Origin: Nocardioides panacis
Lineage (GTDB): Bacteria > Actinomycetota > Actinomycetes > Propionibacteriales > Nocardioidaceae
Direction of reading: 5' to 3'
Length of the DNA stretch: 64,000 nt
NCBI RefSeq assembly: GCF_019039255.1
Contig: NZ_CP077062.1
Coordinates: 2,418,001 to 2,482,000, forward strand
A program made the translations under genes and the position numbers. Position 1 is the stretch's first letter; every line of letters starts with the position of its first letter. Below are positions 1-64,000 of the stretch, one piece after another. The notes below the pieces were generated by a model. That model did not search any database. It saw only the letters and a program-made list of their open reading frames with translations, and was not told the DNA's origin.

Positions 1-786
1 GTAGGTGATGTCGCCGACGCAGGGGTGCTTGAGCGCCGCCATGTGCACCCGGATCTGGTGCGTGCGGCCGGTCTCGAGGTGCACCTCGAGCAGGGTGGCG
101 AACCGGTGCGCCTCGAGGGTCTCGTAGTGGGTGATGCTCGCCTTGCCGTCGGCGCGGACGGTGAACTTGTAGTCGTGCTTGGGGTGCCGGGCGATCGGCG
201 CGTCCACGGTGCCCGACAGCGGGTCCGGGTGCCCCTGGACCAGGGCGTGGTAGGTCTTGTCGACGGTCCGCTGCCGGAAGGCGTTCTTGAGCACGGAGTA
301 GGCCCGCTCGGACTTGGCGATCACCATCACGCCGGAAGTGCCGACGTCGAGCCGCTGCACGATGCCCTGGCGCTCGGCGGCGCCGCTGGTCGAGATCCGG
401 AAGCCGGCCGCGACGAGGTGCCCGACGACCGTGGGACCGGTCCAGCCCGGGCTGGGGTGCACGGCGACGCCGACGGGCTTGTCGATCACCACGATGGCGT
501 CGTCGTCGTGGATGATCTTGATGCCCTCGACGGTCTCCGGGACGACGGCGAACGGGTCGACGGCGGCGGGGATCGCGACGTCCAGCATGGAGCCGGGCTC
601 GACCCGGTCGGACTTCGCGGGCGGTTCCCCGTCGACGCTGACGTGCCCGCTGAGGATCAGCTCGGCGGCGCGGGTGCGCGAGAGCCCGAACATCCGGGCG
701 ATCGCGGCGTCCACGCGCTCGCCGGCGAGGCCGTCGGGAACCGTCACCGTGCGCCGCTCGTGACCGGAGAAGTCGGGGCCCGTCAC
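1..786 (-). CDS. rluD: 23S rRNA pseudouridine synthase RluD-type (3' end outside window)
   Basis: Isomerises uridines in 23S rRNA helix 69 (family knowledge). The GTG start at 786 overlaps the lspA stop as GTGA. 262 codons are present and the C-terminus lies beyond the left edge. An N-terminal S4-like domain (about residues 15-75, [17 protein letters not shown]) is followed by the RluA/RluD catalytic domain with [15 protein letters not shown]; the Asp in RLD is the nucleophile. [15 protein letters not shown] and [10 protein letters not shown] are further family motifs. Translationally coupled to lspA, the usual lspA-rluD order in actinobacteria. The exact rRNA target is inferred. Confidence 0.93.
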
Positions 787-1370
787 GAGGCGCCGGCGGG
801 GTCGGCGCCGCGCGAGCGGGTGCCGTTGACGGACATCCCTCGCACGGCCTGGAGGATGAGGACGCCGGCTGCGATGTTGATGCAGACGTCGGCGACGTTG
901 AAGATCGGCCAGTTCGGCAGCTGCACGAAGTCCACGACGTGACCGCGCAGGAAGCCCGGCGAGCGGAACACCCGGTCGGTGAGGTTGCCGAGGATGCCGG
1001 CCATCAGGAACCCCAGGCCGATCGCCCAGCCGGTGCTGCGCAGCCGGCGGACCGTCCACAGCACCGCGACCGCGGCGGCGATCGCGACGCAGGTGAGCAC
1101 GAGGGTGTACGACGTGCCGGTGCTGAACGCGGCTCCGGGGTTGCGGGCGAGGTAGAGGGTCACCAGGTCACCGACGACCTGCACCGGCGGGCGGCCGGTG
1201 AGGTGCTGGACGGCCAGCACCTTGGTGACCACGTCGACGGTGTAGCCGACCGCGGCGATCACGGCGAACACCACCAGGGCACCCGGACGCGCCCGCGGAC
1301 GCTCGACGGGGTCGGTGGGGGAAGTGGTCGAGTCGCTGGAGTTCAGCGACGCTCCTCGCGCTGCTTGCAT
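783..1370 (-). CDS. lspA: lipoprotein signal peptidase II
   Basis: Membrane aspartyl protease that cleaves the signal peptide of diacylglyceryl-modified prolipoproteins. 195 aa. Four hydrophobic segments are visible (starting at [67 protein letters not shown]). The two catalytic Asp motifs are present: GNLTDRV and [11 protein letters not shown]. The start at 1370 (MQAARGA) is chosen because the protein begins inside the last codons of the upstream TraR-like gene (28-nt overlap), suggesting coupled translation. It is followed directly by rluD (GTGA overlap). Confidence 0.95.
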
Positions 1371-2305
1371 GACAGGCACAGTGTCGCACGCGGAAAAGCC
1401 ATCAACCGCATCTTGCCGATCGGCTCCCCGCCGATCTCGCAGACGCCGTAGGTGCCGTCCTCGATGCGGGCCAGGGCCCGCTCGGTCTGGGCGAGCATCT
1501 CCCGCGCGTTGTTGGCCAGGCTCATCTCGTGGTCGCGCTCGAACGTCGTCGAGCCGACGTCGGCCTGGTCGTTGCCGGCGCCGTCGCCCGCGTCCCGCAT
1601 CAGGTCGTGCAGCTCGTGCTCGGCCAGGTTGAGCTCGGAGCGGAGCCGTTCGCGGTCGGCGTTGAGGTCGCCGCGCACCTCGGCCAGCTCGGCCTTGGTC
1701 CACGGGCTCTCGTCGGCCTTCACCGCGAGCTTCGCCGGGGCCGTGGACTTCCTGGCCGCTGTCTTCTTGGTGGCTGGTGTCGTGGCGGGAGCCTTCTTGG
1801 CCGCCGCCTTCTGGGTCGGAGTGGTCACCGGGGCCTTCTTCGCTGCAGTCTTCGGGCTGTCCGCGGTCTTCTTCACGGCAGGCAACTTCTGGGGGGCGGC
1901 GCTCGACGTCCGCTTCGACGTCTTCCTCGCCGTCGTCGGGGCCGGCGCCCGGGTCGCCGACTTCGTGGTCGCCCGCTTCGTGGGCGACGTGCTGACCTTC
2001 TTGGTGGCGGCCGTCTTGGTGGCGGGCGTCTTCTTCGCCGCCGGCGCCTTCCTGGCGGGCGCCTTCTTCGCCGGCGCGGTCTTCTTCGCGGCCGGCGCCT
2101 TCTTCGCGACCGGCGCCTTCTTCGCGACCGGCGCCTTCTTCGCGACCGGCGCCTTCTTCGCCGGCGCAGCCGCGGTCTTCTCCGCGGTCTTCTTCGCGGT
2201 CTTCTTGGTGGACGCAGAGGCCCGGCCGGTGACCGCCGAACGCGTCACCCGCTTCGCCGCGGCGACCGTCGAGCCGGCCAGCTTGCGTGCAGTGCTGCGT
2301 GCCAT
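1343..2305 (-). CDS. TraR/DksA-family zinc-finger protein with histone H1-like Lys/Ala/Pro N-terminal tail
   Basis: 320 aa. The C-terminal ~110 residues are a DksA/TraR-type coiled-coil plus zinc-finger domain ([40 protein letters not shown]), a family that acts in the RNA polymerase secondary channel. Residues about 20-200 are a low-complexity Lys/Ala/Pro tail built from repeats such as PVAKKA, like histone H1 or the HupB C-terminus, which suggests DNA or RNA binding. The first half of the zinc finger reads VCEIGG instead of CxxC, so only three of four Cys ligands remain. The gene lies upstream of and overlaps lspA. The role (transcription or nucleoid function) is inferred. Confidence 0.85.
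   Translation of the reverse strand: MARSTARKLAGSTVAAAKRVTRSAVTGRASASTKKTAKKTAEKTAAAPAKKAPVAKKAPVAKKAPVAKKAPAAKKTAPAKKAPARKAPAAKKTPATKTAATKKVSTSPTKRATTKSATRAPAPTTARKTSKRTSSAAPQKLPAVKKTADSPKTAAKKAPVTTPTQKAAAKKAPATTPATKKTAARKSTAPAKLAVKADESPWTKAELAEVRGDLNADRERLRSELNLAEHELHDLMRDAGDGAGNDQADVGSTTFERDHEMSLANNAREMLAQTERALARIEDGTYGVCEIGGEPIGKMRLMAFPRATLCLSCKQREERR
2093..2164 (-). repeat. four tandem 18-bp repeats inside the TraR-like gene
   Basis: Three identical 18-bp units of cggcgccttcttcgcgac (2093-2110, 2111-2128, 2129-2146) are followed by a fourth unit (2147-2164) that differs only at its end. They encode the KKAPVA steps of the basic tail. Such an array can change copy number in frame by slippage. 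Confidence 0.9.
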
Positions 2306-2529
2306 GTGCTCGCGGCCCCCTCAAAAACCGTGAATACATCAAGGAACGTGTGGCCACTGTGAGCTGCCACACGCGTGCGGTGAGGATATGCCGCACCCGC
2401 ACACCAGACAACCAATCGCGCCCACGATCCGGTAAATTTCCGGCGACCGTCCGCGAGTCTGGTTGCAAGCCGGGCCAAACCCGCGTGAACCAGCGGCACC
2501 CGGTCTGGCAGACTTGTCCCGACCGCACG
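2306..2529. promoter_or_regulatory. divergent intergenic region with an inverted repeat
   Basis: Gap between the TraR-like gene (minus) and the ileS leader (plus). An inverted repeat GTGTGGC (2348-2354) / GCCACAC (2366-2372) with an 11-nt spacer lies 43-67 nt upstream of the TraR-like start and could be an operator. The region is locally AT-richer than its surroundings (tcaaaaaccgtgaatacatc near 2321-2340), as expected for a promoter. No exact -35/-10 pair is assigned. Confidence 0.4.
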
Positions 2530-2816
2530 GCGTGGACGGGACGAGTAGCCCCGAGGACAGCCGCCAGCGACCCGGGGACGGTGAGAGCCCGGGGGTGTTG
2601 TCCGGAGCGAAGATCACCCCGAGCCGCCGGAAGAGCGCCCGCCCCGCCCGGGGCAGGCAGGTAGACCCGGCAGCGGTGGAGAAGAGTGGGCGGCCCAGCA
2701 GCATCCGGGCCGCCAAGAAGGGTGGTACCGCGGGAGCGGCCGGTGCAGCACACCGACCTCCTCGTCCCTTCAGCCCCGCAGCACCCAGGCCGAAGCGACG
2801 TACCGAAGGACCAGCC
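2530..2816 (+). promoter_or_regulatory. T-box riboswitch with Ile (AUC) specifier
   Basis: Leader RNA upstream of ileS. The T-box sequence GGGTGGTACCGCG lies at about 2720-2732, with a discriminator able to pair with an uncharged tRNA ACCA end. Stem I begins near GACGAGTAG, and the specifier loop GCGAAGATCACC holds ATC at 2613-2615, an Ile codon. After the T-box comes CCTCCTCGTCCCTT, able to pair with the AAGGA ribosome site just before the ileS start. This fits the actinobacterial translational class of ileS T-boxes, in which tRNA binding frees the ribosome-binding site. The class is inferred from the absence of a U-rich terminator. Confidence 0.92.
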
Positions 2817-5800
2817 GTGAGCGAGTACCGACCCGTCCCACCCCAGGTGGACCTCCCCGCCCTCGAGCACGAGGTGCTCGACTTCTGGCGGGACCACCAG
2901 ACCTTCGACAAGTCGCTGGACCGCGCCGGCGACCGACCCCGCTGGACGTTCTTCGAGGGTCCCCCGACCGCCAACGGCCGCCCGGGCACGCACCACGTCG
3001 AGGCGCGGGTCTTCAAGGACGTCTTCCCGCGGTTCAAGACGATGCAGGGCTACCTCGTCGAGCGGAAGGCCGGCTGGGACTGCCACGGGCTGCCCGTCGA
3101 GCTCGCGGTGGAGAAGGAGCTCGGCTTCACCGGCAAGGCCGACATCGAGAGGTACGGCGTCGCGGAGTTCAACGCCAGGTGCCGGGAGTCCGTGCTGCGG
3201 CACGTCGACGCCTTCGAGGAGATGACCGAGCGGATGGGCTACTGGGTCGACACCTCCGACCCCTACCGCACCATGGACCCGGCCTACGTCGAGTCGGTGT
3301 GGTGGGCCCTCAAGCAGATCCACTCCCGCGGCCTGCTGGTCCAGGACTACCGCGTGGCGCCGTACTGCCCGCGGGACGGGACGGGCCTGTCCGACCACGA
3401 GGTCGCCCAGGGCTACGAGACCGTCACCGACCCGAGCGTCTACGTCCGGTTCCCGCTGACCTCCGGCCCGCTCGCGGGCACCGCTGATCGCCCGGGAGCG
3501 TCGCTGCTGGTGTGGACCACCACGCCGTGGACGCTGGTGTCCAACACCGCGGTGGCGGTCCGCCCGGACGTCACCTACGTCGCGGCCACCGACGGCACCG
3601 AGACCCTCGTGGTCGCCGAGCCGCTGCTGGGGGCCGTGCTGGGCGAGGGCTGGACGGTGCAGGAGACCGTGCTCGGCGCCGACATGGAGCGCTGGACCTA
3701 CCAGCGGCCCTTCGAGCTCGTGGAGTTCCCGCCGGTCGAGGCCGGCGGCACCGCCCCGCACCTCGTGGTGCTCGCCGACTACGTCACCACCGAGGACGGC
3801 ACCGGCCTGGTGCACCAGTCCCCCGCCTTCGGCGAGGACGACATGGCGGTCTGCCGGTCCTACGGCCTGCCGGTCGTCGTACCGGTGCAGCCGGACGGGC
3901 ACTTCGGCGCCGACGTGCCGCTGGTGGGCGGGCAGTTCTTCAAGCACGCCGACGCGGACCTGGTCAAGGACCTCGAGACCCGCGGGCTGCTGTTCCGGCA
4001 CGTCGCCTACGAGCACAGCTACCCGCACTGCTGGCGCTGCCACACGCCGCTCATGTACTACGCCCAGCCCTCGTGGTACGTCCGGACCACCCAGGTCAAG
4101 GACGCCCTGCTGCGCGAGAACGAGAAGACCCACTGGTTCCCCGAGACGATCCAGTGGGGCCGGTACGGCGACTGGCTGACCAACAACGTCGACTGGGCGC
4201 TGTCGCGCAGCCGCTACTGGGGCACGCCGCTGCCGATCTGGCGCTGCGCCGAGGGGCACCAGACCTGCGTCGGGTCGCTCGCCGAGCTGTCCGAGCTGTC
4301 CGGGACCGACCAGTCCGAGCTCGACCCGCACCGGCCGTTCGTCGACGACGTGACGCTCGCCTGCCCGGAGTGCGGCGAGGAGGCCCGCCGGGTGCCCGAG
4401 GTCATCGACGCCTGGTTCGACAGCGGCTCGATGCCGTTCGCGCAGTGGGGCTACCCGCACGCGCCCGGCTCCGAGCAGGCCTTCGAGGCGGCCTACCCCG
4501 CGGACTTCATCTGCGAGGCGATCGACCAGACCCGCGGCTGGTTCTACACGCTGATGGCGATCGGCACGCTGGTCTTCGACGAGTCGTCGTACAAGAACGT
4601 GCTCTGCCTGGGCCACATCCTGGCCGAGGACGGCCGGAAGATGTCCAAGCACCTCGGCAACATCCTCGAGCCGATGCCGCTGATGGACCAGCACGGCGCC
4701 GACGCCGTGCGCTGGTTCATGGCCGCGTCCGGCTCGCCGTGGGCGGCCCGCCGGGTGGGCCACGCCAGCATCCAGGAGACCGTCCGGAAGGTGCTGCTGA
4801 CCTACTGGAACACGGTCGCGTTCCAGGTGCTCTACGCCCGCACGTCCGGCTGGTCACCCGGCGACCCGGCCCCGGAGCTGGCCGACCGGCCGGTCCTGGA
4901 CCGGTGGGCGCTCTCGGAGGCGCACCGGCTCGCGGCCGGCGTCACCGAGGCGCTGGAGGTGTTCGACACCCAGCGCGCGGGCAGCCTGCTGGCGGCGTAC
5001 GTCGACGACCTGTCCAACTGGTACGTCCGTCGTTCGCGGCGGCGCTTCTGGGCCGGCGACCCCGCCGCGCTCGCCACCCTGCACGAGTGCGTCTACGTCG
5101 TCACGCTGCTGATGGCGCCGCTCACGCCGTTCATCACCGAGCGGGTGTGGCAGGACATGTTCGCCGCCACCTCCGACGAGCTGCCCGAGTCGGTGCACCT
5201 GGCGGCGTGGCCGCGCGTCGACGGCAGCCTCGTCGACGACGAGCTCGGCGCGCAGATGTCGCTGACCCGTCGGCTCGTCGAGCTCGGCCGGGCGGCCCGC
5301 GCGGACGCGAAGGTGCGGACCCGGCAGCCGCTGCGCCGGGCCCTGGTCGCCTCCTCGGCGTGGTCCCGGCTCACCGACGAGCTCCGCCGGGAGGTCGCCG
5401 ACGAGCTGAACGTGCTCGCGGTCGAGCCGCTGTCCTCCGCCGGCGCCGACCTCGTGGACTTCTCCGCGAAGGGCAACTTCCGGGCACTGGGCAAGCGCTT
5501 CGGCAAGCAGACCCCGGTCGTCGCGGCCGCGATCGCCGCCGCCGACGCCACCCGGTTGGCCGCCGACCTGGCCGAGGGCGGCCGGACCACGGTCACCGTC
5601 GAGGGCGAGCGGCTCGAGGTGCTCGCCGACGAGGTGATCGTCTCCGAGCGCCCGCGCGAGGGCTGGTCGGTGGTCAACGAGCAGGGCGAGACCGTCGCCC
5701 TCGACCTCGAGATCACCGACGAGCTGCGGCTGCTCGGCCTCGCGCGCGGCGTCGTACGACGGGTCCAGGAGGCCCGCAAGACCAGCGGCTTCGACGTCAG

Positions 5801-6005
5801 CGACCGGATCCGGCTGCGGTGGTTCGCCGAGGGCGAGACCGCCGAGGCGATCGAGCTGCACGGCGGGACGGTGGCCGAGGAGGTGCTCGCCCCGGCCGGT
5901 CCCGAGCGTGCGGGCTCGGTCGCGGACCTCGACGGCGGCGCACCGGAGACCGACGACGAGCTCGGGCTGACGTTCACCGTCGAGGTGGTCGCCGCCCCGG
6001 CGTGA
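2817..6005 (+). CDS. ileS: isoleucyl-tRNA synthetase, type 2, with GxHH active-site motif
   Basis: Charges tRNA-Ile with isoleucine. 1062 aa, class Ia. The GTG start at 2817 is chosen because AAGGA (2806-2810) lies 6 nt upstream and the protein then begins MSEYRPVPPQ; anything further upstream is T-box leader. The signature usually written HxGH is GTHH here (residues 57-60, in GRPGTHHVEAR). The second signature is KMSKH (about 608-612). The editing (CP1) domain and a C-terminal domain follow. The sequence resembles the eukaryote-like type 2 enzymes, which are naturally less sensitive to mupirocin. Regulated by the preceding T-box; ends 18 nt before a strong terminator. Confidence 0.97.
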   Translation: MSEYRPVPPQVDLPALEHEVLDFWRDHQTFDKSLDRAGDRPRWTFFEGPPTANGRPGTHHVEARVFKDVFPRFKTMQGYLVERKAGWDCHGLPVELAVEKELGFTGKADIERYGVAEFNARCRESVLRHVDAFEEMTERMGYWVDTSDPYRTMDPAYVESVWWALKQIHSRGLLVQDYRVAPYCPRDGTGLSDHEVAQGYETVTDPSVYVRFPLTSGPLAGTADRPGASLLVWTTTPWTLVSNTAVAVRPDVTYVAATDGTETLVVAEPLLGAVLGEGWTVQETVLGADMERWTYQRPFELVEFPPVEAGGTAPHLVVLADYVTTEDGTGLVHQSPAFGEDDMAVCRSYGLPVVVPVQPDGHFGADVPLVGGQFFKHADADLVKDLETRGLLFRHVAYEHSYPHCWRCHTPLMYYAQPSWYVRTTQVKDALLRENEKTHWFPETIQWGRYGDWLTNNVDWALSRSRYWGTPLPIWRCAEGHQTCVGSLAELSELSGTDQSELDPHRPFVDDVTLACPECGEEARRVPEVIDAWFDSGSMPFAQWGYPHAPGSEQAFEAAYPADFICEAIDQTRGWFYTLMAIGTLVFDESSYKNVLCLGHILAEDGRKMSKHLGNILEPMPLMDQHGADAVRWFMAASGSPWAARRVGHASIQETVRKVLLTYWNTVAFQVLYARTSGWSPGDPAPELADRPVLDRWALSEAHRLAAGVTEALEVFDTQRAGSLLAAYVDDLSNWYVRRSRRRFWAGDPAALATLHECVYVVTLLMAPLTPFITERVWQDMFAATSDELPESVHLAAWPRVDGSLVDDELGAQMSLTRRLVELGRAARADAKVRTRQPLRRALVASSAWSRLTDELRREVADELNVLAVEPLSSAGADLVDFSAKGNFRALGKRFGKQTPVVAAAIAAADATRLAADLAEGGRTTVTVEGERLEVLADEVIVSERPREGWSVVNEQGETVALDLEITDELRLLGLARGVVRRVQEARKTSGFDVSDRIRLRWFAEGETAEAIELHGGTVAEEVLAPAGPERAGSVADLDGGAPETDDELGLTFTVEVVAAPA

Positions 6006-6022
6006 CCGGGAGCGGACGCAGC

Positions 6023-6059
6023 ACGAGGCCGGTGCCCCTGGTGGGGGCACCGGCCTCGT
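6023..6059. terminator. bidirectional intrinsic terminator between ileS and divIVA
   Basis: Perfect 16-bp inverted repeat: acgaggccggtgcccc (6023-6038), loop tggtg, and its reverse complement (6044-6059). It sits in the 93-nt gap between two convergent genes, ileS and divIVA, and can end transcription from both sides. Confidence 0.88.
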
Positions 6060-6098
6060 CGCGTCGTGCGTCACCGGCCGGGGCCGGTGGTGGGTGGG

Positions 6099-6848
6099 TC
6101 AGCCGTTCTGGTGGTCGTTCTCGTCGCCCAGGAGGGACTTCAGCCGCTTGGGAGCGTGGTCGCTGCCCTCGAGGACCGCGCCCTCGCCGCTGCCGTCGAG
6201 CGCAGACAGCTGCTGCTGGAAGTAGCTCTTCAGCCGGGAGCGGTACTCACGCTCGAACGAGCGCAGGTTCTCCACCTCCGCGTTGAGCTTGTCCTTCTCC
6301 TTCTCGAGGTCGCCGAAGAGCTGCTCGCGACGCTCCGCGGTCTCGGAGTCGAGCATCTGCGACCGGGTCCGGGCGTCGGACTCGACGCGGTCGGCCTTGA
6401 TCTTGCTCTCGGACTCCAGGCGCTCGGCCTTGGTGCGGGCCTCGCCGACGATCTTGTCGGCCTCGTCCTTCGCCTCGCCGACGAGCTCGTGGGCGTTGCG
6501 GGTGGCGATCTCCAGCAGCCGGGCCGCGGCGCTGGAGGCGTCGGCGACCGTCGTGACCTTGATGGTCTCGACCGGAGCGGCCGCCGCGGGAGCGGGGGCT
6601 GCCACCTTCTCGGGAGCCTTGACGGGCTCGGGAGCCTTCTCCTGGACGGGAGCGGTGGCCGGAGCCGAGCCGCCACCCTGCTGGGCGGCGGAGAGCTTGC
6701 TGCGCAGGTCCTCGTTCTCACGAGTCAGTCGGGCCAGCTCGGCCTCGACCTCGTCGAGGAACTGGTCGACCTCGCCCATGTCGTAGCCCTCACGGAGCCG
6801 GACAGGAGTAAAGCGCTTGTTGCTCACGTCCTCAGGCGTCAGCGGCAT
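6099..6848 (-). CDS. divIVA: DivIVA/Wag31 cell-pole protein
   Basis: Coiled-coil protein that binds curved membrane at poles and septa and organises polar growth in actinobacteria. 249 aa. The start MPLTPEDVSNKRF at 6848 is chosen over upstream candidates because it matches the conserved DivIVA N-terminus and is preceded by GGGTGAGG. The N-terminal lipid-binding motif (FTPVRLREGYDMGEVDQFLDEVE) is followed by a Pro/Ala-rich linker (about 75-115) and a long coiled coil (about 120-225). It is the last gene of the dcw cluster. Its own promoter may lie in the 191-nt gap upstream. Confidence 0.95.
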   Translation of the reverse strand: MPLTPEDVSNKRFTPVRLREGYDMGEVDQFLDEVEAELARLTRENEDLRSKLSAAQQGGGSAPATAPVQEKAPEPVKAPEKVAAPAPAAAAPVETIKVTTVADASSAAARLLEIATRNAHELVGEAKDEADKIVGEARTKAERLESESKIKADRVESDARTRSQMLDSETAERREQLFGDLEKEKDKLNAEVENLRSFEREYRSRLKSYFQQQLSALDGSGEGAVLEGSDHAPKRLKSLLGDENDHQNG

Positions 6849-7039
6849 GACCTCACCCTTTGTTCGTAGTCGTCGTCTGGTGGTGCAGTGGCGTCGTGCG
6901 TCCTGCTGCCACGGCGTGCCCACCGTACTCCGGAACGGGGTCCCGGCTTTCCAGGGGGGCGACCTGCGTGGCTCCGGGGAAGGATACCCAGATCGGGACG
7001 TTCCCCACCACGCGAGCGGGCGTTCGTCCGGAGGTGTCC

Positions 7040-7330
7040 CTAGAAGAAGAGGTTGCCGACCAGGATCTGCAGCAGGTACACGACCACCAGGACGATCAGG
7101 AAGCTCGTGTCGAGCATCACGGCGCCGAGCCGCAGCGGCGGCACGAAGCGCCGTACGAACAGGATCGGCGGGTCGGTGATCGTGTAGACGATCTCCAGCA
7201 CGAACAGCACCGGGCCCTTGGGGCTCCAGGAGCGGGCGAAGACCTGCACCCAGTCCACGACAAGGCGGATGAGCATCAGGCCCAGGAAGACGTTGAGGAC
7301 CAGCAGGAGGATCGCGCCGACGGTTTGCAC
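7040..7330 (-). CDS. YggT-family membrane protein
   Basis: Small membrane protein, 96 aa, two hydrophobic blocks (VGAILLLVLNVFLGLMLIRL and the C-terminal block DTSFLIVLVVVYLLQILVG) around the family motif PILFVRRFVPPL. The GTG start at 7330 is chosen for family length; TAGACT lies 8 nt upstream, so the transcript may be nearly leaderless. YggT proteins sit between sepF and divIVA in many Gram-positive bacteria. The function is not established; a link to division or envelope stress is inferred from position. Confidence 0.88.
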   Translation of the reverse strand: MQTVGAILLLVLNVFLGLMLIRLVVDWVQVFARSWSPKGPVLFVLEIVYTITDPPILFVRRFVPPLRLGAVMLDTSFLIVLVVVYLLQILVGNLFF

Positions 7331-7389
7331 AAGGCCGAAGTCTAGCCAGGAACCGCCAACTCGGCCGGGCGCGACACCCGCCGCCGGGG

Positions 7390-7884
7390 TCAGCTCTGGT
7401 TGAAGAAGCCGCCGGCGTCCGCGATGCGCTGCTTGTCCTCGGCGGCGACCGAGACGTTCGGCGGCGAGAGCAGGAACACCTTGTTGGTGACCCGCTCGAT
7501 GGTGCCCCGGACGGCGAACACGAGCCCGGCGGCGAAGTCGACGAGACGCTTGGCGTCCATGTCGTCCATCTCGGAGAGGTTCATGATCACCGGGACGCCC
7601 TCGCGGAAGTTCTCCCCGATGCTGCGCGCCTCGTTGTAGGTGCGCGGGTGCAGCGTGGTGATCCGGGACAGCTCGGCCACGGTCGCCTGCGGGGCGACGT
7701 GCGGCTGGGCGGCCTGCGGGCGGCGACGCTCGGAGATGTTCGCGACGGGGGCCGGGCGGGCCGGCTCCTCGGTGGCACCACGCTGGGGACGCTCGTCGTA
7801 CTCGTCGTAGTACTCGTCGTCGTAGCGCTCGGTGTCCTCGAGCAGGCCAAGGTAGACACCCATCTTGCGCATCGCGCTGCCCAT
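7390..7884 (-). CDS. sepF: SepF, FtsZ membrane anchor
   Basis: Binds the FtsZ C-terminal peptide and tethers Z-ring filaments to the membrane; in actinobacteria, which lack FtsA, it is the main anchor. 164 aa. The N-terminal amphipathic helix [11 protein letters not shown] is followed by an acidic Tyr-rich linker ([14 protein letters not shown]) and the globular SepF domain from about residue 65 ([40 protein letters not shown]). Ends in GGFFNQS. A GGAGG site lies 8-9 nt before ATG 7884. Confidence 0.95.
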
Positions 7885-7945
7885 GACTTCTGCCTCCGGT
7901 ACATCTGCGGGCCCCCGGATGGGGCACGCTGCTGCGATCTCGACC

Positions 7946-8650
7946 CTACCGTCTGGCGGGCCGGCTACCGAGCACCGCGCTGCCTATCCGCACGTGTGTC
8001 GCGCCGGATTCGACGGCAGCCTCGAGGTCGCCGCTCATCCCGGCCGAGATCCAGGTCGCGGACGGCTCGATGCTGCGCACCGAGGCCGCGATCTCGGCGA
8101 GTTTCGCGAACGCAGGCAGGGGATCCTCCCCCAGCGGCGCCACCGCCATCACTCCGCGGAGCCGGAGGCCCTCGGTGGCGGCCACCTGCTCGGCGAGCCG
8201 CTCGACGTCGACGGGAGGTACTCCGGCGCGGCCGCCGTCCCCGGGGTCTGTGTCCAGGCTCACCTGGACCAGGACGTCCACGACGTGGTCACGCTGGTGG
8301 GCGCCCGAGGACAGCCCGCGGAGCAGCTTGGCGCGGTCGACGGACTCGACCACGTCGGCGTAGGCCGCGACGGCCGCCGCCTTGTTGCTCTGCAGGCCGC
8401 CGATGAAGTGCCAGGTCAGGCCCAGGTCGGCGCACTCGGCCGCCTTCGCCTCGGCCTCCTGGTGCCGGTTCTCCCCCACGTGGCGCACCCCGAGGTCGGC
8501 GAGCAGGCGGACGTCGGAGGCCGGGAAGAACTTGGTGACCACCGTCAGCGTCACCTCCTCGGGCGAGCGGCCGGCCCGCCCGGCCGCGTCGGCGATCCGG
8601 GCGCGGACCTGCGCGAGGTTCCCGGCGAGCTCGTCGCGTCGCCCGCTCAC
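7946..8650 (-). CDS. YggS/PLPBP-family pyridoxal-phosphate homeostasis protein
   Basis: Single-domain PLP-binding protein of the alanine-racemase N-terminal fold with no known catalysis; keeps PLP and amino/keto-acid pools balanced. 234 aa. The PLP lysine is in [12 protein letters not shown] (about residue 40), followed by [22 protein letters not shown] and the phosphate-binding C-terminal region [22 protein letters not shown]. The GTG start at 8650 overlaps the pgeF stop as GTGA, so the two are translated together. Standard dcw-tail position next to sepF. Confidence 0.93.
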
Positions 8651-9468
8651 CCGGCGTCCCCGCAGCTGCGTGCCGGGAGCCAGCGCTTCCACGGCCGCAC
8701 CCGGACCAGGCCGGCGAGCCGGCCGGAGCGCCGGCCCTGGCGGCGGTAGGAGAACAGGTCCTCGTCCTCGAGGGTGCAGCGCGACGCGTCGAGGACCTCG
8801 CACCCGGCGGCGAGCAGCTGGGCCCGCACCCCGGCGCCGATGTCCAGCGCGGGGGTGCCCCACGAGGTCTCCGCGTAGGACTCGGGCACCAGCGCGCTGA
8901 CCTCGGCCCGCAGCCGGTCCGGCACCTCGTAGCAGGCACCGCACACGTGCGGGCCGACCCAGGCCGTGACCGGCCCGGCGCCCAGCGACGCCATCGCGGC
9001 CACGGCGGCCGGCACCACCCCGGCGGCCAGGCCCGGCCGGCCGGCGTGCACCGCCGCCACGATCCCGCGCACCGGGTCGGCCAGCAGCACCGGGACGCAG
9101 TCGGCGACCCGGACCATCAGCACCGTGCCCCGCTCGGCGGTGACCAGCCCGTCCCCGGTCGGCGGCTCGTCGCCGGCGCCGACGACGTGCACGTCGGCCC
9201 CGTGCACCTGCCGCATGCGTACGACGGGCGGGGTCGGCGCCCCCGGCTGCACGCCGGTGAACGCCCGGACCGCGAGGTCGACGTTGCGACGTACGGACGC
9301 GCGCTCGGCCGCCGCGTCGGCGGCTTCGGCGTCATCGGCGTCGTCGGCGTCGTGCGCGGGGTTGGGCTCGGCGAGGTTCAGGGACGCGAACGGACCGCCA
9401 CTGGTTCCTCCGTGGCGGTCCGTGAACGCGATCTCGACCGGGCCGAGCGTGTCCTGGAAGGCGAACAC
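8647..9468 (-). CDS. pgeF: peptidoglycan editing factor / laccase-domain protein
   Basis: Member of the YfiH/LACC1 family, implicated in removing wrongly incorporated L-Ser from UDP-MurNAc precursors and in purine nucleoside metabolism. 273 aa. The three conserved metal-site segments are visible: RMRQVHGADV, VRVADCVPVLLADP and AAVHAGRPGLAAGV, plus CGACYEVP and RRQGRRSGRLAG. The common HAGWRG is HAGRPG here. An Asp/Ala insert (AHDADDADDAEAADAAAER, about residues 38-56) is coded by repeated gtcggcgtc triplets. AGGAG lies 5 nt before the ATG. Lies 21 nt after ftsZ. Confidence 0.92.
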   Translation of the reverse strand: MFAFQDTLGPVEIAFTDRHGGTSGGPFASLNLAEPNPAHDADDADDAEAADAAAERASVRRNVDLAVRAFTGVQPGAPTPPVVRMRQVHGADVHVVGAGDEPPTGDGLVTAERGTVLMVRVADCVPVLLADPVRGIVAAVHAGRPGLAAGVVPAAVAAMASLGAGPVTAWVGPHVCGACYEVPDRLRAEVSALVPESYAETSWGTPALDIGAGVRAQLLAAGCEVLDASRCTLEDEDLFSYRRQGRRSGRLAGLVRVRPWKRWLPARSCGDAG

Positions 9469-9489
9469 TCGAGCTCCTGTCCGTGGTGC

Positions 9490-10794
9490 TTACTTGAGGA
9501 AGTCGGGCACGTCCAGCTCGTCGTCGTCGAACTGGACCTGCCGCGGCTGGCGCGGCGCGGCGGGAGCCGGCTGCGCCGGGGCCGCGGACTGCTGGCCCGA
9601 CTGGTTGTACTGCGAGTATCCCGACTGTCCGGCGCGGGTGCTCGCCGGCTCGTGGTCCTGCTGGCGCGCCGCGGCCGGCGAACCGGCCGTGGGACGACCG
9701 GCCGGGGCCGTGGAGCCGACCGGCGAGGCGGTGCGCTCGCGCGAGCCGGACGACGGCGCCGGCAGGGCGGCGGCGCGGGTGTCGGCCTGCGACTGCTGGG
9801 CAGCCGGCTCGCGACGGAGCACCGTGCCGTTGTCCCGCTTCTTCGGCATGCCGCCGTCGAAGCCGGCCGCGATCACGGTGACCCGGACCTCGTCGCCGAG
9901 CGCGTCGTCGATGACCGCGCCGAAGATGATGTTCGCCTCGGCGTGCGCCGCCTGCGACACCAGGGCCGCGGCCTCGTTGATCTCGAACAGACCGAGGTCG
10001 GAGCCGCCGGCGATCGAGAGCAGCACGCCGTGCGCCCCGTCGATGGAGGCCTCGAGCAGCGGGCTGGACACGGCCATCTCGGCAGCGGCGACCGCGCGGT
10101 CCTCGCCGCGCGCCGAGCCGATGCCCATCAGGGCCGAGCCGGCGTTGGACATCACGGACTTGACGTCGGCGAAGTCGAGGTTGATCAGGCCGGGGGTGGT
10201 GATCAGGTCGGTGATGCCCGAGACGCCCTGCAGCAGCACCTGGTCGGCCTGCTTGAAGGCGTCGAGGATCGACACGTTGCGGTCGCTGATCGACAGCAGC
10301 CGGTCGTTCGGGATGACGATGAGGGTGTCGACCTCCTCGCGGAGCTGCGCGATCCCCTCCTCGGCCTGGTTGGCGCGGCGCCGGCCCTCGAACGAGAACG
10401 GCCGGGTCACGACGCCGATGGTCAGGGCGCCCAGGGACCGGGCGATGCGCGCGACGACCGGCGCGCCACCGGTGCCGGTGCCACCGCCCTCGCCCGCGGT
10501 CACGAAGACCATGTCGGCGCCCTTGAGCACCTCCTCGATCTCCTCGGCGTGGTCGTCGGCGGCCTTGCCACCGACCTCGGGGTTCGCGCCCGCTCCGAGT
10601 CCGCGGGTGAGCTCGCGGCCGATGTCGAGCTTGACGTCGGCGTCGCTCATCAGCAGGGCTTGGGCATCGGTGTTGATGGCGATGAACTCGACGCCCTTGA
10701 GGCCGACCTCGATCATCCGGTTGACGGCGTTTACTCCACCTCCACCAATACCCACGACCTTGATGACGGCCAGGTAGTTCTGCGGTGCTGCCAC
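9490..10794 (-). CDS. ftsZ: cell-division GTPase FtsZ
   Basis: Tubulin-like GTPase that forms the Z ring. 434 aa. The GTG start at 10794 ([18 protein letters not shown]) is chosen because it fits the conserved N-terminus and has GAGAGG upstream. GTP-binding motifs GGGGVNAV and [15 protein letters not shown] and the synergy-loop segment [11 protein letters not shown] are intact. The core ends near residue 315, then a long Ala/Gln/Pro-rich linker leads to the C-terminal peptide [12 protein letters not shown] that binds SepF and FtsW. Separated from ftsQ by 278 nt with its own regulatory site, so it can be expressed apart from the mur genes. Confidence 0.98.
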
Positions 10795-10904
10795 GGCAGG
10801 TGCCTCTCGCTGCTTGGCTGCCCTGCGGGCCGGACCTCGGTGGAGGTGGTGCAGGGCAGACGGGGTGTATGTCGGTGGGGAAGACACGAGCCTGGCCTAA
10901 CCGG

Positions 10905-10942
10905 AACCCTCACCCTAAAGTAGAGGGTTATAGTTATGTCAA
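10905..10942 (-). promoter_or_regulatory. ftsZ promoter region with palindrome
   Basis: On the minus strand a perfect -35-like TTGACA (10942-10937) is followed after a short stretch by the inverted repeat AACCCTC (10929-10923 read on minus) / GAGGGTT (10911-10905) with an 11-nt centre. The palindrome covers the expected -10 region, so a bound protein would block or modulate ftsZ transcription. No regulator is identified. Confidence 0.6.
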
Positions 10943-11072
10943 CCTCGTGCTAGTAGAAGAAGTTAGGCGATCGGCCGGACGCCGTGCCGCAGACACGCGG
11001 CGCGCCCCGTGTTTCTCGAACTTTCTCGCACCGCGCGGGCGCGGCGGCACTCCGGTGCCGGAGGAGGCCGGG

Positions 11073-11845
11073 CTACTTGGTGAGGGTGGGCTGGCCGGGG
11101 ACGCTGACGTCGTACGTCGTGGCCTTCTGCTCCAGCAGCACGGCCAGCACCCGGGCCTTGGCGGCGGACTCGTCCGCGCTCCCCCACCGGACCGTGCGGC
11201 CGTTGCGCAGCCGCAGCGAGATGGTGTCCACGGTCTTCACCTCGACGTAGTCCACCTTGCCGTCGATCGAGCTGGGTAGCGACCCGGCGACGCGGGCGGC
11301 CTCGGCGAGCGCGTCGGCGCGCGCCTTGCCGTCGACCCGGATCACCGGGAGGCTGCGTGGCCGGGAGGGGTAGCGGCGGAACATCACGCCGCGGTCGTCG
11401 AGGCCGCGCAGCACGTTGCCGCGCTCGACGACGGCCACCGCCTCGCGCTCGGTGACGTCGATGCGCACCGAGCTCGGCCAGGACCGGGACACGTCGACGC
11501 TCTTCACCGCGGGCAGCCGCTCGACGCGCGCGCCGATGGCGGCGAGGTCCACGGTGGCCAGCGGCGCCCCGGTGGGTACGGCGGCCGCGCGACGGACCTC
11601 GCGCGGGTCGAGCACGCCCGTGCCGGCGACCCGGACCCCCGAGACGGCCAGCACGGAGGAGCCGAACACCAGCCAGAGCGAGAAGGCCACCAGCGTGACC
11701 AGCCCGAGGGCCACCACGACGCGGCGCCAGGCCAGCCACCGGCGGGCCCACTGGCGGCGCACGAAGCGCTTGCGGGCGATCCGGACGGTGCGCTCGACGT
11801 CCGACCCGTCCGGGTCGACGTCGTGGTGGTCACGGGTGAACAGGC

Positions 11846-11849
<4 letters not shown>
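11073..11849 (-). CDS. ftsQ: division protein FtsQ/DivIB
   Basis: Bitopic divisome scaffold that bridges early and late division proteins with FtsB/FtsL. 258 aa. A cytoplasmic basic region (about 1-44) precedes one TM helix (VVVALGLVTLVAFSLWLVFG). The POTRA domain begins at VLAVSGVRVAGTGVLDPREV, and the FtsQ beta domain carries WPSSVRIDVTEREAVAV and LRGLDDRGVMF. The ATG at 11849 overlaps the murC stop (ATGA). The 278-nt gap downstream holds the ftsZ promoter. Confidence 0.95.
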
Positions 11850-13260
<1,411 letters not shown>

Positions 13261-13264
<4 letters not shown>

Positions 13265-14352
13265 CCGCGGGCCCCCTGAAGACCGGCGGCGAGCACCATC
13301 CGGGCGAGCCGCTCGTCGGCGTCGCGCGGGACCAGCCCGGCGGCCGCGGTGGACATCCTCGCCAGCCGGGCCGGGTCGGTGGCCAGGGCCGGCACGGTGG
13401 CGGCCACCCACTCCGGGGTCAGCGCGGCGTCCTGGACGAGCAGCGCACCGCCGGCGTCGACGACCGGGCGGGCGTTCAGGTCCTGCTCGCCGTTGCCGAT
13501 CGGCAGCGGCACGAACACCGCGGGCAGGCCGACGGCGGCGACCTCGGTGACGGCGTTGGCCCCGCAGCGGCAGAGCACGAGGTCCGCGGCGGCGTAGGCG
13601 AGGTCCATGCGGTCGACGTACGGCAGCACGACGTACGGCGGCTCGCCGGCCGCGCGCGACACCAGCGCCTCGCCCTGGGCGCCGACGACGTGCAGCACCT
13701 GCACGCCGGCGTCGGCCAGGCTGCGCTCGGCGGCGGACACGGACTGGTTCAGCCGGCGGGCGCCCTGGGAGCCGCCGTAGACCAGCAGCGTCGGCCGGTC
13801 GGCATCGAGCCCGAAGGTGCTCAGCGCCTCGTCGCGCAGCGCGGCCCGGTCGAGCGTGGAGATCATCCGGCGGATCGGCAGCCCGACGTACGACGCGTGG
13901 CGCAGCGGCGTGTCCGGGAAGCTCGTCGCGACGTGGTCGGTGAACCGGGCGCCGAGCCGGTTGGCGATGCCGGGCAGCGCGTTGCCCTCGTGCACCACGA
14001 TCGGGACGTGCCGCCGGCGGGCCGCGAGGTAGGCCGGCACCGAGACGTAGCCGCCGAACCCGACGACCACGTCGGGGCGGATCCGGTCGACCACCTCCAG
14101 GGCTGCCTTGACCGCGCCGCGCAGCCGGGCAGGGACCCGGGCGAGGTCGGCGCTGGGCCGGCGGGGCAGCGGCACCGGCGGGATCATCTCCAGCCGGTAG
14201 CCCGCCTCGGGGACGACCCGGCCCTCGAGACCGCGCGGGGTGCCCAGAGCGGTCACCTCGACGCTGTCGTCGAGGCGGCGCAGGGCATCAGCGGTGGCGA
14301 GCAGCGGGGAGGTGTGCCCCGCCGATCCGCCCCCGGCCAGCAGCACCTTCAT
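13261..14352 (-). CDS. murG: MurG lipid II-forming GlcNAc transferase
   Basis: Peripheral membrane GT28 enzyme that adds GlcNAc to lipid I. 363 aa. The N-terminal glycine loop GGGSAGHTSPLLA, a second Gly-rich segment VVGFGGYVSVPAYLAARRR, and the UDP-GlcNAc donor site LVYGGSQGARRLNQ with CRCGANAVTEVAAVGLPAVFVP are intact. Starts with ATG at 14352 overlapping the ftsW stop (ATGA). Confidence 0.97.
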
Positions 14353-15617
14353 CGCATGCGCCTCGTGGTGCTGCTGGAGGTGACCCCGGCTGACGACCGG
14401 CGGCGGCGCCGGTCGCGCAGGGCGGCCCTGGCCCCCGGCTCGGACCGGGCGAACGAGACGAGCAGGCCGAGCGCCACCAGCGAGGGCAGCAGCGCGGAGC
14501 CGCCGTAGGAGACCAGCGGCAGCGGCAGGCCGATGACCGGCAGCAGCGCCAGCACCATGCCGACGTTCATCATCATCTGCCCGGTCAGCCAGACCGTGAT
14601 GCCGGCCGACATGTAGCGCACGAACGGGTCCCGGGTGCGGGTGGCGACCCGGATGCCGGCGTAGGCGATGGTGAGGAAGAGCGCGAGCACCAGGATCGTG
14701 CCGACCAGGCCGAGCTCCTCGCCGAGCACCGCGAAGATGAAGTCGGTGTGCGCCTCGGGCAGCGAGCCCCACTTCTGCTGGCTGGCGCCGATGCCCTTGC
14801 CGAACAGCCCGCCGCTGGACATCGCGAACAGGCCGTGGGCGGACTGCCACCCGGCGCCCTGGTAGTCCTTGAACGGGTCGGCGAAGTTGGTCAGCCGGTC
14901 CAGCCGCTCCTTGTTGGTGCTGGCGAGGTAGAGCGCGAACACCCCGACCGTGACCATCGAGCCGACGAACAGCCGGGCCGGGGCGCCGACCACCCAGAGC
15001 ATGCCGAGGATGATCGCCATCAGCACCAGCGCGGTGCCGAGGTCCCCGCCGAGGAGGACCAGGCCGACGACCATCGCCATCACCGGGGCGACCGGGATCA
15101 GCGTGTGCCGCCAGTCGTCGAGCAGCCGCTCCTTGCGGGCGTAGACGTCCGCGCACCACAGGATCACCGCGAGCTTGGCGACCTCGGCGGGCTGGACCAC
15201 CACCGGCCCGAGGGCCAGCCAGTTGCGGTTGCCGTTGACCTCGACGCCGAGCCCGGTCTGGGTGAGCGCGAGCAGCACCACGGCGAGCAGCAGCGCCGGC
15301 CAGGCGAGGGCCCGGAGCAGCTTGTGCGGCAGCCGGGTGGCGACGAACGCCACCGGCAGCGCCAGGAACACCCAGGTGAGCTGGCGGAAGAACCAGTAGT
15401 AGCTGTTGCCGTGCTTGACGAAGCCGTCGACGCTCGAGGCGCTGAGCACCTCCATCAGGCCGATCGCCAGGAGCAGCGTCGAGGCGGTCAGGAGGAGGTA
15501 GTAGGACGTCAGCGGACGGTCCAGGGTGTGCCGGAACGTCGCGAACCAGCTGCCCGAGTGGACCGGTCGTGCGGCCGGAGCGAGCGGCCTGCGCTGCTCC
15601 CCTGCCGTGGTGGTCAC
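14349..15617 (-). CDS. ftsW: FtsW SEDS-family septal peptidoglycan polymerase
   Basis: Membrane glycosyltransferase that polymerises lipid II at the septum with FtsI. 422 aa. The GTG start at 15617 (MTTTAGEQRR) is chosen because GGAGGG lies 7 nt upstream; a longer open frame would run into the murD 3' end. About ten hydrophobic segments; SEDS hallmarks NGNRNWLALGPVVVQPAEVAKLA, FGKGIGASQQKWGSLPEAHTD and LPLVSYGGSA are present. The Arg-rich C-terminal tail overlaps murG. A 49-nt gap separates it from murD. Confidence 0.96.
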   Translation of the reverse strand: MTTTAGEQRRPLAPAARPVHSGSWFATFRHTLDRPLTSYYLLLTASTLLLAIGLMEVLSASSVDGFVKHGNSYYWFFRQLTWVFLALPVAFVATRLPHKLLRALAWPALLLAVVLLALTQTGLGVEVNGNRNWLALGPVVVQPAEVAKLAVILWCADVYARKERLLDDWRHTLIPVAPVMAMVVGLVLLGGDLGTALVLMAIILGMLWVVGAPARLFVGSMVTVGVFALYLASTNKERLDRLTNFADPFKDYQGAGWQSAHGLFAMSSGGLFGKGIGASQQKWGSLPEAHTDFIFAVLGEELGLVGTILVLALFLTIAYAGIRVATRTRDPFVRYMSAGITVWLTGQMMMNVGMVLALLPVIGLPLPLVSYGGSALLPSLVALGLLVSFARSEPGARAALRDRRRRRSSAGVTSSSTTRRMR

Positions 15618-15666
15618 GCAGAGCCCTCCTGCCCGTGCGGGGTGTCCGCCGGGAAGCCTGGGTGGC

Positions 15667-17115
15667 TCACCGGCCGCCGAACCGGCGGACCGACTCGGCG
15701 AAGGCATCCCCGCGAGCGCCGTAGTTCGCGAACATGTCCATGGAAGCGCATCCGGGTGCGAGCAGCACGGTGTCTCCTGGCTGAGCGAGCTCCGCAGCCG
15801 CCCCGACCACGCGGTCCATGACAGAAGTGTCCCCGCCGTCGACTTCGATCACCGGGACATCGGGGGCGTGTCGCGCAAGCGCCTCGGCGATCACCGCCCG
15901 GTCACGGCCCAGCAGCACCACGCCGCGCAGCCGGTCGCGGACCCGGGCGACCAGGTCGTCGAACGTGGCGCCCTTGGCCAGCCCGCCGGCGACCCACACG
16001 ACCCGGTCGTAGGCCTGCAGGGACGAGGCGGCGGCGTGCGGGTTGGTCGCCTTGGAGTCGTCGACGTAGCGCACCCCGGCGACCTCGGCGACCTCGGCGA
16101 TCCGGTGGCCGTCGGGCGTGAAGGAGCGCAGCCCGTCGCGCACCGCCTCGGGCGGCACGCCCACCGAGCGGGCCAGGGCAGCGGCGGCCAGGGCGTTGGC
16201 GACGAAGTGCGGGGCCGGCGAGGCTAGGTCGGCCAGCGTGCAGAGCTCCGCGGCGGCGTGCTCGCGCTCCTCCACGAAGGCCCGGTCGGCCAGCACGTCC
16301 TCGACCAGGCCGACCATGCCCGGGGCCGGTGTGCCCAGGGTGAAGCCGACCGCCTGGGCCCCCTCGACGACGTCGGCGTCGCGGACCAGCTGCTCGGTGA
16401 CCGGGTCCGCCACGTTGTAGACGCAGGCGAGCTGCACCCGTTCGAAGATCCGGCCCTTGTCGGCGGCGTAGTCGGCCATCCCGTCGGGTCCGACGTACCA
16501 GTCGAGGTGGTCCTCGGCGACGTTGAGCACGGCGGCGGCGTGCGCGGACATCGTCGAGGTGTAGTGCAGCTGGAAGCTGGACAGCTCGACGGCGTAGACC
16601 GCGTAGGGCGCGGGATCCATCACCGCCTCGACGATCGGCAGCCCGACGTTGCCGCACGCCACCGAGGAGAGCCCGGCGGCCTTGAGGATCGCGTCGAGCA
16701 TCTGGACCGTCGTGGTCTTGCCGTTGGTGCCGGTCACGCACAGCCAGGCACCGGGGTGCTCCGGGTCGCGCAGCCGCCAGGCCAGCTCGACCTCGCCCCA
16801 CACGGGTACGCCGCGGCGGGCCGCCTCGACGAGCAGCGGGGCCGTCGGCGGCACCCCCGGGGAGGTGACCAGCACGTCGACGCCCTCGGGCAGCCGGGAG
16901 GTCTCCCCCGGCCCGATCCGGACCGTCGCGCCGAGGATCTCCAGCAGGTGGGCCTTCTCGCGCTGCGCGTCGGTCGCCGTCTCGGCCAGCACGGTGACCC
17001 GGGCGCCGAGGTGGGTGAGGGTGTCGGCGGCCGCGAAGCCGGAGACGCCGATGCCGATCACGACCGCCCGGACACCGTCCCAGGAGGTGTGCCGGCCGAG
17101 CTCGTCGAGGGTCAT
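15667..17115 (-). CDS. murD: UDP-N-acetylmuramoylalanine--D-glutamate ligase MurD
   Basis: Adds D-Glu to UDP-MurNAc-L-Ala. 482 aa. N-terminal [34 protein letters not shown]-loop [26 protein letters not shown]-terminal [18 protein letters not shown] and [24 protein letters not shown] 17115 overlaps the mraY stop (ATGA). Length and all ligase motifs are normal. Confidence 0.97.
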
Positions 17116-18176
17116 ACGCCGGCGACCCACTCCGCGTAGAAGATGCCCAGGCCGGCGGCGACGCAGATGCCGGTGATGATCCAGAACCGGATCACGATGG
17201 TGATCTCGGCCCAGCCCTTGAGCTCGAAGTGGTGCTGCAGCGGGGCCATCCGGAAGATCCGCTTGCCGCCGGAGAGCTTGAAGTAGCCGACCTGCAGGAT
17301 CACCGACATCGTGATGATCACGAACAGGCCGCCGAGGATGGCGAGCAGGAACTCGGTGCGGGTCAGGATCGCGAGCCCCGCGAGGGCACCGCCGAGCGCC
17401 AGCGACCCGGTGTCGCCCATGAAGATCTTCGCCGGCGAGGCGTTCCACCACAGGAACCCGAAGCACGCGCCGGTCAGTGCCGCGGCGATCGCCGCGAGGT
17501 CGAGGGGGTCGCGCACGTCGTAGCACTTGTTGCCCTGGTTGAGCGCGCACCACTGGTTGTTCTGCCAGATGTTCACCAGCGTGTAGGCGGCGAACACCAT
17601 GGTGGAGGTGCCGGTGGCGAGCCCGTCGAGGCCGTCGGTGAGGTTCACCGCGTTGCTGGCCCCGGAGATCATCACGAGGATCAGCAGCACGACCACGACG
17701 GCGGGCAGCGTGAAGGCGTCGAAGTCCCGGATGAAGGACAGGTGCAGCGAGGCAGGCGTCTGGCCGCGCCCGTCGGGGCGGGTCAGCGCCAGTGCCCCGA
17801 AGATCACCGCGACGGTGACCTGGCCGGCCATCTTGGCCTTGCTGCGCAGGCCGAGGCTGCGCTGCATGGCGATCTTGATGTAGTCGTCGAGGAAGCCGAC
17901 CGTGCCCAGCCCGACGAGCAGGAACAGCAGCAGCAGCGCCGACCAGGACGGCGTGTCCCGGGTGATCAGCTTGGCGCTGAAGTAGGCCAGCACCACCGAC
18001 AGGATGATCACGAGGCCGCCCATGGTCGGGGTGCCGCGCTTGGTGTGGTGCGTGGTCGGTCCGTCGTCGCGGATCAGCTGGCCGTAGCCCTTGGTGGTCA
18101 GCACCCGGATCGCGACCCGGGTCCCGAGCAGGGTGAAGATCAGGGACAGGCCGCCCGCGAGCAGGATTGCCCTCAT
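17112..18176 (-). CDS. mraY: MraY phospho-MurNAc-pentapeptide transferase
   Basis: Integral membrane enzyme that makes lipid I from UDP-MurNAc-pentapeptide and undecaprenyl phosphate. 354 aa, about ten TM segments. Family motifs: [10 protein letters not shown], the Asp-rich [33 protein letters not shown] and [14 protein letters not shown] 18176 lies within the murF 3' end (ATGA); GAGGAG lies about 9 nt upstream. Confidence 0.97.
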
Positions 18177-19615
18177 CGTCTGGTCTCCTCAGTAGGGGCG
18201 GGTCGTCCCGCCTCGTCGCCGGTCACGTCCGCCAGCACCGCGTCGGCCACCCGCCGCACCTGCGCCGCCTTGGAGGACTTGAACAGCACCACGTCGCCGC
18301 TGGTCAGGTTCTCCCGCAGCCAGCCGAGCGCGGCGTCGGGGTCCGGCACGAACACCGACTCCCCGCCCCACGAGCCCTCGAGGTAGGCCCCCAGGTGGAT
18401 CGGCTTGGCGCCCTGCCCGACGACCAGCAGCTGGTGGATGTCCAGCCGCACGGCCAGTCTGCCGATCGCGTCGTGCTCCTCGCGGCTGGACGCGCCCAGC
18501 TCGAGCATCTCGCCGAGGACGGCCATCGTCCGGGAGCCCGGACGGCCGCGACCGATCGCGGCCAGCGACTTGAGCGCCGCCCGCATCGAGTCGGGGTTGG
18601 CGTTGTAGGCGTCGTTGAGCACGGTGACCCCGTCGGCGCGCTCGGTGAGCTCCATCCGGGCGGGCGAGGTGGCGGTGGCGGTGCCGAGCGAGGCCACGAT
18701 CGAGTCGAGGGGTACGCCGAGGGCCAGCGCCGCCGCGGCGACGGCGGCGGCGTTGGACGCGTGGTGCTCGCCGATCAGGCCGAGCGTCACGCTGCGCCGC
18801 TCGTCCCCCACGACCAGGTCGAAGGTGGGTCGGCCGAGCTCGTCGACCGCCAGGTCCTCGAAGCGCACGTCGGCGTCCCGTCCGGAGCCGAAGGAGCTCA
18901 CCCGGGCCGTCGTGCGGGAGGCCATCGCGGCGACCAGCGGGTCGTCGGCGTTGAGCACCGCGACCCCGCCCCGGTCGGCCGGCGGCAGCGCCTCGACGAT
19001 CTCGCCCTTGGCGGTCGCGATCGCCTCCTGGGAGCCGAACTCCCCCATGTGCGCCTTGCCGACGTTGAGCACCAGCGAGACCTGCGGCGGCGCGACGGCG
19101 CAGGACGCGGTCAGGTCGCCGACGTGCCGGGCCCCCATCTCCAGCACCAGGAACTCGGTGGAGGCGTCGGCGCGCAGCACGGTCAGCGGCAGCCCGAGCT
19201 CGTTGTTGAACGAGCCGAACGTCGCGACGGTGGTGCCGGCGTCGGCGAGGACCTGGGCCAGCACGTCCTTGGTGCTGGTCTTGCCCTGCGAGCCGGTGAG
19301 CGCGACGACCCTGGCACCGGGCAGCCCGGCCAGCGAGTGCCGTGCCAGCAGCGCCAGCGCGGCCACCGGGTCGTCGACCACGACGCCGGGGAGGCCGGTG
19401 TCACGTGAGGACAGCACGGCGGCCGCCCCGCCGTCCAGCGCGGTGCCGGCGTAGTCGTGGCCGTCGACGTGCTCGCCGGCGATCGCGACGAACAGGCCGC
19501 CCCGCTCGGCGACCCGGCTGTCCAGGAAGGCGGGACCGTCGACCGTGCGCCCGTCGTCGTGCACGGGCTTGCCGCCGACCACGTCGGCGATCGCGGCCAG
19601 CGTCATGGCGATCAT
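18173..19615 (-). CDS. murF: UDP-MurNAc-tripeptide--D-alanyl-D-alanine ligase MurF
   Basis: Adds D-Ala-D-Ala to the cell-wall precursor. 480 aa. Motifs: P-loop [42 protein letters not shown], and C-terminal [17 protein letters not shown]. The start at ATG 19615 ([15 protein letters not shown]) follows related proteins that begin MI-; ATG 19606 is an alternative. The junction with murE is unusual: an 11-bp tandem duplication has replaced the expected ATGA overlap (see 19612-19633). Confidence 0.96.
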
Positions 19616-19633
19616 CGGGCGATCATCGGGCGA
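19612..19633 (-). repeat. 11-bp tandem duplication at the murE-murF junction
   Basis: Two perfect copies of tcatcgggcga (19612-19622 and 19623-19633). Read on the minus strand each copy carries ATGA. The upstream copy gives the murE stop plus a 4-codon frame M-I-A-R-stop (19626-19612), whose TGA overlaps the murF ATG at 19615. Translational coupling may therefore survive in two steps. Confidence 0.85.
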
Positions 19634-21158
19634 CCCGTCCTGTCATCTCCTCGCGCAGCACGACCCGGTCGTCGAACGGGTGCACCGTGCCGGCTACCTC
19701 CTGGCCGGTCTCGTGGCCCTTGCCGGCCACCACGACGGTGTCGCCGTCGGCGGCCAGGGACACCGCGAGCGCGATCGCCGCGCGCCGGTCGCCGACCTCG
19801 CGCAGCTCGGCGCGCTCCGCGGCGGGGACCGCCTCCGCGCCGGCCAGCACTTCGCCGCGGATCGCGGCCGGGTCCTCGCTGCGCGGGTTGTCGTCGGTCA
19901 CCACCAGCACGTCGCCGAGCCGGGCCGCGATCTCGCCCATGATCGGCCGCTTGCCGGGGTCCCGGTCGCCGCCGGCGCCGAGCACGACCAGCAGCCGGCC
20001 GGTGGTCAGCGCGCGCAGCGCGCGCAGGGCGGCGGTCACCGCGTCGGGCTTGTGGGCGTAGTCCACGACGGCCAGGAACCCCTGGCCGGCGTCCACCTGC
20101 TCCAGCCGCCCGGGCACCCCGCCCGAGGCGCCCATCGCGGCGGCGACCGCGGCGGCGTCGAAGCCGGCCTCGCCCAGCGCCGCGATCGCGCACAGCGCGT
20201 TGGCCACGTTGAAGTCACCGGTCAGCGGCACCCGTGCGGGGAACGACTCGCCGCTGGGCGCGTGCACGGTGAAGGTCGACCCGGTGGGCTCCAGCACCAC
20301 GTCGCCGGCCCGCCAGTCGGCCTCCGCGCCGGCCGCGGAGAACGTCCGCACCGGGACCGTGGCCTCGCGGACGAGCCGGCGGCCGTGCTCGTCGTCGACG
20401 TTGACCAGGCCCAGCCGGGCGCGCCCGGGCGTGAACAGCGACGCCTTGGCCGCGAAGTACTCCTCGACGTCGGCGTGGAAGTCGAGGTGGTCGCGGCCCA
20501 GGTTGGTGAAGCACGCCACGTCGAACACGACGCCGTCCACCCGGCCCATCACCAGCGCGTGGCTGGAGACCTCCATCGCGCAGGCCGCGACGCCGCGCTC
20601 GGCCATCACCGCGAACAGCGCGTGCAGGTCGGGCGCCTCCGGCGTGGTCAGGGACGTCTTCACGTCGACGCCCGCGACCCGGGTGCCGACGGTGCCGACG
20701 ACCGCGGCGGGCACGCCGGCCGCGGACAGCGCCGCCTCGGCGAGCCGGGTGGTGGTGGTCTTGCCCTGGGTGCCGGTCACCGCGACCATGCGCAGCCGCT
20801 GGGCGGGCCTGCCGTAGATCCGGGCGGCCAGGTCGCCGACCACCTCGCGGGGCCGCTCCACGACGAGCACCGGCACCGCGGCGTCGGGGCACTGCAGCGC
20901 GCCGGCCGGGTCGGTGAGCACGGCGACCGCCCCGTCGCGGACCGCCTGGTCGACGTACGACGCACCGTGCGCGCGGGCACCGGCGGGCGCGACGTACAGG
21001 TCGCCGGGGTGCACGCGCAGCGAGCTGATGGTCGCGCCGGTCAGCACCACGCCGAGGTCACCGCGACGGTCCACGAGCAGGTCCCCGAGCCACTCGACGA
21101 CGTCCTGGAGAGGGGTCTCCACCGGCACGGCGGGACGCAGTGGAACGAGGTCGGGCAC
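19623..21158 (-). CDS. murE: UDP-MurNAc-L-Ala-D-Glu--diaminopimelate ligase MurE
   Basis: Adds the third stem-peptide residue. 511 aa. Motifs: P-loop AVTGTQGKTTTTRLAEA, TTPEAPDL, EVSSHAL, NLGRDHLDFHADVEEY, and TDDNPRSEDP. The DNPR tetrapeptide is the signature of diaminopimelate-adding MurE (Lys enzymes have other residues), so the wall is DAP-type. The GTG start at 21158 (MPDLVPLRPAVPVETPL) is the best of weak choices; no strong ribosome site is seen. It lies 23 nt after ftsI. Confidence 0.95.
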   Translation of the reverse strand: MPDLVPLRPAVPVETPLQDVVEWLGDLLVDRRGDLGVVLTGATISSLRVHPGDLYVAPAGARAHGASYVDQAVRDGAVAVLTDPAGALQCPDAAVPVLVVERPREVVGDLAARIYGRPAQRLRMVAVTGTQGKTTTTRLAEAALSAAGVPAAVVGTVGTRVAGVDVKTSLTTPEAPDLHALFAVMAERGVAACAMEVSSHALVMGRVDGVVFDVACFTNLGRDHLDFHADVEEYFAAKASLFTPGRARLGLVNVDDEHGRRLVREATVPVRTFSAAGAEADWRAGDVVLEPTGSTFTVHAPSGESFPARVPLTGDFNVANALCAIAALGEAGFDAAAVAAAMGASGGVPGRLEQVDAGQGFLAVVDYAHKPDAVTAALRALRALTTGRLLVVLGAGGDRDPGKRPIMGEIAARLGDVLVVTDDNPRSEDPAAIRGEVLAGAEAVPAAERAELREVGDRRAAIALAVSLAADGDTVVVAGKGHETGQEVAGTVHPFDDRVVLREEMTGRVAR

Positions 21159-21181
21159 GCACGAGAGGGTACCGGTCGCGG

Positions 21182-23020
21182 TCACCACTCGATGCGGGGC
21201 GTGGGGGCGACGCTGCCGGTCGGCGGTACGGCGTACTTCTGCAGGGCGTAGCTCATGATCTTCTTGAACGCCGGTCCGCCGACCGATCCGCCCCCGCCGC
21301 CGTTCTTCGGGTCCTGGACCACGACGTAGACCATGAAGCGCGGCTTGTCGGCGGGTGCGAAGCCGGCGAACGACACCGTGAACGTGCCGTCGTAGCACCC
21401 GCAGTGCTCGCCCACGCGCTGGGCGGTGCCGGTCTTGCCTGCCACCCGGTAGCCCTCGATGCCGGCGCTGGCGGCCGTGCCCGTCTCCGGGTTGGTGACC
21501 GACTCCATCATGCGGGCGGTCAGCCGGGCGGCGCGGGCGCTGATCACCCGGTGCGTGGTGGTGGTGTCCGAGCCGACGACGTCCCCGCCGGAGGTGGTCG
21601 CCCGGCCCTTGACCAGGCTGGGCTTCACGTAGACGCCGCCGTTGGCGACGGTGTTCACCGCGGCGGCCATCTGGACGGCGTTCACGGCCAGGCCCTGCCC
21701 GAAGGCGATGGTGTCCTGGTTGATCTGCGACCAGTCCTTCCAGCTGTTCAGGACGCCGGCGGTCTCGCCCTGCACGCCGATCCCGGTGCGCGCACCGAGG
21801 CCGAACTTGCGCAGGTAGTCGTAGAGCTCCTTGTGCTTGAACTGGCTGGCCGCGAGCACCGTGCCGATGTTGGAGGACTTCGCGATCACGCCGGTCAGCG
21901 TCAGGTGCAGCTTGGGGTGCACGAAGTAGTCGTGGATCACCCGGTCGCCACGCGGCAGCATCGACGGGACGGTGATCTTGGTGTTCGGGGTGACCTTGCC
22001 GGCGTCGATCAGCGACGAGGCGGTCAGCACCTTCTCGACCGAGCCCGGCTCGTAGACGTCGCGCAGCGCGCGGGAGCCGAGGTTGCCCTTGGAGGACAGG
22101 CTCGGCTGGTTGGCGTCGAAGGTCGGGTAGTCGGCGAGCGCGAGCAGCTGCCCGGTGTGGGTGTCCATCACCACCGCCGAGCCCGACGAGCCGCCGGAGC
22201 CCTGGACGGCGGAGCGGACGACCCGCTGGGTGTACCACTGCACGTCGCGGTCGATGGTGAGCTGCAGGTCGTGGCCGCTGCGCGGCGGGACCGTGCTGTT
22301 GTCGCCGAGCGGGATCCGGTTGCCGCCGCCGGTCTCGTACGACGCGGAGCCGTCCTTGCCCGACAGCATCGTGTCGAACATCAGCTCGGCGCCCTCGCCG
22401 GCGTCCCCCTGGTCGTTGGTGAAGCCGACCAGGTTGGCGGCGACGTCGTCGGCCGGGTAGGTCCGGACCGGGTCGCGCCGGGTGTCGATGCCCTTGTAGC
22501 CGCGGCGGTCGATCTCGCCGACGACCGACGTGGCCAGCGTGGAGGGCACCCGCCGGGCGACGTACTGGAACTGGGTGTCCGGCTTGCGGAGCCGGCTGAG
22601 CATGTCGAAGTAGTCCACGTCGAGGCGCCGGGCCAGGATCGTGGCGATCGCGCTGGCGTTCTTCACGGTCAGCTGCGGGTCGGCGATGATCATCAGCCCG
22701 TCGACGGACTCCGCGAGGGCGACGCCGTTGCGGTCGGTGATCGTGCCGCGGGTCGCCGGCAGGGTCACCGTCACGGCGCCCTCGGAGCGGGCCTTCGCGA
22801 CGTACGCCTGCGCGTCGACGCCCTGGAGCTGGAACAGCCGGGCCGCGAAGACCGAGACGACCATCGCGATCAGCAGGAACCCGATCCTCAGCCGGACCAG
22901 CGAGGGACCGCGCAGCGACCTGAGCCGCGGCCGGCTCGTGCGGCGCTGCTGGTTCGTGCCTCGCGGCTGGGGACGTCCCGGACGTGGTCCTCCGGGACGG
23001 GGGCGGCTGCCCTGGGTCAA
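21182..23020 (-). CDS. ftsI: FtsI/PBP3 septal transpeptidase
   Basis: Class B penicillin-binding protein, 612 aa. An Arg/Pro-rich cytoplasmic tail (1-42) precedes one TM helix (VRLRIGFLLIAMVVSVFAARL). The dimerisation domain starts at TRGTITDRNGVALAES. Transpeptidase motifs: SxxK in EPGSVEKVLTAS (the more usual sequence is STFK, so two variable positions differ), SxN in IAKSSNIGTV, and KTG in VAGKTGTAQRVGE. ATG 23020 overlaps the ftsL stop (ATGA). A Cys pair (HCGCYDG) lies just after KTG. Confidence 0.96.
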   Translation of the reverse strand: MTQGSRPRPGGPRPGRPQPRGTNQQRRTSRPRLRSLRGPSLVRLRIGFLLIAMVVSVFAARLFQLQGVDAQAYVAKARSEGAVTVTLPATRGTITDRNGVALAESVDGLMIIADPQLTVKNASAIATILARRLDVDYFDMLSRLRKPDTQFQYVARRVPSTLATSVVGEIDRRGYKGIDTRRDPVRTYPADDVAANLVGFTNDQGDAGEGAELMFDTMLSGKDGSASYETGGGNRIPLGDNSTVPPRSGHDLQLTIDRDVQWYTQRVVRSAVQGSGGSSGSAVVMDTHTGQLLALADYPTFDANQPSLSSKGNLGSRALRDVYEPGSVEKVLTASSLIDAGKVTPNTKITVPSMLPRGDRVIHDYFVHPKLHLTLTGVIAKSSNIGTVLAASQFKHKELYDYLRKFGLGARTGIGVQGETAGVLNSWKDWSQINQDTIAFGQGLAVNAVQMAAAVNTVANGGVYVKPSLVKGRATTSGGDVVGSDTTTTHRVISARAARLTARMMESVTNPETGTAASAGIEGYRVAGKTGTAQRVGEHCGCYDGTFTVSFAGFAPADKPRFMVYVVVQDPKNGGGGGSVGGPAFKKIMSYALQKYAVPPTGSVAPTPRIEW

Positions 23021-23616
23021 CGCTGGCTCCCCTGCTTGCGGGTCCGGTCGTGGGCCTTCTTTGTACCCGTCGCGGCGGTGCCGTCCGCGGAGGCCGCGCC
23101 GTCACCGGCGGACGTCTTCGCGGTCGTGTCCGGCTTGACCTCGATGACGATCGGGGTGGGCCGCAGGTTGGCCGGCTTGCGGGTCGGCAGCGGGGTGACC
23201 CGCAGCGCGTTCTCGGGGGTCGCCGCGGTGGGCTTGCCGAGCACCTTGCCGTCGGAGAGCCGGATGAAGGCCGGGCTGGTGGCCGGGACCATGCCCATCT
23301 TCTGGGCCTTGACCGCGACCCGCTGCGGGTCGCGCAGCGCGTCGAGCTCCATGACCAGCGACTGCTCGCGGGCGTCGAGGGCGGCGGACCGCTCCTCCAT
23401 GGCCGTCGAGGTGAACGACGCCTGCTGCATGGAGGTGTTGAAGCACAGCAGGCCGGCGACGCCGCCGACCAGCAGCAGGGAGACCAGGACCACGAACGGC
23501 ACCCGGGCGGCGCTCCGGCCCGGGGCGCGGGGCACGACCGACAGCCGGGCCCGCTCCACGGCCGCCTCGGCGATCCGGGGCACCCGGTTCCGTGCCTGGT
23601 TCATCAACGCGCTCAT
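23017..23616 (-). CDS. ftsL: FtsL-like division protein
   Basis: Bitopic divisome protein positioned between rsmH and ftsI, as ftsL always is in the dcw cluster. 199 aa. Cytoplasmic part about 1-37, TM helix VPFVVLVSLLLVGGVAGLLCF, then a periplasmic coiled coil (TAMEERSAALDAREQSLVMELDALRDPQRVAVKAQKMGM), followed by a disordered Thr/Ala/Lys-rich tail of about 80 residues that is longer than in most FtsL proteins. GGGGAG lies 5-6 nt before the ATG. Family assignment rests on topology and position. Confidence 0.88.
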   Translation of the reverse strand: MSALMNQARNRVPRIAEAAVERARLSVVPRAPGRSAARVPFVVLVSLLLVGGVAGLLCFNTSMQQASFTSTAMEERSAALDAREQSLVMELDALRDPQRVAVKAQKMGMVPATSPAFIRLSDGKVLGKPTAATPENALRVTPLPTRKPANLRPTPIVIEVKPDTTAKTSAGDGAASADGTAATGTKKAHDRTRKQGSQR

Positions 23617-23653
23617 CTCGGCTCCCCATCCCTCGTGCTGCTCTCGACCCGTG

Positions 23654-24628
23654 TCATGCCACTGCTCCTGCGTGCACCCGCTCGACGGCCCGCAGCCGGA
23701 CCGACGCGGCGCGCGGGTTGGCCTCGATCTCCGCCGGCGAGGCCTTCTCCGACCCGGACCCCCGCGTCACCAGCCGCAGCGCCGGCTCGTGCCCCTCGGG
23801 CACGAACGGCAGGTCCGGCGGCAGGTCGTTGCGCGTCGCCCGCGCGAACACGTGCTTGGTGATCCGGTCCTCGAGCGAGTGGTAGCTCATGACCACCACG
23901 CGCCCGCCGACCCCGATGGCGTCCACCGCGGCCGGGATCGCCCGGCGCAGCACGCCGAGCTCGTCGTTGACCTCGATCCGCAGCGCCTGGAAGGTGCGCT
24001 TCGCGGGGTGTCCCCCGGTGCGCCGCGCGGGGGCCGGGATCGAGGCGTAGAGCAGCTCGACGAGCCGCCCCGAGGTGGTGAAGGGCTCCTTGGCGCGCTC
24101 GCGGACCACGGCCTCGGCGATCCGGCGGGCGAACCGCTCCTCGCCGTAGTGCTTGAGGATCCGGGTGAGTTCCTCGACCGGGTACTCGTTGAGCACGTCC
24201 GCGGCGGTGGGTCCCCCGGTGTCGTCCATCCGCATGTCGAGCGGGGCGTCCTGGGAGTAGGCGAAGCCCCGCTCGCGCAGGTCGAGCTGCATGGAGGAGA
24301 CGCCGAGGTCGAACAGCACGGCGTCGACGGACGGGTGGCCGAGCTCGTCGAGCACGTCGGCGATCTCGTCGTACACCGCGTGCACGAAGGTGACCCGGTC
24401 GCCGTACGGCGCCAGGCGCTCGCGGCTGCGGTCCAGGGCGTGCACGTCGCGGTCGATGCCGATCACGTGGGCCTGGGGGCAGCGCTCGAGGACGGCCTCG
24501 GTGTGACCGCCGAGGCCGAGCGTGGCGTCGATCATCAGGGTCCGCTCCCGGTCGGGGCGGTCCAGGGAGGGCGCGACCAGAGCGACGACCCGGTCGAGCA
24601 GCACCGGGACGTGGCTGGCGTTCGTCAT
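23654..24628 (-). CDS. rsmH: 16S rRNA m4C1402 methyltransferase RsmH
   Basis: SAM-dependent methyltransferase (MraW) acting on C1402 of 16S rRNA. 324 aa. The start [15 protein letters not shown] at 24628 fits the conserved HxPVLL N-terminus. SAM site [55 protein letters not shown] and [12 protein letters not shown] are intact, as is [11 protein letters not shown] small membrane-protein gene ends 11 nt upstream. Confidence 0.97.
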
Positions 24629-24639
24629 CTCGGAATCGC

Positions 24640-24780
24640 CTAGCCCGCCACGCGCACGAGGAGCAGCAGCGCCAGGGCGACGGCGGTGGACGCCGCCGCG
24701 GAGAAGGCGATCACCACGACGCCGTCGCGGACGTCGTGGCGGACCCTGCGGTCCGCCGCGGTGACCTGCGTGCTCGTCAT
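24640..24780 (-). CDS. 46-aa single-pass membrane protein between mraZ and rsmH
   Basis: ATG 24780 to TAG 24640. A charged N-terminal part ([15 protein letters not shown]) is followed by one hydrophobic stretch of about 25 residues (starting [18 protein letters not shown]), with a short basic end (VRVAG). Codon choice is GC3-rich like its neighbours. It ends 11 nt before rsmH in the same direction, which suggests co-translation in the dcw operon. No strong ribosome site was found. Function unknown; the location suggests a division-linked role, and its size means it is easily missed. Confidence 0.6.
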
Positions 24781-24958
24781 GGTGTCGACCCAACTGCTCG
24801 GATGTGGAGGTGCTGCCTGCCTGTGCCTGCCGGGTTCGCCGGGCCAGGTCCCAGTCCGCCCACTCCTGAGGGAAGTCCCGTTCTGGCACCGGGGAAGGTG
24901 CGCCAGACCGGGGGCAGTGGTGAGCGGACGTGAGACCTCGTCCTACGACTCCGGCTGT

Positions 24959-25417
24959 TCAGTTGTGCTGCTGGGTGGTGCTGGGGGTCAGACCCCCCGG
25001 GAAGACCTCTTCGGAGAGGTCCGCGAAGGCCTGCTCCTGCTGGTCGGAGTAGCTCTGCCACGCCTCGGCGTCCCAGATCTCGATCCGGTTCATCGCGCCG
25101 ATCACGATGCACTCCTTGGTCAGGGACGCGTACTCCCGCAGCATCGGCGGGAGCGTGATGCGGCCCTGCTTGTCCGGCGTCTCGTCCGAGGCGCCGGCGA
25201 AGAACATCCGCACGTAGTCCCGAGCCGCCTTGTTGGTCACCGGCGCCTCGCGCAACCGAGCCGTGAGCGTGCCGAACTCCTCCATGGACCACACGTAGAG
25301 GCAGCGCTCCTGCCCCCGGGTGACCACGAGTCCTTCCGCCAGCTCGTCCCGGAACTTCGCCGGGAGGAACAGTCGGCCCTTGTCATCGAGGCGGGGTGTG
25401 TAGGTGCCGAAGAACAT
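24959..25417 (-). CDS. mraZ: MraZ, dcw-operon transcriptional regulator
   Basis: Ring-forming AbrB-fold DNA-binding protein that represses its own operon in other bacteria. 152 aa, with the two repeated half-domains: [22 protein letters not shown] and [31 protein letters not shown] ribosome site lies just upstream of ATG 25417. First gene of the minus-strand dcw operon, with its own operator just upstream. The 178-nt gap to the small membrane gene shows no other convincing gene. Confidence 0.96.
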
Positions 25418-25457
25418 CGGCTCCCCTCCCCATCTCGATGCGAAAGAGCTCCCTCTC

Positions 25458-25482
25458 CTCCACTGCGCTCCACTCTACTCCA
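25458..25482 (-). promoter_or_regulatory. MraZ-type operator, three TGGAG boxes at 10-bp spacing
   Basis: Read on the minus strand: TGGAG-N5-TGGAG-N5-TGGAG (plus-strand ctcca at 25458-25462, 25468-25472 and 25478-25482), ending 41 nt upstream of the mraZ start. MraZ proteins bind direct TGGGN-like repeats separated by 5 nt, so this is the expected self-regulation site. Confidence 0.8.
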
Positions 25483-25638
25483 CTACACACCACCGTCAAC
25501 CATTTCCGCCGTGTCCAGGGGCCCTTTCGCACCCTCCGCAGGCGTGCCGCCCGCGCCGCCCGGTCGCTGCGAGGACGCGGCGAACACGGTGCGAACGCGG
25601 GCGGGGCGCCGGCGACGTACGCCTGACGGGCGCCGGGG

Positions 25639-25686
25639 TGGGGCGGAGTGGAGGACCGGGACGCCCCGCGGTGGGGGGAAGTGGAG
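25639..25686 (+). promoter_or_regulatory. two further MraZ-like box pairs facing moxR
   Basis: TGGGG-N5-TGGAG occurs at 25639-25653 and again at 25672-25686, both on the plus strand in the 431-nt gap between mraZ and moxR. Spacing and sequence match the MraZ box rule, but the region is G-rich, so chance is possible. The rest of the gap holds no gene I can support. Confidence 0.4.
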
Positions 25687-25848
25687 GGATCCGGGGGGGA
25701 GGGGCCACGATTTGGTGGCGAATGCCCGCTTGCCTCGGGCGATGCGGTGACAGCGCTTGAGGGATGAGGTTGACTACACAACACCGAGCAGGAGGACGGC
25801 CGGGGGTGGCACCAGACCCGTCCGGCCGTGGACCAGGAAGAGGACACA

Positions 25849-26859
25849 GTGACCTCAGCCCACGACATGGGGACCCAGCACCGCGAGGACGTCGGCGGCG
25901 CCGACCTCGACACGCTGGCCCGCGTCTCCGGCCGCATCCGGGCCAGCATCGAGAAGGTGATCGAGGGCAAGCCCGAGGTCGCCCGGCTGGCCCTCGTGGT
26001 GATGCTGTCCGAGGGCCACCTGCTCATCGAGGACGTGCCCGGCGTCGGCAAGACGATGCTCGCCAAGGCGCTGGCCCGCTCCATCGACTGCTCGGTGCGC
26101 CGGGTGCAGTTCACCCCCGACCTGCTGCCCTCCGACGTCACCGGCGTCTCGGTGTTCAACCAGGACACCCGCGAGTTCGAGTTCCGGCCCGGCGGCGTGT
26201 TCGCCAACATCGTGGTGGGCGACGAGATCAACCGGGCCTCCCCCAAGACCCAGTCCGCGCTGCTCGAGTGCATGGAGGAGCGACAGGTCACGGTGGACGG
26301 GACGACGTACTTCCTCGACGCGCCGTTCATGGTGATCGCCACCCAGAACCCCATCGAGATGGAGGGCACCTACACGCTGCCCGAGGCGCAGCGGGACCGG
26401 TTCATGGCCCGGGTGTCGATGGGCTACCCCGTCGAGGCCGCCGAGATCGCGATGCTCGACTCGCACACGCGCAGCAACCCGCTCGACGACCTCGAGCCGG
26501 TCGCCGACGCCTCGGAGATCCGCAAGCTCATCGACATCGTCGGCCAGGTCTACGTCTCCGAGGCGGTCCAGCGCTACGCCGTGGCGATCGCCACCGCCAC
26601 CCGCCGGTCGCCCGAGCTGATGCTCGGCGCCTCCCCCCGGGCCACCCTGCACCTGGTCCGCGCCGCCAAGGCCACCGCGGCGATGTCCGGGCGGGACTAC
26701 GTCATCCCCGACGACGTGAAGGACCTCGCGGTGCAGGTGCTCTCGCACCGGCTGCTGACCACCGTCGAGGCCTCCATGAGCGGCCGCACCCCCGAGGCCG
26801 CGCTGCGCCAGATCGTGGCCGGCGTGCCGATGCCCGAGAGCCGCCGCAGCGCCACCTAG
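25849..26859 (+). CDS. MoxR-family AAA+ ATPase
   Basis: AAA+ chaperone-like ATPase that partners with VWA or DUF58 proteins. 336 aa. The GTG start at 25849 (MTSAHDMGTQ) is chosen because GGAAGAGGA lies just upstream; an in-frame GTG at 25828 lacks a ribosome site. Walker A DVPGVGKTMLAKALA, Walker B NIVVGDEINRASPKTQSALLE, sensor 1 PFMVIATQNPIEMEGTYTLPEAQ, and a C-terminal lid with SPRATLHLVRAAKA. First gene of a moxR-DUF58-TgpA operon. Confidence 0.95.
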   Translation: MTSAHDMGTQHREDVGGADLDTLARVSGRIRASIEKVIEGKPEVARLALVVMLSEGHLLIEDVPGVGKTMLAKALARSIDCSVRRVQFTPDLLPSDVTGVSVFNQDTREFEFRPGGVFANIVVGDEINRASPKTQSALLECMEERQVTVDGTTYFLDAPFMVIATQNPIEMEGTYTLPEAQRDRFMARVSMGYPVEAAEIAMLDSHTRSNPLDDLEPVADASEIRKLIDIVGQVYVSEAVQRYAVAIATATRRSPELMLGASPRATLHLVRAAKATAAMSGRDYVIPDDVKDLAVQVLSHRLLTTVEASMSGRTPEAALRQIVAGVPMPESRRSAT

Positions 26860-26888
26860 GGCGCCGCTCCGAGCAGACGAGACCAGCC

Positions 26889-28196
26889 ATGCGTGAAGCA
26901 CTGTCGGCCCTCACCACCCGCGGACGGGCGTTCCTCGCCGCCGGCGGCACCGCGTTCCTGTGCGCGCTGTTCCTCGGGCACGACGAGCTGGTCCGGGTCG
27001 GCGCGCTGCTGATCGTGCTGCCGCTGGCCACCGCGTGGTTCCTGGGGCGCAGCCGCTACCGGCTCGGCCTGGTCCGCTCCATCGCCCCGGCCCAGGTCGC
27101 CGCCGGCCAGCAGGCCCGGGTGCAGCTCGACCTGACCAACGACGGCCGGATGCCGACCGGCCTGCTGCTGCTCGAGGACCAGATCCCCTACGTGCTCGGC
27201 ACCCGGCCCCGGTTCGTGGTCGACAAGATGGGCCCGAAGTGGAAGCGCAGCGTGGGCTACCTCGTGCGCTCCGACGTCCGCGGCAAGTTCGACGTCGGCC
27301 CGATGAAGGTGCGGCTGTCCGACCCGTTCGGCCTCGTCGAGCTCGAGCGCACGTTCCGCACCCGCTCGACGCTGGTGGTCACCCCGCGGGTCGTGCCGCT
27401 GCCCGTCGTACCGCTGTCGGGGGTGTGGACCGGGTCCGGGGACAACCGGCCGCGCGCGTTCGCGAGCGGCAGCGCCGAGGACGTGACGGTGCGGGAGTAC
27501 CACCGTGGCGACGACCTGCGGCGGGTGCACTGGCGCAGCAGCGCGCACGCCGGCGAGCTGATGGTGCGCCGCGAGGAGCAGCCCTGGCAGTCCCGGGCGA
27601 CGCTCTTCGTCGACAACCGCAAGATCGCGCACCGCGGCACGGGCGCGGCCTCCTCGCTGGAGCAGGCAGTCTCCCTGGCCGCGTCGATCGCCGTGCACCT
27701 GGTGCAGCGCGGCTTCAGCGTCCGGCTGGTCACCGCGTCCGGGCCGGACCAGAGCAGCACCTGGCACGAGCACGGCGCCCGGGCGGCCGAGGCCGCTCCC
27801 CTGCTCGAGCAGCTGGCGGTGCTCACCGACACCACGCACCCGCACCTCGACCTGCGCTGGCTTCAGGAGGCCGGCCACTCCGGTCTGCTGATCGCGGTGC
27901 TCGGGGACGTGGCGGAGCACGACAAGCCGGTGCTGACCCGGATGCGGCACTCCGCCTCCGGGGCGCTGGCGGTCGCGCTCGACGTACCTGCCTGGGAGCG
28001 GGGCTCGAGCACCGGGGCGCTCGGCACCGCGCAGGGCACGGCCTGGCTCGGCGCGCACGGCTGGCGGGCCGTCTCGGCCGGGCCCACCGACCCGTTCCCG
28101 GCGGTGTGGCAGGAGCTCGGCACGTCCGGGCGCAGCGCCAACGGACGCAACCGGGAGCCGGCGCCCACCGCACCGCTGACCGGGAACGCGTCATGA
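26889..28196 (+). CDS. DUF58 protein
   Basis: 435 aa. Two N-terminal TM helices (FLAAGGTAFLCALFLG; VGALLIVLPLATAWFLG) precede a beta-rich domain and the DUF58 core. Its signature REYHRGDDLRRVHWRSSAHAGELMVRREE is intact at about residues 202-230, followed by a VWA-like fold. It lies 29 nt after moxR and almost touches the transglutaminase gene. MoxR-DUF58-transglutaminase trios are widespread; function is inferred to be assembly or quality control of exported proteins. Confidence 0.92.
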   Translation: MREALSALTTRGRAFLAAGGTAFLCALFLGHDELVRVGALLIVLPLATAWFLGRSRYRLGLVRSIAPAQVAAGQQARVQLDLTNDGRMPTGLLLLEDQIPYVLGTRPRFVVDKMGPKWKRSVGYLVRSDVRGKFDVGPMKVRLSDPFGLVELERTFRTRSTLVVTPRVVPLPVVPLSGVWTGSGDNRPRAFASGSAEDVTVREYHRGDDLRRVHWRSSAHAGELMVRREEQPWQSRATLFVDNRKIAHRGTGAASSLEQAVSLAASIAVHLVQRGFSVRLVTASGPDQSSTWHEHGARAAEAAPLLEQLAVLTDTTHPHLDLRWLQEAGHSGLLIAVLGDVAEHDKPVLTRMRHSASGALAVALDVPAWERGSSTGALGTAQGTAWLGAHGWRAVSAGPTDPFPAVWQELGTSGRSANGRNREPAPTAPLTGNAS

Positions 28197-28229
28197 CCCC
28201 CCGTCCGGGAGCTGCGTCCGAGCAGCTGG

Positions 28230-30605
28230 GTGCCGTCGCTGCTGGCCGCGCTGACCACCTTCGTGACGCTGCTCGCGTGGACGAAGTTCGCGGAGAACCC
28301 GGCCGGCTTCATGGTGCCGATCCTGGGCGCCTGCCTGATGGTCGCGGTGCTGGGCATGCTGCTGCGGATGCTGCGGCTGCCGGCGTTCGTGGTCGCGCTC
28401 GCCCAGCTGGTGCTGGTGCTGCTCTGGCTGAACCACCGGGAGGCCGCGGCGCTGTCGTTCGGCGGCTGGGTGCCCACGCCGTCCTCGGTGCAGGAGCTGT
28501 TCGCCGCCTTCGGCGACTCGGTGGTCGCCTCCCAGGCCTACGCCGCCCCGGTCCCCAAGTCGGTGCCGGAGTTCTACCCGCTGATGATCCTGGCCGGCGC
28601 GCTGACCGCGGTGCTGGTCGACTTCCTCGCCGTCGGCCTGCGCCGCGCCCCGCTGGCCGGTCTCCCGCTGCTGGCGCTCTACACCGCGCCCGTCAGCGTC
28701 CTCGACGGTGGCGTGTCCTGGCTGAAGTTCGCCGCGGCGGCGCTGTGCTTCCTGTTCCTGATCGCCTCGGAGGAGGCCCAGCGGCTCTCCCACTGGGGGC
28801 ACCAGCTCTCCCCCGGCGGCCGGATCTTCGACACCCAGACCACCACCGTGAGCAGCCAGGCGGTCTGGGCCTCGGCGCGCAAGATCGGGCTGACCGCGAC
28901 CGGGGTGGCCGTGGTCGTCCCGCTGCTGGTGCCGTCGTTCAGCGCCTCGTTCTTCGGCGGCGGCAACGGGCCGGGCAACGGCGACGGCGACGCGGTGTCG
29001 ATCTCCAACCCGATGATCGACCTCAAGCGCGACCTCACCCAGGGCCAGGACGTCGAGCTCATCCGGATGACCACGACGGAGAACGACCCGTCCTACCTCC
29101 GGATCACCGTGCTGGACTCCTTCGACGGCACCGCCTGGCGCCCCTCGAGCCGCGACATCCCCGTCAAGCAGCGCGCCGACGGCGAGGTGACCCGGCCGCC
29201 GGGGCTGGACCTCACGATCCCGTCCCGGAAGGTGAGCGCCACCCTCGAGGCGAGCGCCAACTTCAGGTCACGCTGGCTGCCGACGCCGTACCCGGTCTCC
29301 TCGGTGCAGGCGCCGGGCGACTGGCGCTACGACCGCTCGACGCTGGACTTCATCAGCGCCGCCGACAACCAGACGACGGCCAACATCTCCTACCGGCTGA
29401 CGGCGCTCGACCTGTCGCCGTCCGCGGCGGACCTCGCCGAGTCGACCCCCGCCCCGGCCTCGGTCTACACCCCGAACACCGAGCTGCCCCGCGACCTGCC
29501 CGCCTCGGTCAGGAAGCTGGCCCGCACCGTCACGGACGGGGAGGCCACGAAGTTCGAGCAGGCCGTCGCCCTCCAGCAGTTCTTCCGGGTCGACGGCGGC
29601 TTCCGCTACTCCCTCAAGCGCGACCGCGGGAACGGCACCGACGACCTGGTGCGGTTCCTCTCGACCGACGGCCGGGTCGGCTACTGCGAGCAGTTCGCCG
29701 CGTCGATGGCGCTGATGGGCCGGGCCATCGGGATCCCCTCGCGGGTCGCCGTCGGGTTCCTGCGCCCGGACCGGGTGGCGCCGAACACCTACGTCTACAG
29801 CTCGCACGACCTGCACGCGTGGCCGGAGATGTACTTCGGCGGGATCGGCTGGGTGCGCTTCGAGCCCACCCCGCAGGACCGGGCCGCCGGCGTCCCGGCG
29901 TACACCACCCAGGAGGTGCCGCGCCCGGCGCCCAGCGAGAGCAGCTCGGCGCCGGCGGTCGCCCCCACCCTGAACCGCATCGACCGGTCCACCGACCCGA
30001 ACGCCGCCGTGAACGGCAAGAAGTCCTCCTCGCCGCTGACCGACCCGGCCGTGGTGGGCTCCGCCGTGGCCCTGCTCGTGCTGCTGCTGCTGGCGCTGGC
30101 CCCGCGCACCACGCGCACGCTGGTACGTCGCCGCCGCTGGACCGCCGCGGGCACCGGTGCCGCGCTCGTCGAGGCCGGGTGGGACGAGGTCCGCGACACG
30201 GCCGTGGACCTGGGCGTCGCGTTCGACGACGGGGTCACGCTGCGCACCGCGGCCCGGGACCTGGTGGCCGCGTTCGGACGTCCCGGTGACGAGGACGACG
30301 CCCTCGGCCGGTCCACCCACCGCGGCCCGGACGCCGACCCGGAGGCCACCCGCGCCCTGGACCGGCTCGTCGGCCTGCTCGAACGGGCCCGGTACGCCCG
30401 CGCCCTGCCGGACGGCGCGGCGACCGAGGAGCAGGTGCGCTCCGACGTGGCGGCCTGCGTCGCCGCCCTGCGCGCGGGTGCCGGCAAGCGGCGGCGGACC
30501 CGCGCGACCTGGCTGCCGGGCTCGCTCACCAACCGCCGGGTGTCCCCGCGCGGCAGCACCCGCCGCGGCCCCGTCCTCGAGCCCGGCGTGGACCGCGCCG
30601 TCTGA
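28230..30605 (+). CDS. TgpA-type membrane transglutaminase-like protease (start uncertain)
   Basis: About 791 aa from the GTG at 28230. N-terminal block of several TM helices (DUF3488-like, about 1-240). Periplasmic transglutaminase core: Cys in DGRVGYCEQFAASMALMGRA, His in YSSHDLHAWPEMYFG, then GWVRFEPTPQD. A TM helix (VVGSAVALLVLLLLALAP) and a cytoplasmic C-terminal helical domain follow. The start is doubtful: ATG 28193 overlaps the DUF58 stop as ATGA but is out of frame by one base, because the following run has six C (28197-28202). With five C the protein would start MTPVRELRPSSWVPSLL. Third gene of the moxR operon. Confidence 0.88.
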   Translation: MPSLLAALTTFVTLLAWTKFAENPAGFMVPILGACLMVAVLGMLLRMLRLPAFVVALAQLVLVLLWLNHREAAALSFGGWVPTPSSVQELFAAFGDSVVASQAYAAPVPKSVPEFYPLMILAGALTAVLVDFLAVGLRRAPLAGLPLLALYTAPVSVLDGGVSWLKFAAAALCFLFLIASEEAQRLSHWGHQLSPGGRIFDTQTTTVSSQAVWASARKIGLTATGVAVVVPLLVPSFSASFFGGGNGPGNGDGDAVSISNPMIDLKRDLTQGQDVELIRMTTTENDPSYLRITVLDSFDGTAWRPSSRDIPVKQRADGEVTRPPGLDLTIPSRKVSATLEASANFRSRWLPTPYPVSSVQAPGDWRYDRSTLDFISAADNQTTANISYRLTALDLSPSAADLAESTPAPASVYTPNTELPRDLPASVRKLARTVTDGEATKFEQAVALQQFFRVDGGFRYSLKRDRGNGTDDLVRFLSTDGRVGYCEQFAASMALMGRAIGIPSRVAVGFLRPDRVAPNTYVYSSHDLHAWPEMYFGGIGWVRFEPTPQDRAAGVPAYTTQEVPRPAPSESSSAPAVAPTLNRIDRSTDPNAAVNGKKSSSPLTDPAVVGSAVALLVLLLLALAPRTTRTLVRRRRWTAAGTGAALVEAGWDEVRDTAVDLGVAFDDGVTLRTAARDLVAAFGRPGDEDDALGRSTHRGPDADPEATRALDRLVGLLERARYARALPDGAATEEQVRSDVAACVAALRAGAGKRRRTRATWLPGSLTNRRVSPRGSTRRGPVLEPGVDRAV

Positions 30606-30620
30606 CCCGCCGGGCCTCCG

Positions 30621-30750
30621 TTCACGTCGACCCGGGCCTTAGCTCACGTCGAGCCGGGCAGTAGTCGACCTGGACCCGGGCCTTGGTTCACGTCGACCCG
30701 GGCCTTAACTCACGTCGAGCCGGGCAGTTGTCGACCTACCCGGGGCTGAC
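30621..30750 (+). repeat. 22-bp repeat array A (about six units)
   Basis: Head-to-tail units of 22 bp: 30621-30642 (ttcacgtcgacccgggcc...), 30643-30664, 30665-30686, 30687-30708, 30709-30730, then a shortened unit to 30750. Three sub-types alternate, giving a 66-bp higher-order period (units 1-3 and 4-6). The core is CGACCCGGGCC. No spacers, so not CRISPR. It lies just after the TgpA gene in the 432-nt convergent gap. Confidence 0.85.
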
Positions 30751-30802
30751 TCACGGGGGACCCGGACTCTTCGCGACGGAACAGTGCGTGTCTACGACAC
30801 TG

Positions 30803-30957
30803 AATCTCGGGTCGGCCTTGGCTCAGGCCCGGGTCAACCTCGACTCAGGCCCGGGTCGGCCCTGGTTGAGGCCCGGGTCGGCCTTGGCTCAGGCCCGGGT
30901 CGGCCTCGGCTTAGGCCCGGGTCGGCCTTGGTTGAGGCACGGGTGGGCGTCAGGTGG
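30803..30957 (-). repeat. 22-bp repeat array B, inverted relative to array A
   Basis: Seven units in register: one imperfect at 30803-30825, then exact 22-mers at 30826, 30848, 30870, 30892 and 30914, and a degenerate one at 30936-30957. Consensus ggcccgggtcggccttggct + ca. The core GGCCCGGGTCG is the reverse complement of array A's core, so the two arrays face each other across a 52-nt unique spacer and can form a large imperfect stem. Confidence 0.85.
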
Positions 30958-31037
30958 ACAGGCGAGGGGTGGCGTGTGACGAGGGAGGCGTGTCCGGCAG
31001 GGCATGGTGCGGGTGTGCCCCGGGGAGGGAGAGTGGG

Positions 31038-31484
31038 TCAGTAGCCGTTCTGGTCGCGGCGGCGGCGCCAGCGCTCCTCGAAGCGCTCCATCATCGAGTG
31101 CGACTGCTGCGGGGAGCGGCCCCGTGAGCCGCGGGACTTCTTGCTGCGGCCGCCGTCGATGACGCTGAACGAGGGGTGCGAACCCGGCTCGCCGCGCGGC
31201 TGCTCGGCGGCCTGGCCGTGGCCCTTCCAGGAGCTGAGGGCGACGTACGCCGAGCCGAGCATGACCACGAAGCCGATGATCCCGACGATGGTGTTCTGGG
31301 TGACCGCACCGGTCATCAGGACGACGAGTCCGACGACGAAGACCAGCCCAGCGAGAAGGGCTCGTCGGCGCGCCGAGGCCCGCAACGTGGTCCCCCGCAT
31401 GGTCGACGCCAGCTTGGGGTCGTCGGCAACGAGGGCGCGCTCCATCTGCTCGAGCAGACGCAGCTCCTCTTCAGAGAGCGGCAC
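31038..31484 (-). CDS. DUF3040 membrane protein
   Basis: 148 aa. The N-terminal MPLSEEELRLLEQMERAL motif typical of actinobacterial DUF3040 proteins is followed by two TM helices (ALLAGLVFVVGLVVLMTGAV; IVGIIGFVVMLGSAYVAL) and a basic C-terminal tail rich in Arg/Ser. GGGAGG lies 6 nt before the ATG, and a -10-like TAGACT is at 31522-31517. Function unknown. Confidence 0.9.
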   Translation of the reverse strand: MPLSEEELRLLEQMERALVADDPKLASTMRGTTLRASARRRALLAGLVFVVGLVVLMTGAVTQNTIVGIIGFVVMLGSAYVALSSWKGHGQAAEQPRGEPGSHPSFSVIDGGRSKKSRGSRGRSPQQSHSMMERFEERWRRRRDQNGY

Positions 31485-31584
31485 GGTGACCTCCCGCCAG
31501 GTGATTGCTGTTTCTCAGTCTAGGCAGGCGTTCCGGCAACCGGTACCCGAGCCCCGAAATCTGCATGGAAAAATCGTCGAAAGA

Positions 31585-32310
31585 CTAGGCAGAGTCGAGG
31601 GCGACGAGCTTCTCCCGCAACGTCGTGGTTGCCCGGCGGTGCACCTGGCTGACCCGCGACTCGGTCACCCCGAGGACCTGACCGATCTCGGCCAGCGTGA
31701 GGCCCTCGAAGTAGTAGAGCGCGATGATCACCTGGTCGCGCTCGGCGAGCTGGTCGACGACCCGCATCAGCGAGGCGTTCACGTCGCCCTGCTCGACCTG
31801 GTGGTCGGCGGCCGAGGAGAGCTCGTCGGCGAGGTCGAAGTCGTCGAGGTTGGCGTGGTTGGAGTTGGCCTGCCGGCTGAGGTCGCGCAGCTGCTGGACC
31901 GGGATGCCGACCTCGCGGGCGACCTCGACGTCCTCGGGCACCCGGCCGAGCCGCTCCTCGAGGGAGACCTGGGCGCGCTGGACGGTGCGGAGCTTGTCGC
32001 GGACCGAGCGCGGCACGAAGTCCATCGAGCGCATCCCGTCGATGATCGCGCCCCGGATCCGGGGCACCGCGAAGGTCTGGAACGACAGCCCGCGGGCCGG
32101 CTCGAACCGCTCGATGGCGTCCATCAGGCCGAGCACGCCGTCCGACACCAGGTCGTCGGGGTCGACCGAGTCGGGCATCCGGGTGCGCAGCCGGCCGGCG
32201 ACGTACTTCACCAGCGGGGCGTACTGCAGGACCAGCCGGTTGCGCAGGCTGGCTTCGCCGGTGGCCCGGAACTCGTTCCAGATCTGCTCGAGGTCGTCGC
32301 TGGGGCTCAT
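31585..32310 (-). CDS. FliA/WhiG-family RNA polymerase sigma factor
   Basis: Group 3 sigma factor, 241 aa. Region 2 (LVLQYAPLVKYVAGRL; DLVSDGVLGLMDAIERFEP; FQTFAVPRIRGAIIDGMR), region 3 (DFVPRSVRDKLRTVQRAQ) and region 4 (AERDQVIIALYYFEGLTLAEIGQVLGVTESRVSQVHRRA) are complete. It resembles Streptomyces WhiG and flagellar FliA equally at this level. ATG 32310 overlaps the upstream anti-sigma stop (ATGA), and AGGAG lies 7 nt upstream. No flagellar genes are in the window, so target genes are unknown. Confidence 0.93.
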   Translation of the reverse strand: MSPSDDLEQIWNEFRATGEASLRNRLVLQYAPLVKYVAGRLRTRMPDSVDPDDLVSDGVLGLMDAIERFEPARGLSFQTFAVPRIRGAIIDGMRSMDFVPRSVRDKLRTVQRAQVSLEERLGRVPEDVEVAREVGIPVQQLRDLSRQANSNHANLDDFDLADELSSAADHQVEQGDVNASLMRVVDQLAERDQVIIALYYFEGLTLAEIGQVLGVTESRVSQVHRRATTTLREKLVALDSA

Positions 32311-32855
32311 GCCATCGCTCCTGAACGTCCGCCGCCGGTGTGCGGGGCGGTGAAGGCCACCAGGGCGCTGACCGGGTTGTCGCGGTAGCGCGCGATCAGC
32401 TCGGAGGTGGCCTCGTCGAGCCGCTCGTGCAGGGCACGCCGGTAGTCGGTGAGCTGCTCCTCGGCCTGCCGCAACCGGGCGATCGCCGCGGAGACCGCGG
32501 CAGTGTCGTTGGGGTCGAGCTCGGTGACCCACATGTCGGCGAGGATCGGCAGCTCGGGCAGGTCGTCGGCGGCCCGCACGCTGACCAGCGCGGTGCGGGT
32601 GCGCCCGGTGCCGGTGTCCCCCAGGACCCGGATCAGCTCGTCGAGCCGCAGCGGCCGCTCGTGGTGGGCCTCGGCCTCGAGCACGTCGATGCGGGCGTGC
32701 ACCAGACGACGCCAGTAGGAGACCTTCTCCTCCTCCTCCGCCACCCGGCGTCGGTAGAGGCGCAGGTCCTCGAGCGTCAGCTCCGCCCAGGCGTCGGGAC
32801 CAGGAGTGGCGTCGGCCAGTGCCAGACCACCCTCGTCTTCTCCTAGCGGGCTCAT
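32307..32855 (-). CDS. RsiG-like anti-sigma factor with two c-di-GMP-binding-type motifs
   Basis: 182 aa, mostly helical. Two copies of the pattern E-x3-[ST]-x2-R-x3-H-x3-D are seen at residues 42-57 (E42, S46, R49, H53, D57) and 132-147 (E132, T136, R139, H143, D147). Streptomyces RsiG, which binds c-di-GMP and then sequesters WhiG, carries E-x3-S-x2-R-x3-Q-x3-D on two antiparallel helices; here His replaces Gln in both. The gene overlaps the sigma gene by ATGA, as expected for a cognate pair. Function is inferred from motif and context. Confidence 0.82.
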   Translation of the reverse strand: MSPLGEDEGGLALADATPGPDAWAELTLEDLRLYRRRVAEEEEKVSYWRRLVHARIDVLEAEAHHERPLRLDELIRVLGDTGTGRTRTALVSVRAADDLPELPILADMWVTELDPNDTAAVSAAIARLRQAEEQLTDYRRALHERLDEATSELIARYRDNPVSALVAFTAPHTGGGRSGAMA

Positions 32856-33010
32856 GCTCTCCGAGTCTTTCGTCGCACCTCGTCGCGTCGGCGGTCGCCG
32901 ATCTCCTCCAAGAGATTCTCACAATCCGCGGCTCCGGCGTCCGCCGTTGGGGCGATTGACCCCCTCCCCGGGCCCACGCCAGCCGGAATCAACCGAAACG
33001 GGCCCTTCAA

Positions 33011-33028
33011 ATAGTCCGTTCGGACTAT
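33011..33028. promoter_or_regulatory. perfect 8-bp-arm palindrome upstream of rsiG
   Basis: ATAGTCCG-TT-CGGACTAT, 156-173 nt before the rsiG start, in the 426-nt gap between rsiG and the dinB 3' end and within its AT-richest part. It could be an operator or a small hairpin. No other gene is supported in this gap. Confidence 0.5.
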
Positions 33029-33200
33029 CAAGTCTGGTCCTCTCGGGCGCCGAGACTCTCTCTGAATGCACCGCCCGAACTGCCGCTCCCTGGGAGACCG
33101 GCAAGCGAGCGGAGCAGGACAACACATCCGTGGGATCCGGGAAAGCCCCCCTTCCCCCCGCGGCGCCGGATCATCAGCCCCCCGATGCATCTGGCCACAG

Positions 33201-33231
33201 GCGGCCCCCGGTCCTTCGGACCCGGGGCCGC
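33201..33231 (-). terminator. terminator of the dinB operon
   Basis: Hairpin gcggcccccggtcc / ggacccggggccgc with one mismatch and a stable ttcg tetraloop, about 50 nt after the dinB stop on the minus strand. Confidence 0.75.
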
Positions 33232-33281
33232 TGTCACGTCCGGCCCCGGTCCGGCTCCGGGCCGGCCGCTGTCGGGACGAC

Positions 33282-34484
33282 CTAGGCCCGGTCGCTGCCG
33301 AGCAGGGTGGCCGGCCGCAACGCCGCCGCCCCGAACCTCCTGGTGGCGCGGTCCACGGCGCCGTCGGCCTCGGGCCAGCCGCGCTCCCGCTCCCCGAGCA
33401 CCAGCTGGCGCTGCACCGTGGACCGGGGCACCAAGCCCTCGACCCGCACCCCCACCAGCCGGATCCGGGCGCGCTGCAGCCCGAGGCCGGTGAACAGGTC
33501 GGTCGCGGTGCGGTAGATCTCCCGCGTCACGTCCGTCGCCTCCCCCAGCGTCTTGGACCGGGTGAGGGTGGTGAAGTCGGCGAACCGCACCTTCACGGTG
33601 ACCGTGCGGCCGGCCACCTGGGCCGCCCGCATCCGGGTGGCGACCTTCGCGGAGAGCCGGAGCAGCTCGCGCAGCACCACCTCCCGGTCGTCGGTGTCCC
33701 GCCCGAAGGTCTCGTCGGCGCCCATGCTCTTGTCCGGCTCGTCGCCGCCCCGCCGCGCGGTGACCACCCGCCGGTCCTCGCCCCAGGCCAGCTGGTGCAG
33801 GGAGGTGGCCAGGTGCACCCCGACCGCCCGCTGCAACGTGGTCAGCGGGGTGTGCGCGATGTCGCCGACCGTGCGCAGGCCGAGCCGGTGCAGCAGGTCA
33901 CTGGTCTTCTCCCCCACGCCCCACAGCTCACCGACGTCGAGCGGGTGCAGGAAGGTGGTCACCGCCGCGGGCGGCACGACCACGATCCCGTCGGGCTTGG
34001 CGCGCCGGGAGGCGAGCTTGGCGACCGCGACGGTGGCCGCCATCCCGACCGAGCAGGTGATGCCCTGCTCGTCGTAGATCCGGGCCCGCAGCAGCGAGGC
34101 GATGGCGTACGGTGACCCGAGCCGGCGCACGGAGCCGGACACGTCGAGGAACGCCTCGTCCAGCGAGACCACCTCGACCAGCGGGGTGACCTGCCGGAAG
34201 GTCTCCATCACCGAGCGGGACACCACGTCGAAGGTCTCGAAGCTCGGCGAGAGGACCACGGCGTTCGGGCAGAGCCGCCGGGCCCGGGTCATCGGCATCG
34301 CGGACCGGACGCCGTAGGTGCGGGCCCGGTAGTTGGCCGAGAGCACCACCCCGCGGTGCCCGCCGCCCACCACGACCGGGACGTCCTGGAGGTCGGGGCG
34401 GTCCCGGACGGCGACGGAGGCGTAGAACGCGTCCATGTCGACGTGCAGGACCGGGCACTCCCAGGACGCCTCCTCCGGGGTCAC
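33282..34484 (-). CDS. dinB: Y-family DNA polymerase IV
   Basis: Error-prone translesion polymerase, 400 aa. The GTG start at 34484 (MTPEEASWECPVLHVDMD) is chosen as the nearest start before the conserved HVDMDAFYASVAVRDRPDL. Catalytic acidic residues in HVDMDAFYAS and VSLDEAFLDVSG; palm motif GIVVVPPAAV; HhH segment ELWGVGEKTSDLLHRLGLRTVGD; little-finger domain to the end. Last gene of the LexA-box cassette; 25 nt after the methyltransferase. No beta-clamp motif was confidently placed at the C-terminus. Confidence 0.94.
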   Translation of the reverse strand: MTPEEASWECPVLHVDMDAFYASVAVRDRPDLQDVPVVVGGGHRGVVLSANYRARTYGVRSAMPMTRARRLCPNAVVLSPSFETFDVVSRSVMETFRQVTPLVEVVSLDEAFLDVSGSVRRLGSPYAIASLLRARIYDEQGITCSVGMAATVAVAKLASRRAKPDGIVVVPPAAVTTFLHPLDVGELWGVGEKTSDLLHRLGLRTVGDIAHTPLTTLQRAVGVHLATSLHQLAWGEDRRVVTARRGGDEPDKSMGADETFGRDTDDREVVLRELLRLSAKVATRMRAAQVAGRTVTVKVRFADFTTLTRSKTLGEATDVTREIYRTATDLFTGLGLQRARIRLVGVRVEGLVPRSTVQRQLVLGERERGWPEADGAVDRATRRFGAAALRPATLLGSDRA

Positions 34485-34509
34485 CGGAGCCGCCCGAGGA
34501 CGGGGGGCT

Positions 34510-35290
34510 TCAGCCGGAGGTGCCGCGCCGGGTCGCCAGGGTGTGGATCTGGGTGGCCAGGGCGAGGTACTCGGGCCGGGTCGCCACCGCCCGCTCGAGC
34601 TCGACGAGAGCCTGCGCGGCTCCCGGCTCGAGGTCGACCAGCGAGCTGGGCACCAGGTCGACGAAGACCCGGACCGCGTGCATGGCCTCGGTGTCGAAGC
34701 CGGCGTCGTCGAGCACCGCGGTGATCTCGTCGGCGGTGAACCGGCGGTTGGTGGCGCCGCCGGTGGCCGCCCCGGCGGGCCCGGACTCCAGCAGCGACCG
34801 GGCCGCGGTGAAGTGGCCGGCCATCGCCCGGGTGACCACGGCGGCGTGCCGCTGGTTGACGAGCAGGCTGAGCGTCCCGCCGGGACGCAGGGACGCGGCG
34901 AGCGCGGCCAGCGCGGCTGCCGGGTCCTCGACGATCTCCAGGACGCCGTGGCAGAGCACCACGTCGGTCCCGCCGTCCGGGACCAGGCCGGGCAGCGTGC
35001 CCAGGTCCCCCCTGGCGTCCGCTGACCCGGTCGGCCACGCCGCTCTCGTCGGCGCGACGCGCGAGGATGGCCAGCGCGTCGGGGCTGGGGTCGACGACCA
35101 CCACCTGGTGGCCGAGCTCGGCGACCCGGACCGCGAGGCCACCGGTGCCTCCCCCGATGTCGAGGACGGCGGCCGGCCGGTCGGCGTAGCGGGTCTCGAG
35201 CACGTCGCGCAGGGCGTGCCACACGACCGCCGTACGGGCGGCGCTGCGTCGCTGGAGGCTGCTCTGGCCCGGTCGCGGGTCGGCTGACAT
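34510..35290 (-). CDS. SAM-dependent methyltransferase (frame broken at a C6 run)
   Basis: Class I methyltransferase of about 259 aa when one base is removed from the C6 run at 35007-35012 (minus-strand GGGGGG). SAM motif VLDIGGGTGGLAVRVAEL, motif II VVVVDPSPDALAIL, then after the break GDLGTLPGLVPDGGTDVVLCHGVLEIVEDP and SLRPGGTLSLLVN. Without the extra base the junction reads RVSGRQGDLGTLPG, a normal family sequence. TAGGGT lies 7 nt before ATG 35290, so it can also be made from a leaderless transcript independent of dnaE2. Substrate unknown. Confidence 0.85.
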
Positions 35291-35326
35291 GGCGCCCACC
35301 CTAGTGCCCGCCGGGCGGCGCTCGTC

Positions 35327-38300
35327 TCAGGCACCGGAGCTGCCCGGGGACGAGTGCCACAGCTTGCGGGGAGCCGACTTGGTGTCCTCGCCCGGCGGCT
35401 TGATGTCCGCGTAGGGCGACATCGTGGAAGCCGCTGGAGTGCACCAGCACCCGGCGCCGTCCCATCCCGCCCGCGGCGGGACCGCCCTCCCCGGCTCCGG
35501 GGACCTCCCCGGTGGTGTCGGGAGCGTTGCCCGGGGTCGGCCGGGCGACCACCGGGCGGGTCGACCGGCTCTCGGCCGCGCCCTGCACGGCCCCTTCGCC
35601 CGCGGAGCCGAACCCCTCGGGCACCGCCGCCATCAGGGCCCGGACGGCGTCGGGTCCGCCGTGCTGCCAGGCCTCGTGCAGGACCGGCAGCTCCCAGCAG
35701 CCGGTGGCCCGCAGCGAGACGCCCCGCCGGCCGGTCCGCCGCAGCACGCCGCGCACGACCAGCAGCCAGGAGTGGAACACCGTGGCGGCGTAGGGCCCCT
35801 GGACGTCCTCGAAGAACGTCGCGTCCACCGGGCCGGTCGAGTCGTCGAGGGTCAGGAAGACCACCCGGCGCCCGGACCGGATCGGCGGGGTCTGGGTGGC
35901 CACCTTGACCCCGGCGACCAGCAGCTCGGACCGGCTGCGGCGGGTGAGCAGGTCCGCCGAGCGGGTCACCCCGAGCGCGTCGAGGAACGGGTCGTAGGCC
36001 TGCACGACGTGCCGGCTCACGTCGAGACCCAGGATCTCCAGCTCGGCGCGCACCCGCTCGGAGGCGTTCATCTCCGGCAGGCCGCTGACCTCGCCGTCGA
36101 CCGGGGTGTCCCCCAGGTCGAGGGCCAGCTGGACCGAGCTCACCGGCGTGGCCTTCCGGGTGGCGCGGGACTGGCGCTGCGACTGCTCCCAGACCCCGGC
36201 CTGCTGCCGGCTGGGGTGCAGGCCGGAGGGCGGGTCCCAGGGCTGGTCGCCCGGACGGCCCCGGGCGCCGGCGGGGCGGGCCGGCTGGGCGTCCCGCTGC
36301 CGGTCCCGGACCAGCCCGTCGGAGCTGTTGCCCGCCGCCGCGTCCTCGGCCCGGGCGACCGCCGCCACCCGTCCGCCCGGCGCCACGCCGCGGCTCGCGA
36401 GCCCGCGTCCCCGTCCCGCGGCGGCCCGGTCGACGGCGCGGCCGTGCCGGTCGAGGTCGGCCACCTGGAGCAGCAGGTCGCGGCGGGTGACGCTGCCCCG
36501 GCGGCGTACGCCTCCGTCCGCGGCTGCGTCCCCGATCCGGTAGACGCTGTCGAACCCGCCGGCGAGCACCAGCCTCTCCACCACCGGGCGGGAGACCCGG
36601 GCGCGCTGCCAGAAGTCCGTGAGCGACTGGTAGGGCCGGGCCGCGACGACCCGGTCCACCTCGGACTCGGAGATCCCCTTGACCTCCGACAGCGCGAGCC
36701 GGATGCCGTAGCCGTGCCCGCTCGTGCCGAACTCCGTGGGCTGCCCGGTGGGCTGCCCGTCGTCCTCGACCCGCTCGACCACGAACGTCTTCTCCGAGGC
36801 GTTCACGTCGAGGCCGAGCACCGCGATCCCGAACTGCCGGGCGTCGTCGAGGATCAACCGCTTGGGGTACATCCCCGGGTCGTGGGTGAGCACCCCGGAC
36901 AGGAAGTGCGCCGGGTAGTGCGCCTTGAGCCAGGCGGACTGGTAGGTCGGCAGCGCGAAGGCCGCCGCGTGCGCCTTGCAGAACCCGAAGGACGCGAACG
37001 CCGCGAGGATCTTCCAGATCTCCTCGACGACCCGCCGGGAGTAGCCGTGCGCCATCGCCCGCGGGAAGAACCACACCTTGGTCTCCGCCATGCCCTCGAC
37101 GTCACCGAGCGCGCGCCGGGCCTCGTCGGCCTGCTCGTAGCTGCACCGGGCGAACCGGGCGATCATCTCGATGACCTGCTCGTGGAAGACCACCACGCCA
37201 TGGGTCGGGCCGAGGATCGGGCGCAGGTCGTCGTGGAGGTAGCTCGGCATCCCCCAGCCCTGCTTGGCGTGCAGGTAGGGGGTGATCATGTCGCTCTTCA
37301 CCGGCCCGGGCCGGAACAGCGAGATGTCGGTGATGATGTCCTCGAAGGAGTCGATGCCGGACTTGCCGACGAGCTCGCGCTGGCCCGGCGACTCGATCTG
37401 GAAGCAGCCGAGGGTCTTGGACTGGGAGATCATCCGGAACGTCCGGTCGTCGTCGAACGGCACCTGCTGCTCGTCGTCGAGGTCGAGCCGGACCCCCTCG
37501 ACCCGCTCGATCTCGTCGACGGCGTGCGCCATCGAGGACTGCATCCGGATGCCGAGCACGTCGAGCTTGAGCAGGCCGAGGTCCTCCACGTCGTCCTTGT
37601 CGAACTGGCTCATCGGGAAGCCGGCGTACGACGCCTCGACCGGCGTGCGGTCGAGCAGCGTCGCGTCGGAGAGCAGCACCCCGCACGGGTGCACGGCGAT
37701 GTGCCGGGGCAGCCCGTCGAGCCGCTCGACGAGCCGGAACAGCAGGTCGAGCCGCTGCTCGCCGAGCCCGGAGGCCCGCAGCTCGGGCAGGTCGCGCAGC
37801 GCGACCCGGGCGTCGCGGGCCCGGATGTGCGGGAACGCCTTGGCGATCGCGTCGATCTCCCCGACCGGCATGCCGAGCGCGGCGCCGACGTCGCGGACCG
37901 CGTGCCGGACCCGGTAGGTGTCCATCATCGACACGCACACGCAGCGCTCCCCGCCGTAGCGGTCGAGCACGGCCTCGTAGACCTCGAGCCGGCGGGCGGA
38001 CTCCACGTCGACGTCGATGTCGGGGAGCGCCTGCCGCAGCGGGGACAGGAACCGCTCCATCAGCAGGTCGTGCCGCAGCGGGTCGACGCCGGAGACCCCG
38101 AGCAGGTAGTTGACCAGGCTGCCCGCGCCGGACCCGCGCGCCGCGCAGCGCACGCCCATGTCCTTGATCAGGTCGGTGACGTCGGCGACGGTGAGGAAGT
38201 AGGGCGCGTAGCCGAGCGTGCCGATGGTCCGCAGCTCGTCGTCGAGCCGCTTCCAGATCCGCTGCCGGGGGGCGCCGCCGTAGCGCCGCCCGACGGCGGA

Positions 38301-39380
38301 CTCGCAGCGGGCCCGCAGCACCCCGTCGGCGGTGCGGTGCCGCACGGCGTCCTCGCCGGTGACCACCTGGAACTCCGGGAAGTGCACCTCCCCCAGGCCG
38401 AGGTCGTGGCGCGGGTCGAGGGCGCAGCGGTCGCCGACGACCCGGCTGCGGGCCAGCAGCCGCCGGGCCTCGCGGGCGCTGTCGGAGCCGAGCCCGGCGA
38501 ACCGGCAGACCTCCTCGGCCACCTCGGCCATCTGCTTGCCGGACTTCAGGAAGCCCTCGGCGTTGGCCCGGAAGCCGGTCGCGTCGAGGTTCCTGAGGTC
38601 GGCGGAGCCGAGCGGCACCAGCCGGCGGGCCGCGTCGAGCACGTCGACGGTCGGGGCGTCGAGCCGGTCGGCGTAGCGCACCGCGTTGGTCAGCACCATC
38701 CCCAGCCCGGCCGACCGGGCGGCACCGGCCATCCGGGCGGCGTGCGGCGAGGACCCGGGCCCCGAGCCGGACAGCCGGTGGGAGACCAGCTCGACGACCA
38801 GGTCGGCCCGGTCGACGACCTCGAGCCAGGGCGCGAGGGCGGCCTGCGCGAGGTCGTCGCGGCGCAGCGTCACCGCCCGGCCCAGCTCGGAGCCGGGGCC
38901 GAGCAGCACCACCACGTCGCGGCCGGCGACGTGCTCGGCCACCAGGTCCAGGGTGCTGACCGGGTCGCCCCGCTCCCCCGCCAGGTGGGTCGCCGAGACC
39001 AGCCGGCACAGCGCCGCCCAGCCCCGCTTGCTGCCGGCCAGGAACGTCGCCCGCGGCAGCCGCCGGTCGCGGAACGCTCCCCCGCGGGCGGGCGACCGGC
39101 CCTGGCGGACGTCCACCGGCCGGCCGCGCGGGTCCGCGGGTGCCCCCGACCAGGGGTGCAGCGGCGCGACCGCGAGGTCCACGCCGAGCACCGGGCGCAC
39201 CCCGCCCTGCAGGCAGGCCTTGGCGAACCGGACCGCGCCGTAGGTGCCGTCGCGGTCGGTGAGGGCGAGGGTGTCCATCTCCTGCTCGACGGCACGCTCG
39301 ACCAGGACGTGCGGGTGGGAGGCGCCGTACTGCAGGGAGTAGCCGGACGCCACGTGCAGGTGCACGAACGGGTCAGGCAA
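35327..39380 (-). CDS. dnaE2: error-prone DNA polymerase III alpha DnaE2 (frame broken near the 3' end)
   Basis: Damage-tolerance replicase, about 1350 aa after removing one extra base in CGTGGAAG at 35423-35430. The corrected C-terminus reads SGFTMSPYADIKPPGED...PRKLWHSSPGSSGA, the typical DnaE2 ending. N-terminal PHP domain (HLHVASGYSLQYGASHP; LALTDRDGTYG, where the usual His of TDHDG is Arg). Polymerase core RGSGAGSLVNYLLG, ALPDIDVDVES and LLKLDVLGI with the catalytic Asp residues, FFRPGP-type LFRPGPVKSDMI, HhH, and OB domain. It overlaps the upstream HEPN gene by 8 nt. Driven by the LexA box at 40440. Confidence 0.92.
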
Positions 39381-39903
39381 CGTGATCGCGCCGCCTCGTG
39401 GTCACCCAAGCGGCGTTCCGGCCGGTCCCGGGGGTGGCGTGCGCCGGCGGCCCGGCCAGGTGCTCCGCGAGCGGGACGTGCCGGGTCATCCCGAGGGACT
39501 CCTCGACCAGGCCGAGGAACCGGTCGGCGTCCCGGACCAGGTCGTCGGCCTCGCGCTCGGTCACCGCGCGCACCGAGCCGGACTCCGCCGCCGCCCGCTT
39601 GGCCGCGCCGGCGGAGAAGAACGCCGCCCACTCACTGAGCTCGGGGGCCACCTCGGCGAGCAGCACCCAGGCGTTCTTCTGCCGGCCCCGGCGCGGGCCG
39701 GCCGCCGGGGTGGCCCGGGCGGCGAGCAGCGCCGCGGTCGCCCGCAGCGCCGAGACGTGGGCACCGGCGTAGCGCATCGGCACCTCGGGGGTGGCCATCG
39801 CCTCGCGGAGCGAGGCCGCGGCCCGCTCGAGGTAGGAGTGCGTGGCAGCGGGCAGCGCGAACGGGTGCGGCTGCTCCCAGGGCTGCTGGGGCGAGGAGGT
39901 CAT
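39373..39903 (-). CDS. SAV_6107-type HEPN-domain protein
   Basis: 176 aa, helical. The motif LERAAASLREAMATPEVPMRYAGAHVSALRATAALLAAR resembles the HEPN-like family found next to actinobacterial dnaE2. GAGGGG lies about 8 nt before ATG 39903. The gene overlaps the dnaE2 start by 8 nt and so is translationally coupled to it. Function unknown; position suggests an accessory factor of the translesion polymerase. Confidence 0.8.
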   Translation of the reverse strand: MTSSPQQPWEQPHPFALPAATHSYLERAAASLREAMATPEVPMRYAGAHVSALRATAALLAARATPAAGPRRGRQKNAWVLLAEVAPELSEWAAFFSAGAAKRAAAESGSVRAVTEREADDLVRDADRFLGLVEESLGMTRHVPLAEHLAGPPAHATPGTGRNAAWVTTRRRDHVA

Positions 39904-39914
39904 CGGCCCGCCCC

Positions 39915-40283
39915 TCAGTCCAGGCACCGGGTGAGCCGCCAACTGCCGTCGGCCCAGTCGAAGACCAGGTCGAAGACGCCGCGGGCGGCCTCGCGCGGGG
40001 AGGAGGACATCCCCCGGCCGGCCTCGACCCGCCAGACCTCCCGCTCCGCGGACAGGTCGACGCGGTGGTCGGCCTCCCGGTCCTCGCCGAGCACGGCGTG
40101 CACCCCGCTGGACTGCCACCACGCCCCGGTCTCCACCCAGTGCGCGACCACCGCGGAGACCTTCCAGAGCCGGCCCCGCCACAGGAACTGCTCGGGCCCC
40201 TCGACGAGCTCGACCGTCCCCCGGCCTCCGGCTCCTGCCACCTGCCCCCGGCGCACGTCCACGGGGTCGTCGTACCGTCGCAT
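39915..40283 (-). CDS. DUF6504-like protein, first gene of the SOS cassette
   Basis: 122 aa. Starts MRRYDDPVDVRRG; Trp-rich middle (EQFLWRGRLWKVSAVVAHW; TGAWWQSSG) and end (EVWRVEAG; WADGSWRLTRCLD). Similar small proteins are encoded beside dnaE2/imuB genes in actinobacteria. GAGGTGG lies upstream of ATG 40283; a GTG 9 nt earlier is an alternative. Function unknown. Confidence 0.75.
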   Translation of the reverse strand: MRRYDDPVDVRRGQVAGAGGRGTVELVEGPEQFLWRGRLWKVSAVVAHWVETGAWWQSSGVHAVLGEDREADHRVDLSAEREVWRVEAGRGMSSSPREAARGVFDLVFDWADGSWRLTRCLD

Positions 40284-40439
40284 CGCTGCCACCTCATCCG
40301 AGCTCTCGCTCTGGTCCGTCACGGCTCGACCCCGGACCGACCCCTCGGCGAAACTGTCCCCGGCACCCGGCACCCTGGGGTGCGAGTCCGGAGCCCCGGC
40401 GGAGGTGGGGGTCGAGGTCACCCCCGCCGAGGCGGTGGT

Positions 40440-40455
40440 TCGAACACCTGTTCGA
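40440..40455. promoter_or_regulatory. LexA (SOS) box
   Basis: TCGAAC-ACCT-GTTCGA, a perfect match to the actinobacterial consensus TCGAAC-N4-GTTCGA. Extended, both arms read GTTCGAAC. It lies 157 nt upstream of the DUF6504 gene and about 95 nt upstream of the divergent ybaK start, so the minus-strand dnaE2 cassette is the likely target. Confidence 0.93.
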
Positions 40456-40537
40456 ACAACTCTCACGCTACACCCGGCCCCCGACAGTCCGTCAACCACG
40501 AACCGTCGATCCGTGGAAAGCGCACCCGCCCGGCCCG

Positions 40538-40550
40538 TAGGGTCGGCGAG
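40538..40550 (+). promoter_or_regulatory. leaderless promoter of ybaK
   Basis: TAGGGT at 40538-40543 lies 7 nt before the GTG start at 40551, which places the transcript start at or next to the start codon. No ribosome site is present. Confidence 0.7.
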
Positions 40551-41024
40551 GTGAGCACCGAGCACCCCTCCGTCACCCGGTTCCGGTCCGCGCTCGCCGC
40601 CCGCGGCGGCACCGGGGAGATCGTCGTCCTGCCCGACTCCGTGCACACCGCGGCGCTCGCCGCGCAGGCGCTCGGCTGCGAGGTCGGTGCGATCGCGAAC
40701 AGCCTGCTCTTCGACGCCGGCGGCGCGCCGGTGCTGATCCTCACCTCCGGGTCGCACCGCGTCGACACCGCCAAGGTGGCCGCGACGATCGGGGTCCCGG
40801 CGCTGAAGCGGGCCACCCCGGAGTTCGTGCGGGAGCACACCGGCCAGGTGATCGGCGGGGTCTCCCCGATCGGGCACCCGGCGCCGGTACCGACCTACCT
40901 CGACCCGTGGCTGCGCCGGTACGACGTGGTGTGGGCCGCCGCGGGCCACCCGGCGGCGGTGTTCTCCACCACCCACGACGAGCTGCTCCGGATGACCGGC
41001 GCCGTCGAGACCGACGTCGAGTAG
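40551..41024 (+). CDS. YbaK/EbsC-family aminoacyl-tRNA deacylase
   Basis: Hydrolyses mischarged tRNA (typically Cys-tRNA-Pro) in trans. 157 aa. Family segments: EIVVLPDSVHTAALAAQALGCEVGAIANSLLF, a conserved Lys region SHRVDTAKVAATIG, TPEFVREHTGQVIGGVSPIGH, and AAGHPAAVFSTT. The GTG start is chosen from the leaderless promoter and the conserved N-terminus. A 73-aa gene follows 2 nt after the stop. Confidence 0.92.
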   Translation: MSTEHPSVTRFRSALAARGGTGEIVVLPDSVHTAALAAQALGCEVGAIANSLLFDAGGAPVLILTSGSHRVDTAKVAATIGVPALKRATPEFVREHTGQVIGGVSPIGHPAPVPTYLDPWLRRYDVVWAAAGHPAAVFSTTHDELLRMTGAVETDVE

Positions 41025-41026
41025 CG

Positions 41027-41248
41027 GTGGCCTCCGACCCCGCCCACAGGCAGACGGTGCGGGCCCCTGACCTCGCGGCGGCGCAACGGGCCTGGCACCT
41101 CGACCCGGCCACGCTGCGCACGATCGCGACCGCCCCGGCGCTGGTGTCACCGGCGGCCCCGGACCCGGAAGCGCACGGCTGCGACTACGTGCTGGGCAAC
41201 GAGGACGGGGCGTCCTCCTGCCCCTCGTCGGCGCCGGCCGGCTCCTGA
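41027..41248 (+). CDS. small uncharacterised protein after ybaK
   Basis: 73 aa from a GTG 2 nt after the ybaK stop. Polar protein (MASDPAHRQTVRAPDLAAAQ; AWHLDPATLRTIATAPALV; CDYVLGNEDGASS), no membrane segment. The tight spacing, GC3-rich codons and the terminator immediately downstream support it as a real coupled gene. I do not recognise it. Confidence 0.55.
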   Translation: MASDPAHRQTVRAPDLAAAQRAWHLDPATLRTIATAPALVSPAAPDPEAHGCDYVLGNEDGASSCPSSAPAGS

Positions 41249-41254
41249 GACGCG

Positions 41255-41289
41255 CACGTCCCCGCCCGGGGTGCCCGGGCGGGGACGTG
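41255..41289. terminator. bidirectional terminator
   Basis: Perfect 16-bp stem cacgtccccgcccggg (41255-41270), 3-nt loop, and its complement (41274-41289), between the convergent 73-aa gene and the amidase gene. Confidence 0.88.
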
Positions 41290-41333
41290 GGGTGCGCTCG
41301 AGCGGTCGAGGGTGGGCCCGACCGGTCGAGGGG

Positions 41334-43306
41334 CTAGCGGGTGATCCTCACGTCCGCGGCCCGCACGAACGCGATCCGGTGGCCGAACCAGATCTGGTAG
41401 TAGCGGTCCTTGCCCACCACCACGGTGTGGTCCCCCCGGCAGCGAGCTGTCGTAGGTCTTCGCGTAGTAGTAGTCGGTCTTCACCGTGTCGTCGGCCAGC
41501 ACGTAGGACTGGCCGGGCTTGACGGTGTAACCCAGCGGCGCGACGCCCTGGTCGGGCACCGGCGTGCCGGCGTACGCCGCCGACTCGGGGTAGCCCCGGC
41601 CGTAGACCGGCACCGCCGTGGTGCCGGTGGCCCGCACGAGCCTGCCCTGCGACGGGACGGTGACCGGGTCGCCGGCGGCGTTGGCGTCCTTGAACCACGC
41701 GAGCTCACCGAGCCACCAGACCGCGGTCCAGCCGTCCTGCCGGGCGACGACGGCGAACTTCTGGCCGGCCGTGGCCCGCGGGCCGATGTCGGAGACCTCG
41801 GTGCTGGAGGCCTGGCCGGTCTGGTGCAGGCCCGGGTCGGCGACCAGCGGGGCGGTGTCCGACGGAGCGGTGCGCAGGTAGACGAAGTTGGTGCCCTGCG
41901 GGGTGCAGGCCGAGCCCGCGCCGTCGCAGTTCGTCACCGGCTGCGGGTTGTCCGCGAAGCCCGGGACGATCGTCACGACGTCGCTCCCGCCGTGCTGCTT
42001 CGGCCCGTGACCGTGACCCTTGCCCGTGCCCTTGCGCGCCGCGACGGCCTTGCCGTGCTGTCCGCGGTCGAGCGGCTTCCCGAGGAGCGCCATGTAGTGC
42101 TCCCAGTCCCAGAAGGGGCCCGGGTCCCAGTGCATCCCCGGAATGGTGGCCTTGGTGGTGCCGGGGACCTGGTCGTGCCCGATGACGTGCGCGCGGTCGA
42201 GCGGGACGCCGTACTCGCGGGAGAGGTACTGCACCAGCGTCGCCGACGAGCGGTACATCGACTCGGTGTACCAGCTCGCGCCGGTGGCCGCGAAGCCCTC
42301 GTGCTCGATGCCGATCGAGTGCATGTTGATGTACCAGTTGCCGGCCTGGAAGCCGACGTTCTTCGGGTTGACGTGCTGGGCGACCTGCCCGTCCGAGGAG
42401 CGGATCGTGTAGTGCCAGGCGAGGTACGTCGGGTCGTTCACCAGGTCCAGCGAGGTCTGCCAGGAGGCCTCGGTGTCGTGGATCACGATGTAGTCGATGC
42501 TCAGCCCGTCGTTCGGACGGTCGGCGAGGTCGTGGTTGCCGTACTGGTCGGGCGTCGAGCCGTACTGCTCGTACGGCGCCGGGCGCGACTCGCACCGCAG
42601 CACGGCCGGGCAGTCGACGACCTCGTTGCCGGACGGGATCGTCGCGGCCACCGCGGCCGCGTCGACGGCGGCGCCCTGGGTCGGCGCGAGGGTCACCCGC
42701 TGGCCGTCGTTGGTGGTGCGGGACTCCCCGGAGCGGATCACGGAGTACACCTGCCGGGCGAAGTCCAGCCGGTCCTGGTCGGTGGCGGTGCCGGCGTAGG
42801 AGCCGACCGCCTTGCTCCACGCGGCCGGACGGTCCGAGGTGGTGCGGGGCTGGTAGGACGCCAGCACCGCGGCGCCACCGCAGACGTTCGCGACGTCGTC
42901 GGAGCGCAGCCGGTCCCTGGTCACCCCGACGAGCTTCGCGGCCTGGGTGAGCGTGCCGGTCTGGAGGGCGGCCGGCGACCCGTCGCCCTTGGCCTTCGCG
43001 AGCTCGCGGGCGTGCGCCGCGGCCGCGTCCTGGGTGAGGTGCATCGGGCCGTAGCCGCCGGAGGCGCTGACCTGACGGCCGTGGTCGTCCCAGCGCGACT
43101 CCAGGTAGGAGACGCCGAGCAGGACCTCGACCGGGACGCCGCTGACCTGGCTGGCCCGCTCGAAGACCGCCTGGCGGTCGGTGCTGCCGGTCAGGCACCT
43201 ACCCCAGTCCGCGGCCTGGGCCTGCGGTGCCGCGGTGAGGGTGAGCCCCCCCGACGACGAGGGCGGCGACGGACGTCGCGGCTCCCCACGTGAATCTGCG
43301 CGCCAT
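41334..43306 (-). CDS. secreted N-acetylmuramoyl-L-alanine amidase (two frame breaks)
   Basis: About 656 aa after removing one base from C7 at 43246-43252 and one from C6 at 41432-41437. Signal peptide MARRFTWGAATSVAALVVGG + LTLTAAPQAQAA. An SLT-like N-terminal stretch (VSYLESRWDDHG; SASGGYGPMHLT) precedes the zinc amidase_2 domain: YIVIHDTEASW, SIGIEHEGF, HVIGHDQVPGTTKATIPGMHWDPGPFWDW. SH3-like modules follow, and the corrected end reads KDRYYQIWFGHRIAFVRAADVRITR. AGGGGG lies upstream of ATG 43306. Cuts the peptide from the glycan in the wall. Confidence 0.88.
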
Positions 43307-43382
43307 GTAGACGCCCCCTGTTCCCGAGAACGGCCCGGGGGGTTCCGGGCCGGGCACCAGCCAACCCCGTGGGACAGACCCG

Positions 43383-43403
43383 TGTAAAGACCATCGGTCT
43401 ACA
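43383..43403. promoter_or_regulatory. inverted repeat in the amidase promoter region
   Basis: TGTAa-AGACC-ATC-GGTCT-ACA, a near-perfect palindrome about 80 nt upstream of the amidase start, in an AT-richer stretch (tctacaaaattgggatacat follows). Candidate operator in the 158-nt divergent gap between the amidase and the ATP-grasp gene. Confidence 0.45.
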
Positions 43404-43464
43404 AAATTGGGATACATGTGGTCCAACCGGCGCCGGGGCGGGTGCTGCCGCCTAGCCTCGGCCC

Positions 43465-44865
43465 ATGGACCTGTCGGACGTCGGCGAGCGCACCCTGTGG
43501 CGCGCCCACCTCGGCGGACTGCTCCGCGGCCGGGCGGTCGTCTGCGGCCTCGCCCCGCTCGCGGGCTACGGCGACCTGGTCGCGCTGCTCGAGCAGGTCG
43601 GCGCCCGGCGGCCGCTGCTGGTCGCCACCGGGCTCGGCGCGGGAGCCACCCCGTCGGCGGAGCAGGCCGACGTGGTCCTCCTGGAGGTCGAGGACCGGCC
43701 GACGATGACCGAGGACCTGCGCCGCCAGGACGCGGTGGCGCACGCGCTGCCCGACGCCGTACGACGCGCGGTGGACGCCTACGACCCGGACCGCGAGGCG
43801 GTCTGGCTGGTCGGACCGTTCATCGCCAGCACCCCGATCGACGGGCGCCCCGTGCTCGGCGGCCGGCCCCGCGCGTGGACCGCGCTGGAGGACAAGCTGG
43901 TCGCCGACGAGATCTGGGACGCGGTCGGCGCGACGCGCGCGCCGTCGCGGATCGTGGCGCTCGCCGACGAGGCCGGCCTGCGCGAGGCCGGCCGGGACCT
44001 CGACGACGGGCAGGGCGTGGTGTGGTCCGGGGACGCCCGCGACGGCTTCAACGGCGGCGGCGACTTCGTGCGCCGGGTGCTGACCGACGGCGACGCCCGT
44101 GCGGCGCTCGCGTTCTTCGGGCCGCGCTGCGACCGGGTCCGGGTGATGCCGTTCCTGGACGGCGTCCCCTGCAGCATCCACGGCCTCGTGCTGCCCGACG
44201 GCACCGCCGTGCTCCGTCCGGTCGAGCTCGCGATCCTGCGCGGCGCCGACCGGCGCTTCGTGTACGGCGGCCTGGGCACGACCTGGGACCCGCCGGACGC
44301 GGACCGTGCCGAGATGCGCGAGCTGGCCCGTCGTACCGGCGACCACCTGCGCGCGACAGCCGGCTACCGGGGCGCCTTCGGCGTCGACGGCGTGCTCACC
44401 GCCGACGGGTTCCGGCCCACCGAGCTCAACGCGCGGCTGTCCGGCGGGGTGGCGTCGATGGCCCGGGCCGTGGACGGCCCGCTGGTCAACCTGCTCCAGC
44501 TCAACCTCGTCTCCGGCCGCGACCCCGGCGTCGCGGCCGCCGACCTGGAGGCCTGGCTGCTGCCCCGCGTGGACGCCGACCGCTTCGCCAAGGCGATCGC
44601 GATGAGCGCCCGGCACCTGGCGGCCGACCCCTTCGACATGCACGTGGCCTGGGACGGCACCGCCCTGTCCCGGTCCTGGCGGCCGACCGGCTGGACCGTG
44701 GCGGTGGGACCGAGCGCGGCGGGCACCTACTGCCGGCTCAGCACCCCGCCGCAGCCGGCCGGCACCCGCGTCGCGGACCTCAACGTGGCGCTGATGCGGT
44801 TCCTGGACGCCGAGCTCGGCACCGGGTTCGGGCCGGTGAGCGCCGCCCCCGAGACCCGGCGATGA
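43465..44865 (+). CDS. ATP-grasp-like protein of unknown function
   Basis: 466 aa. A leaderless promoter (TAGCCT at 43453-43458, 6 nt before ATG) fixes the start. An N-terminal Rossmann-like half ([21 protein letters not shown]) is followed by ATP-grasp-like features: [56 protein letters not shown], and the metal-site segment [13 protein letters not shown]. This looks like a carboxylate-amine ligase. Substrates are not apparent from the context (a DUF1905 gene follows at 57 nt). Confidence 0.72.
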
Positions 44866-44921
44866 GTTCCGGGGGACGGCCGGGTCGACCCCTGCAGGAA
44901 CCGACGTCGAAGGAGACCGTG

Positions 44922-45257
44922 ATGGACGAGGAGTTCACCGCCACCCTGCAGCGCAGCCCGGGCACGGGTGGCTGGACCTACGTCGTGTGGCCCGGGTCGG
45001 CGGAGTTCTTCGGGACCCGCGGCCTGGTGAAGGTGCGGGGCTCCGTCGACGGGGTGCCGTTCACCGGCTCGTTCATGGCGCTCGGCGACGGCACCCACAA
45101 GCTGCCGGTGCGGTCGTCGCTGCGCCGGGCCATCGGCAAGGACGAGGGCGACGAGGTCACCGTGCGCCTGCTCGAGCGGCTCGGCGGCCCGGACAGGTCA
45201 GCCGGTCACTCGAACCGGGACGGGTCGCCGGCCCCCACACGCACGACCTCCGGGTAG
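44922..45257 (+). CDS. DUF1905 domain protein
   Basis: 111 aa. An AAGGAGA ribosome site 6 nt before ATG 44922 fixes the start. DUF1905 beta-barrel features: [64 protein letters not shown]. The C-terminal end overlaps the convergent YciO-type gene by 52 nt, so the last residues (from about GHSNRDG) may not be conserved. Function unknown. Confidence 0.85.
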
Positions 45258-45827
45258 CCCTCGGACCAGTCGACCACCGTGGTCGGCTCGCGGCCGCAGT
45301 CGCCGGCGTCGACCACCGCGTCGACCACGTGGTCGAGCTCCTCCTTGATCGCCCAGCCGTCGGTCATCGGCTCCTCGGCGTCCGGCAGCAGCAGCGTGCT
45401 CGACAGGAGCGGCTCCCCCAGCTCGCGGAGCAGCGCCTGCACCACCCGGTTGTCGGGGATCCGCACGCCGACGGTGCGCTTCTTGGGGTGCGCCAGCCGC
45501 TTGGGCACCTCCCGGGTCGCCGGGAGGATGAACGTGTACGCCCCGGGGGTGGCCGCCTTCACCGCGCGGAACGCGGCGTTGTCGAGCTGCACCAGCTGGC
45601 CGAGCTGGGCGAAGTCCGCGCACACCAGCGTGGAAGTGGTGCTTGTCGTCGAGCCGGCGGATCCGGCGGATCCGCTCGGCGCCGTCGGGGTTGTCCAGCC
45701 GGCTGCCGAGTGCGTAGCAGGAGTCCGTCGGGTAGGCGACCAGCGCGTCCTCCCGGAGCATCGCGACGACCTGGGCGATGCTGCGCGGCTGCGGGTCGTG
45801 GGGGTGGACGTCGAAGTAGCGGGCCAT
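45206..45827 (-). CDS. YciO/Sua5-family protein (frame broken)
   Basis: About 206 aa after removing one base from CGTGGAAG at 45629-45636; the joint then reads [24 protein letters not shown]. Family motifs [50 protein letters not shown]. Resembles YciO, related to L-threonylcarbamoyl-AMP synthases for tRNA t6A; whether it makes t6A is open. Leaderless promoter TAGGCT 6 nt before the ATG. The overlap with the DUF1905 end is convergent. Confidence 0.87.
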
Positions 45828-45864
45828 GGCGTGAGCCTAGTGAGTCGTCTCGTAGGGTCGCGGC
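45828..45864. promoter_or_regulatory. back-to-back leaderless promoters
   Basis: Only 37 nt separate two divergent start codons. Minus: TAGGCT (45839-45834), 6 nt before the yciO-type ATG. Plus: TAGGGT (45853-45858), 6 nt before the oxidoreductase ATG at 45865. The two -10 elements are 13 nt apart, so RNA polymerase can probably occupy only one at a time. Confidence 0.7.
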
Positions 45865-47166
45865 ATGTCGCGGGTGGTGGTCGTCGGTGGAGGCTTCGGG
45901 GGTACGGCGGCCGCGGCCCGGCTCGCCAAGCAGGGCCACCAGGTCACGCTCGTGGAGCGGCTCGACCGGCTCGGCGGCGCTGTCGGGTTCGTGGAGCGGG
46001 AGGGGTACCGCTGGGACGCCGGCCCGACGTCGACCGCCCTGCCGGCCGTCGTGCGCGACCTGTTCCGCAAGTCCGGCCGGCCGCTGGAGCGCGAGCTCGA
46101 GCTGGTGCCGGTCGAGCCGATGCGCGAGCACCGCTTCGAGGACGGCACGGTGCTGGCGATGCCGTCGGGCAGCCGGTCCGCGCAGCTCGAGGCCGTCGAC
46201 GCCACGCTCGGCGCGGGTCTCGGGCAGCAGTGGGTCGACCACGTGCACGCGTTCGCCGACACGTGGGACGTGCTGCGCCGGGTCTACCTGGAGCGCCCCT
46301 GGTCCCCCGACCACGTCGACAAGGCGAGCGCCGCACTGCTGCACACCCGCACGACGCTGCAGAAGGTGGTCACCCGGACCTTGAAGGACGAGCGGCTGCG
46401 CGAGGTCGCGCTGCTGCCGACGCGGCTCGACGGGCACGACCCGCGCAACGTGCCGGCCTGGATGGGGATGTGGGCCTACGTCGAGCAGAACTTCGGCGTC
46501 TGGACCGTCCCGGGCGGGATGGGCCGGCTGGCCGCGGCGATGACCAAGCGGCTCGGCGAGCGCAAGGTCGAGGTGCTGCTCGGGACGTCCGCGGTCGACC
46601 TGCGCGTGCACGCGGGGCGGGTCGTCGGCGTGGACACCGACCGCGGCTCGCTGGACGCCGACGTGGTGGTCGTGGCGATCGACCCGCGGGGCCTGCCGGT
46701 GCTCGCGCCGCACGTGTCCCGCACGATGCCCGCGATCCCGCCGGTGCTGTGCCACCTCGGGCTGTCCGGCGACCTGCCCGACCTGCCGCACGAGGTGGTG
46801 CTGCACGGCGACCCCACGCTGGTCGTGCGCACCAACGGCACCGCCCCCGCCGGCGGCGCGGCCTGGACCGTGCTGGGCCGGGGACGGCTGTCGGAGGACG
46901 TCACCGTCGCGCTGGCCCGGCGCGGGATCGACGTGCGCCGGCAGATCGAGGTGCGCGTCGACCGGTCCCCGCGCGACCAGGTCGAGGAGCTCGCCGGGTC
47001 GGCCTACGGCATGCTCTGGCAGGGCCGGACGACGATCGACCGCAAGCTCGCCGCGACGCCGTACGCCGGGGTGTACGGCGTCGGGGCGCACGCCGCGGCC
47101 GGCGCGGGACTGCCGTTCGTCGGGCTGTCCGCGGCCGTCGCCGCCGAGCGGATCGGCCCGGCCTAG
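45865..47166 (+). CDS. phytoene desaturase-like FAD oxidoreductase
   Basis: 433 aa. N-terminal dinucleotide-binding motif VVVVGGGFGGTAAAARLAKQGHQVTLVERLDRLGG; C-terminal FAD motif GVYGVGAHAAAGAGLPFVGLSAAVAAERI. The middle is like carotenoid desaturases and retinol-saturase-like enzymes. Its neighbour idsA makes a prenyl diphosphate, so a carotenoid or isoprenoid substrate is plausible but not shown. Overlaps metF 3' ends by 4 nt (convergent). Confidence 0.85.
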   Translation: MSRVVVVGGGFGGTAAAARLAKQGHQVTLVERLDRLGGAVGFVEREGYRWDAGPTSTALPAVVRDLFRKSGRPLERELELVPVEPMREHRFEDGTVLAMPSGSRSAQLEAVDATLGAGLGQQWVDHVHAFADTWDVLRRVYLERPWSPDHVDKASAALLHTRTTLQKVVTRTLKDERLREVALLPTRLDGHDPRNVPAWMGMWAYVEQNFGVWTVPGGMGRLAAAMTKRLGERKVEVLLGTSAVDLRVHAGRVVGVDTDRGSLDADVVVVAIDPRGLPVLAPHVSRTMPAIPPVLCHLGLSGDLPDLPHEVVLHGDPTLVVRTNGTAPAGGAAWTVLGRGRLSEDVTVALARRGIDVRRQIEVRVDRSPRDQVEELAGSAYGMLWQGRTTIDRKLAATPYAGVYGVGAHAAAGAGLPFVGLSAAVAAERIGPA

Positions 47167-48083
47167 CCCACCGTCGAGCGCAGGCCCGCGTAGATCTCCC
47201 GCGTGGCCCGGGAACGGTTCAGCGTGTAGAAGTGCAGCCCGGGCGAGCCGCCCGCGAGCAGCTCGTCGCACATCTCGGTGGCGATCGCGATGCCCTCGGC
47301 GCGTACGGCGGCCGGGTCGCCGTCGAAGCGCGCGACGCGGTCCACGACCTCGCGCGGCACCTCGCGACCGGACAGCTCGGTCATCCGCAGGACCTGCTTG
47401 AGGCTGGTGATCGGCATGATGCCGGGCAGGATCGGGATGGTCACGCCGACGGCGTCGCAGCGCTCGCGCAGCGCGAAGTAGTCCTCGACGCGGAAGAACA
47501 GCTCGGTGATCGCGAACCGTGCGCCGGCGTCCTGCTTGGCCCGCATCACCAGCGCGTCGGCCTCGACGCTCTCGGCCTCCCGGTGGCCCTCGGGGAACGC
47601 CGCGGCGCCGACGCAGAAGTCGCCGAGCGAGGTGACCAGCTCGACGAGCTCGCTGGCGTAGGTCAGGCCGCCGGGCGTCGGCTCCCACGGGGTGCCCGGG
47701 CCACCGGGCGGGTCGCCGCGCAGCGCGAGCACGTTGCGCACCCCGGCGGCCGCGTAGGACCCGATCACCGACCGCAGCTCGTCGCGGGAGTGCCCGACGC
47801 AGGTCAGGTGCGCCATCGGGGTCAGCGTGGTGTTCGCCGCGATGCCCTCGGTGATGTGCACCGTGCGGTCCCGGGTCGAGCCCCCGGCGCCGTACGTCAC
47901 GGACACGAAGGTCGGCTGGAGCGGCTCGAGCTCGCGCAGCGCCGTCCAGAGCTGGCGCTCCCCGGCCTCGTCCTTGGGCGGGAAGAACTCGAAGGAGATG
48001 GACCGCTCGCCGGCCGCGATGAGGTCGCTGACGCTGGCCGCGCTCTCGCCGGGGCTGCTGGGCGGGGTCGTCTGGGGCGCCAT
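47163..48083 (-). CDS. metF: methylenetetrahydrofolate reductase
   Basis: Reduces 5,10-methylene-THF to 5-methyl-THF for methionine synthesis. 306 aa. TIM-barrel motifs ISFEFFPPKDEAGERQLW, VSVTYGAGGSTRDRTV, LRGDPPGG, RFAITELFFRVEDYFAL, ILPGIMPITSLKQVLRM, LHFYTLNRSRATREIY. ATG 48083 is chosen because TATGCT lies 7 nt upstream (leaderless). Divergent from the polyprenyl synthase with 77 nt between starts, as in the Mycobacterium Rv2172c-Rv2173 arrangement. Confidence 0.94.
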   Translation of the reverse strand: MAPQTTPPSSPGESAASVSDLIAAGERSISFEFFPPKDEAGERQLWTALRELEPLQPTFVSVTYGAGGSTRDRTVHITEGIAANTTLTPMAHLTCVGHSRDELRSVIGSYAAAGVRNVLALRGDPPGGPGTPWEPTPGGLTYASELVELVTSLGDFCVGAAAFPEGHREAESVEADALVMRAKQDAGARFAITELFFRVEDYFALRERCDAVGVTIPILPGIMPITSLKQVLRMTELSGREVPREVVDRVARFDGDPAAVRAEGIAIATEMCDELLAGGSPGLHFYTLNRSRATREIYAGLRSTVG

Positions 48084-48160
48084 ACGCAACAGCATAGGTC
48101 GGACCCGGCGCACGCCCGGGCGCTGTCCACGGGGGGCGGCGGCGACCGTAGGCTCGCCTC

Positions 48161-49237
48161 GTGACCTCGCAGCAGCCCTCGTGGGACGCCCCCGCCTTCC
48201 GCGCCGACGTGCAGTCCGCCCTCGACGCGTTCGTCGACGAGCAGGCGCTGCGGCTCGCACCGCTGGGCGACGACGCCGCCCGGCTGGTCGACGCGGCGCG
48301 CGCGGCGGTGTCGGGCGGCAAGCGCTTCCGGGCGGCGTTCTGCGCCTGGGGGTTCCGCGCCGTGCGCGACGAGGGGGCGGACGCCGGCGCCCTGGTGCGG
48401 GCCGCCGCCGCGCTCGAGGTGCTGCACGCCAGCGCGCTGGTGCACGACGACTACATGGACGCCTCGGACACCCGGCGCGGCCGGCCGGCGACCCACAAGG
48501 CGTTCGAGGCGGTGCACCGCGAGAGCGGCTGGACCGGCGACCCGCAGCAGTACGGCGCCGCCGCGGCCATCCTGCTCGGCGACCTGCTGCTGTCCTGGTC
48601 CGACGAGCTGCTGCGGCGCTGCGGGATGCCGCACGACGTGGTCCGCGACGCGCTGGCGTTCTTCGACACCACCCGCAGCGAGGTGATCGCCGGGCAGTTC
48701 CTCGACGTCTCGGTGCAGGCCCGCGGCGCCTCCGACGTAGAGCAGGCGATGCGGGTGCTGCGCTACAAGTCCGCGAAGTACTCCATCGAGCGGCCCTTGC
48801 ACGTCGGGGCCGCGCTGGCCGGCGCGGATCGCGGGACGCTCGCGGCGCTGACCGGCTTCGGGCTGCCGCTCGGCGAGGCGTTCCAGCTCCGCGACGACCT
48901 GCTCGGGGTGTACGGCGACCCGGACTCGACCGGGAAGCCGGCCGGCGACGACCTCACCGAGGGCAAGCGCACCGTGCTGGTCGCGCTGGCACTCGAGCAC
49001 GCGCCGGACGGGGACGCGAAGCGGCTCGACGAGGCGCTGGGCACCGCCCTGTCGGTCGACGAGGTCGCCGACCTGCGCCGGATCATCGACGAGTCCGGCG
49101 CGCACGCCGCCGTCGAGCGGCGCATCGAGGAGCTCACCACCGCGTCGCTCGCCGCGCTCGAGGCGGCCGCGGTGACCCCGGCGTCGCGCGGGGTGCTCCG
49201 CGAGCTGGCGGCCGCGGCGACCCAACGCACCCTGTGA
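48161..49237 (+). CDS. polyprenyl diphosphate synthase (IdsA-type)
   Basis: Chain-elongating trans-prenyltransferase, 358 aa. First Asp-rich motif VHDDYMDASDTRRGRP, second FQLRDDLLGVYGDPDSTGKPAGDDL with KRT. GGKRFRAAF is the substrate Arg/Lys region. GTG 48161 follows TAGGCT by 6 nt (leaderless). Product length (geranylgeranyl or similar) cannot be read safely from the sequence. A terminator follows. Confidence 0.93.
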   Translation: MTSQQPSWDAPAFRADVQSALDAFVDEQALRLAPLGDDAARLVDAARAAVSGGKRFRAAFCAWGFRAVRDEGADAGALVRAAAALEVLHASALVHDDYMDASDTRRGRPATHKAFEAVHRESGWTGDPQQYGAAAAILLGDLLLSWSDELLRRCGMPHDVVRDALAFFDTTRSEVIAGQFLDVSVQARGASDVEQAMRVLRYKSAKYSIERPLHVGAALAGADRGTLAALTGFGLPLGEAFQLRDDLLGVYGDPDSTGKPAGDDLTEGKRTVLVALALEHAPDGDAKRLDEALGTALSVDEVADLRRIIDESGAHAAVERRIEELTTASLAALEAAAVTPASRGVLRELAAAATQRTL

Positions 49238-49257
49238 CCGCGCCCCGGACCCGAGCC

Positions 49258-49297
49258 GTCAGGCGGAGGCGCCGCCGGGGCGACGGAGGCGCCTGAC
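49258..49297. terminator. terminator between idsA and the barstar-like gene
   Basis: Stem GTCAGGCG (49258-49265) / CGCCTGAC (49290-49297) with further internal GC pairing, in a 70-nt convergent gap. Confidence 0.65.
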
Positions 49298-49307
49298 AGG
49301 TCGGCGG

Positions 49308-49748
49308 CTAGTGCTTGACCGGGAGCTCGGGCACGTCGATGTCCGGGCCCTCGCCCCGCAGCAGCACCGCGAACGGGCAGCCGCGGTCGGCGTGCACCCG
49401 GCCGCCGAGCACGCTGAGCGCGACGCGGAACGCCTGCTCGTCGTGCCGGGCCAGCGGGCTCCAGCCGTCCCAGAGAAGCACCACGCCCGCGGTGTCCGGC
49501 GGGTCGAACTCGGCGAGCCGGTCCGAGAGCGTGTCGAAGCTCGCCCCCTGGTCGTCCTGCAGGCCGAACGCCTGCACGGCGGCCTTCAGGAACGACTCCT
49601 TGTCCTCCACGGTCCAGCCGTCGAGGTGCACGAACGACCAGCCCGCGTGCTCGACGGCGTGCTGCACGTCGGGGACGGGGGCCGCGCTGTGCCACTGGTA
49701 CAGGTCGGGCGGGTTGTGCCCCGCCAGGAGTGCTGCGAGTCCGCTCAT
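49308..49748 (-). CDS. barstar-family protein
   Basis: 146 aa. The barstar core is recognisable: WSFVHLDGWTVEDKESFLKAAVQAFGL, FDTLSDRLAEF, GVVLLWDGWSPLARHDEQAF. Barstar inhibits barnase-type ribonucleases, but no barnase gene lies nearby, so it may be an orphan immunity protein or a structural homologue. Leaderless: TAGCCT 6 nt before the ATG. Confidence 0.83.
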   Translation of the reverse strand: MSGLAALLAGHNPPDLYQWHSAAPVPDVQHAVEHAGWSFVHLDGWTVEDKESFLKAAVQAFGLQDDQGASFDTLSDRLAEFDPPDTAGVVLLWDGWSPLARHDEQAFRVALSVLGGRVHADRGCPFAVLLRGEGPDIDVPELPVKH

Positions 49749-49869
49749 GCCCTGAGGCTAGACCCGGTCACGGGCGAGCAACACCCTTCGACCGGCGTCC
49801 GGTCCGGCCACCGGGGCGGGCCCGTGTGGGCTATGGACCGGGCTCGGTCGTGGGCGGACAGTTCGGGGT

Positions 49870-50031
49870 ATGGCCGCCAAGCCGCTGCGGTGCCGCATCG
49901 GGGTCCACAGCTGGGAGAACCGTCTCAACGACGACGGTGAGTCCTACCTCGAGTGCCGCAGGTGCGGCACGGAGAGCGAGAAGATCCACCTCAGCGACTA
50001 CGGCGACCAAGGCGGCGGGTCGATGGGCTGA
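49870..50031 (+). CDS. 53-aa zinc-ribbon-like protein
   Basis: ATG 49870 to TGA 50031. Contains C-x4-H-x-W (CRIGVHSWEN) and C-x2-C (YLECRRCGTESEK), which could bind one zinc. Basic N-terminus MAAKPLR. GC3-rich codons. It ends 15 nt from the convergent DNA-binding gene. Small proteins with this Cys/His pattern are common in actinobacteria; function unknown. Confidence 0.6.
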   Translation: MAAKPLRCRIGVHSWENRLNDDGESYLECRRCGTESEKIHLSDYGDQGGGSMG

Positions 50032-50046
50032 GCCGTCCCGGCTCGC

Positions 50047-50424
50047 TCAGAAGGCCATCGCCTGGGCGCGCCGCTTGACCTCCGAGCCGCGGTTCTCGCG
50101 CAGCGCGTCGATGGGCCGGCCGGGGATGGTGTCGTCGGCGGTGAACAACCAGATGAGCGCCTCGCGGTCGTCGTACCCGCCGTCGTGCAGCACGGTCAGC
50201 ACGCCGGGCACGCCCTTGACGACCAGGCCGTCCTGGATCATCGCGGCCGGCACCTTCTGGCCCTGCCCGGGGACGGGTACGGCGGCACCGAGCTGGTGCT
50301 CCCGGATCAGCTGACGGACCTTGCTGACGCTGATGCCCAACAGCTCCGAGGCCTGGGACCAGTCGATCCACTCCCCCACGAGCTCGCCGAGGTCCGGGCC
50401 GTCCTGCGTATGTGTCTCCTCCAC
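50047..50424 (-). CDS. Rv2175c-type DNA-binding protein
   Basis: 125 aa. A winged-helix/HTH N-terminal part (DWSQASELLGISVSKVRQLIREHQLGAAVPV) is followed by the Rv2175c C-terminal domain (VKGVPGVLTVLHDGGYDDREALIWLFTADDTIPGRPIDALRENRGSEVKRRAQAMAF). In M. tuberculosis Rv2175c is phosphorylated by the neighbouring kinase PknL and loses DNA binding. A PASTA kinase lies 3 kb downstream here, consistent with that partnership. GTG 50424 is the best start; it is divergent from the sulfatase. Confidence 0.88.
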   Translation of the reverse strand: MEETHTQDGPDLGELVGEWIDWSQASELLGISVSKVRQLIREHQLGAAVPVPGQGQKVPAAMIQDGLVVKGVPGVLTVLHDGGYDDREALIWLFTADDTIPGRPIDALRENRGSEVKRRAQAMAF

Positions 50425-50497
50425 ACCCCCACTGTCCCACGGACGGCCGCCGTACGATGACCGCACCACCCCCACCGAGCAGACCAGGAGCCCCCGC

Positions 50498-52253
50498 ATG
50501 CCACGCAGGCTGGCCGCTCTGGCCGCGGGCGTGCTTCTGCTGCTCTGCTCGGTGAGCGTCTCGACGGCGGCCGGCGAGCGGTCCGTGACCGCCGCCGGCG
50601 CGGACGCGGGCCCCGGGCCCGCCCCGGACGTCGCCACCCCGGCGGCCGGCGGGCGCGACCGCCGACCCGGGGCCGAGCGCCGGCGCACGGTGTCGGTCGC
50701 GCCGCTGGTGGGCCGGCCCGACCGGCCGAACGTGCTGGTGATCATGACCGACGACGCCCGCAACGACGACCTCCGGTTCATGCCGCACGTGCAGCACCTG
50801 ATCGGCGACCAGGGCGTCACGTTCACCAACACCTTCTCGCCGCAGCCGCTCTGCTGCCCGGCGCGGGCGTCGTTCCTGACCGGTGAGTACTCCCACAACC
50901 ACCACGTCTGGTCGCACGCACCGCCGTACGGGTTCCAGGCGCTGCACGACGGCGCGACGCTTCCGGTCTGGCTGAACCGCGCCGGCTACGACACGTCGTT
51001 TCTCGGGAAGTACCTCAACGGGTACGGCATCCAGCCGCTCCGCACCGGCGAACCGTCCCTGCGCTACGTCCCCCCGGGCTGGACCGACTGGCGCGGCTCG
51101 GTGGACGGCGGCATCGGGGCCGGGTCGGCGCTCGACGGCGGCACCTACCGCTACTTCGACACGACGCTGAACGACAACGGCCGGCTGACGCCGCACCAGG
51201 GCGTCTACCAGACCACGCTGCTCGGCCGGCTGAGCCGCGACGAGCTGCGCACCCAGGTGAGCTCACCCCGGCCGTTCTTCACGTGGGTCTCCTACGTCGC
51301 ACCGCACCACGGCGGCCCGGCCGAGGCCGACGACCCGGCACCGGTGCTGCGCAGCGACGGCACCACCCAGGTGTTCCAGAACCCGGCCCGCCCGGAGCGG
51401 GTCTGGGGACGCTTCGACCAGCAGATCCCGGAGGCTCCCGGCTACGCGGGCGAGACCGACGTCGCGGACAAGCCGTTCTTCATCCGCGACCTGCCGCCGC
51501 TGACCCCGGCCGAGCGGGACGGCGTGCGCGAGGACGCCCGGCAGCGCGCCGAGGCGCTGTCCCTCGTCGATGCCCAGGTGGCCCGCACGATCCGGACGCT
51601 GCGGGAGACCGGGCAGCTCGACGACACCTACGTGGTGTTCACCTCCGACAACGGCTACTTCCTCGGCGAGCACCGGATGCGGCAGGGCAAGATCCTGCCC
51701 TACGAGCCGTCCCTGCGGGTGCCGATGATGATCCGCGGCCCGGGCATCCCCCGGGGCCAGGTCCGGTCCGATCCGTTCACGATGATCGACTTCGCGCCGA
51801 CGATCCTGGACGCGGCCGGGATCCGGGCTCCGGCCACCGTCGACGGCAAGAGCCTGCTCGGCGTGGCCCGCTCCGGCGACCGCGGCTGGAACCGCGGCAT
51901 CCTGACCGAGACCGGTCCCCGCGCGGTCTCCCAGGACGCCGAGGAGAGCGACAACTTCCTGGTCGGCGAGTCCGGGCCCTCCCCGCTGCGGTTCTCCCAG
52001 GGGGGTCCGCACCGGGGACTACCTGTACGTCGAGCACGCCAGCCGCGAGCGCGAGCTCTACGACCTGCGCAGCGACCCGCGCGAGGTCACCAACCTGGTG
52101 GACCGGCCCGGGTCGCAGCGCGTCGTCCGGGCGATGGCGCACGAGCTCGACGTGCTGCGCAACTGCGTGGGCGTCGACTGCCGGCGACCGCTGCCCCCGC
52201 TGCTGCGGACCACCGCGCCGGCCGCGCCGCTGGCCTTCGGGACCCCCGACTGA
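50498..52253 (+). CDS. secreted sulfatase (frame broken at a G6 run)
   Basis: About 584 aa after removing one G from 52000-52005; the corrected joint is RFSQGVRTGDYLYVEHASRERELYDLRSDPREVTNL, the normal sulfatase C-terminus. Signal peptide MPRRLAALAAGVLLLLCSVSVSTAAG. Metal site NVLVIMTDDARNDDL. Formylglycine motif C-x-P-x-R in PLCCPARASFLTGEY. VFTSDNGYFLGEHRMRQGK carries the second metal ligands. AGGAG lies 8 nt before the ATG. Substrate unknown; it needs a formylglycine-generating enzyme, not seen in the window. Confidence 0.9.
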
Positions 52254-52416
52254 CCCGGGCCGGTCTTGACCTCGTTCCACCCCATGAGCAACAGTCGACC
52301 CCGCCAGTCTCTGCTTCACCACTGGTTGCGGAGGGCCGCACCACCGCAGCGGGACCACTCGGGGTCCCGACCCCTGCCGCCCCGATCGCCCTCCGTCGAC
52401 GAAAGGGACCCCGCAG

Positions 52417-53330
52417 GTGACTTCCCCCACCGGCCGTCGCTCGACCCGGCCCCGCACCGTCCGCTGGGCGCGCCGGCTGACGGCGACGCTGAGCGCCACG
52501 ACCGTGGGAGGACTGCTGCTGCTCGGCGCGCCCGTGGACGGCTCCCGGACCGCCCTGGGTGCCCCGGTGGTCGAGGCCGCGGACGCCGGGCTCACGCTCA
52601 CGGCGGCCGACCCGCACCGCTGGCCCGGTCATCCCGGCCGTCGGCTGGTCGGCTACACCGTCCGGCGCGGCGACACCGCCACCGGGCTGGCCGTGCGCTT
52701 CCACGCCTGGACCCGTGAGCTGCGCTCGCTCAACCACCTCGGGCGGCACGGCCGGCTGTACGCCGGGGAGCGGATCCGGATCCCGGTCGTGGTCGCCGCG
52801 GCCCGCAGGGCCCACACGCACCGGCACCTGGCCACGAAGCACGCCACGCGGCCCGTGGAAGCGGCACCCGACGAGGCACGTGGAAGCGGCACCGGGTCAC
52901 GCACCCGTGGGCACTGGCCGACGTCAGCCAGGCCAAGGTGCGCCGGGTCGTGGTCCGGGCCGCCCGCCTGCACCACCTCGACCCGCACCTGGCGCTCGCC
53001 GTCGCCTGGCAGGAGTCCGGGTGGCAGCAGCGGCGGATCTCCTCGGCCGGGGCCGTCGGCGTGATGCAGGTGCTGCCCGGCACGGCGGCGTGGATGTCGT
53101 CGTACATCGGGCGGCCGCTGAACCCGTACGGCCTCTACGACAACGTCACCGCCGGCGTGGTGCTGATCAAGGTGCTGAACCGCCAGACCGGCCCGCGCAA
53201 GGCGATCGCGTCGTACTTCCAGGGGCTCGGGTCGGTGCAGCAGCACGGGCTCTACACCTCCACGAAGGCCTACGTGCACAGCGTCTCCGCGCTGCACCAC
53301 CGCATGAAGCGGGGCTGGAACCCGGTCTGA
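52417..53330 (+). CDS. LysM + SLT lytic transglycosylase (two extra bases in linker)
   Basis: About 303 aa after removing one G from each CGTGGAAG at 52854-52861 and 52879-52886; the linker then reads TRPVKRHPTRHVKRHRVTHPWALADV, a basic repeat. An N-terminal TM/signal segment (LTATLSATTVGGLLLLGAP) precedes a LysM domain (VGYTVRRGDTATGLAVRFHAW...LYAGERIRIPV). The SLT domain has catalytic Glu in AVAWQESGWQQ, with AVGVMQVLPGTAAW and NPYGLYDNVTAGVVLI. GTG 52417 follows AAAGGGA. The 163-nt leader contains the hairpin GGGACC/GGTCCC (52351-52368). Confidence 0.86.
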
Positions 53331-53464
53331 CCTGCGCCGGGCGGCGGGTGAGGCTCGCCACGCCGACCGCCGCCCACGGCCTGCCCCCGATCGCCGGCCC
53401 GCCTAGAATCAGGGCTCGAGCCAGGTCCTTCCCCTCACCTGGCCGCTGATGGAGGACGACCGGC

Positions 53465-55480
53465 GTGGACAGGACTGTCGCGGACCCGATGATCGGGCGC
53501 GTGCTCGATGGTCGCTACCGCGTCGGCCCGCGCATCGCCCGGGGCGGCATGGCGACCGTCTACGAGGCCACCGACCTGCGGCTGGACCGGGTCTGCGCGC
53601 TCAAGGTGATGCACGCCGGGCTCGGCGACGACGACGAGTTCGCCGCCCGCTTCGTCCGGGAGGCGCACTCCGCCGCCCGGCTCTCCCACCCCCACGTGGT
53701 GGCCGTCTTCGACCAGGGCGACGACAACGGCACCCTGTTCCTGGCGATGGAGTACATCCCCGGCCACACCCTGCGCGACCTGATCCGCAAGGAAGCCCCG
53801 ATGGCGCCCGCCAAGGCGCTCGCGGTGCTCGACCCGGTGCTGTCCGCGCTGGCCGCCGCGCACCAGGCCGGGATGATCCACCGCGACGTGAAGCCCGAGA
53901 ACGTCCTGCTCGCCGACGACGGCCGGGTCAAGGTCGCCGACTTCGGGCTGGCCCGGGCGATCAGCGCCGAGACCCAGCACACCGCGACCGGGGGCGTGCT
54001 GATCGGCACGGTCTCCTACCTCTCCCCCGAGCTCGTCGTGGACGGCCGCGCCGACGCCCGGTCGGACGTGTACGCCGCCGGCGTCGTGCTCTACGAGATG
54101 CTCACCGGCCGCAAGCCGCACGAGGGCGAGTCGCCGATCCAGGTGGCCTACAAGCACGTGCACGAGGACGTCCCGCCGCCGTCGCAGGTGGTCCGCGGGC
54201 TCCCCGCGTACGTCGACGCGCTCGTCGCCCGCGCCACCGCCCGGGACCGGGAGCTGCGGCCCGCCGACGCGCGGGTGCTGCTGCACCAGGTGCGCCGGGT
54301 GCGCGCCGCGCTCGACGAGCACCTCGCCGACGACCCGGAGCTCACCGCCGACCTCACCCCGGCCGGCCCGGTGTCGCGCTCGCTCGACGACATCGACTAC
54401 GTCACCGATGAGGACCCTTCGACCGGCTCGGGACCGCGCGTCCCGACGATCCTCACCCCGGCACAGGCCAGCCACGGCGGCCGCACCGACGACACGAGCG
54501 TGTTCGGCGCCCGCCCGGTGCCGGCGCCCCGGCAACCCGGTGCTGCCCGGCCGGCTTCCCGTCCCGCTGCCCGTCCGGTGCCGGCTCCTCGCCGGTCCCG
54601 GCGCGGCCCGCTGCTGCTGACGCTCGTGCTGCTGCTGGCGCTCGGCGCGGGCGTCGGCGGCTGGTGGTTCGGCGCCGGCCGCTACGTCAACACCCCCGGC
54701 GTGATCAACCTGTCCGCGGCCGAGGCCCGGACCAAGGTGCAGGCCGCCGGGCTGACGTTCCGGGTGGGTGACCGGGCCTACTCCGAGACGGTCCCCGCCG
54801 GCTCGGTGATCAGCACCGACCCGGGCGGTGGCGACAACGTGCTGCGCGACGGGACGGTGACCGCGGTGGTCTCCCAGGGCCCGGAGCGCCACGAGGTGCC
54901 GGCGCTGCGCGGCACCGACCTCGACTCGGCCCAGGCCGCCCTCCAGGACGCCGGGCTGGGCTTCGGCGACGCGACGTACCGGTTCTCCGAGAAGGTCGCC
55001 AAGGGCGTCGTGCTGGCAGCGGACCCGAAGCCCGGCACCGAGCTCAAGCGCGACGCCGCGGTCGACCTGGTGGTCAGCAAGGGCCCGCAGCCGGTCAAGG
55101 TGCGCGACTACACCGGCGAGGACGCCGACGCCGCCACCAAGGCCCTGGAGAAGCGCGGCTTCGAGGTGGACCGGGGCACCGAGGAGAACAGCGACAGCGT
55201 GGCCAAGGGCGACGTGATCACCCAGAACCCGAGCAGCGGCACGCTCTTCAAGGGCGACAAGGTCGAGCTCGTGGTCTCCAAGGGCCCGGTGCTCGTCGAG
55301 GTGCCGAAGGTCGAGGGCATGGGCACCGCCGCCGCGACCCAGACGCTGCTGGGCCTGGGCTTCGAGGTGAAGACCGAGAAGACGCAGTACTACGTCGGCC
55401 TGGAGTACGTCGTGAACCAGGGCCCGACCGCCGGCGACAAGGCCCCCAAGGGCAGCACGGTCACCATCTACATCGTCTGA
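53465..55480 (+). CDS. Ser/Thr protein kinase with four PASTA domains (PknL/PknB-like)
   Basis: 671 aa. Kinase domain about 15-280: G-loop IARGGMATVYEA, Lys in CALKVMH, IHRDVKPENVLL, VADFGLARA, and SYLSPELV. A Pro/Ala linker leads to one TM helix (LLLTLVLLLALGAGVGGWWF) and four extracellular PASTA repeats to the end (NTPGVINLSAAEA; HEVPALRGTDLDSA; VKVRDYTGEDADA; VEVPKVEGMGTAA). PASTA domains sense muropeptides or lipid II. GGAGGA lies upstream of GTG 53465, and a -10-like TAGAAT lies at 53404-53409. Its position near idsA and the Rv2175c homologue matches pknL. Confidence 0.95.
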   Translation: MDRTVADPMIGRVLDGRYRVGPRIARGGMATVYEATDLRLDRVCALKVMHAGLGDDDEFAARFVREAHSAARLSHPHVVAVFDQGDDNGTLFLAMEYIPGHTLRDLIRKEAPMAPAKALAVLDPVLSALAAAHQAGMIHRDVKPENVLLADDGRVKVADFGLARAISAETQHTATGGVLIGTVSYLSPELVVDGRADARSDVYAAGVVLYEMLTGRKPHEGESPIQVAYKHVHEDVPPPSQVVRGLPAYVDALVARATARDRELRPADARVLLHQVRRVRAALDEHLADDPELTADLTPAGPVSRSLDDIDYVTDEDPSTGSGPRVPTILTPAQASHGGRTDDTSVFGARPVPAPRQPGAARPASRPAARPVPAPRRSRRGPLLLTLVLLLALGAGVGGWWFGAGRYVNTPGVINLSAAEARTKVQAAGLTFRVGDRAYSETVPAGSVISTDPGGGDNVLRDGTVTAVVSQGPERHEVPALRGTDLDSAQAALQDAGLGFGDATYRFSEKVAKGVVLAADPKPGTELKRDAAVDLVVSKGPQPVKVRDYTGEDADAATKALEKRGFEVDRGTEENSDSVAKGDVITQNPSSGTLFKGDKVELVVSKGPVLVEVPKVEGMGTAAATQTLLGLGFEVKTEKTQYYVGLEYVVNQGPTAGDKAPKGSTVTIYIV

Positions 55481-55523
55481 CCTCGGTGCGGCCGGTCCGG
55501 TCGTCCGACCGTAGGCTTGACCC

Positions 55524-56402
55524 GTGCCCTCCCCCTCGTCGTACGCCGGCCTGCGCAACCCCGTGGGGACGCACGTCCAGGTCGGCAAGGGACTGGTCAA
55601 GGGCGCGCTGGTGCACGCCGCCGAGGTGGGCGCGGAGACCGTCCAGGTGTTCGTCGGCAACCCCCGCGGCTGGGCGCACTCCGCCGGCGACCCGTCGGTC
55701 GACCGCGGGTTCCGGGCCGCCTGCGAGACATCGGGGAGGCGGGTCTTCGTCCACACCCCCTACCTGGTGAACCTGGGCTCGCCGACCCCGTCGACGTACG
55801 AGAAGTCGGTGGCCTCGGTGGCGCACAACCTCAGGCGGGCCGCGGAGATCGGCGCCGAGGGCGTCGTGGTGCACACCGGCTCCTGCGTCGACGAGGGCAC
55901 CCTGGACGCCGCGATGCGGCAGGTGAGTGAGGGCCTGCTGCCGGTGCTCGAGGCGGCCGGCGAGGACGCGCCGTGGCTGCTGCTCGAGCCGACCGCCGGC
56001 CAGGGCCGCTCGCTGTGCGCCGGGGTCGACGACCTCGAGCCCTACCTCGACGCCCTCGACCGGCACCCGGGTGTCGGGATCTGCCTGGACACCTGCCACG
56101 TCTTCGCCGCCGGCGCCCCGCTCGACGAGCCCGGCGGCACCACCGCGACCCTCGACCGGCTGGTCGGGATCGCCGGCGCGGACCGGCTCCGACTGGTGCA
56201 CGCGAACGACTCGATGGACGTGCGCGGTGCCTTCAAGGACCGGCACCAGAGCATCGGTGACGGCTACATCGGGCTCGGCGCCTTCGAGGAGCTGTTCGCG
56301 CACCCCGCCACCGAGGGCGTGCCGTTCGTGCTCGAGACACCCGGCTCCCGCGACGTCGGCGACCCGCAGATCGCGTTGCTGCAGAAGCTCCGCGAGAGGT
56401 GA
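55524..56402 (+). CDS. nfo: deoxyribonuclease IV (AP endonuclease)
   Basis: Zinc AP endonuclease of base-excision repair. 292 aa. Metal-ligand segments: VGTHVQVGKGL, VFVGNPRGW, VFVHTPYLVNLGSP, GVVVHTGSC, LLLEPTAGQGRSLCAG, GICLDTCHVFAAG, RLVHANDSMDVRGAFKDRHQSIGDG, FVLETPGS. TAGGCT lies 6 nt before GTG 55524 (leaderless). The stop overlaps the EamA start as GTGA. Confidence 0.95.
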   Translation: MPSPSSYAGLRNPVGTHVQVGKGLVKGALVHAAEVGAETVQVFVGNPRGWAHSAGDPSVDRGFRAACETSGRRVFVHTPYLVNLGSPTPSTYEKSVASVAHNLRRAAEIGAEGVVVHTGSCVDEGTLDAAMRQVSEGLLPVLEAAGEDAPWLLLEPTAGQGRSLCAGVDDLEPYLDALDRHPGVGICLDTCHVFAAGAPLDEPGGTTATLDRLVGIAGADRLRLVHANDSMDVRGAFKDRHQSIGDGYIGLGAFEELFAHPATEGVPFVLETPGSRDVGDPQIALLQKLRER

Positions 56403-57298
56403 GCACCGGCCCCGACCGTCGTACCACCCTGCTGGCCACGCTCGCGATCCTCGCGATGACCGCCTGCTGGGGCTCGACGTTCTTCCTGATCAAGGACCTC
56501 CTGGACCGGGTGCCGGTGCTGGACTTCCTGGCCGTCCGGTTCGCGATCGCGAGCGGGGCGCTGCTGCTGCTCGCGCCCCGCGCGGTGGGCCGGCTGTCGC
56601 GGGAGTCGCTGCGGCACGCGGTGGTCCTCGGCCTGCTGTACGGCGTCGCGCAGATCCTGCAGACCGCCGGCCTGGCGCACACCCCGGCGAGCGTGTCCGG
56701 CTTCATCACCGGCATGTACGTCGTGTGCACGCCGCTGTTCGCGGCGGTGCTGCTGCGCTCCCGGATCAGCGCCGTCACCTGGGCCGCCGTCGCCCTCGCG
56801 CTGGGCGGTCTCGCGGTGCTGTCGCTGAGCGGGCTCTCGGTCGGCTACGGCGAGGCCATCACGTTCTGCTCGGCGCTGCTCTACGCGCTGCACATCGTCG
56901 GGCTCGGGGCCTGGAGCGACGCCCGGCAGGCGATGGGCATGACGATCGTGCAGCTGCTGGTGATCACCCTGGTGGCGTTCGTGGCGACCGTCCCGGACGG
57001 CATCGTGCTGCCCTCGACCACCGGCGACTGGGTCTCGGTCGTCTACATGGCGGTCTTCGCGGGCGCGCTGGCGCTGGCCGGGCAGACCTGGGCGCAGGCC
57101 CACCTGCCCCCGACCCGCACCGCGATCATCATGACCATGGAGCCGGTGTTCGCGGCGCTGTTCGCGGTCCTGCTCGGCGGCGAGGCGGCCACCCTGCGGA
57201 TGCTGGTCGGTGGCCTGATGGTGCTGACCGCGATGTTCGCGGTCGAGCTCGTCCCGCGCCGGCACATCGAGTCCGAGGTGCCGCACATCGCGGTCTGA
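56399..57298 (+). CDS. EamA/DMT-family transporter
   Basis: Ten-helix drug/metabolite permease, 299 aa, with the duplicated EamA domain: first half includes AILAMTACWGSTFFLIKDLLDRVPVLDFLAVRF and FITGMYVVCTPLFAAVLL; second half includes LLYALHIVGLGAW and RTAIIMTMEPVFAALFAVLLGGE. GTG 56399 overlaps the nfo stop, so the two are coupled. Substrate unknown. Confidence 0.92.
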   Translation: MSTGPDRRTTLLATLAILAMTACWGSTFFLIKDLLDRVPVLDFLAVRFAIASGALLLLAPRAVGRLSRESLRHAVVLGLLYGVAQILQTAGLAHTPASVSGFITGMYVVCTPLFAAVLLRSRISAVTWAAVALALGGLAVLSLSGLSVGYGEAITFCSALLYALHIVGLGAWSDARQAMGMTIVQLLVITLVAFVATVPDGIVLPSTTGDWVSVVYMAVFAGALALAGQTWAQAHLPPTRTAIIMTMEPVFAALFAVLLGGEAATLRMLVGGLMVLTAMFAVELVPRRHIESEVPHIAV

Positions 57299-57342
57299 GG
57301 CGCCGCGCTGCGGATCCGCGGCGGGCTGGCTAGCCTGACGCC

Positions 57343-58311
57343 ATGTCCCGCCTCGAGGTGCTGCCGTTCGACGAGAGCCACCTGCCCGACGCCGGCCGGC
57401 TGCTCGCCGCGCGGCACCGCCGGCACCGGGCCGCCGAGCCGCACCTCCCGGCCCGCTTCGAGGACCCCGTGACCTGCTCGACCGAGGTCGCGGCCGTGCT
57501 CGGCGGCACCGACGTCTCCGGCGCGGTCGCGCTGCGCGACGGACGGGTGGTCGGCTACCTGCTCGGCGCCCCCAAGCCGGGCCCCGACTGGGGCCGCAAC
57601 GTCTGGGTCGAGTCCGCTGGGCTGGCCGTGGAGGAGGCGGAGGACGCCCGGGACCTGTACGCCGCGGCCGCCGCCCGCTGGGCCGAGGAGGGCCGCACGG
57701 CGCACTACGTGCTGGTGCCCGCGCACGACGAGGCGCTCGTGAGCGCGTGGTTCCGGCTGGCCTTCGGGCACCAGCACACGCACGCCGTCCGCGAGGTGCC
57801 GGCGGGTCCTGCTGGCACCCCGCCGCACGTCCGGGTTCGCCGGGCCGCGCGCGGCGACGTCGCGGCGCTGGCCCGGCTGGACCTCGAGCTGCCCGCCCAC
57901 CAGGCCCTCGCCCCGACGTTCTCCGCGGCCCCGACCGGCACCTACGAGGAGGCGCTGGCCGAGTGGGAGGACGACGTCGACGACCCGGACTTCGCGACGT
58001 TCGTCGCCGAGCACGAGGGCCGGGTAGTCGGCTCCGCGGTGGGCTGCCGGCTGGAGCGGTCCGGGAGCCACGCGGGCCCCGCCCGGCCGGACGGGGCCGG
58101 GTTCCTGGGGTTCGCCGCCGTGCTGCCCGGGGCCCGCGGGCTCGGCGCCGGACGGGCACTGGGCGAGGCGGTCCTGGACTGGTCGCGGAGCGAGGGGCAC
58201 GCGTGCGTGGTCACCGACTGGCGGGCCACGAACCTGCTCTCCTCCCGGGCCTGGCCGGCGCTCGGGTTCCGGCCGTCGTACCTGCGGCTGCACCGGCTGC
58301 TCGGCCACTGA
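57343..58311 (+). CDS. tandem GNAT N-acetyltransferase
   Basis: 322 aa with two GNAT-like halves. The N-terminal half (residues 1-150) lacks a clear acetyl-CoA loop, while the C-terminal half has the acetyl-CoA region VLPGARGLGAGRALGEAVLDWSRSEGHACVVTDWRATNLLSSRAWPALGFRP. TAGCCT at 57331-57336 lies 6 nt before the ATG (leaderless). Substrate unknown. Confidence 0.85.
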   Translation: MSRLEVLPFDESHLPDAGRLLAARHRRHRAAEPHLPARFEDPVTCSTEVAAVLGGTDVSGAVALRDGRVVGYLLGAPKPGPDWGRNVWVESAGLAVEEAEDARDLYAAAAARWAEEGRTAHYVLVPAHDEALVSAWFRLAFGHQHTHAVREVPAGPAGTPPHVRVRRAARGDVAALARLDLELPAHQALAPTFSAAPTGTYEEALAEWEDDVDDPDFATFVAEHEGRVVGSAVGCRLERSGSHAGPARPDGAGFLGFAAVLPGARGLGAGRALGEAVLDWSRSEGHACVVTDWRATNLLSSRAWPALGFRPSYLRLHRLLGH

Positions 58312-58369
58312 CGTCCCGGATCGTGGAACGGGTGTCCACCGCGGCGTCCGGCGGGCCTACGCTCGTCCC

Positions 58370-58435
58370 GTGCAGACCACGTGGACCTATTTCTTCGGCT
58401 ACTCGCCCGGGGCATCCGAGCGGGACCGCCACTAG
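58370..58435 (+). CDS. aromatic-rich leader peptide of the DAHP synthase attenuator
   Basis: 21 codons from GTG 58370, itself leaderless (TACGCT 6 nt upstream). It begins MQTTWTYFFGYSPGAS: one Trp, two Tyr and two Phe among residues 5-11. This is the hallmark of ribosome-mediated attenuation sensing all three aromatic amino acids. It lies 110 nt before aroF, with a terminator hairpin between them. Confidence 0.85.
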   Translation: MQTTWTYFFGYSPGASERDRH

Positions 58436-58457
58436 GTCGTCCCCGCACACCGACACC

Positions 58458-58486
58458 AACGCCCCTGGCCATCCGGCAGGGGCGTT
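58458..58486 (+). terminator. attenuator hairpin of aroF
   Basis: AACGCCCCTG (58458-58467) / CAGGGGCGTT (58477-58486), 10 perfect pairs, 22 nt after the leader-peptide stop. When aromatic amino acids are plentiful the ribosome finishes the leader and this stem can form. The competing antiterminator was not mapped. Confidence 0.75.
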
Positions 58487-58545
58487 TCGCGTGGAGCGCC
58501 CGGTCCAGCCGGTGGCGCCAGGGACACCCACCCGAGAGGAACACC

Positions 58546-59595
58546 ATGGTCATCGTCATGACGCCCGAGGCCACCGCCGAGGACGTCGCCCGCATCGTGG
58601 AGAAGGTCGAGAGCGTCGGCGGTGAGGCGTTCGTCAGCAAGGGCGTCGTCCGCACGATCATCGGCCTGGTCGGCGACATCGACTCCTTCCACCACCTCAA
58701 CCTGCGCGGCATGGCCGGCGTCGGGGACGTGCACCGGATCTCCGACCCCTACAAGCTGGTCAGCCGCCAGCACCACGCCGGGCGCAGCACGGTGTGGGTG
58801 CGTGGCGTGCCGATCGGGCCGGACACCTTCACGTTCATCGCCGGACCGTGCGCGGTCGAGTCCCGGGCGCAGACGCTCGAGGCCGCCGAGATGGCCAAGG
58901 CCGCCGGCGCGACGCTGATGCGCGGCGGTGCGTTCAAGCCCCGCACCTCGCCGTACGCCTTCCAGGGGCTCGGCGTCGAGGGCCTGGAGATCCTGTCCTC
59001 GGTCCGGGAGGCCACCGGCCTGCCGGTGGTCACCGAGGTGGTGGACGCGCGCGACGTCGCGGTGGTGGCCGAGCACGCGGACATGCTCCAGGTGGGCACC
59101 CGCAACATGGCGAACTTCGGGCTGCTCCAGGCGGTCGGCGAGTCCGGCCGGCCGGTGCTGCTCAAGCGCGGGATGACCGCGACCATCGAGGAGTGGCTGA
59201 TGGCCGCGGAGTACATCGCGCAGCGCGGCAACCTCGACGTGGTGCTGTGCGAGCGCGGCATCCGCACCTTCGAGCCGGCCACCCGCAACACCCTGGACAT
59301 CTCCGCGGTGCCGGTCGTGCAAGCGACCAGCCACCTGCCGATCATCGTGGACCCCTCGCACGCGGCCGGCCGCAAGGACCTGATCGTGCCGCTGTCCCGG
59401 GCCGCGATCGCGGTCGGCGCCGACGGCGTAATCGTCGACGTGCACCCGGACCCGGAGTCGGCGCTGTGCGACGGGCCGCAGGCGCTGCTCGGCGCGGACC
59501 TGCGGGCCCTCGCCCAGGCCGTGCGCCAGCTGCCGCCGATGGTCGGCCGGGTGGACGCGAGCACGCTGTCCCGGACGCCGGTGGTGCCGCGCTGA
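58546..59595 (+). CDS. aroF: DAHP synthase, class I (type I beta)
   Basis: Condenses PEP and erythrose-4-P in the first shikimate step. 349 aa. An N-terminal ferredoxin-like regulatory domain (MVIVMTPEATAEDVARIVEKVESVGGEAFVSKG) is fused to the barrel with FTFIAGPCAVESRAQTLEAA, GGAFKPRTSPYAFQGLG, KRGMTATIEEWLMAAEYI and PIIVDPSHAAGRKDLI. ATG 58546 follows GAGAGGA by 5 nt. Controlled by the leader peptide and hairpin upstream. A second, unrelated class II enzyme is encoded 1.5 kb away. Confidence 0.95.
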   Translation: MVIVMTPEATAEDVARIVEKVESVGGEAFVSKGVVRTIIGLVGDIDSFHHLNLRGMAGVGDVHRISDPYKLVSRQHHAGRSTVWVRGVPIGPDTFTFIAGPCAVESRAQTLEAAEMAKAAGATLMRGGAFKPRTSPYAFQGLGVEGLEILSSVREATGLPVVTEVVDARDVAVVAEHADMLQVGTRNMANFGLLQAVGESGRPVLLKRGMTATIEEWLMAAEYIAQRGNLDVVLCERGIRTFEPATRNTLDISAVPVVQATSHLPIIVDPSHAAGRKDLIVPLSRAAIAVGADGVIVDVHPDPESALCDGPQALLGADLRALAQAVRQLPPMVGRVDASTLSRTPVVPR

Positions 59596-59599
59596 CGCC

Positions 59600-60048
59600 T
59601 CAGGCCCAGAGGCGGGGCTGGCCCTCGGCGGCCGTCAGGTCGCCGAACCGGTGCTTCTGGGCGGGCTTCTTGCCGTTCACCTTGCCCTGGGTGACGTAGG
59701 GCAGGAAGACCTCGATGGCCACGCCGTCGCGGTGCTCGAGGGCGACCGCGACCGCGTCGCCGCCGGCCCCGCCGACGTTGGTCACCACGGCGGCCGCCCG
59801 GAGCGACCCCGCCTCGGCGGCGAGCGCCTGCCAGCAGAGCTCGTGGACCTCGGCGACGTCCGCGACGCCCTTGCGGGCCGGCAGCTCGGGCTGGACCAGC
59901 CGGCTCTCGCCGGCCTCGTCGAGGGCCACCGCGAAGGGGTAGAACTCTCCGGCGACCTCCAGCTGCTCCCGCCCGGTGCGCAGCCCGAGGTCGAGCAGCC
60001 CGTCCAGGTCGGCCTGGGTCCGGTCGCTGGTCTCGTCACGCCACGAGG

Positions 60049-60052
<4 letters not shown>
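59600..60052 (-). CDS. uncharacterised protein after threonine aldolase
   Basis: 150 aa. MTSWRDETSDRTQADLDGLLDLGLRTGREQLE; VAVALDEAGESRLVQPEL; AVVTNVGGAGGDAVAVALEHRDGVAIEVFLPY; GKKPAQKHRFGDLTAAEGQPRLW. The ATG overlaps the threonine aldolase stop (ATGA), so it is the third gene of that operon. Ends 5 nt from the convergent aroF stop. Not recognised. Confidence 0.75.
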
Positions 60053-62418
<2,366 letters not shown>

Positions 62419-62453
62419 GGCCCCCAGCCTACGGCCCCAGGTAGGCTGCCCCG
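62419..62453. promoter_or_regulatory. back-to-back leaderless promoters
   Basis: 35 nt between divergent starts. Minus: TAGGCT (62431-62426), 7 nt before the class II DAHP synthase GTG. Plus: TAGGCT (62442-62447), 6 nt before the GNAT ATG at 62454. Confidence 0.7.
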
Positions 62454-63362
62454 ATGCCCGAGGTGACCGTGCGAGACGCCCGACCCGACGACGCTGCGGC
62501 GATCGCCCGGGTGTGGGCGGCCACCCTGCCGTTGCTGGTCCGCTCGGCGGCCCGGGTCCCGGCGGACATGGCCGAGGACGCCACGCTCGGCCGGCGTCGC
62601 TGGGTGGGCCTGCTGGACGACGCCGTGGTGGCCACCGCGAGCGCCCGGCGGACCGGCGAGCGCGAGGTCTACCTGACCGTGGAGGTGCACCCCGACAGCG
62701 GCAGCCGCGGGGTGGGCACCGCGTTGCTGCGCCGGGCCGTCGGCGCGTTCTCCGACGCGACCGACCTGGTCGCGGTCTGCACCGACGACCCGATCTCGCT
62801 GGCCTTCGCGGTGCGCAACGGCTTCCTGCCCGACGGGGAGCACCGGGTCTCCACCGTGGTCCCGGCCACCGTGCCGGCCGCCGGTCCGGCGCCCTCCGGG
62901 TACACCGCGGTCACCCTGGACCGGCTGCCCGACCTCGACGGCCTGCTGGCCACCCACAACGCCGCGGCCGTCGACGACCCGAGCGGGCTCAGCCGGGTCT
63001 ACACGCGCGACACCTTCCTGGCCGACTGGTGGAACAGCCCCGACAACGCCCCGGAGCTGTCCTACGCCCTGCTGGACATCTCGGGGGTCACGCCCGTGGT
63101 GGCGTCGTTCACCAGCACCCAGGTCGACCGGCCGCGCAGGCGTGCCTGGAGCGCGATGACCGCCACCCACCCGGACCACCGCGGGCGCGGTCTGGCCCGG
63201 TGGGTCAAGCAACGGTCCCTGAACGCCGTCGCAGCGGCCGGCGTCGCGCTGGCCTCCACCGCCAACGACGACACCAACGCCCCGATGGTCGCGGTCAACA
63301 CCGCCCTGGGCTACCAGCCGGCCGCGCGCAGCATCCGGGTGCAGCGCCGCCTGCTGCACTGA
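62454..63362 (+). CDS. GNAT-family N-acetyltransferase
   Basis: 302 aa, two GNAT-like halves. N-terminal half: VRDARPDDAAAIARVWAATLP and an acetyl-CoA-type loop VHPDSGSRGVGTALLRRAVGAF. C-terminal half: SAMTATHPDHRGRGLARWVKQRSLNAVAAAGVALASTANDDTNAPMVAVNTALGYQP, the R-G-R-G-L loop of a working site. Start fixed by the leaderless promoter. Substrate unknown. Confidence 0.88.
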   Translation: MPEVTVRDARPDDAAAIARVWAATLPLLVRSAARVPADMAEDATLGRRRWVGLLDDAVVATASARRTGEREVYLTVEVHPDSGSRGVGTALLRRAVGAFSDATDLVAVCTDDPISLAFAVRNGFLPDGEHRVSTVVPATVPAAGPAPSGYTAVTLDRLPDLDGLLATHNAAAVDDPSGLSRVYTRDTFLADWWNSPDNAPELSYALLDISGVTPVVASFTSTQVDRPRRRAWSAMTATHPDHRGRGLARWVKQRSLNAVAAAGVALASTANDDTNAPMVAVNTALGYQPAARSIRVQRRLLH

Positions 63363-63416
63363 GCCGCTTCCCCGGACCCGCGATCCCGGCTCGTCGGCGG
63401 TCAGCCGACCGCAGCG

Positions 63417-64000
63417 TCAGGGGCGCCGGTGCAGCAGCAGCGGCAGGACGGCGGACGCCCCGGCCCGGCGCAGGACCGCGGACGCCAGGGTGACCGGCCA
63501 CAGCGAGGACGACGCGTCGACGACGAGCAGCACCACGCGTCCGGACACCGTGCCGGCGACCGGGCCGGCGTCGAGGTGGTCGCGCCAGTAGGCGGCCTCG
63601 TCGGCCGAGCTCATCTCGCGCAGGTCGGGCGCGCTCGTGGGTCCGGCCAGCGTGGCCCGGTCGAGCCGGCCGACGGAGGCGAGGTGGTCGGCCACCGATC
63701 CGGTCATCTGCGGCAGGCCGCTGGTGCTCAGGTCGACCACCACCTCCGGGCGGGACCGCCACACGGTGGCCCACTGGGACAGCAGCCGGACGCAGGCGTC
63801 GGTGACGTCGGCGGGCGCCGGGGCGTCCCGGGCGAACAGCGCCGCGACACTCTCGCGCCACTCCGGGGCGTCGGCGAACACCAGCGAGCGGCCGACGTCG
63901 TGGGACTCCTCGGCCGGGATCCGTCCCCGGGCCCCGAACGCTCCCCCGGGCCACATCTTGCGGGGCTCGAGGAGGTGCACCTGGCCGCGCAGCAACGCGG
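63417..64000 (-). CDS. RecQ-type helicase C-terminal part (5' end outside window)
   Basis: At least 193 codons of the C-terminus; the frame stays open to the window edge. Features WPGGAFGARGRIPAEE and a C-terminal phosphoribosyltransferase-like segment (VSGRVVLLVVDASSSLWPVTLASAVLRRAGASAVLPLLLHR) match the tail of actinobacterial RecQ-family helicases. The helicase motor would lie outside. The family call rests on the tail only. Confidence 0.7.
   Translation of the reverse strand, partial: ALLRGQVHLLEPRKMWPGGAFGARGRIPAEESHDVGRSLVFADAPEWRESVAALFARDAPAPADVTDACVRLLSQWATVWRSRPEVVVDLSTSGLPQMTGSVADHLASVGRLDRATLAGPTSAPDLREMSSADEAAYWRDHLDAGPVAGTVSGRVVLLVVDASSSLWPVTLASAVLRRAGASAVLPLLLHRRP

What the first reader, a model, noticed from the sequence alone, without database searches (positions are those of the whole stretch)
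31585..32855. A sigma-WhiG / RsiG pair with both c-di-GMP motifs, but His in place of Gln
The gene overlapping the FliA/WhiG-type sigma gene codes for a helical 182-aa protein with two copies of E-x3-[ST]-x2-R-x3-H-x3-D (residues 42-57 and 132-147). Streptomyces RsiG uses E-x3-S-x2-R-x3-Q-x3-D on two helices to hold a c-di-GMP dimer and sequester WhiG. The same change, Gln to His, occurs at both motifs, so the site may have co-evolved to a different affinity or ligand. It would connect c-di-GMP to a non-sporulation sigma regulon.
Basis: partly seen in the sequence, partly recalled or inferred. Interest (0 to 1): 0.62.

Follow-up and report, generated by a model that had tools for sequence, protein, structure and literature searches.

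The report
c-di-GMP-armed RsiG anti-sigma and WhiG

Summary
ORF 32307-32855(-) is a twin-motif RsiG (Pfam RsiG, 69 bits), overlapping by ATGA the WhiG gene 31585-32310(-). AlphaFold gives the two long motif helices, and Foldseek's top four PDB hits are all S. venezuelae RsiG.

The Gln-to-His change is not new biology. His in motif 1 is published as frequent, and single-motif RsiG of Conexibacter woesei, whose homodimer presents His at both sites, binds c-di-GMP (1.7 uM with WhiG) and not c-di-AMP (PMC8325347). Among 16 Propionibacteriales RsiGs drawn without regard to His, motif 1 is His in 15 and motif 2 is His in 12 or Phe in 4. So a ring side chain there is a family trait, not a mark of a new ligand.

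New here is the regulon evidence. In Nocardioides, rsiG lies between pilT and pilB of a type IV pilus cluster. A WhiG promoter, TCAAG-N15-GCCGAT(G/C)A, precedes pil genes and GGDEF/EAL genes. In the window's genus the pair sits beside the dcw cluster, and a similar promoter precedes an orthologous 8-TM GGDEF-EAL gene in all three genomes. Flagella have their own FliA, lacking WhiG's c-di-GMP contacts. New member of a known kind; binding and regulon untested.

The parts
32307..32855 (-). rsiG: twin-motif anti-sigma factor RsiG, 182 aa, ATG start with GGAGAG upstream
   Evidence: PF22802 69.2 bits; PDB 6pfj/6pfv and 7lq2-4 by sequence; AlphaFold helices 28-64 and 118-159; Foldseek top four hits all S. 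venezuelae RsiG
32685..32732 (-). c-di-GMP motif 1, residues 42-57 EEKVSYWRRLVHARID (E42 S46 R49 H53 D57)
   Evidence: sequence; aligned with Gln of S. venezuelae RsiG; His in 15 of 16 unbiased relatives
32415..32462 (-). c-di-GMP motif 2, residues 132-147 EEQLTDYRRALHERLD (E132 T136 R139 H143 D147)
   Evidence: sequence; His 12/16, Phe 4/16 in relatives; Gln in Streptomyces
31585..32310 (-). whiG: FliA/WhiG-type sigma factor, 241 aa
   Evidence: TIGR02479 232 bits; 6pfv WhiG E 3e-62; groups with S. venezuelae WhiG, apart from flagellar FliA, support 100/100
32191..32208 (-). KYVAGR of sigma region 2: K35, G39, R40, the counterparts of WhiG K57/G61/R62 that touch c-di-GMP
   Evidence: alignment; role from PMC8325347; present in all WhiG rows and absent from FliA rows
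32307..32310 (-). ATGA overlap of the rsiG stop and whiG start (probable translational coupling)
   Evidence: sequence

Best explanation
The pair is an RsiG-(c-di-GMP)2-WhiG switch. When c-di-GMP is high, the two motif helices of RsiG form an antiparallel coiled coil that holds a c-di-GMP dimer, and RsiG clamps domains 2 and 4 of WhiG so that it cannot join RNA polymerase; when c-di-GMP falls, WhiG is freed. The His side chains (H53, H143) take the place of Gln in stacking on the guanines, with the same ligand. Translation from overlapping genes probably keeps the two proteins in balance. In Nocardioides the freed sigma drives type IV pilus genes and GGDEF/EAL genes from TCAAG-N15-GCCGAT(G/C)A promoters; in the window's own genus the only conserved target found is an 8-TM GGDEF-EAL protein, so WhiG probably feeds back on c-di-GMP turnover. 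Shown here: homology, motif conservation, predicted fold, co-occurrence, gene linkage, the promoter motif. Inferred: c-di-GMP binding, WhiG sequestration, the regulon, the direction of feedback.
For: Family and fold. c-di-GMP contact residues in both partners. His/His protein shown to bind c-di-GMP specifically: (PMC8325347). Every one of 16 RsiG-bearing genomes (hits over the family cut-off) among 294 Propionibacteriales carries the top-scoring WhiG, and only one RsiG-less genome does (Fisher 1.7e-25). RsiG goes with PilM in 85 genomes of the Nocardioides-type genus g3 (11 of 13 against 2 of 72; Fisher 2.7e-10), and rsiG sits between pilT and pilB. Promoter: 23 hits at spacing 16 against 0 in the reversed control in loci picked for RsiG, upstream of pilM, pilT, pilB, minor pilins, pilD, PAS-GGDEF and GGDEF-EAL genes. 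A weight matrix built only from Nocardioides T4P-type loci scores 19.9, 24.0 and 17.9 upstream of the orthologous GGDEF-EAL gene in the window genome, G194 and G110; 5 Mb of Markov sequence, one strand, gives none at 17.9 or above. About 30 GGDEF proteins in the genome show that c-di-GMP signalling is present.
Against: No binding or expression data for this pair. The His-bearing C. woesei RsiG binds about twofold more weakly than the Gln version of Rubrobacter, so a modest effect on affinity is possible. The genome's own type IV pilus cluster (164.6-173.4 kb, without pilM) has no clear WhiG promoter, and neither does rsiG-whiG itself. The GGDEF-EAL target in the window genome is frameshifted at a run of seven G, a pseudogene or an assembly error. 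The conserved promoter rests on three genomes, and coding hits of similar score exist in the genome. The sigma misses NCBI's strict WhiG equivalog cut-off (262 against 343 bits).
Confidence: 0.82

Rival explanations
1. The double His gives the site a new affinity or a different cyclic dinucleotide, co-evolved with a new role.
For: His/His is common in this lineage and differs from Streptomyces Gln/Gln; motif 2 His is not in the published consensus.
Against: C. woesei His/His homodimer binds c-di-GMP and not c-di-AMP; the guanine-reading Arg and Asp are invariant; Phe replaces His in motif 2 in 4 of 16, which suggests only a flat stacking side chain is needed.
Confidence: 0.06
2. The sigma factor acts as the flagellar sigma and RsiG links c-di-GMP to flagellar genes.
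For: FliA_WhiG family score; the genome has a full flagellar cluster.
Against: A second FliA lies inside the flagellar cluster at G000:C1:191.1-192.0 kb and groups with other such sigmas with 100/100 support, lacking the K/G/R contacts; the WhiG matrix finds nothing above 14 in the flagellar region. Promoter cross-talk between the two sigmas is not excluded.
Confidence: 0.06
3. The pair controls type IV pili in this genome too, as in Rubrobacter and probably Nocardioides.
For: Linkage in Nocardioides and the published Rubrobacter regulon; this genome has a small T4P cluster.
Against: No WhiG motif upstream of its pilin; the two sister genomes keep rsiG-whiG without PilM or a full-length PilB-type ATPase.
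Confidence: 0.2
4. The pair is a decaying relic with no regulon left.
For: Away from T4P genes; the one conserved target is frameshifted here.
Against: Both genes are intact, with motifs and sigma contacts conserved at about 68-76% RsiG identity across seven genomes of this group, and the promoter is retained in all three genomes looked at.
Confidence: 0.06

Closest known systems
RsiG-(c-di-GMP)2-WhiG of Streptomyces venezuelae (PDB 6pfj, 6pfv)
   Same: Twin-motif RsiG, motif spacing, WhiG partner with K/G/R contacts, predicted fold
   Different: His/His and Thr in motif 2 instead of Gln/Gln and Ser; genes adjacent and overlapping; no sporulation regulon indicated; about 25-28% identity to Streptomyces RsiGs
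(RsiG)2-(c-di-GMP)2-WhiG of Rubrobacter radiotolerans, and the His-bearing RsiG of Conexibacter woesei (PMC8325347)
   Same: Non-sporulating hosts; type IV pilus and GGDEF/EAL targets in Rubrobacter; His at both sites in the C. woesei homodimer
   Different: Those are single-motif homodimers; here one chain carries both motifs
RmdB of Streptomyces, an 8-TM GGDEF-EAL phosphodiesterase that binds WhiG and blocks RsiG (PMC13232838)
   Same: The conserved WhiG-promoter gene in this genus codes for an 8- to 9-TM GGDEF-EAL protein
   Different: Orthology and WhiG binding not tested; a WhiG promoter in front of rmdB was not looked for here

Membership tests
RsiG (PF22802) | Matches the curated family model above its cut-off | tested here: met
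   69.2 bits, cut-off 27, two stretches
RsiG (PF22802) | Two E(X)3S(X)2R(X)3[Q/H](X)3D motifs | tested here: met
   Both present; Thr for Ser and His in motif 2
RsiG (PF22802) | Two motif helices in an antiparallel coiled coil | tested here: met
   Model helices 28-64 and 118-159, pLDDT mostly above 90; Foldseek top four hits are RsiG, probability 1.00, TM about 0.5. A prediction, not a structure
RsiG (PF22802) | Binds c-di-GMP | not testable with these tools
   Contact residues conserved; a His/His relative binds
RsiG (PF22802) | Binds its WhiG in a c-di-GMP-dependent way | not testable with these tools
   Inferred from gene overlap and co-occurrence
WhiG sigma factor | FliA/WhiG subfamily model above cut-off | tested here: met
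   TIGR02479 232 bits, cut-off 189.6
WhiG sigma factor | NCBI WhiG equivalog cut-off (NF004935) | tested here: not met
   261.9 bits against 343; so 'WhiG-clade partner of RsiG' rather than the Streptomyces equivalog
WhiG sigma factor | Clade with Streptomyces WhiG and K57/G61/R62 contacts | tested here: met
   100/100 split from FliA; KYVAGR kept
Flagellar FliA | Lies in the flagellar cluster and in the FliA clade | tested here: not met
   The genome's FliA is a different gene at 191.1-192.0 kb

The most novel reading that the evidence does not exclude
In this genus the RsiG-WhiG switch has been cut loose from both sporulation and type IV pili and has become a self-contained c-di-GMP feedback device: WhiG, released when c-di-GMP is low, transcribes an RmdB-like 8-TM GGDEF-EAL protein that resets c-di-GMP and may itself compete with RsiG for WhiG.
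Probability: 0.25. Interest if true: 0.5.

Novelty: new member of a known kind. Interest (0 to 1): 0.33.

Why it matters
It places a c-di-GMP-armed sigma switch in Nocardioidaceae, which the main text of the 2021 survey does not name, gives a testable WhiG promoter for that family, and suggests that control of pili and of c-di-GMP enzymes, not sporulation, is the common use of the switch in unicellular actinobacteria. It also removes the Gln-to-His change as a sign of a new ligand.

Tried and rejected
Classical sigma-28 consensus TAAA-N14-17-GCCGATAA gave no exact hit in the genome, and with two mismatches 15 hits against 8 control hits; the two that looked plausible lie by a tRNA/terminator and by a convergent gene. 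One-mismatch hits of the Nocardioides promoter in the window genome are nearly all inside genes; looser hits upstream of a secreted protein (G000), a GNAT gene (G194) and others are not shared between species. No WhiG motif at the genome's pilin, in the flagellar cluster or upstream of rsiG. PF11104 missed this genome's pilus cluster, which seems to lack pilM; PF00437 found it. The first sigma tree had one spurious row and was rebuilt. The named-locus scan used a pattern that contains His at motif 1, so it cannot be used to count His there; the 16 Pfam-found loci were used instead.

Full report
What is there. On the minus strand, rsiG (32307-32855, 182 aa) is followed by whiG (31585-32310, 241 aa) with an ATGA overlap. 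The first protein scores 69.2 bits to Pfam RsiG (cut-off 27) and finds only RsiG chains in the PDB at significant E-values. The second is a FliA/WhiG-type sigma (232 bits) whose best PDB match is S. venezuelae WhiG. AlphaFold with a 48-row alignment gives mean pLDDT 79 with the two motif helices (28-64, 118-159) mostly above 90, and Foldseek returns the four S. venezuelae RsiG chains first with probability 1.00, everything after them being far weaker.

The Gln-to-His question. The 2021 survey of 135 RsiG homologues states that Gln of motif 1 is frequently His and that His can make the same guanine stacking. It also measured it: the single-motif RsiG of Conexibacter woesei carries His, and as a homodimer therefore offers His at both sites; it binds c-di-GMP at 25 uM alone and 1.7 uM with WhiG, against 12 and 0.9 uM for the Gln-bearing Rubrobacter protein, and neither binds c-di-AMP. 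In 16 RsiGs found in Propionibacteriales by Pfam, without regard to His, motif 1 has His in 15 and Glu in one (a protein with other motif positions also altered), and motif 2 has His in 12 and Phe in 4. Proteins in which only one motif was recognised in the phylum sample carry Gln in 10 and His in 6. The change is thus a lineage trait and the ligand is most likely unchanged; the motif Arg and Asp that read guanine are invariant in 48 sequences. What is slightly new is His (or Phe) in motif 2 of twin-motif proteins.

Which sigma. Of 294 genomes of the order, 16 have RsiG over the family cut-off; all 16 have a WhiG scoring 213 bits or more, and only one genome without RsiG does (Fisher 1.7e-25). 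The window genome has a second FliA-type sigma, at G000:C1:191.1-192.0 kb, in the middle of a flagellar cluster. A maximum-likelihood tree separates the two kinds with 100/100 support, S. venezuelae WhiG falling with the RsiG partners; every WhiG row has K-x3-G-R, the residues that touch c-di-GMP in the crystal structures, and the FliA rows lack them. So this is not the flagellar sigma.

What it may control. In the Nocardioides-type genus g3 (13 RsiG-bearing genomes of 85 in the sample) RsiG goes with PilM (11 of 13, against 2 of 72; p 2.7e-10). In most named loci rsiG lies between pilT and pilB of a type IV pilus cluster, with whiG 10-15 kb away in the same orientation where both were placed, or adjacent. 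Scanning those loci with the sigma-28 consensus gave 23 hits at spacing 16 against 0 in the reversed control, nearly all TCAAG-N15-GCCGAT(G/C)A. They precede pilM, pilT, a PilB with an MshEN domain, minor pilins, the prepilin peptidase, and PAS-GGDEF or GGDEF-EAL genes, confirmed by Pfam for representatives. This agrees with the Rubrobacter regulon published in 2021.

The pair lies between DUF3040 and dinB beside mraZ in the loci of this group, and PilM is absent. The window genome does carry a small type IV pilus cluster at about 164.6-173.4 kb, the two sisters no full-length PilB-type ATPase, and no WhiG motif was found at its pilin. A weight matrix made only from the Nocardioides sites scored the upstream region of one orthologous gene at 19.9, 24.0 and 17.9 in the three genomes; 5 Mb of Markov sequence (one strand) holds none at 17.9, although real coding DNA in the genome gives a few hits of that size. 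The gene codes for an 8- to 9-TM GGDEF-EAL protein with GGDEF and EAL signatures in the sisters. In the window genome it is frameshifted at a run of seven G inside the GGDEF motif. No other shared target was found. The layout resembles Streptomyces RmdB, which has 8 TM helices, GGDEF and EAL, and competes with RsiG for WhiG; orthology was not tested.

Conclusion. A new member of a known kind. The mechanism (c-di-GMP-armed sequestration of WhiG) is inferred from strong homology and a published His/His precedent; the regulon is inferred from promoters; neither is shown for this strain. Interest is modest: the His change is explained, while the pilus linkage, the family-specific promoter and the possible feedback gene are useful extensions of published work.

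Noticed in passing
G000:C1:4769452-4772100 (L306, L362): 8-TM GGDEF-EAL gene with a WhiG-type promoter is split by a frame change at a GGGGGGG run within the GGDEF motif; orthologues in two sister genomes are intact.
   Followed up: partly
G000:C1:9.5-15.5 kb and 4884-4889 kb (L322, L323): Very similar GGDEF-bearing segments near both ends of the single contig; either a duplication or unresolved overlap of a circular assembly.
   Followed up: partly
G041:C1:1179000-1198900 (L364): A Nocardioides-type genome with the RsiG-partner kind of WhiG, a pilin and a PilB fragment but no recognisable RsiG: possibly a natural loss of the anti-sigma factor.
   Followed up: partly
L287 (G110:C15) 7403-10689: In N. 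iriomotensis a PAS-GGDEF gene lies just upstream of rsiG, in a stretch between dinB and rsiG that the window genome lacks.
   Followed up: partly
L366, L093 (G225): rsiG-whiG next to two GGDEF-EAL genes with no pilus genes nearby, another pilus-free arrangement.
   Followed up: partly
L086 and L087 (Nocardioides mangrovi): Two contigs hold an apparently identical 20-kb rsiG/type IV pilus region with the same matches at the same positions; a duplication or an assembly artefact.
   Followed up: no
L081: An rsiG-whiG contig filed under an Acidobacteria MAG; the RsiG is of the Nocardioidaceae type, so probably misbinned.
   Followed up: no
L070:10520-12241: The PilB of the rsiG-linked pilus cluster has an MshEN domain, a known c-di-GMP-binding domain in other bacteria, so pilus control by c-di-GMP may act at two levels.
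   Followed up: no
window 33282-39380: dinB next to a dnaE2-type polymerase gene beside rsiG, near mraZ and the dcw cluster (17-25 kb): a conserved neighbourhood in this genus.
   Followed up: partly
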